Virus record (IMG/VR): IMGVR_UViG_3300013132_004223
Location: 1-20,736 of that record
DNA: 20,736 nucleotides
Source: a virus
Strand: one strand, 5' to 3'
This document shows positions 1 to 20,736 of the stretch, piece by piece; position 1 is the stretch's first letter, and each line of letters opens with the position of its first letter. The notes under the pieces are model-generated. The model searched no databases. It had not been told where the DNA came from and worked only from the letters and a program-made list of their open reading frames with translations. A program made the position numbers and the translations under genes.

Positions 1-46
1 AACTATCCATTATGTTGTCAAGAGCGTCTTGTTGTTTTGGTGTCAT
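1..46 (-). CDS. N-terminal fragment of an unknown protein, cut by the left edge
   Basis: An ATG at 46-44 on the minus strand opens a frame reading MTPKQQDALDNIMDS to the window edge. A good host-type promoter lies 21 bases upstream at 68-99, which supports a real gene start. Only 15 residues are visible, so no family can be assigned. Confidence 0.6.
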   Translation of the reverse strand, partial: MTPKQQDALDNIMDS

Positions 47-67
47 ATTCTTATTGTTTTGTGATTA

Positions 68-99
68 CAAATATATGGTGAAATTTCTGTCAGTCCAAA
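68..99 (-). promoter_or_regulatory. Bacteroidota-type promoter TTTG-N20-TATATTTG
   Basis: On the minus strand TTTG (99-96) is followed after 20 bases by TATATTTG (75-68). This matches the primary sigma consensus of Bacteroidota, TTTG then TAnnTTTG at 19-21 base spacing. It should drive the partial gene starting at 46. Confidence 0.75.
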
Positions 100-114
100 T
101 TTTTTTTCATTTTG

Positions 115-687
115 TTAAATTAAAAATTTCTTAGGGTCATACCAATAACATCCAACACAAGTTCCCTCATATTTTAAAGAACCTTCAATTACAGAAATTG
201 AACATCCTTTTTTCTTGGCATCAAAACGATTGCCACTTTTAACACACTTGGAGCATTCAGACCTTTTTTGTTTATTCAAACTTTCCAATAATGGTTGAAA
301 ATCTTCAATTTTTTGAGTTTCTTTATTCATCACACATATCGGATACCTTCCATCTCGGTGGTCAACTTCAATTTTATGACCTCCTGAAAATTTTAATCCA
401 GTCACAACACAGGGTTGTTTAAGTATTTCATTCCTGATATCAGCCCTTATACTTCTTGTACCTGAATCATCTTTTAAACCATTAAATCTCCACTCAATAT
501 CACCATCAAACTTTCTTTTTTCAAAAATAAATTTTTTTAATCCAGTATTACGATACCAATGGTTACCATTTTTAGGATATAATTGTTCATACTTTCCAAC
601 ACATTCAGATTTCTTAACCCATCTTGATATTCCTTTATCATTTGGATTAAATAATTGTAAAACCAATTCAGTATTTCCGATTTTCAT
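115..687 (-). CDS. Putative HNH-family restriction endonuclease
   Basis: A 190-residue protein with a C-terminal HNH (beta-beta-alpha-metal) nuclease pattern. A VDHRDGR segment carries Asp109-His110, Asn138 lies in ESLN, and zinc-ligand candidates are Cys93 (in CVVTG), Cys145/Cys148 (CSKC) and Cys177/Cys180 (CVGC). The FQPLLESLNKQKRSECSKC stretch is the N-plus-zinc part of the fold. Restriction enzymes of this type use it to cut DNA with a divalent metal ion. The N-terminal 90 residues are unrecognised and may bind DNA. The gene lies 22 bases downstream of a DNA methyltransferase on the same strand, which favours a type II restriction enzyme over a free-standing homing endonuclease. It also has its own promoter at 692-722, only 4 bases from the ATG. 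The fold is fairly sure; the restriction role is inferred from context. Confidence 0.72.
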   Translation of the reverse strand: MKIGNTELVLQLFNPNDKGISRWVKKSECVGKYEQLYPKNGNHWYRNTGLKKFIFEKRKFDGDIEWRFNGLKDDSGTRSIRADIRNEILKQPCVVTGLKFSGGHKIEVDHRDGRYPICVMNKETQKIEDFQPLLESLNKQKRSECSKCVKSGNRFDAKKKGCSISVIEGSLKYEGTCVGCYWYDPKKFLI

Positions 688-691
688 AAGG

Positions 692-722
692 CAAAGTTAA
701 TAAATCGTTTCAAATATTCAAA
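692..722 (-). promoter_or_regulatory. Bacteroidota-type promoter of the HNH nuclease gene
   Basis: TTTG (722-719), 19 bases, then TAACTTTG (699-692) on the minus strand, ending 4 bases before the ATG at 687. Its upstream element overlaps the end of the methyltransferase gene. The nuclease can thus be transcribed separately from the methyltransferase, probably as a leaderless or nearly leaderless mRNA. Confidence 0.65.
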
Positions 723-1465
723 ATTCTTTTTTTACTATATTCAACTTGTTGTTCACTAATCTCACTCCCTATAAAATTTCGTTTGATTCCTTGGCAGGAA
801 ACTCCAGTAGTTCCAGTACCCATAAATGGGTCGTATACAATATCACCTTCCTTTGTATAAATTTTAAGTAGTTTGTCGCACAATTCTGTTGAGTATGTCG
901 CCTTATTCAGGTTAGTCGATTCGTCATTATTTTTGGCAGTTATGAAATTATCAATAATTTCATAATATTTTTGACCTTTAGGTGATATCTTGGTTGTTTT
1001 TTTATAACAATTAAAGGTCTTAATTTCTTTTTTCCTAACTATAACAAAAATAAATTCAACTATTCTATTCAATCTATTGTAAGATGCCGGATGAGGTATA
1101 CTGTTACTTTTTTTCCATATAATAGTGTCCGCAACCATAAAAGGAGTATTAGTAATTATATGAGATATCATAGTATAAGGAAGTGATGGATTTTCAATTG
1201 AGTATGAAAAATTATACAGAATAACTCCATTATCAGCTAAAACTTTATCAATTGAATTAAATACTTTAGAAGTCCATTCATTATATTCTTCTTCGGTTTT
1301 CCAATCTTCATACGCATCATATCTTTTTTGTTTATCAGCATATCCACCTTTTCTATTTGTCATATTATAAGGAGGTGAAGTCAACACACAATCAATGGAT
1401 TTTTCATCCATATTTTGCATAGTTTCTAAACAATCTTCATTGTAAAACGTATTAAGTTCAATCAT
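710..1465 (-). CDS. Beta-class site-specific DNA methyltransferase (N4-cytosine or N6-adenine)
   Basis: A 251-residue S-adenosylmethionine-dependent DNA methyltransferase. The catalytic motif IV, TSPPYN (residues 29-34), comes first, and the AdoMet-binding motif I, DPFMGTGTTG (from about residue 212), comes near the C-terminus. This order defines the beta class, and the SPPY form is most common in N4-cytosine enzymes, though some N6-adenine enzymes share it. I start at the ATG at 1465. The in-frame TTG two codons earlier lies inside the promoter's TATATTTG box and is rejected. The gene is followed after 22 bases by an HNH nuclease, so it probably protects phage DNA from that enzyme. An orphan methyltransferase that shields against host restriction is the alternative. 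Confidence 0.88.
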   Translation of the reverse strand: MIELNTFYNEDCLETMQNMDEKSIDCVLTSPPYNMTNRKGGYADKQKRYDAYEDWKTEEEYNEWTSKVFNSIDKVLADNGVILYNFSYSIENPSLPYTMISHIITNTPFMVADTIIWKKSNSIPHPASYNRLNRIVEFIFVIVRKKEIKTFNCYKKTTKISPKGQKYYEIIDNFITAKNNDESTNLNKATYSTELCDKLLKIYTKEGDIVYDPFMGTGTTGVSCQGIKRNFIGSEISEQQVEYSKKRILNI

Positions 1466-1468
1466 AAA

Positions 1469-1498
1469 CAAATATAATAATAATTTTTAAATAAACAA
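1469..1498 (-). promoter_or_regulatory. Bacteroidota-type promoter of the methyltransferase gene
   Basis: TTG (1498-1496), 19 bases, TATATTTG (1476-1469) on the minus strand. Only three bases separate the box from the ATG at 1465, so transcription should begin at or very near the start codon and give a leaderless mRNA. Confidence 0.75.
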
Positions 1499-1503
1499 GA
1501 TGG

Positions 1504-1541
1504 AGTGTAGTGGGACTGCAGTTCCCTAAGGCTCCTACACT
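1504..1541 (-). other. GC-rich intergenic hairpin, possible structured RNA
   Basis: In the 94 bases between two minus-strand genes, AGTGTAG (1504-1510) pairs with CTACACT (1535-1541). Inside, GGGA (1512-1515) pairs with TCCC (1523-1526) around a CTGCAG palindrome. There is no U-run after the stem in either direction, so it is not an ordinary terminator. The segment is clearly richer in G and C than its surroundings. An 18-base stretch (1509-1526) matches 14 of 18 positions at 3188-3205, in another structured spacer. Confidence 0.45.
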
Positions 1542-1559
1542 AAGTTGTTCCTTTTTATT

Positions 1560-2036
1560 TTAGATTTTAATTTCAAAATGAATCATATCATAATTTCCTA
1601 TGAAGTGTTCTATCTCATAATTCATTCCTTCCCCAACTCTTTTCTTTATTGATAGTAGTCCAATTCCTGACCCACCTTTATCAGTAAAATCTTCATTTTT
1701 TAATTTATGATTTATCTTTTCTTTAATCTCTTCGTCAGTTGAACCGGTTACAGATTGTAATTGTTTCTCAAATTCTTCAGTATGTTCTTTTGATATTAGG
1801 TTTCCACTCTTTATGATATAGGTATTACTTTCTTTAATTAATTCATAGTATGCAAAGGTATTACCATTTTCATTCTTATCTGAATGGTGAATAATATTTT
1901 GTAATATCTCAACAGTTAAAAAACAAATTTTTCTTATTAGTAATGGTTTTTCATTTATTTCTTCAATAAATTTAACTACCTCATCAACATCTATAGAAGT
2001 AAAATTCTGTGTTTTATAGAGTAAAGAGTTTTCCAT
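1560..2036 (-). CDS. SiaB-like / DUF6272 family ATPase-fold protein (putative regulatory kinase)
   Basis: A 158-residue protein with a GHKL (histidine-kinase-like ATPase) nucleotide-binding pattern. The N-box is in VEILQNIIHH, with Glu43 and Asn47, and the glycine-rich lid is DKGGSGIGLLSIKKR (residues 119-133). Proteins of the SiaB/DUF6272 family have this short form and resemble anti-sigma or anti-anti-sigma kinases, which phosphorylate serine on partner proteins in partner-switching pathways. There is no sensor or dimerisation domain. It stands alone between a terminator (2091-2114) and the hairpin at 1504-1541. An ATATTTAT box lies 23 bases upstream. Another signalling protein, a receiver domain, occurs at the right end of the window, but nothing shows that the two interact. 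The fold is likely; the substrate is unknown. Confidence 0.68.
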   Translation of the reverse strand: MENSLLYKTQNFTSIDVDEVVKFIEEINEKPLLIRKICFLTVEILQNIIHHSDKNENGNTFAYYELIKESNTYIIKSGNLISKEHTEEFEKQLQSVTGSTDEEIKEKINHKLKNEDFTDKGGSGIGLLSIKKRVGEGMNYEIEHFIGNYDMIHFEIKI

Positions 2037-2059
2037 TTGATATTTGTCAGTTTACGTAT

Positions 2060-2067
2060 ATAAATAT
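2060..2067 (-). promoter_or_regulatory. ATATTTAT box upstream of the SiaB-like gene
   Basis: The minus strand reads ATATTTAT 23 bases before the ATG at 2036. The same octamer lies much closer (4-5 bases) to five other starts. The longer spacing makes this member weaker. Confidence 0.3.
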
Positions 2068-2090
2068 CAAAAAGTTCCCCATAAAAATAA

Positions 2091-2114
2091 AAAAGGGACA
2101 AAAATCATCCCTTT
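2091..2114 (-). terminator. Rho-independent terminator after clpP
   Basis: On the minus strand AAAGGGA, a 9-base loop and TCCCTTT form a hairpin, followed by TTTATTTTTAT. It lies just downstream of the ClpP stop codon at 2121 and closes that operon. Confidence 0.8.
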
Positions 2115-2120
2115 ATTTTT

Positions 2121-2852
2121 TTATTTTGACATTACTTCTTTTTGGTAATAATCATCAAACCCTTCCAACATTTCAGTAATTGACTTTGTCCCTTCAGATT
2201 TGATGACTTCATCAATCAATCCGAATTCTTTCGCTTCATCTGATGAATACCATCGGTCTCTTCTTGAGAACTCCAAAACCTCATCAAATGTTTTTCCACA
2301 ATTTTCAGCCAACATCTTAAACAAAATGTAATTGTATTTTTCAGCTTCCAATTGGTTAATACGTGTATCTTGGACATTACCCTGATTTCCATGACTCACC
2401 TGGTGGGTCATCACCTTTGAATAAACAAGGGATGAACGCTTTCCTTTTGCTCCTGATGACAATAGTACCGAACCCATTGATGCACACATTCCAATATTGG
2501 TTGTTGCAACCTCTGACTTAATATAATTCATCAAATCAACAATTCCGAGTCCACATAGAACTGAACCACCAGGTGAGTTAATGTATAATGTAATATCTCG
2601 TTTTTCAACCGAATCCAAGAACAATAATTGAGCTTGGACAATATCTGACATTCTTTGGTCAACAGGTCCTGATACCCACAAAATTCTTTCTCTCATCAAT
2701 CTTGAAAAGATATCTATTTGTGTTGCTCTCAATTCCCTTTCTTCCAACACATATGGCGTTAAGGAGTTTTCAAAAGTGTCAAGATTTAATGAGGAAATTC
2801 CTTCACTCATTGCGAATTTTCTAAATTCTTTTCCGTAATTCATATTAATCAT
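2121..2852 (-). CDS. clpP: ClpP-family ATP-dependent protease, proteolytic subunit
   Basis: A 243-residue ClpP serine peptidase. The catalytic triad is visible: Ser125 in MCASMGS, His150 in VMTHQ, and Asp199 in RRDRWYSSDEA, just before the conserved EAKEFGLIDEV. The oxyanion-region motif LYINSPGGSV (residues 89-98) is intact. ClpP forms a barrel that degrades proteins fed by Clp ATPases; none is encoded here, so a host ClpX/ClpA/ClpC would have to supply unfolding. The protein is about 40 residues longer than usual, with an extra N-terminal segment before VLEERELR. The ATG at 2852 overlaps the stop of the upstream gene by 8 bases; a second ATG at 2843 is equally possible. Some phages use ClpP-like enzymes as head-maturation proteases, but the close match to bacterial ClpP and the lack of capsid neighbours favour a protein-turnover role. 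Confidence 0.93.
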   Translation of the reverse strand: MINMNYGKEFRKFAMSEGISSLNLDTFENSLTPYVLEERELRATQIDIFSRLMRERILWVSGPVDQRMSDIVQAQLLFLDSVEKRDITLYINSPGGSVLCGLGIVDLMNYIKSEVATTNIGMCASMGSVLLSSGAKGKRSSLVYSKVMTHQVSHGNQGNVQDTRINQLEAEKYNYILFKMLAENCGKTFDEVLEFSRRDRWYSSDEAKEFGLIDEVIKSEGTKSITEMLEGFDDYYQKEVMSK

Positions 2853-3072
2853 TTAATTGTTCTCTTCTTTTATATGTAACACCATCAAGCAATTCTATTA
2901 GCTCTCGTTGGATGGATTGTCTTTCCTCCAATGTAAATCTATTTTGATATCTATCAAGATATAGATTAATCAACTTCTTTGCCCCCGCATCCTGAAGTGG
3001 ATGGTTGATTGACTGAATAACATCCTTAACCCAGTTTAGAATATCCAAATAATGTGTTGATTTTGCCGCCAT
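2845..3072 (-). CDS. Small unknown protein translationally coupled to clpP
   Basis: A 75-residue, mostly helical, charged protein that I do not recognise. It contains no Cys, no membrane segment and no signal peptide. Its stop codon overlaps the clpP start region by 8 bases, so the two are probably co-translated and may act together, for example as an adaptor or assembly partner (inference). It sits downstream of the GC-rich spacer 3096-3238 in the operon that starts at the promoter at 3640-3670. Confidence 0.7.
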   Translation of the reverse strand: MAAKSTHYLDILNWVKDVIQSINHPLQDAGAKKLINLYLDRYQNRFTLEERQSIQRELIELLDGVTYKRREQLND

Positions 3073-3095
3073 TGTTTTTTGTTTATTTAAAAGGT

Positions 3096-3238
3096 AAGTC
3101 CGACTTCTCTACCCGTGTGGTGTTTCACGAGTCGGACTTGTTTGTTAGATTCACCAATATAGTATTTCTTCGGATATGCCCCAAGAGAGTGGGACCGTAG
3201 TAACCATCCACCAAAGACCTCGGGGTCTTCTTTACAAA
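3096..3238 (-). ncRNA. GC-rich structured spacer, candidate non-coding RNA or operon leader
   Basis: This spacer between two co-directional genes is clearly richer in G and C than the rest of the window and full of inverted repeats. AAGTCCGACT (3096-3105) pairs perfectly with AGTCGGACTT (3130-3139), with an inner CGTG/CACG stem. CCCA/TGGG pairs around 3181-3193. AAGACC/GGTCTT closes a tetraloop near 3213-3230. An 18-base core (3188-3205) resembles 1509-1526. There is no clear U-run, so it is not a standard terminator. It may be a processed small RNA, a leader controlling the clpP genes, or an attenuator. One minus-strand frame is also open across it but has no ATG, so a degraded coding remnant remains possible. 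Confidence 0.4.
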
Positions 3239-3631
3239 TTAGATTACTCCGATTTCAGACATTGCCTCATCAGCATATTCCATAATCGTGTCAGAGTCAA
3301 CAGATTCAGTAGCCTCAACAAACGCATCTCTCAATTTGTCTTCGTCAACGTATGAGTTAATCTCACGACCATCAACATCAAAAGATACTACTTCATCAGA
3401 ATCAATGTTTGAGAATGCTTCGTCAAAGATATACTGATTTACCCTGTTAGTGTAGTCAGCTAGGAAATCTTCAAGTTGTTGTCTTGTGAAGGTATACTGT
3501 GCATCTCCTTCGACTCCTGCGTCAGTTCTAACTTCGTTCAATTGTGATTGGATTTCGTTAAGACGCTCAATCAACTCAGCGTTTTGGTTTTTTTTCTTTT
3601 TACTCATAATATTCATTTTTGGTGTTTTCAT
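3239..3631 (-). CDS. Unknown acidic protein with a short coiled-coil segment
   Basis: A 130-residue protein of unknown function. It opens with a lysine-rich stretch (MSKKKKNQN), followed by a likely coiled-coil helix (AELIERLNEIQSQLNEVR). The C-terminal two thirds are strongly acidic and rich in Asp, Glu and Ser. No membrane segment, Cys or catalytic motif is seen. A consensus host-type promoter ends 8 bases before the ATG at 3631, and the gene heads the operon running through the structured spacer to clpP. In-frame ATGs at codons 6 and 9 are alternative starts. Confidence 0.75.
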   Translation of the reverse strand: MKTPKMNIMSKKKKNQNAELIERLNEIQSQLNEVRTDAGVEGDAQYTFTRQQLEDFLADYTNRVNQYIFDEAFSNIDSDEVVSFDVDGREINSYVDEDKLRDAFVEATESVDSDTIMEYADEAMSEIGVI

Positions 3632-3639
3632 TTCTTTTA

Positions 3640-3670
3640 CAAATATACAAAGGATTTTTTATTCTGACAA
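3640..3670 (-). promoter_or_regulatory. Bacteroidota-type promoter of the 3239-2121 operon
   Basis: TTG (3670-3668), exactly 20 bases, TATATTTG (3647-3640) on the minus strand, 8 bases before the ATG at 3631. It lies across the end of the upstream gene (stop at 3659). Confidence 0.75.
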
Positions 3671-3856
3671 TATGTAGATGTTATTTTCGTCCAAAATAAT
3701 TTCACCTTTAAGTCCGATTTCAATTCCCAAACCTGCCATTACCTTTAGAAAGTTAAATTCACTAATAACATTGGCCTTTACCAACTTTTGGTATCCCAAA
3801 ATGAAATCAATCAATTCAGGTTCAGAGATTTGTCCGTTTTCAATTACTTGTATCAT
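3659..3856 (-). CDS. Small unknown protein
   Basis: A 65-residue protein that I do not recognise, with alternating helical and beta-like segments and no Cys or membrane span. It has its own consensus promoter 16 bases upstream, and its 3' end is overlapped by the promoter of the next gene. The well-placed promoter and ATG support a real gene. Confidence 0.62.
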   Translation of the reverse strand: MIQVIENGQISEPELIDFILGYQKLVKANVISEFNFLKVMAGLGIEIGLKGEIILDENNIYILSE

Positions 3857-3872
3857 ATTATTTATTTTTTTA

Positions 3873-3904
3873 CAAATATAATACTTTTTTAAGTATTGGA
3901 CAAA
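3873..3904 (-). promoter_or_regulatory. Bacteroidota-type promoter TTTG-N20-TATATTTG
   Basis: TTTG (3904-3901), 20 bases, TATATTTG (3880-3873) on the minus strand, 16 bases before the ATG at 3856. Confidence 0.72.
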
Positions 3905-3912
3905 ATAAATTG

Positions 3913-4464
3913 TTAAAAATTTATTTTATTGAGGCTAATTAAATAACCCGTGTAGTACACAATTTTTTCTTTTTCTAATATATCGTTAATAATATCAACA
4001 ACTTCAATATAAATTTCATCACCTATGAAATTATCCCAAACCGCTTGGATTAAATCCATAGTTTCTCCGTTTGTCATAATTAATGTCACTTTTCCGCCAG
4101 GAATAATATCAGCATTAATTATTAATCGGTCTGCCTCAAATTCTTTAATAATAACGTTAAATTTAAAATCATATCCACCTGAAATTTCAGGGTAATCATT
4201 TGTATCATAGGTTCTTTCAACTTTATTTTTTACAACTTGCAAAAGTGAATCTTTCAAAAAATGACGTAACGTCTCTAATAATTCAACAAATCTGTACCCC
4301 CAAGGTGTAATACCCACAAACGCAATTAAATCATCAGTAATGTGTGGGTCTTTACCTTGTGAAATCTGCATTTTAAACCATGCTTTAGCAACTTTCCTCA
4401 TAGCCTCACCACTAATTTCATTCAAAATTATTTTATGTTGCGATTCAGAAATAATGTACCTCAT
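3913..4464 (-). CDS. Unknown protein with a T4-like capsid-targeting N-terminus
   Basis: A 183-residue protein of unknown function. Its N-terminus, MRYIISESQHKIILNE, has two sites of the form (I/L)-x-E (ISE/S at residue 7, LNE at residue 16), as in the peptides that T4 prohead protease removes from internal head proteins. The rest looks like a compact alpha/beta domain without Cys or membrane segments. An ATATTTAT box lies only 5 bases before the ATG, overlapping the stop codon of the upstream gene. Box and N-terminal pattern recur together in the genes starting at 12541, 12854 and 15386. I infer a late protein packaged with DNA in the head; the body of the protein gives no functional clue. 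Confidence 0.72.
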   Translation of the reverse strand: MRYIISESQHKIILNEISGEAMRKVAKAWFKMQISQGKDPHITDDLIAFVGITPWGYRFVELLETLRHFLKDSLLQVVKNKVERTYDTNDYPEISGGYDFKFNVIIKEFEADRLIINADIIPGGKVTLIMTNGETMDLIQAVWDNFIGDEIYIEVVDIINDILEKEKIVYYTGYLISLNKINF

Positions 4465-4469
4465 AAAAA

Positions 4470-4477
4470 ATAAATAT
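4470..4477 (-). promoter_or_regulatory. Candidate late promoter box ATATTTAT
   Basis: ATATTTAT on the minus strand, 5 bases before the ATG at 4464, with no TTTG-type element. It recurs at the same distance before other genes with the (L/I)-x-E N-terminus. Confidence 0.45.
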
Positions 4478-5049
4478 TACTCTTCCAAGAAATATAATAT
4501 CTTTTCTTTAATTCCAAGTTGTTTAATCCCTTCTTTACGGTTTGGAGTGAGAACAAAGTTATCCAATCCCCATTCGTGTTCAAATTCCATTGATAGGTGA
4601 AGTCCGGTCTTTGCCATATTTAAATCGTCAATCGCAACCCAATGTGTGACTTCAGGATGTTCTTTTAACCATTCTTGAATCTGAATACTTCTTGTTCCTT
4701 CCAAGTCCCAATTTCGGTGCCAAGTAACTTTTTCACCATCAATTACATTCCCTGTAAAATCAATTGGTCGTTTGATGATGCCCTGACTTTCGTAATAATC
4801 ACCCATCTCCTCAACTGTTGCCCAAGTTTTCCAATCGGAAGATACAACTATTTCCGCACCTGTTTCTTCCAAGATTTCATTCAATACCTTGATTGCCTTC
4901 TTGTCAAAGTTATCAAAGCGAGCAGTCACAGGTAAAGTTATAACATCTTGACTTAACTTCTTTTTTGCTTTTTGTTGTTTCTTAAATCGTGACCCCCAAT
5001 TACCTGATAGACAGATAACACCATCGTGGTCAAGTAGTATAACCTTCAT
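4477..5049 (-). CDS. HAD-fold protein, HAD_SAK_2-like (Swiss Army Knife RNA repair type)
   Basis: A 190-residue haloacid-dehalogenase-fold protein. Motif I is VILLDHDGVI, with nucleophile Asp7 and Asp9, motif II is VVSSDWK, and motif IV is VAIDDLN. The family hydrolyses phosphate esters through an aspartyl-phosphate intermediate with magnesium. The short form with SSDWKTWA and WVAIDDL resembles the HAD domains of Swiss Army Knife RNA repair proteins, so a role in end-healing of nucleic acid is possible but not shown. I start at the ATG at 5049, which places motif I at the N-terminus as expected. An upstream in-frame start at 5121 would lie inside the preceding gene and is rejected. The start is one base from that gene's stop, so the two are co-translated. 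Confidence 0.82.
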   Translation of the reverse strand: MKVILLDHDGVICLSGNWGSRFKKQQKAKKKLSQDVITLPVTARFDNFDKKAIKVLNEILEETGAEIVVSSDWKTWATVEEMGDYYESQGIIKRPIDFTGNVIDGEKVTWHRNWDLEGTRSIQIQEWLKEHPEVTHWVAIDDLNMAKTGLHLSMEFEHEWGLDNFVLTPNRKEGIKQLGIKEKILYFLEE

Positions 5050-5050
5050 A

Positions 5051-5221
5051 TTATTTCTTTTTGGAGAACTTCTCTCGGTTTGTTTGTTTCTTTTCGGGCG
5101 GATGTTTATACTTAATCTCAACTGAGATTGGCCCGTTCTTGAATTTGGTTAAATCATAAGTCCAGATTGTAACCGCCTCATCATCCTCATAAACTTGTTG
5201 GTATTGTTCCTTTTTACTCAT
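5051..5221 (-). CDS. Small unknown basic-tailed protein
   Basis: A 56-residue frame starts MSKKEQYQQVYEDDEAVT, continues with an aromatic/beta-like middle (TIWTYDLTKF) and ends with a very basic tail (EKKQTNREKFSKKK). A TATCTTTG box lies 8 bases before its ATG, and its stop is one base before the ATG of the HAD gene. Promoter, start and tight coupling support a real gene. It was nearly masked by a spurious longer start for the HAD gene. Function is unknown; the basic tail could bind nucleic acid. Confidence 0.72.
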   Translation of the reverse strand: MSKKEQYQQVYEDDEAVTIWTYDLTKFKNGPISVEIKYKHPPEKKQTNREKFSKKK

Positions 5222-5229
5222 AACGGGAA

Positions 5230-5237
5230 CAAAGATA
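5230..5237 (-). promoter_or_regulatory. TAnnTTTG -7 box (TATCTTTG)
   Basis: TATCTTTG on the minus strand, 8 bases before the ATG at 5221. No TTTG or TTG lies at the usual 19-21 base spacing, so this is weaker than the other host-type promoters. Confidence 0.5.
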
Positions 5238-5242
5238 CGAAA

Positions 5243-5620
5243 TTATTTTAATATTTTAAAATCATATTTCAAAAAACCGACTATAACCCAACTATTAATA
5301 TTAAAATTTTTTAACAACATTTCAATTTTATCTCCAGCAGCACGAGCTGTAGTATATCCGTGATTATACACATCTGTATGATTATCATAATAAATCCCAT
5401 TCAAAATTTTCCCCAATGATTTAGTCATTTCTTCAGTACTAAGCGATATTATTGTAACCTCAACAAAAATATAATCTTTCCATTCACCCATACTTATAAG
5501 TTGACGTTCCCCAATTATTCTGAATTTATATTTAGCGCCATCAAATATTGAGTTAGTATTTTCTATAACATAAGTTTTATTTTCTACTATCTGATTTATT
5601 CTTTCTATTTTTTTATTCAT
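5243..5620 (-). CDS. Unknown protein with a candidate late promoter
   Basis: A 125-residue protein of unknown function with many beta-like segments and no Cys or membrane span. Its N-terminus contains IVE/N and VIE/N at residues 11-14 and 18-21, a weaker version of the (L/I)-x-E pattern in four other proteins here. An ATATTTAT box ends 4 bases before the ATG, the same geometry as those genes, so it may belong to the same late group. It lies just beyond the dnaK terminator and is therefore transcribed independently. Confidence 0.68.
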   Translation of the reverse strand: MNKKIERINQIVENKTYVIENTNSIFDGAKYKFRIIGERQLISMGEWKDYIFVEVTIISLSTEEMTKSLGKILNGIYYDNHTDVYNHGYTTARAAGDKIEMLLKNFNINSWVIVGFLKYDFKILK

Positions 5621-5624
5621 AACG

Positions 5625-5632
5625 ATAAATAT
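5625..5632 (-). promoter_or_regulatory. Candidate late promoter box ATATTTAT
   Basis: ATATTTAT on the minus strand, 4 bases before the ATG at 5620, immediately downstream of the dnaK terminator. Confidence 0.42.
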
Positions 5633-5645
5633 GATTTAAAATTAA

Positions 5646-5668
5646 AAACCCCTCACTTGGAGGGGTTT
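5646..5668 (-). terminator. Rho-independent terminator after dnaK
   Basis: A 9-bp perfect stem (AAACCCCTC with GAGGGGTTT) and a 5-base loop, followed on the minus strand by TTTTAATTTT. It begins a few bases after the DnaK stop at 5674. A T-run on the plus side as well makes it symmetrical, but both flanking genes are on the minus strand. Confidence 0.88.
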
Positions 5669-5673
5669 CTTTT

Positions 5674-7541
5674 TTAACCTTTAACTTCTTCAAAGTCAAC
5701 ATCATTAACCTCTCGGTCTGTTTGTTCATTTGTCTCTCCTGAACCTTGGGAGTATAGGTCAGAAGATATTCCTTGAAACGTTGTGTTAACTTTATCCATT
5801 GAGGTTTTAATTTTCTCAACATCTTTTGATGTGTGAGCGTCCTTCAACTCTTGTAATGAAGAATTAATTTCAGATTTTTGGTCGTCAGTTAATTTATCTT
5901 CAATATCCTTCAAAGATTTTTCAATTTGGAAAATCATTGAGTCCGCTTGGTTAATTGTTTCAGCATCTTCTCTAACTTTCTTGTCAGAATCTGCATTCAT
6001 TTCAGCTTCTTGTTTCATTCTTTCAATTTCTTCTTTTGAAAGTCCTGATGATGCTTCAATACGAATGTTTTGTTGTTTTTCAGTTCCCTTATCAATTGCA
6101 GATACATTAATAATACCGTTAGCGTCAATATCAAAAACAACTTCAATCTGTGGAACTCCTCTCATTGCCGGTGGTAGACCATCCAAGTGGAATCGTCCAA
6201 TTGTACGGTTGTCTTTAGCCATTGCTCTTTCACCTTGTAACACGTGAATTTCAACTGATGGTTGGTTGTCAACTGCCGTTGAGAACACCTGTGATTTCTT
6301 TGTTGGGATTGTTGTATTCGCCTCAATCAACTTGGTGAATACTCCTCCCATTGTTTCAATACCAAGTGATAGTGGTGTAACATCTAACAACAATACATCC
6401 TTAACATCACCTGCCAATACCCCTCCTTGAATTGCCGCTCCCAAAGCAACTACCTCGTCAGGGTTAACCCCTTTTGATGGTTCTTTACCAAAGAACTTTT
6501 TAACTGCTTCCTGAATTGCCGGAATACGAGTTGAACCTCCTACCAAAATGATTTCATCAATCTCACCGACAGTAAGGTTTGCATTTGCCATAGCCTTCTT
6601 ACAAGGCTCAATAGTTCTTGAACTAAACTATCAACAAGTTGTTCAAACTTTGCTTTAGATAATGTTCTTACCAAGTGTTTTGGAACACCATCAACTGGCA
6701 TAATGTATGGTAAATTAATCTCTGTTGAAGATGTTGATGACAACTCAATCTTTGCCTTTTCAGCACCTTCACGAAGACGTTGTAGTGCCATTGGGTCTTT
6801 TGATAAATCCAATCCATTCTCGTCTTGGAATTCTTTTACCAACCAGTCAATGATTGCATTGTCAAAGTCATCACCACCCAAGTGAGTGTCACCATCGGTT
6901 GACAATACTTCAAACACTCCATCACCTAATTCCAAAATTGATACGTCGTGAGTTCCACCACCACAGTCAAATACAACAACTTTCATATCTGAACCTTTCT
7001 TATCCAATCCGTAAGCCAATGCCGCAGCGGTTGGTTCATTGATAATACGTTTAACTGTAAGTCCTGCAATTTCACCTGCCTCTTTTGTTGCCTGACGTTG
7101 AGCGTCATTGAAGTATGCCGGTACGGTAATAACAGCTTCAGTAACTTCACTTCCCAAATAATCTTCAGCAGTTTGTTTCATCTTCTGTAAGACCATTGCA
7201 GAAATCTCTTGTGGTGAAAACTTACGGTCATCAATCTGAACACGAGGGGTATCACCAGTACCCTTAACTACCTTATAAGGAACACGTTTAATTTCACCTT
7301 TACTTTCGGTGTAACTAGTCCCCATAAATCTTTTAATTGAGTGGATAGTTTTCTCAGGATTAGTAACCGCCTGACGTTTTGCAGGGTCTCCAATCTTTCT
7401 TTCACCATCACTACCAAACCCAACAATTGAGGGTGTAGTTCTTTTACCTTCACTGTTAGTGATTACAACTGGCTCTGAGCCTTCCATTACGGAAACACAC
7501 GAATTAGTGGTTCCCAAATCAATTCCAATTATTTTTCCCAT
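5674..7541 (-). CDS. dnaK: DnaK (Hsp70 chaperone), interrupted by a single-base frameshift
   Basis: Together the two frames give about 622 residues, the usual DnaK length. The ATPase domain starts [20 protein letters not shown] and includes [25 protein letters not shown] and [13 protein letters not shown]. The interdomain linker [13 protein letters not shown], the substrate-binding domain ([26 protein letters not shown]) and a DnaK-like acidic tail ending DFEEVKG are all present. The phosphate-2 loop reads DCGGGTHD instead of the usual DLGGGTFD. Near 6617-6620 the frame breaks: the first half ends [11 protein letters not shown], then runs out of frame to a stop at 6540, while the homologous [15 protein letters not shown] continues in the -1 frame. 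One missing A (CAAGA for CAAAGA) explains this. There is no slippery heptamer, so an assembly error or recent mutation is more likely than programmed frameshifting. DnaK needs DnaJ and GrpE, not seen here. Confidence 0.93.
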
Positions 7542-7547
7542 ATGTTT

Positions 7548-7943
7548 TTATTTTGTTTTTAGTTTATTAATTTCATCACGAATAACAATACACTTTTCAA
7601 AGTCCTGTTTATCAATTGACTGTTGAAGTTGTATTTCTAAATTTTTCAATTTTAATTTATTCATTTCCAACTTTTTCAACTCATCCCTGATTTCAATTGC
7701 CCTTTCAAAATTTTCAGATTCAATTACTTCTTGTAATTCCATCTGTAATTTTTTTTCATAGTTTTCATCACTTTCATTTTCTTTAACATACATAAAATTC
7801 AATTTGATGTTGTCATTTCCTACTGTTTTACTGAAAACCTTATCCATAAACAATTTTTCTAATTTTTCAAGATTTTCAATGTTATCCGGATTTTCAAAAA
7901 TCCTTCTTAAAATTTCATCTATTCTTCTAAACGAATCGGACAT
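7548..7943 (-). CDS. UVR-motif protein co-transcribed with dnaK
   Basis: A 131-residue protein with two UVR (UvrB/UvrC-type) helical hairpin motifs at about residues 66-93 and 104-129. Each has the pattern of paired helices with a central (F)E(R/K)(A/C)I.IRDE: ENFERAIEIRDEL and QDFEKCIVIRDEI. UVR motifs mediate protein-protein contacts in UvrB-UvrC and in Clp regulators such as McsA and ClpC. The N-terminal 50 residues are helical and unrecognised, without the zinc fingers of McsA. It ends six bases before dnaK on the same strand, so they form an operon. With ClpP also encoded nearby, an adaptor role in folding or proteolysis is plausible, but this is inference. Confidence 0.78.
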   Translation of the reverse strand: MSDSFRRIDEILRRIFENPDNIENLEKLEKLFMDKVFSKTVGNDNIKLNFMYVKENESDENYEKKLQMELQEVIESENFERAIEIRDELKKLEMNKLKLKNLEIQLQQSIDKQDFEKCIVIRDEINKLKTK

Positions 7944-7979
7944 AATAATATAATTTAATAGTTTATTTTTTTATTAACA

Positions 7980-7999
7980 ATGCCAAAAATATGCCAAAA
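7980..7999. repeat. Tandem ATGCCAAAA repeat, operator-like
   Basis: ATGCCAAAA occurs at 7980-7988 and again at 7991-7999, a period of 11 bases or about one helical turn. It lies in the 56-base gap upstream of the UVR-dnaK genes, where no consensus promoter is visible. Confidence 0.35.
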
Positions 8000-8464
8000 T
8001 TATTTGTCTGACAAATTGTCAGAGTTTTCTGACATTCTTTCTTTTTGGTCTAATAACCCTTTTCCAAATTTGTCAAATCTTTCCCAATATCTAGTTTTTA
8101 TATGGGAATGGAATGGTCTGGGTTTTCCATCGTCATCAATTCTGACGAATACCATTTTGGTGTGTGTTACAGTTTCTTGAGCACCTGTATAAACATTATG
8201 TTTTCTGACATCAATTGATATAGTTACGGATGTATTTCCGAACTCAACAACACCTCCGTAAATTTTTAAAATGTTTCCAATTTTAACAGATTTTTTAAAA
8301 ACAAGTTCATCAATCTTTAAGGTTACCACTCTTTGTGTATCACAAATCTGTGACACATATGATGCTGCAGCATCGTCAATTAAACCTAATATTGTTCCTC
8401 CGAACATATTGTCGTGGATTCCTATATCCCCTTTTTTACAAATGTATGTCGTTATTAATTCCAT
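8000..8464 (-). CDS. Hotdog-fold acyl-CoA thioesterase (YciA/ACOT-like)
   Basis: A 154-residue hotdog-fold thioesterase. The family signature HDNMFGGTILGLIDDAAASY (residues 17-36) holds the catalytic Asn-Gly region and the Asp on the long central helix. It is followed by RVVTLKIDELVFKKSVKIGN and VTHTKMVFVRIDDDGKPRPF, as in YciA. Such enzymes hydrolyse acyl-CoA to free fatty acid and CoA in the cytoplasm. The last 35 residues are a charged extension ending SENSDNLSDK, encoded over a 17-base palindrome at 8007-8023. The start is the ATG at 8464, overlapping the upstream stop as TAATG; an upstream in-frame TTG at 8476 is rejected. Lipid remodelling during infection is a possible role. Confidence 0.86.
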   Translation of the reverse strand: MELITTYICKKGDIGIHDNMFGGTILGLIDDAAASYVSQICDTQRVVTLKIDELVFKKSVKIGNILKIYGGVVEFGNTSVTISIDVRKHNVYTGAQETVTHTKMVFVRIDDDGKPRPFHSHIKTRYWERFDKFGKGLLDQKERMSENSDNLSDK

Positions 8465-8760
8465 TATATATCCCAAAAAATTTCAGTTTTTGTTTTCTTA
8501 GCCTTAATTGAGTACTTATATTCTTTTGTTTTTGATATTGAAATCCAAAATCTTCCCCATATTAAATTCATACCAAACCTGTATAAAATTTCATAGAATT
8601 TACCATCGTCATTTTTACTAACCCAATTGTGTATTATCTTACGTGATGTAAATAGACCTAAATACCTATTACCGTAGTTTGATATTTCAGTGTCCCAAAC
8701 ACAATCAAAATTTAAAGAAACATTAGTTTTTTTACCAAACTTGAAGCCAAACATTTTCAT
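8464..8760 (-). CDS. Unknown basic aromatic-rich protein coupled to the thioesterase
   Basis: A 98-residue protein rich in Trp, Phe, Tyr and Lys that I do not recognise. It has no clear membrane span or catalytic motif. Its stop codon overlaps the thioesterase ATG (TAATG), so translation is coupled. An 11-bp perfect inverted repeat (8747-8787) encloses its start codon, with the ATG in the loop and the second codon ATG (MKM) in the stem, so translation may be restrained by the hairpin. Confidence 0.65.
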   Translation of the reverse strand: MKMFGFKFGKKTNVSLNFDCVWDTEISNYGNRYLGLFTSRKIIHNWVSKNDDGKFYEILYRFGMNLIWGRFWISISKTKEYKYSIKAKKTKTEIFWDI

Positions 8761-8787
8761 AATTTAAAAAATAATAAAAATGTTTGG
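8747..8787 (-). promoter_or_regulatory. Inverted repeat enclosing a start codon
   Basis: CCAAACATTTT (8747-8757) and AAAATGTTTGG (8777-8787) are exact inverted copies 19 bases apart. In the minus-strand transcript they form an 11-bp hairpin with the ATG at 8760 in the loop. It may control translation of that gene, or trim transcription from the glutamine synthetase operon upstream; it has no proper U-run. Confidence 0.45.
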
Positions 8788-8802
8788 TTTTGTAAAATGA
8801 GA

Positions 8803-9066
8803 TTATGTATTTTTTTCTAAAGTTTCTATGTGATGTTGGAGGTACCAAAGAGCCTTCTTCAAATCTTCCAATTCTTTTTCTTTATGTTTCTTTCCGGCTC
8901 TGGAAATATACTTTACAGTATTTCCCAAACAAAATCCTAAATCCCAAGCGTCAATCACTTTAATTGCCTCATAAAGATTACCTTCCCCACCATAGTGTGT
9001 TGGGTGATTAACCATTTCTTTTTTCTCTTTAATATTAGATAAATGTTGTAATAATTCTTGTTCCAT
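8803..9066 (-). CDS. DUF3310 family phage protein
   Basis: An 87-residue protein that is clearly DUF3310. The signature runs VNHPTHYGGEGNLYEAIKV, then AWDLGFCLGNTVKYISRAGK and EDLKKALWYLQHHIE, covering most of the protein after residue 18. The family is common in phage genomes, often annotated as SaV-like or as a nucleotide kinase by association; its biochemical role is not settled. Its ATG overlaps the glutamine synthetase stop as TAATG, so the two proteins are made together. Its presence supports the phage assignment. Confidence 0.9.
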   Translation of the reverse strand: MEQELLQHLSNIKEKKEMVNHPTHYGGEGNLYEAIKVIDAWDLGFCLGNTVKYISRAGKKHKEKELEDLKKALWYLQHHIETLEKNT

Positions 9067-10271
9067 TATTTTGCGTTTATATCAAATTTAATTTCTTCTG
9101 TTTCTACATTATTTCCATCACCTTTAGTCCAATTGATTTTATCATAACCATCATCTTCGGATTTATATTCATTTAATAATTCATCAGGTGTTAACATTTT
9201 AAATTTTTCAGTCGTGCCATATACATCAACATTAATTGACATTTTTGTTTTTATTTCGTCAATCTGCTCAGCCGCTTTCAAACTTTCCACAATAACTTGT
9301 AATACTTTATATGGATTAGCATTTGATGCCGGTCTTCTATCTTCCAAATATCCCTTCCACTCTTCAGCTGTTGATTTTGGGATTCTTATTGATGCCCCTC
9401 TATCACTTACCCCCCAACTGAACTTATCAATACTTTGTGTTTCAAATTTACCAGTCAACCTCAAATGATTATCGGACCCGTAATTATCAATATGTCTCTT
9501 AACTGATGACTCAAACGAATTGAAGATACTATTGAAGTACTGCTCACCTCCAATTTCTCTCATTCGTTTATTTGAAAAGTTTGTATGAAGTCCTGAACCG
9601 TTCCACTCACCAAAAATTAATGGTTTTGGATGAAATTCAATTGACATACCTTCTTTTTCAGCAATTTTATGAAGAATATACCGGGTAATCCATAAATCAT
9701 CCGAAGCCTGTAACGCATCTTTAGCAAAGATTTGATATTCCCACTGACCAATTGCAACCTCAGCGTTTGTTCCTTCAACATTTATTCCTAATGATAAACA
9801 ATATTCCAAATGTTTTTCAGAAATATCTCTTCCATGGACTTGACCACCAACACCACAATAATATCTACCCTGAGATTCAATCTCACCTTTTTCCATTCCA
9901 AGAATTGAACCTTTGTGTTTTGAACGAATAAAATATTCTTGTTCAAACCCAACCCATATTTCAGTTCCGGTTTTTTCTAATTTAACTCTGTCATTTGAGG
10001 GGTGTGGGTTACCATCTTTATCCAAAACATCACAGAAAACATAAATCGTTGGGATTGTTTCTTTTATAATTGAATGTTGGTAGAATCTAACTGGTCTCAA
10101 AAAACAATCGGATGAAAACCCTTCAGCTTGGTTAGTTGAACTCCCGTCAAATCCCCATTGTGGAAAGTTGAAATTTTCGCCTTCCTGGAGATTAACCACT
10201 TTAATTTTACTACGAAGATTTGGTTCAGGAGTATAACCATCTAACCAAACATATTCTAATTTAAAAATCAT
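9066..10271 (-). CDS. glnII: Class II (eukaryote-like) glutamine synthetase with a C-terminal extension
   Basis: A 401-residue glutamine synthetase of the GSII type, which makes glutamine from glutamate, ammonia and ATP. Visible GSII signatures are LEYVWLDGYT (beta-grasp domain), FDGSSTNQAEG (residues 41-51), the metal-binding GFEQEYF (108-114), EGTNAEVAIGQWEYQ (166-180), WNGSGLHTNFS (223-233), and DRGASIRIP with LEDRRPASNANPY (309-321). RLTGKFETQ at 271-279 has Phe where GSII proteins usually have His, a substitution beside the substrate pocket. About 65 residues after position 336 exceed the usual 330-350 residue length and end in an acidic, Asn-rich tail. The start overlaps the previous gene (ATGA), and the end overlaps DUF3310. 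Flavobacteria have GSII genes, so capture from a host is likely. Glutamine is the nitrogen donor for nucleotide synthesis, which phage replication demands. Confidence 0.93.
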   Translation of the reverse strand: MIFKLEYVWLDGYTPEPNLRSKIKVVNLQEGENFNFPQWGFDGSSTNQAEGFSSDCFLRPVRFYQHSIIKETIPTIYVFCDVLDKDGNPHPSNDRVKLEKTGTEIWVGFEQEYFIRSKHKGSILGMEKGEIESQGRYYCGVGGQVHGRDISEKHLEYCLSLGINVEGTNAEVAIGQWEYQIFAKDALQASDDLWITRYILHKIAEKEGMSIEFHPKPLIFGEWNGSGLHTNFSNKRMREIGGEQYFNSIFNSFESSVKRHIDNYGSDNHLRLTGKFETQSIDKFSWGVSDRGASIRIPKSTAEEWKGYLEDRRPASNANPYKVLQVIVESLKAAEQIDEIKTKMSINVDVYGTTEKFKMLTPDELLNEYKSEDDGYDKINWTKGDGNNVETEEIKFDINAK

Positions 10272-10468
10272 ACTAATAATGTGTTATATATTTTATTTCT
10301 TGTTTCCTCGTCTGAAATAAAAAATTCCGCTCCAACTTGGGCGGAATATTTATCTAAATACGTATAAGAGTCACAATTAACCATCATACGTTTAAACTCG
10401 TTAAAATTATGTGTCTTTGCAAAATCTTTAATTTTTTCTTCCGAAAGAAATCTTTTGTTAAATCCCAT
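10268..10468 (-). CDS. Small unknown protein leading the glutamine synthetase operon
   Basis: A 66-residue protein starting MGFNKRFLSEEKIKDFA, unrecognised, with a helical N-terminal half. The correct start is the ATG at 10468. A TTG two codons upstream lies inside the promoter box and is rejected. It overlaps the glutamine synthetase start by four bases (ATGA), implying coupled translation and perhaps a regulatory link to that enzyme. Confidence 0.72.
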   Translation of the reverse strand: MGFNKRFLSEEKIKDFAKTHNFNEFKRMMVNCDSYTYLDKYSAQVGAEFFISDEETRNKIYNTLLV

Positions 10469-10471
10469 AAA

Positions 10472-10502
10472 CAAATATAATATGAAAAAAATTAAATTTC
10501 AA
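10472..10502 (-). promoter_or_regulatory. Bacteroidota-type promoter of the glutamine synthetase operon
   Basis: TTG (10502-10500), 20 bases, TATATTTG (10479-10472) on the minus strand, then TTT and the ATG at 10468. The box-to-ATG junction (TATATTTGTTTATG) is identical to that of the methyltransferase gene, implying a leaderless mRNA. Confidence 0.75.
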
Positions 10503-11241
10503 TTTTTTTCAAACTATCAATACTATATTTTTGAAAAATATATGATAGGAGTTTTCTTTTGAACAATGGAAGTAATGTTTCATCAATTGGATAATCTTCG
10601 GAGCAAATCAATTCAAATACAGGTAACTTTTTTGCTTCAGACATTTTTTTGTCTGAAAAATTTTGAATTATTTTTGGTAGGGTTAGTTCACCTTTTTTAC
10701 CTTCATAAATAAATTTTGTGTTTGTAACGTGTTCAGGATTTGTTGTATCAATGTTATATTCCCAAATCATTATTTGGTTTTTTTTATTAACATAATACAT
10801 AAATCCATCGGTACTATTTGAATTACTTTTATTTTTCTTTATTGATATTGAAATTGTTTCATAAAACATTGACCAGTATGACTTGAATATTTGAAAATAC
10901 TCAAAAAATTTAACTGATGAAAATTTTAATATTTCTTTCATCTCCTCTGTTTCTTCTTCAGTTAGGCTTGGAACAGGTTTAACTAATAATTCTTTAAGTA
11001 ATAACTCGTCGTCGTGACACTTAAAAATTTTATTAGTGTATAATATGGTACTTTCCTTTATTAAGGTATGTAGATTTGCCATATGTAATGACAATTCAAT
11101 AAAATGAGGATATATTTTATTTTCAATAACTAGATTGTCCATTTTTTGAAAATACGACATTAATAGATACTTTTTATGTTCAGCATCTATTGGTTGATTA
11201 AACATCCAATCTGTTGGTAGTATAAAACTTATATTCTCCAT
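10492..11241 (-). CDS. Unknown protein following the acidic packaged-type protein
   Basis: A 249-residue soluble protein starting MENISFILPTDWMFNQPID, unrecognised. It is mixed alpha/beta with several aromatic helices (FEYFQIFKSYWSMFYETIS) and no membrane anchor. The ATG at 11241 comes four bases after the upstream stop. A longer frame to 11379 would overlap the upstream gene by more than 130 bases and is rejected. It shares a transcript with the acidic protein at 11246-12541, so it is a candidate late or virion protein by context only. Confidence 0.75.
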   Translation of the reverse strand: MENISFILPTDWMFNQPIDAEHKKYLLMSYFQKMDNLVIENKIYPHFIELSLHMANLHTLIKESTILYTNKIFKCHDDELLLKELLVKPVPSLTEEETEEMKEILKFSSVKFFEYFQIFKSYWSMFYETISISIKKNKSNSNSTDGFMYYVNKKNQIMIWEYNIDTTNPEHVTNTKFIYEGKKGELTLPKIIQNFSDKKMSEAKKLPVFELICSEDYPIDETLLPLFKRKLLSYIFQKYSIDSLKKIEI

Positions 11242-11245
11242 ATTA

Positions 11246-12541
11246 TTAATCTGTTCGGAAAATATAATAAGTTTCTCCTTGAAATTCAACCTCATATTCA
11301 TTTCCGTCGTAAGATGATATTGTGTGGCCAAATCCATCATCATCAACCATACCTTGTGCCATTTGCCTCGTATCAACAAATCGGTTAAAATTTTCCCCCA
11401 CTTCTCTCAAGTATCCAACCATATCCCTAGCCTTGTCATCTAAAAGTTCTTCAACCTTATCATCAATTAAATCTTCGGAAACTGTCTTTTCACTATCTTT
11501 TAACTCATCAAGTTCTTCGTTCAATTCATCATATTCTTCTTCAGTTAAATTTTCAGAATCTTCTAACCTTGCCTCAATTTCATCTATTCTCTCTTGCACT
11601 TCTTTACTATATTCAAAATCATCTTCATCAAAAAAACTTTCAAGACTTTCTCTAACATACTCCTCATCACTATACCTAAAGTAATCTTTGAACTCTTCCT
11701 CATCAATATAATTTTCAATAAAGTGTTCATTCATTTCGTCAATGCCAACATCATCAATGTATTGTTCTGCCATTTGTACCGCAGTGTTATTGGTGTCATC
11801 ATAATCCCCAACTACATACCTCTCACTACTCTCAGCACCGTCGTATAATATTGAAAACTGATGTAATCTATAATATGTGCCAACATAATTTAGATTATAA
11901 ACATCAATTTTTTTTTCAATCTCTTCAATTTCTTCCGTTAAATTTTCAACTTCAGAAACCAATTCATCATTTTCATTATATCCCTCAATACTTTCAATTT
12001 CCTCAATTCTATTTCTATATTGTTCTAATTTTTCATCGTCACCGGTCTCTTTTGCAACATAATCATCGTGATTAGTCAAATGTACAAATAATGCGTTCGC
12101 ACAAAGTCCAATCACATCCAATTCAGAATTTTCATCCCACTCCCCATCTTCTCTCTTTGATTGTTGTTCTGCAACCTTTGCTAAAAATTCTTTTCTTTCC
12201 CTAATTTTTCTTAATGGCGTATCATAATCATTTATCCACCTATTACTTCTAATTTCAACCCCGTCTAATGTTGAAATTTGACTTCCTGATATATCCAATC
12301 CTTTTGTAATAATAATATTACCTAAAGTTTTAACAGGTAACCCAGAAACATCAAGGTCTGTTGTTATTATTATTTTTTTGTTTTTAAATCTTGGAATTCT
12401 ATGTACCATATTTCCGTGATATGTTACCATTCTTAAATAATTGAGATATTCATCGCCAGTTATTTCAACATATTCATCATTATCTTCTTCGTTTAATAAA
12501 ATTAAACTTTGATTTTTAGTTATAATAATTGTTTTGTTCAT
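11246..12541 (-). CDS. Large acidic protein with a capsid-targeting-like N-terminus and a repeat segment
   Basis: A 431-residue, strongly acidic protein. The N-terminus MNKTIIITKNQSLILLNE ends in L-N-E at residues 16-18, like the proposed cleavage signals of three other proteins here. Residues about 55-95 contain short repeats (TTDLDVSGLPVKTLGN, TKGLDISGSQISTLDG) that look like a small leucine-rich-repeat or beta-solenoid segment. Two Glu-rich coiled-coil stretches follow, around residues 170-205 and 310-345 (LTEEEYDELNEELDEL). I use the ATG at 12541; an upstream TTG at 12559 is rejected. A TATCTTTG box at 12564 and a GTATTTAT box 5 bases upstream both lie in the leader. Function is unknown; a packaged or structural protein is my inference. 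Confidence 0.76.
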   Translation of the reverse strand: MNKTIIITKNQSLILLNEEDNDEYVEITGDEYLNYLRMVTYHGNMVHRIPRFKNKKIIITTDLDVSGLPVKTLGNIIITKGLDISGSQISTLDGVEIRSNRWINDYDTPLRKIRERKEFLAKVAEQQSKREDGEWDENSELDVIGLCANALFVHLTNHDDYVAKETGDDEKLEQYRNRIEEIESIEGYNENDELVSEVENLTEEIEEIEKKIDVYNLNYVGTYYRLHQFSILYDGAESSERYVVGDYDDTNNTAVQMAEQYIDDVGIDEMNEHFIENYIDEEEFKDYFRYSDEEYVRESLESFFDEDDFEYSKEVQERIDEIEARLEDSENLTEEEYDELNEELDELKDSEKTVSEDLIDDKVEELLDDKARDMVGYLREVGENFNRFVDTRQMAQGMVDDDGFGHTISSYDGNEYEVEFQGETYYIFRTD

Positions 12542-12546
12542 ATTTG

Positions 12547-12571
12547 ATAAATACTTCAAAACACAAAGATA
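12547..12571 (-). promoter_or_regulatory. Overlapping TATCTTTG and GTATTTAT boxes
   Basis: On the minus strand TATCTTTG (12571-12564) lies 22 bases before the ATG at 12541, without a good TTTG partner, and GTATTTAT (12554-12547) lies 5 bases before it. The gene may be read from both an early host-type and a late start. Confidence 0.4.
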
Positions 12572-12601
12572 TTAATATTTACAAAAAAGAAAAAAAAATA
12601 G

Positions 12602-12609
12602 ATATTTAT
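12602..12609 (+). promoter_or_regulatory. ATATTTAT box upstream of the MGCGC gene
   Basis: ATATTTAT on the plus strand in the 96-base divergent region, 28 bases before the ATG at 12638. It is farther from the ATG than the best examples, so support is weak. Confidence 0.28.
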
Positions 12610-12637
12610 ACATATAAACTTAAAAAAATAAAATACT

Positions 12638-12793
12638 ATGGGATGCGGTTGTAAAAACAAACAAGTACCTGCGGCAGAAGCTCCACAAACAGCACCTGTC
12701 CAACAACAAAACACTAACCCTAATTCAGCCAACGCAGTTCAGGAAGCAATCAAAAGCACTTTGAACAAATATTACAATGTTTCAAAAAAGTAA
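12638..12793 (+). CDS. Small protein with an MGCGCKNK N-terminus
   Basis: A 51-residue protein, too short for most gene callers. It starts MGCGCKNKQVP, has a Pro/Gln/Ala/Asn-rich middle (PQTAPVQQQNTNPNSANA) and ends in a helix (VQEAIKSTLNKYYNVSKK). Two cysteines followed by a basic cluster could bind metal or be lipid-modified; there is no signal peptide for a classical lipoprotein. A hairpin and T-run (12818-12841) 24 bases after the stop form a convincing terminator, which supports an independent transcript. Codon use and the intact frame also support it. Function is unknown. Confidence 0.75.
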   Translation: MGCGCKNKQVPAAEAPQTAPVQQQNTNPNSANAVQEAIKSTLNKYYNVSKK

Positions 12794-12817
12794 TTGATGT
12801 TGGGGTAATAGGATTTG

Positions 12818-12841
12818 AGGGGGATTTTTTCCCCTTTTTTT
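12818..12841 (+). terminator. Rho-independent terminator after the MGCGC gene
   Basis: AGGGGG and CCCCTT pair (one G-T wobble) around a T-rich loop, followed by seven T. The T-run merges into the ATATTTAT box of the next gene, so the terminator and the next promoter are fused. Confidence 0.75.
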
Positions 12842-12849
12842 ATATTTAT
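12842..12849 (+). promoter_or_regulatory. Candidate late promoter box ATATTTAT
   Basis: ATATTTAT on the plus strand, 4 bases before the ATG at 12854 and directly after the terminator T-run. It must act after the terminator, which fits a promoter making a leaderless message. Confidence 0.48.
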
Positions 12850-12853
12850 AATT

Positions 12854-14002
12854 ATGAAATTAAAAAAAATTAACATCTTCTCAATTTTAAAAAATTCTGA
12901 TAAAATTAATATTAATGAATCAGAAAATGACGAATATCATTATGTAATAGTTAACACCATAAATGATTTAAACAACGGAGATGAATATACAATATCAAAA
13001 ATTGAATTGCATTTTAAAAAAATAAGTAATTTTGTAAAAAAAATGATTAAAAATGGATATGGTGATTATTTTGACCCATTTTCAGATTCAATTGGTGATT
13101 ACCAAAATGAAATTTTTTATGCGTTTTATGAAAATGATAGGTCATTTATTTGGGAAATTGTTGACAAATATCTATCTGATGTTACAAAGGAAGGTAATGA
13201 TTATTATTTAGATGTTACAGATTTTGATAATTTGGCTCGATTATTTAACACCTATAGGGGAGACATCAGTGAGAAATCAATTGCCGAAATTCTATCAGGA
13301 GAATATGATTTGGACTACTGGGACTTTGTTACCGATAATTTGTTCAGGGATGTTTATGACGAACTAACACCTGAAAAAAAAGAATTAGTAAATAATAGAA
13401 TTCGTGAAGAGATAGAAGGTTCAGTATTTGATGTTACTCATAGAACACCGTCACTATTTGATGATATTGCGGAAGAACAAGGGACTGAAGGTGAGATAAA
13501 CATAACTAGTGATGTTGTCACTCGTTTATTGGAAGATGAGGAAAGTATAGAATACATAATAAATAACGAATTGGACGAATCCAAAAGTGATATGTATATG
13601 ATTTATGAAGGTTGTTATAGGGATACCCTAGTTGATGAGTGGTATAATGATTTGTGGAATGAACTTGTTGGGTATGTAGTAGACGATAAAGAACCAAAGT
13701 GGTTCAGATATAAGAAAGAAACTTGGGATAAAGAAGGTAAAAGAGTTACAAGAGATTATGATGGTCGTAGATATAAAGTAACAAATTGTCTTTATGATGT
13801 GGTGGATGAGTTCTTAACCTCAAATAAAGAAAAAACCTATTCAGACAATACTTTTGAATATTGGGGAAGTTATTTAGGAATTCTTGAATGTTTAGTAAGA
13901 GATGGGGACAGGGACTCATTACGTGTACCTCGTTTAGATGAGTGGCCAGATTCTAGCAAAGTTTCAAAGTGTGTTAATGAAAATATTGGTGACTATTTTT
14001 AA
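12854..14002 (+). CDS. Acidic unknown protein with a capsid-targeting-like N-terminus
   Basis: A 382-residue acidic protein rich in Asp, Glu and Tyr. The basic, hydrophobic N-terminus MKLKKINIFSILKNSDK is followed by ININE/S, an I-x-E/S site at residues 20-23 that fits the T4 prohead protease consensus. The remainder looks helical, with no Cys cluster, membrane span or known motif. It resembles the protein at 11246-12541 in composition (acidic, NDEY after the proposed cleavage site), so the two may be distant paralogues. The ATG at 12854 is chosen; an upstream TTG at 12815 would lie within the terminator hairpin. No function can be assigned. Confidence 0.76.
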   Translation: MKLKKINIFSILKNSDKININESENDEYHYVIVNTINDLNNGDEYTISKIELHFKKISNFVKKMIKNGYGDYFDPFSDSIGDYQNEIFYAFYENDRSFIWEIVDKYLSDVTKEGNDYYLDVTDFDNLARLFNTYRGDISEKSIAEILSGEYDLDYWDFVTDNLFRDVYDELTPEKKELVNNRIREEIEGSVFDVTHRTPSLFDDIAEEQGTEGEINITSDVVTRLLEDEESIEYIINNELDESKSDMYMIYEGCYRDTLVDEWYNDLWNELVGYVVDDKEPKWFRYKKETWDKEGKRVTRDYDGRRYKVTNCLYDVVDEFLTSNKEKTYSDNTFEYWGSYLGILECLVRDGDRDSLRVPRLDEWPDSSKVSKCVNENIGDYF

Positions 14003-14043
14003 TTAACTATTTAACCATATTTTTATATTTCATATTTTTTAAT

Positions 14044-14805
14044 ATGAAATTATTTCACTTAAATTCAAGATACGGTATAGTTAATCTAATTGCCGATTTA
14101 ATACTCACAGAACTTAACAAAACAAAAAATTATAATACAGTTGTCCAAGTAACTGATTGTGGTAATTTTTATGTTATCAATGGTAAGACCGAATCAAAGG
14201 AAATCCTTGATTTAGATGTGATAAGACAATCATTAATGAATAACTTTAGTGATGTGTCAGATTGGTCAAAAAACATTAATTTTATCGATTTAATTGAGTA
14301 TGGTGTTGAATTGAGTAAGCCCTCACATCTTTATATTGATAAGTTATATTATTCTGAAAGACCTGTATATTCCCAAGAACAAATCAACCACTACAGGAAT
14401 AATACCGATTTCTTATATTGTGAACAAAACTTTGATTTATATGTATCAAAGAAACAATCCATAGATAATACCTTATCCGTTAGTTCTTCATTCCCATACG
14501 GTTATTCTTATTCTATGGGTAGAAATCTATTATGTTATAGTGAATATATTATGTACAACATTGGTGGTATCAAAAATTTGGATGTTGTAGGTATAGAATA
14601 TGATTTGACAGGGGTTGAGGTTGATTTTATTTTTTCAGGAAATAGTTATGTTAAATCTGAAATATTCAAATCAATGATTAAAGATTATTTTGATTTTGAC
14701 TTGTCCCGTTTTGAATATAACAACTATATAAAAGAAATAATGGACCCGGTGGGTCCAAAATCTTGGTTGGTTAGGGATGTTAAATCAGATATAGTAATGA
14801 TTTAA
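14044..14805 (+). CDS. Unknown protein, weak resemblance to an AdoMet-synthetase-like fold
   Basis: A 253-residue protein that I do not firmly recognise. Residues 10-65 (IADLILTEL, then VVQVTDCGNFYVINGKTES) recall the N-terminal repeat of S-adenosylmethionine synthetase, where a DxIxDxIL helix precedes a strand pair with a Gly-x-x-x-V-x-G turn. The catalytic His and Lys motifs of that enzyme are not visible, so this is at best a hint. There is no membrane segment. It begins 41 bases after the previous gene, with an ATATTTCAT variant of the late box upstream, and converges with the next gene, sharing four bases of stop codons (14802-14805). Confidence 0.7.
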   Translation: MKLFHLNSRYGIVNLIADLILTELNKTKNYNTVVQVTDCGNFYVINGKTESKEILDLDVIRQSLMNNFSDVSDWSKNINFIDLIEYGVELSKPSHLYIDKLYYSERPVYSQEQINHYRNNTDFLYCEQNFDLYVSKKQSIDNTLSVSSSFPYGYSYSMGRNLLCYSEYIMYNIGGIKNLDVVGIEYDLTGVEVDFIFSGNSYVKSEIFKSMIKDYFDFDLSRFEYNNYIKEIMDPVGPKSWLVRDVKSDIVMI

Positions 14806-15386
14806 CTACCGTAAGGGTTAGCAATTGACCCTGGAGTATATACATCATTGTCAGTTCCATAAGGGTTAGCAATTGACCCTGGAGCGTATACGTTTGTTGA
14901 TTTTTTTACCTCTACCTTTTTTGGTTCGTCAACTTTTTTTAATTCTTCAGGTTTTTTTGTAATCTCATCTTTTTTTACTTCTTCAGGTTTTGAATTTCCT
15001 TCACAAAAAGATTTTATTTCAGAATTAGAATATTCAGTATTTTGGGTAATTAAATAACACAACATATTTTTAGCAACGTCTGTACTTGAATTAATGTATT
15101 CATCAAATTTTTTGTTAACCATTTGTTTAGCAGTATCTGCCATAAATTTATTACCACCTCTCAAGTATTTAGTTGCTTTTTCAATTTCCTCAATTTCTTT
15201 AGGGTCTAATCCTGGAGCTGATTTCATTTTTTCTAAACCATCAGCAATGTCATTATAACTTTTTGTCATAAATTCATTTTTAAACTTCATCATTATTTGT
15301 TGGTCTTCTGTAGTACCTTCAAACAATAAATTATGTTTTAACAAAATATGTTTTTTTTCTGATTCTGATAAAATAATTCTTTTCAT
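14802..15386 (-). CDS. Unknown protein with a capsid-targeting-like N-terminus and a repeated C-terminal tail
   Basis: A 194-residue protein. The N-terminus MKRIILSESEKKHILLKH continues to NLLFE/G, giving LSE/S at residues 6-9 and LFE/G at 21-24; both fit the (L/I)-x-E/(S/A/G) consensus of T4-type prohead protease. A helical domain follows (residues 25-130, with two Cys), then a Lys/Glu/Pro-rich linker (PEEVKKDEITKKPEELKK). The tail has two copies of VY(A/T)PGSIANPYG, 16 residues apart, encoded by near-identical DNA. An ATATTTAT box lies 4 bases before the ATG. I infer a late, head-packaged or virion-surface protein. The repeated tail suggests a docking peptide. Confidence 0.74.
   Translation of the reverse strand: MKRIILSESEKKHILLKHNLLFEGTTEDQQIMMKFKNEFMTKSYNDIADGLEKMKSAPGLDPKEIEEIEKATKYLRGGNKFMADTAKQMVNKKFDEYINSSTDVAKNMLCYLITQNTEYSNSEIKSFCEGNSKPEEVKKDEITKKPEELKKVDEPKKVEVKKSTNVYAPGSIANPYGTDNDVYTPGSIANPYGS
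14812..14884. repeat. Two copies of a 25-base direct repeat, period 48
   Basis: The same 25 bases, TAAGGGTTAGCAATTGACCC and five more, occur at 14812-14836 and 14860-14884. The 48-base period is 16 codons, so the repeat encodes the duplicated PGSIANPYG tail. Near-identity at the DNA level points to a recent duplication. Confidence 0.9.
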
Positions 15387-15390
15387 ATAA

Positions 15391-15398
15391 ATAAATAT
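15391..15398 (-). promoter_or_regulatory. Candidate late promoter box ATATTTAT
   Basis: ATATTTAT on the minus strand, 4 bases before the ATG at 15386 and touching the stop of the upstream gene. Confidence 0.45.
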
Positions 15399-15925
15399 TA
15401 CACCCTTTTAGAATATCCTACAACTTGATAAAAATCTTTTTTACCTTCACAATATTCTTTAACCAAAACCAACAATTTTCTGAACATAAACGCATTTGGT
15501 GTTTGTTTTTCACATTTTGAGAAAAGTTCAATAAATGAGGTTAATACTTGTAATGGGTAATATCCTCTATCTTCCAACATAATATGGTCAATCCAAACTT
15601 TTGTAGGACATTGTAATTTATAGGAATCTCTTTCTTCAACCGATTTAAACGGTTCGCATTCATCATAAAGTTTAATCATATCCTCAACATATGATTTCAC
15701 CCTACCCTTGTCATATTGAGCTTTAGCAACTAAATCAACAATCCAATGTGTATGGGATGGAGTTCTTAATTTTTTACTAGCCTGTTTATGTTTAACAATA
15801 AAATCTAATTCAGGACAAGCTCCCCTACCCCCTTGATAAATTGCAATCATATTATCTTTATCAATTTGCCAATATGTCAAAGGGGTGTGAACCACCCCTT
15901 TCTTCTTAAATGTCAATTCTTTCAT
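15398..15925 (-). CDS. Unknown conserved-looking protein at the end of the redox operon
   Basis: A 175-residue soluble protein with an alpha/beta N-terminus (TYWQIDKDNMIAIYQGG) and a helical C-terminal half. A notable central motif is RTPSHTHWIVDL, with several Cys spread through the protein (positions in GACPELD, DECEP, LQCPT, SKCEK, EYCEG). I do not recognise a family. It starts nine bases after the glutaredoxin gene on the same strand and is the last gene of the operon descending from 19171. Association with thioredoxin and glutaredoxin together with its Cys content might mean it is redox-controlled, which is inference. Confidence 0.75.
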   Translation of the reverse strand: MKELTFKKKGVVHTPLTYWQIDKDNMIAIYQGGRGACPELDFIVKHKQASKKLRTPSHTHWIVDLVAKAQYDKGRVKSYVEDMIKLYDECEPFKSVEERDSYKLQCPTKVWIDHIMLEDRGYYPLQVLTSFIELFSKCEKQTPNAFMFRKLLVLVKEYCEGKKDFYQVVGYSKRV

Positions 15926-15934
15926 CTTGCTAAA

Positions 15935-16213
15935 TTAAAGCAAATTTTTGACTTTTTCAATACCCTCTTCAATTGTTTTATAATCCCTGTCAGGTGCCAT
16001 TGGGAGTATTCTTTGTTCAGGATTTTCTTCATCAACTATCATCATAGCCGGAACAAATTCATTACCTTCAACAAGTTCAATAAACATTTTATATTCTTCC
16101 TCGTGCTCGGCAATATCCATAGGAATAAATGGAATATTTTCTTCCTTTAATTTATCCTTCATTATTTGGCAAAATGGACACCCTTCCATTGAAAATACTA
16201 TTAACTCTTTCAT
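15935..16213 (-). CDS. Glutaredoxin
   Basis: A 92-residue glutaredoxin: a beta strand, then the redox motif CPFC (Cys12-Cys15), and the cis-proline loop EFVPAMMI. The length is typical of the family. It reduces disulfides with glutathione or thioredoxin reductase as electron source, and phage glutaredoxins commonly serve ribonucleotide reductase. Its ATG overlaps the end of the thioredoxin gene by four bases (ATGA), so the two are co-translated. Confidence 0.92.
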   Translation of the reverse strand: MKELIVFSMEGCPFCQIMKDKLKEENIPFIPMDIAEHEEEYKMFIELVEGNEFVPAMMIVDEENPEQRILPMAPDRDYKTIEEGIEKVKNLL

Positions 16214-16527
16214 AGTGTTGAATAAAAATCTAATATTTGTTTATCACTAATAAGCCCCACTTTTCTTCCAATTTCTTTTCCTTCTTTAAAGGCAATTAAT
16301 ACTGGAACTCCTCTAATGTTAAAACTTTTAGCGTATTCAACATCCGAATCAATATCAAACCTTAAAGTTTGAACTGAAGGGTATTGCTCTTCTAATTCGT
16401 TTGTAACTCCTTTAAAAACTTCAGTTAACATTCTGCAAGGTCCGCACCAATCAGCTTCAAATTTAACAACGAATGTTCCGTTACTTTGTAAATTTTTAAT
16501 TACTTCTTCTTTGATTACTTTTTTCAT
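16210..16527 (-). CDS. Thioredoxin
   Basis: A 105-residue thioredoxin of typical length. The active site is WCGPC (Trp27-Cys31) in VVKFEADWCGPCRML, and the cis-proline is in RGVPVLIAF. Downstream residues give the usual GKEIGRKVG strand-turn. It reduces protein disulfides, for example in ribonucleotide reductase, or could act as a polymerase processivity factor as in T7. It overlaps both neighbours by four bases (ATGA at both ends), placing it tightly in the operon. Confidence 0.95.
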   Translation of the reverse strand: MKKVIKEEVIKNLQSNGTFVVKFEADWCGPCRMLTEVFKGVTNELEEQYPSVQTLRFDIDSDVEYAKSFNIRGVPVLIAFKEGKEIGRKVGLISDKQILDFYSTL

Positions 16528-16841
16528 TTTTGTTTTAATGTAGAATTTATGAAAATCTTGAGCTCTTCAATTTTATGCTCAGGATAATATATTTTAAGAT
16601 TTGAGTATGACTCATTTTCATTTCGTGTAAAATATAAATAGTATGTTTTAATCTGAAAAACCAAATCATAATAATAAACTTGACCGTCTTTAAGTTTTGT
16701 GTTCGCAATCAATATAGAATATTTTTCTTTTAGTTTCTGAATAATTTCAGGACTTACCAAGTCCGTAAAAGTCATTTCAGACAACATACCAACATCTATT
16801 TTGTTTAAAAGGGTAAATCGTTTGTTATCTTGTCCGTCCAT
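16524..16841 (-). CDS. Unknown protein between the PcfJ-like and thioredoxin genes
   Basis: A 105-residue protein, alpha/beta, rich in Tyr in its second half (VYYYDLVFQIKTYYLYF). No family is recognised. It overlaps the PcfJ-like gene by 37 bases at its start and thioredoxin by four at its end. An internal ATG at codon 19 (MLSEMTF) would avoid the long upstream overlap and may be the true start. Confidence 0.65.
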   Translation of the reverse strand: MDGQDNKRFTLLNKIDVGMLSEMTFTDLVSPEIIQKLKEKYSILIANTKLKDGQVYYYDLVFQIKTYYLYFTRNENESYSNLKIYYPEHKIEELKIFINSTLKQK

Positions 16842-18532
16842 GTAAAACTACCATTTTTTTCTTCTTTCAATGATAACTCTTCGTTACCATAAAATCTTTC
16901 TTTAATTAATTTTGGGGTTTCAAATTCGTCCATTATACCATTCAAATATCCATCAAACATTTCACACGCAATCTCCAATTCATTAGGTAATGGTTGATTA
17001 AATCTTACTTTACTTTGAACCCTATTTAATCTTAATCTATTATTTCTTTTTGTCAACCTATATTCCAAGCTAGCTCTATTGTCTGAATCCGGACTCCCAA
17101 TTCTAAATGAGATAATCATACTAGGACTTTCAACATAAGTTCTCACACAATTTGATTGAACAACAGATTCTAATATATAATCTTTATTCTCTTCAAGTAA
17201 GAAAGGATAATATTGTTGTCCATTACATTCAAACACTTCGTTAACACTTTGTTTGAATTTTTCACCATACTTCCTGTTGACAGATAAGACATTTTTTAAC
17301 TTAGAGTATTCTGTTGAATAATCAACGTGTTCTACTCTGAATGTTTTAAGGTCATATGATTTCCACTCAACATCAGTTTCCATATCATCTTTCAAAAACT
17401 GATAAAATCGTAAGTGGTCTAATAAAGTGGCAGCATCAATAGCACCATTCTCAATATGTTCAGTTATTAATATTTTAAAAAAATTATCATACTCTTTTTT
17501 GGAGGAATTTTCTATAAAGTATTTAAGTCCGTAAGAATCCAAATTAATTCCATAATAAGAGGATTCAAGCAATTTTTTTAATTGGTTGTCGGTAATTTTT
17601 TTGAGAATATCTTTACCAAAAGTTTTACTAAATGTATCTATTGCGTAGGTATATATTTTAGAATTAATACTATGTAATACACGTTTTATTTTTTTACCAT
17701 TTAGTCCATATTTTAACATAGTTGCGTCAACTAAATTCCTACCTGTTTTTTTAAGTAATCTAGAATCAACTCTATTTAATTCCATATAATGTTCAAAATT
17801 ATCAGGATATTTGATGTTACGTTTGGTCAGATAATATTTAAAGAACTTCTCTCCCTCACCCAAATAACAATTTTCTTTAAAGAACTCTGAATCAATCTCA
17901 GAGATAAATTTATTCCACGATAATGTTTTTGCTGATATTACATTATGAATTATTTCATCTGAACAAATTGGGTCAACCTGGGAATAATAATAAGATTTAA
18001 GATTTTCACAAGTAGTGTGTAGGGCGGCGTAGAATCTTAGAACTGACTCGAACCTATTTCTCTTTATGGTTGATGACCTTTTGTGTCTGATTTTAGTAGT
18101 TGTCCCGTAGAACAAATCATTAGTTTTTTTATTATATGTTAGATAAATGCAATTAGGGGATTTTTTGAAATATTTTTTACCAAATCCTCTTCTTTTAGTA
18201 AAATCAAATAATTTAATAGATACCTTATCATCGTATTTTTCAACAACAATGGTCGTCCTGCGGATGTAGCATTCACATGTGGTGTTACCATAGTTTTTGA
18301 TTAGAGTTTCTTCAGTTCTATCGTTTTTACCCAATGTATAATATTCTCCATCTTTTTCATAACGAACCATATATGATTTAGCCCCAAAAATATCATTTTT
18401 ATCAGGTAAATCCTTATTGTCAACTTTATCAAAAAATTGAGTATAGTATTGTGGTAAAACAACCTTAAAAATAACTTCCGTTGTATTTTCTGATTGAGAT
18501 GTAGGTTTCTCCATAATATCCGAATGTTTCAT
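16805..18532 (-). CDS. PcfJ-like domain protein
   Basis: A 575-residue protein. Its C-terminal region (from about residue 444) has the PcfJ family pattern: ENKDYILESVVQSNCVRTYV, with a Cys in the position of the conserved His-Cys-Val, then a strand SMIISFRIG, an ASLEYRL strand and NRVQSKVRFNQPLP, like the family's ending with a (V/I)-Q-x-(R/K). PcfJ proteins occur in conjugative plasmids and many phages; their biochemical role is unknown. The N-terminal 430 residues are basic, Tyr/Phe-rich and unrecognised. I start at the ATG at 18532. A TTG at 18556 is rejected, and an ATG at 18514 would reduce the overlap with the upstream gene. It heads the thioredoxin/glutaredoxin part of the operon. Confidence 0.7.
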   Translation of the reverse strand: MKHSDIMEKPTSQSENTTEVIFKVVLPQYYTQFFDKVDNKDLPDKNDIFGAKSYMVRYEKDGEYYTLGKNDRTEETLIKNYGNTTCECYIRRTTIVVEKYDDKVSIKLFDFTKRRGFGKKYFKKSPNCIYLTYNKKTNDLFYGTTTKIRHKRSSTIKRNRFESVLRFYAALHTTCENLKSYYYSQVDPICSDEIIHNVISAKTLSWNKFISEIDSEFFKENCYLGEGEKFFKYYLTKRNIKYPDNFEHYMELNRVDSRLLKKTGRNLVDATMLKYGLNGKKIKRVLHSINSKIYTYAIDTFSKTFGKDILKKITDNQLKKLLESSYYGINLDSYGLKYFIENSSKKEYDNFFKILITEHIENGAIDAATLLDHLRFYQFLKDDMETDVEWKSYDLKTFRVEHVDYSTEYSKLKNVLSVNRKYGEKFKQSVNEVFECNGQQYYPFLLEENKDYILESVVQSNCVRTYVESPSMIISFRIGSPDSDNRASLEYRLTKRNNRLRLNRVQSKVRFNQPLPNELEIACEMFDGYLNGIMDEFETPKLIKERFYGNEELSLKEEKNGSFTWTDKITNDLPF

Positions 18533-18626
18533 TTTCAAATTCTTTTTCAGGTACAAATTTACTTAAATCAATTGGAATTTCCTCAAAAAAAGATTCATTT
18601 GGGAATCTAACTCCCACTTTCGTCAT
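18465..18626 (-). CDS. Small unknown protein overlapping both neighbours
   Basis: A 53-residue frame starting MTKVGVRFPNESFFEEIPID, with start and stop inside the neighbouring genes (20-base overlap upstream, about 68 with the PcfJ-like gene if that starts at 18532). An upstream ATG at 18659 would extend the overlap to 53 bases and is less likely. The protein has a regular, non-random composition. Support is moderate because of the large overlaps; the PcfJ-like gene may start later, at 18514. Confidence 0.5.
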   Translation of the reverse strand: MTKVGVRFPNESFFEEIPIDLSKFVPEKEFENETFGYYGETYISIRKYNGSYF

Positions 18627-18819
18627 CTCTGACACATTGTTCTGCAAGTTTTTTTCCATATTCTGCGTTTCTTGTAAAAGGGTTTTCGTAACACAAATCT
18701 TCGTTATCTTTATAAACAGCCCACCACCATTTTTGGTCTCCCATTTTTTCTACACGAAGAATATAGTTCTTATAAATTCCTATATAGTCATCATCTGACT
18801 GAGATTTCCACTCTACCAT
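18607..18819 (-). CDS. Small unknown Trp-rich protein
   Basis: A 70-residue protein starting MVEWKSQSDDDYIGIYKNY, with a KWWWAVYKDNEDLCYENPF segment. It reads like a small beta domain and is similar in style (VEKxGDxKWxxxx, then YYT or CYE) to the C-terminal part of the gene upstream: VEKNGDPKWVVTTENGVMYY there and VEKMGDQKWWWAVYKDNEDL here. The two may share a small repeated domain. It overlaps the upstream gene by 29 bases. Confidence 0.62.
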   Translation of the reverse strand: MVEWKSQSDDDYIGIYKNYILRVEKMGDQKWWWAVYKDNEDLCYENPFTRNAEYGKKLAEQCVRDDESGS

Positions 18820-19171
18820 TCTTATCAGTTATATCATCATTATTGTTTATGTAAAATGCGATGTCCCCAACCTTTGGTTTTTTATTAGTATAATACATTA
18901 CACCATTCTCGGTAGTGACTACCCATTTAGGGTCTCCATTTTTCTCAACACTCACAACTTTAATTGGCCAAAGATTATTTCCATTTTGTTCAACAATTGT
19001 TGTGTCGTTAACCACAGGGTCATCAACGTTCTTTTGAATCTTTAACTCATTTTTCGGGGGAGTTGTATGTTCATTACTATTAAGGATAATATAAATTCCC
19101 ATAATTCCAAAGAAAATTAATGCAATTATAAAGAATCCAAACATAAATTTATTGAGGTCAAAATTTTTCAT
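18791..19171 (-). CDS. Membrane-anchored protein with a small soluble domain
   Basis: A 126-residue protein with one N-terminal membrane helix (about residues 9-31, FMFGFFIIALIFFGIMGIYI), a polar linker and a C-terminal beta-rich domain (WPIKVVSVEKNGDPKWVVTT). It would sit in the inner membrane, with the domain on either side. The start is the ATG at 19171. A TTG six codons upstream would lie inside the promoter box and is rejected. The promoter at 19176-19207 ends 4 bases before the ATG. It heads the overlapping operon that runs to 15398. Confidence 0.7.
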   Translation of the reverse strand: MKNFDLNKFMFGFFIIALIFFGIMGIYIILNSNEHTTPPKNELKIQKNVDDPVVNDTTIVEQNGNNLWPIKVVSVEKNGDPKWVVTTENGVMYYTNKKPKVGDIAFYINNNDDITDKNGRVEISVR

Positions 19172-19175
19172 ACCA

Positions 19176-19207
19176 CAAATATAAAACAAAAAACCCGATT
19201 TATCAAA
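19176..19207 (-). promoter_or_regulatory. Bacteroidota-type promoter overlapping a terminator
   Basis: TTTG (19207-19204), 20 bases, TATATTTG (19183-19176) on the minus strand. The upstream element falls in the loop of the terminator hairpin at 19191-19215. One short stretch thus ends one transcription unit and starts the next. Confidence 0.72.
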
Positions 19208-19215
19208 CCGGGTTT
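19191..19215 (-). terminator. Rho-independent terminator after the 19223-20736 genes
   Basis: AAACCCG and CGGGTTT form a 7-bp stem with an 11-base loop, followed on the minus strand by TTTGTTTTAT. It lies 7 bases after the stop codon at 19223. Confidence 0.8.
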
Positions 19216-19222
19216 CTTTTTT

Positions 19223-19732
19223 TTAGATATTCTCTTCTTCAGATGGTGGAGTTTCATATCCATCATCCGCCAAAGGTTCGTCATATGGTAGTGGTTCTTC
19301 ATAAACCATTTGTTCAGGTTCAGATACAACTTCTTCCTTTCTAATAATCACAATTGGTTCTTGTGGAGGTCTTGGGGTTGTTGGGTATTCACTTACGTTG
19401 GATAAACTACTTCCGTCTTCCTCGTCAACCTTTTGGATTAACATTTTGTCTCTATCTTCCGAGTTGAACCAATAGTCAACCACTTTGTTAAGATTACCAA
19501 CAAAAGCGCCAAGGAGGATTAATAACATTTCCTTCCAATTCTCAGCAATTTCAATATTAAACATTACTGCCATATTGATACCAAAGATTATGAAAAAGAA
19601 CAAGAACAATACAATCCCTGTAATTTTCCATCTATTAGCCTGCATCTGTTGCAACATATAATAGAAACGATTTTTATCTTCCACCTTCACATAAGGTGTT
19701 TCTCCGAATAACATTTTTTTAATTCTACTCAT
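19223..19732 (-). CDS. Two-helix membrane protein with an acidic Pro-rich tail
   Basis: A 169-residue protein with two predicted membrane helices (about residues 36-58 and 66-84) separated by a short loop (EIAENWKE), and a long acidic, Pro/Glu-rich tail (residues 100-169). After the second helix comes NKVVDYWFNSEDRDKM. A short membrane helix pair followed by a YWF-containing segment is common in phage holin-like proteins, but I cannot confirm that role. It follows the next upstream gene by 11 bases, in one unit with the receiver-domain gene. Confidence 0.62.
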   Translation of the reverse strand: MSRIKKMLFGETPYVKVEDKNRFYYMLQQMQANRWKITGIVLFLFFFIIFGINMAVMFNIEIAENWKEMLLILLGAFVGNLNKVVDYWFNSEDRDKMLIQKVDEEDGSSLSNVSEYPTTPRPPQEPIVIIRKEEVVSEPEQMVYEEPLPYDEPLADDGYETPPSEEENI

Positions 19733-19743
19733 TTTTTTAATTT

Positions 19744-20427
19744 TTATTTTTCTTCTTTATTAGGTGAGGTACCATATTTTACCCCAAGTATTGTTCCAAC
19801 AATACTGAAACTATTTGTTAATAAAATACCAAACATATTACTCCAAGTGGACCCAATAATATCCGTATCCATCCCTATTGTCATAGAATAAACATAAATC
19901 CCAGTAGTGATACACCCAACACCTATGATTACATATAAGGCAACCCTCACTATATTGTTTATCAACTCAAATTGAGTTTTCTTTTGTATCATATCAAGAT
20001 TGTTCTCAGCCTCATTCTTTGCGTTTTCCGCCGCCAATCTTGCTTGTTCTGATTTTAACATTTCATCTTGTAGCTTATCAGTTAACCTAATGTTTTCTTG
20101 TTTCCATTCATTAAGTTCAATATTCTGAGCTTCAAAAGTTAATTTAGCATTTTCAACATTACTCAAAGTTTCTTGAAGTTCTTCCATCATTCTTTGGTTT
20201 TCCCCATTGAGTTTGGTAAGTTCAGCATTTTGTGTCTGAACCTGTTTTGTCATTTCAAGTCGTTTTCGTCTTGTTGCAACATCTTTTTCAGAACATTGTT
20301 TTAAATACGCAGCAAACTCCTCATCACCATCAGCATTAATGAGTTTAACAATATTACCTTCCAAACCAATGTTTTTGGTTTTAAAAAGTTCTATCAGTTC
20401 TTTCTTTGTATTTTTATCAATTACCAT
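19744..20427 (-). CDS. Coiled-coil protein with two C-terminal membrane helices
   Basis: A 227-residue protein. Residues about 50-150 form a long coiled coil (heptad-like stretches such as ELTKLNGENQRMMEELQETL and EQARLAAENAKNEAENNLDM). Two membrane helices follow at about 158-180 and 197-217, ending GVKYGTSPNKEEK. It would be an inner-membrane protein with a large cytoplasmic rod. Its ATG overlaps the receiver-domain stop by one base (TAATG), so the two are co-translated and may act together, with the rod receiving or relaying a signal. A holin or other lysis role is the alternative. No family is recognised. Confidence 0.72.
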   Translation of the reverse strand: MVIDKNTKKELIELFKTKNIGLEGNIVKLINADGDEEFAAYLKQCSEKDVATRRKRLEMTKQVQTQNAELTKLNGENQRMMEELQETLSNVENAKLTFEAQNIELNEWKQENIRLTDKLQDEMLKSEQARLAAENAKNEAENNLDMIQKKTQFELINNIVRVALYVIIGVGCITTGIYVYSMTIGMDTDIIGSTWSNMFGILLTNSFSIVGTILGVKYGTSPNKEEK

Positions 20428-20736
20428 TACTTATAAACTTTGAAAGGTTGTGTTCTATTTTTGAAACCTTCATAATCTTTTTTGAATTCTTCCAATCTTG
20501 GTTCAATCTCATCTGATTTAATAATCCAGAACTGAGCTCCAGCTTGGACTGCTTTTGCTTGTTCATCAGGTTCATTACTTGATGATATGATTCCAATAAC
20601 TACGTGGTTACCATATTCAAAGTTAATCTTTCTAATAAGTTCAATACCATCAAAGGATGAACCTATAATGTTTAAATCCACAAACACACATTCTGGTCTA
20701 TTGGTTGGGTCTTTTTGCCAATCCGCAAATAGTTTA
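20427..20736 (-). CDS. Response-regulator receiver (CheY-like) domain, N-terminus beyond the right edge
   Basis: The frame is open from the window edge to the stop at 20427, giving about 102 visible residues. The visible part shows a receiver domain: the phospho-acceptor Asp in ECVFVDLNIIG, the GIELIRKI helix, the conserved Ser in GIISSSNEPDE, a KAVQAGAQFW loop and the conserved Lys in WIIKSDE. The acidic pair at the N-terminus lies outside the window. There is no DNA-binding domain after it, so it is a stand-alone CheY-type protein. It overlaps the next gene, a coiled-coil membrane protein, as TAATG. An apparent GTG start at 20687 is an artefact of the frame; translation continues upstream. 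Confidence 0.8.
   Translation of the reverse strand, partial: KLFADWQKDPTNRPECVFVDLNIIGSSFDGIELIRKINFEYGNHVVIGIISSSNEPDEQAKAVQAGAQFWIIKSDEIEPRLEEFKKDYEGFKNRTQPFKVYK

Follow-up and report, generated by a model that had tools for sequence, protein, structure and literature searches.

Few bacterial RNAs of unknown function are as large as GOLLD and ROOL, two phage RNAs tied to tRNA islands. The tRNA cluster of phage T4 encodes the stable small RNAs C and D, likewise of unknown function, and preQ1-II is an H-type pseudoknot with an embedded hairpin. Here we describe two structured RNAs in a viral DNA of 20,736 nucleotides (IMG/VR virus record IMGVR_UViG_3300013132_004223, positions 1 to 20,736; hereafter the window). 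Element 1 is a small pseudoknot and element 2 corresponds to the 3' domain of a large RNA, which in relatives comprises 400–540 nt. In our preferred reading, to which we assign a probability of roughly 75%, each of the two spacers contains a structured RNA, unrelated to the other, that belongs to the RNA repertoire of phages with large tRNA arrays (Table 1). Both RNAs have homologs, a structure marked by compensatory changes and an association with tRNA genes, and both are absent from Rfam.

An earlier note on this DNA had singled out two GC-rich islands, each in an otherwise AT-rich spacer between co-directional genes, as candidate structured RNA. Base composition agrees with this description, as GC content amounts to 50% in the island at 1500-1545 and to 42% in the spacer at 3073-3238 versus 31% in the window, and both spacers lie between minus-strand genes. 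Indeed, the search for further copies and compensatory changes that the note had proposed revealed many copies of both elements in relatives, all of which are metagenomic contigs and mostly incomplete, and the strong covariation of their conserved folds bears out the assignment as structured RNA.

Table 1. Coordinates of the two RNA elements and of adjacent genes in the window.
Feature	Position	Strand	Basis or context
Element 1, 53-nt H-type pseudoknot RNA with embedded hairpin	1501..1553	-	homologs in tRNA arrays and compensatory changes
Element 1, P1	1553-1550 (AAGG) with 1531-1528 (CCTT)	-	
Element 1, P2	1540-1535 (GTGTAG) with 1510-1505 (CTACAC)	-	
Element 1, P3	1526-1523 (GGGA) with 1515-1512 (TCCC)	-	
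Element 1, loop	1522-1516 (ACTGCAG; palindrome CTGCAG)	-	
Element 1, tail	1504-1501 (TCCA)	-	
Element 2, 3' domain of the large RNA (last ~135 nt)	3086..3221	-	nhmmer, covariance model, covariation
5' stub of the large RNA, AATTTGTAAAGAAGACCCC	3222..3240	-	alignment with relatives; fused directly to the 3' domain at 3222/3221
Element 2, helix B	3217-3211 with 3173-3167	-	
Element 2, hairpin C	3195-3190 with 3183-3178	-	
Element 2, pseudoknot	3156-3152 (TGGTG) with 3122-3118 (CACCA)	-	
Element 2, terminal hairpin	3139-3130 with 3105-3096, 3129-3126 with 3117-3114	-	
DNA methylase gene (N6_N4_Mtase)	710..1471	-	downstream of element 1; tRNA-Gln occupies the site in relatives
130-aa protein gene, no Pfam match	3239..3631	-	precedes the large RNA in close relatives

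The earlier note had linked the two islands through a common 18-base core. Both the positions and the sequences given there are correct (GGGAACTGCAGTCCCACT at 1526-1509(-) and GGTTACTACGGTCCCACT at 3205-3188(-), identical at 14/18 positions), and GTCCCACT is found at just these two sites within the window. However, this likeness is at best marginal, since of 3000 trials with dinucleotide-shuffled spacers 4.7% gave a best ungapped 18-mer with 14/18 or more identical positions, as did 1.1% of trials when shuffling was restricted to the two GC islands, both levels being given before correction for the selection of this pair. Moreover, the cores serve unlike purposes in the two folds. In element 1, GTCCCA extends over the 3' arm of the hairpin GGGA-ACTGCAG-TCCC, whereas in element 2 it forms the 5' arm of another hairpin, GTCCCA-CTCTCT-TGGGGC. 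Both points indicate that the elements are probably unrelated. An origin of both from a single RNA motif, which the 14 identical letters might suggest, appears very improbable, because their surroundings are conserved separately, the likeness vanishes in distant members of both families, and the two different covarying structures already contradict it. The implied link is thus unsupported: the elements differ in structure and in their sites in relatives, and have diverged separately. We therefore reject homology through the shared core and consider the likeness most likely a coincidence. Both elements occur together in 14 of the records searched, a pattern that suits a shared tRNA-array setting better than common descent.

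In relatives, element 1 resides within tRNA arrays, mostly between tRNA-Asp and tRNA-Gln, and in most records it lies 3-4 nt upstream of the latter. A covariance model that included the window in its training (R2) retrieved more distant copies and matched 21/47 records at E < 1e-5; a further model (R3) revealed no additional credible distant copies. In an alignment of 12 sequences, six pairs distributed over all three helices show double changes and none is changed on one side only, the two unpaired cells both deriving from a single misaligned row (L199). Accordingly varied forms are seen for P1 (GAGG/CCTC, AAGG/CCTT, GTGG/CCAC), P2 (GCGTAG/CTACGC, GTGTAG/CTACAC, GTGTGG/CCACAC) and P3 (GGGG/CCCC, GGGA/TCCC, AGGA/TCCT, AGGG/CCCT). 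The minimum-energy fold of element 1 alone was no better than that of shuffled sequences, the program being unable to fold pseudoknots. The hairpin loop reads A-CTGCAG, and A-GGTACC in record L200. Preservation of a six-base palindrome in both forms suggests kissing dimers. Pairing between the palindromic loops of two molecules may thus yield dimers of element 1, a proposal drawn from analogy and from one palindrome change. This change is a single event, and the chance of a palindrome in a random 6-mer is 1/64.

In most IMG/VR relatives, homologs of the upstream 130-aa gene are followed by a conserved non-coding block that starts with GACCCCAC and ends in a long hairpin. Pattern scans detected this large RNA also in more distant phages, often between tRNA genes; overall it adjoins tRNA genes or other genes, and its neighbours vary. 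No consistent ORF that could represent a hidden protein gene was found in it. A covariance model built without the window (R1) identified one copy each in 25/46 viral records, a figure that speaks for a single copy per record and not for prevalence, since 24 of the 25 records were the source of loci chosen for holding the RNA. The same model matches the window at 3233-3096(-) with 99.9 bits (E 4.5e-22), and nhmmer shows 3221-3085(-) to be homologous to the final ~135 nt of the RNA.

Covariation of the 3' domain was assessed on 24 sequences, excluding the window, with a hand-drawn structure that includes the pseudoknot. In this alignment 93.9% of cells are paired and 26/36 pairs show double changes. 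The covariation score was 0.550 as compared to 0.216 for shuffled and at most 0.122 for slid controls; for both RNAs the alignments were at hand when the structures were drawn, a procedure that gives the large RNA structure an advantage over slid controls, although pair changes remain numerous. The pseudoknot connects the junction strand with the loop of the terminal hairpin and displays double changes in 5/5 pairs, occurring as TGGTA/TACCA, CGCCA/TGGCG, TACCA/TGGTA and, as in the window, TGGTG/CACCA. Double changes were also counted in 6/7 additional helices, which lie in the 5' part and the centre of the large RNA. With its strong covariation and clear 3' domain, the large RNA provides a new family for comparison and structure solution. 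A third small conserved element (GAGAACCGTGAGTYYGCGGATGGAAACAACTAYARRACGAGCATACGTCATAC; L160:4606-4675) is located just 5' of the large RNA in records L158, L161, L166, L141 and L146. Its closing stem covaries (AAGTAAAG/CTTTACTT, AAGTAGAG/CTCTACTT, AAATAGAG/CTCTATTT), and the copy in L160 had no Rfam match.

The copy of the large RNA in the window is devoid of an internal part that measures roughly 260-400 nt in relatives. It is thereby reduced to the 3' domain and may be inactive. A search for the junction in other contigs yielded two matches, both in unrelated coding sequence and due to chance, and we therefore reject the deletion as an inherited form; records very near the window were possibly absent from these scans. 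The deletion is either unique to this record or arose during assembly. That element 2 in the window is functionless by itself, as a decaying relic or a misassembled intact large RNA, appears to us as likely as not. Besides the lack of the junction in any other contig, the loss of the 5' strand of the outer helix AGUA/UACU argues for it, as does a dnaK-like gene of the same contig that is split between two frames, indicating that the contig may hold errors. On the other hand, the pseudoknot and all remaining helices of the 3' domain are intact, and the junction forms a clean AAGACC/GGTCTT hairpin. In either case the question bears on the window copy alone and not on the large RNA family.

Neither element matched a catalogued family. 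In line with the earlier note, which could name no RNA family with this core, Rfam 15 returned no match above the gathering threshold and no credible one in E-value mode, and no paper describing either RNA was found in the open literature. ARAGORN and RF00005 gave no tRNA or tmRNA call on either element; as a separate observation, ARAGORN called a putative tmRNA at L107:2090-2486 in a phage contig carrying element 1. A preQ1-II or other catalogued riboswitch was dismissed for element 1, as Rfam models matched neither the window nor the L103-type neighbours scanned. Element 1 resembles preQ1-II in topology, with a hairpin in a loop of the pseudoknot, but is situated in tRNA arrays and not in leaders of transport genes. 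By description it can also be likened to the T4 RNAs C and D, which are small non-tRNA RNAs in a phage tRNA cluster. Within the collection of prokaryote genomes (84,980 species), neither the large RNA core pattern nor the element 1 pattern had an exact match. Among INPHARED phages, blastn produced no match for element 1 and nothing credible for the large RNA, and the large RNA covariance model had no match in the 634-kb phage LR745206, chosen for its shared clpP region. At this search sensitivity, these phages were accordingly dismissed as carriers.

Spanning hundreds of nucleotides, non-coding, phage-borne, near tRNA genes and with a covarying structure, the large RNA can be grouped with the large structured phage RNAs of tRNA arrays, which are a kind rather than a homologous family. 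It had no match to GOLLD (RF02032) above the Rfam gathering score and none to the covariance model of ROOL (RF03087), and both identities were rejected; a search of 38 records with the ROOL model, run without a positive control, yielded no match. GOLLD itself was detected in 18/38 clpP-bearing phage records (the L033 record and other clpP relatives; e.g. L098:413-804), one of which carries two copies. GOLLD and ROOL form RNA-only cages and are found near tRNA islands (PMC12286853). The large RNA is like ROOL a large phage RNA with pseudoknots near tRNA islands (PMC12286853), and like GOLLD a large structured RNA near tRNA genes of lake phages, several of the same records encoding both. However, it differs from GOLLD in having no sequence or model match to it and another conserved core. 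In view of their co-occurrence in 11 records, at separate loci, we reject the idea that GOLLD and the large RNA stand in for one another. The latter is a further large RNA, unrelated to GOLLD in sequence, in phages that also encode GOLLD.

As to their biogenesis, we propose that both RNAs are made within tRNA or gene transcripts and would be freed by tRNA processing, with a terminator-like 3' hairpin possibly contributing to the release of several large RNA copies, which end in a hairpin followed by a T-run. Several copies begin a few nucleotides after a tRNA 3' end, and the motif TAnnTTTG, sought as an own promoter, is present upstream of the large RNA in 2/26 cases, which equals the background rate; these two observations make release by tRNA processing likely. 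For both we then propose action in trans as stable molecules, since the RNAs are retained although the genes around them differ. It is improbable that the large RNA is instead a cis-acting element, i.e. a 3' UTR of the 130-aa gene or a leader of the next gene: it directly follows the 130-aa gene in the window and close relatives, but in other phages it is flanked by tRNA genes or preceded by other genes, and the genes downstream differ as well. By analogy with GOLLD and ROOL, the most probable role of the large RNA, though at somewhat less than even odds, would be that of a scaffold which during infection associates with copies of itself or with the translation machinery, perhaps the ribosome. 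A set of RNA machines in tRNA-array phages, in which GOLLD, an unrelated large RNA that forms multimers or binds the translation machinery and a pseudoknot dimer held by kissing loops, whose palindrome is preserved while its letters change from CTGCAG to GGTACC, would be combined, is a more speculative and rather unlikely extension.

For element 1, a role as a mere processing spacer that separates tRNA precursors and has no task once released is conceivable but doubtful. Its position nearly always beside tRNAs, and close to tRNA-Gln in most records, would suit such a role. However, element 1 is kept in the window, where no tRNA was found, and in L197, where no adjacent tRNA was called, and its conservation far exceeds that of other spacers. 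Distinctly less probable is a decoy of pseudoknot RNAs like the type III antitoxins, or else a mimic of tRNA that protects the phage tRNA pool. A compact H-type pseudoknot within tRNA arrays that has an acceptor-like stem and, in most copies, a UCCA tail is reminiscent of both, but the tail reads UCUA in L195, L197 and L200, demonstrating that a CCA end is not required; a tRNA-like structure, for which a conserved 3' CCA end was the test, was rejected on this ground. In addition, element 1 is present in a single copy without tandem repeats, and the comparison with antitoxins through Rfam gave no match. We thus favour a stable RNA belonging to the RNA set of tRNA-array phages, and as a compact pseudoknot element 1 lends itself to a direct test of dimerisation. 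With the alignments and models obtained here, the RNA complement of phage tRNA arrays becomes a testable question.

Some observations concern the genes of the window. A 75-aa protein encoded at 2845-3072 has a weak, below-cutoff Pfam match to Tma16 and recurs in relatives between the large RNA and clpP. The dnaK-like gene (5674-7541) is split over two overlapping frames, 6540-7541 and 5674-6591, reflecting either a real frameshift or a sequencing fault. Finally, an ICEA-family gene at 115-687 lies beside the N6_N4_Mtase gene (710-1471) directly downstream of element 1, and the two probably constitute a phage-borne restriction-modification pair.
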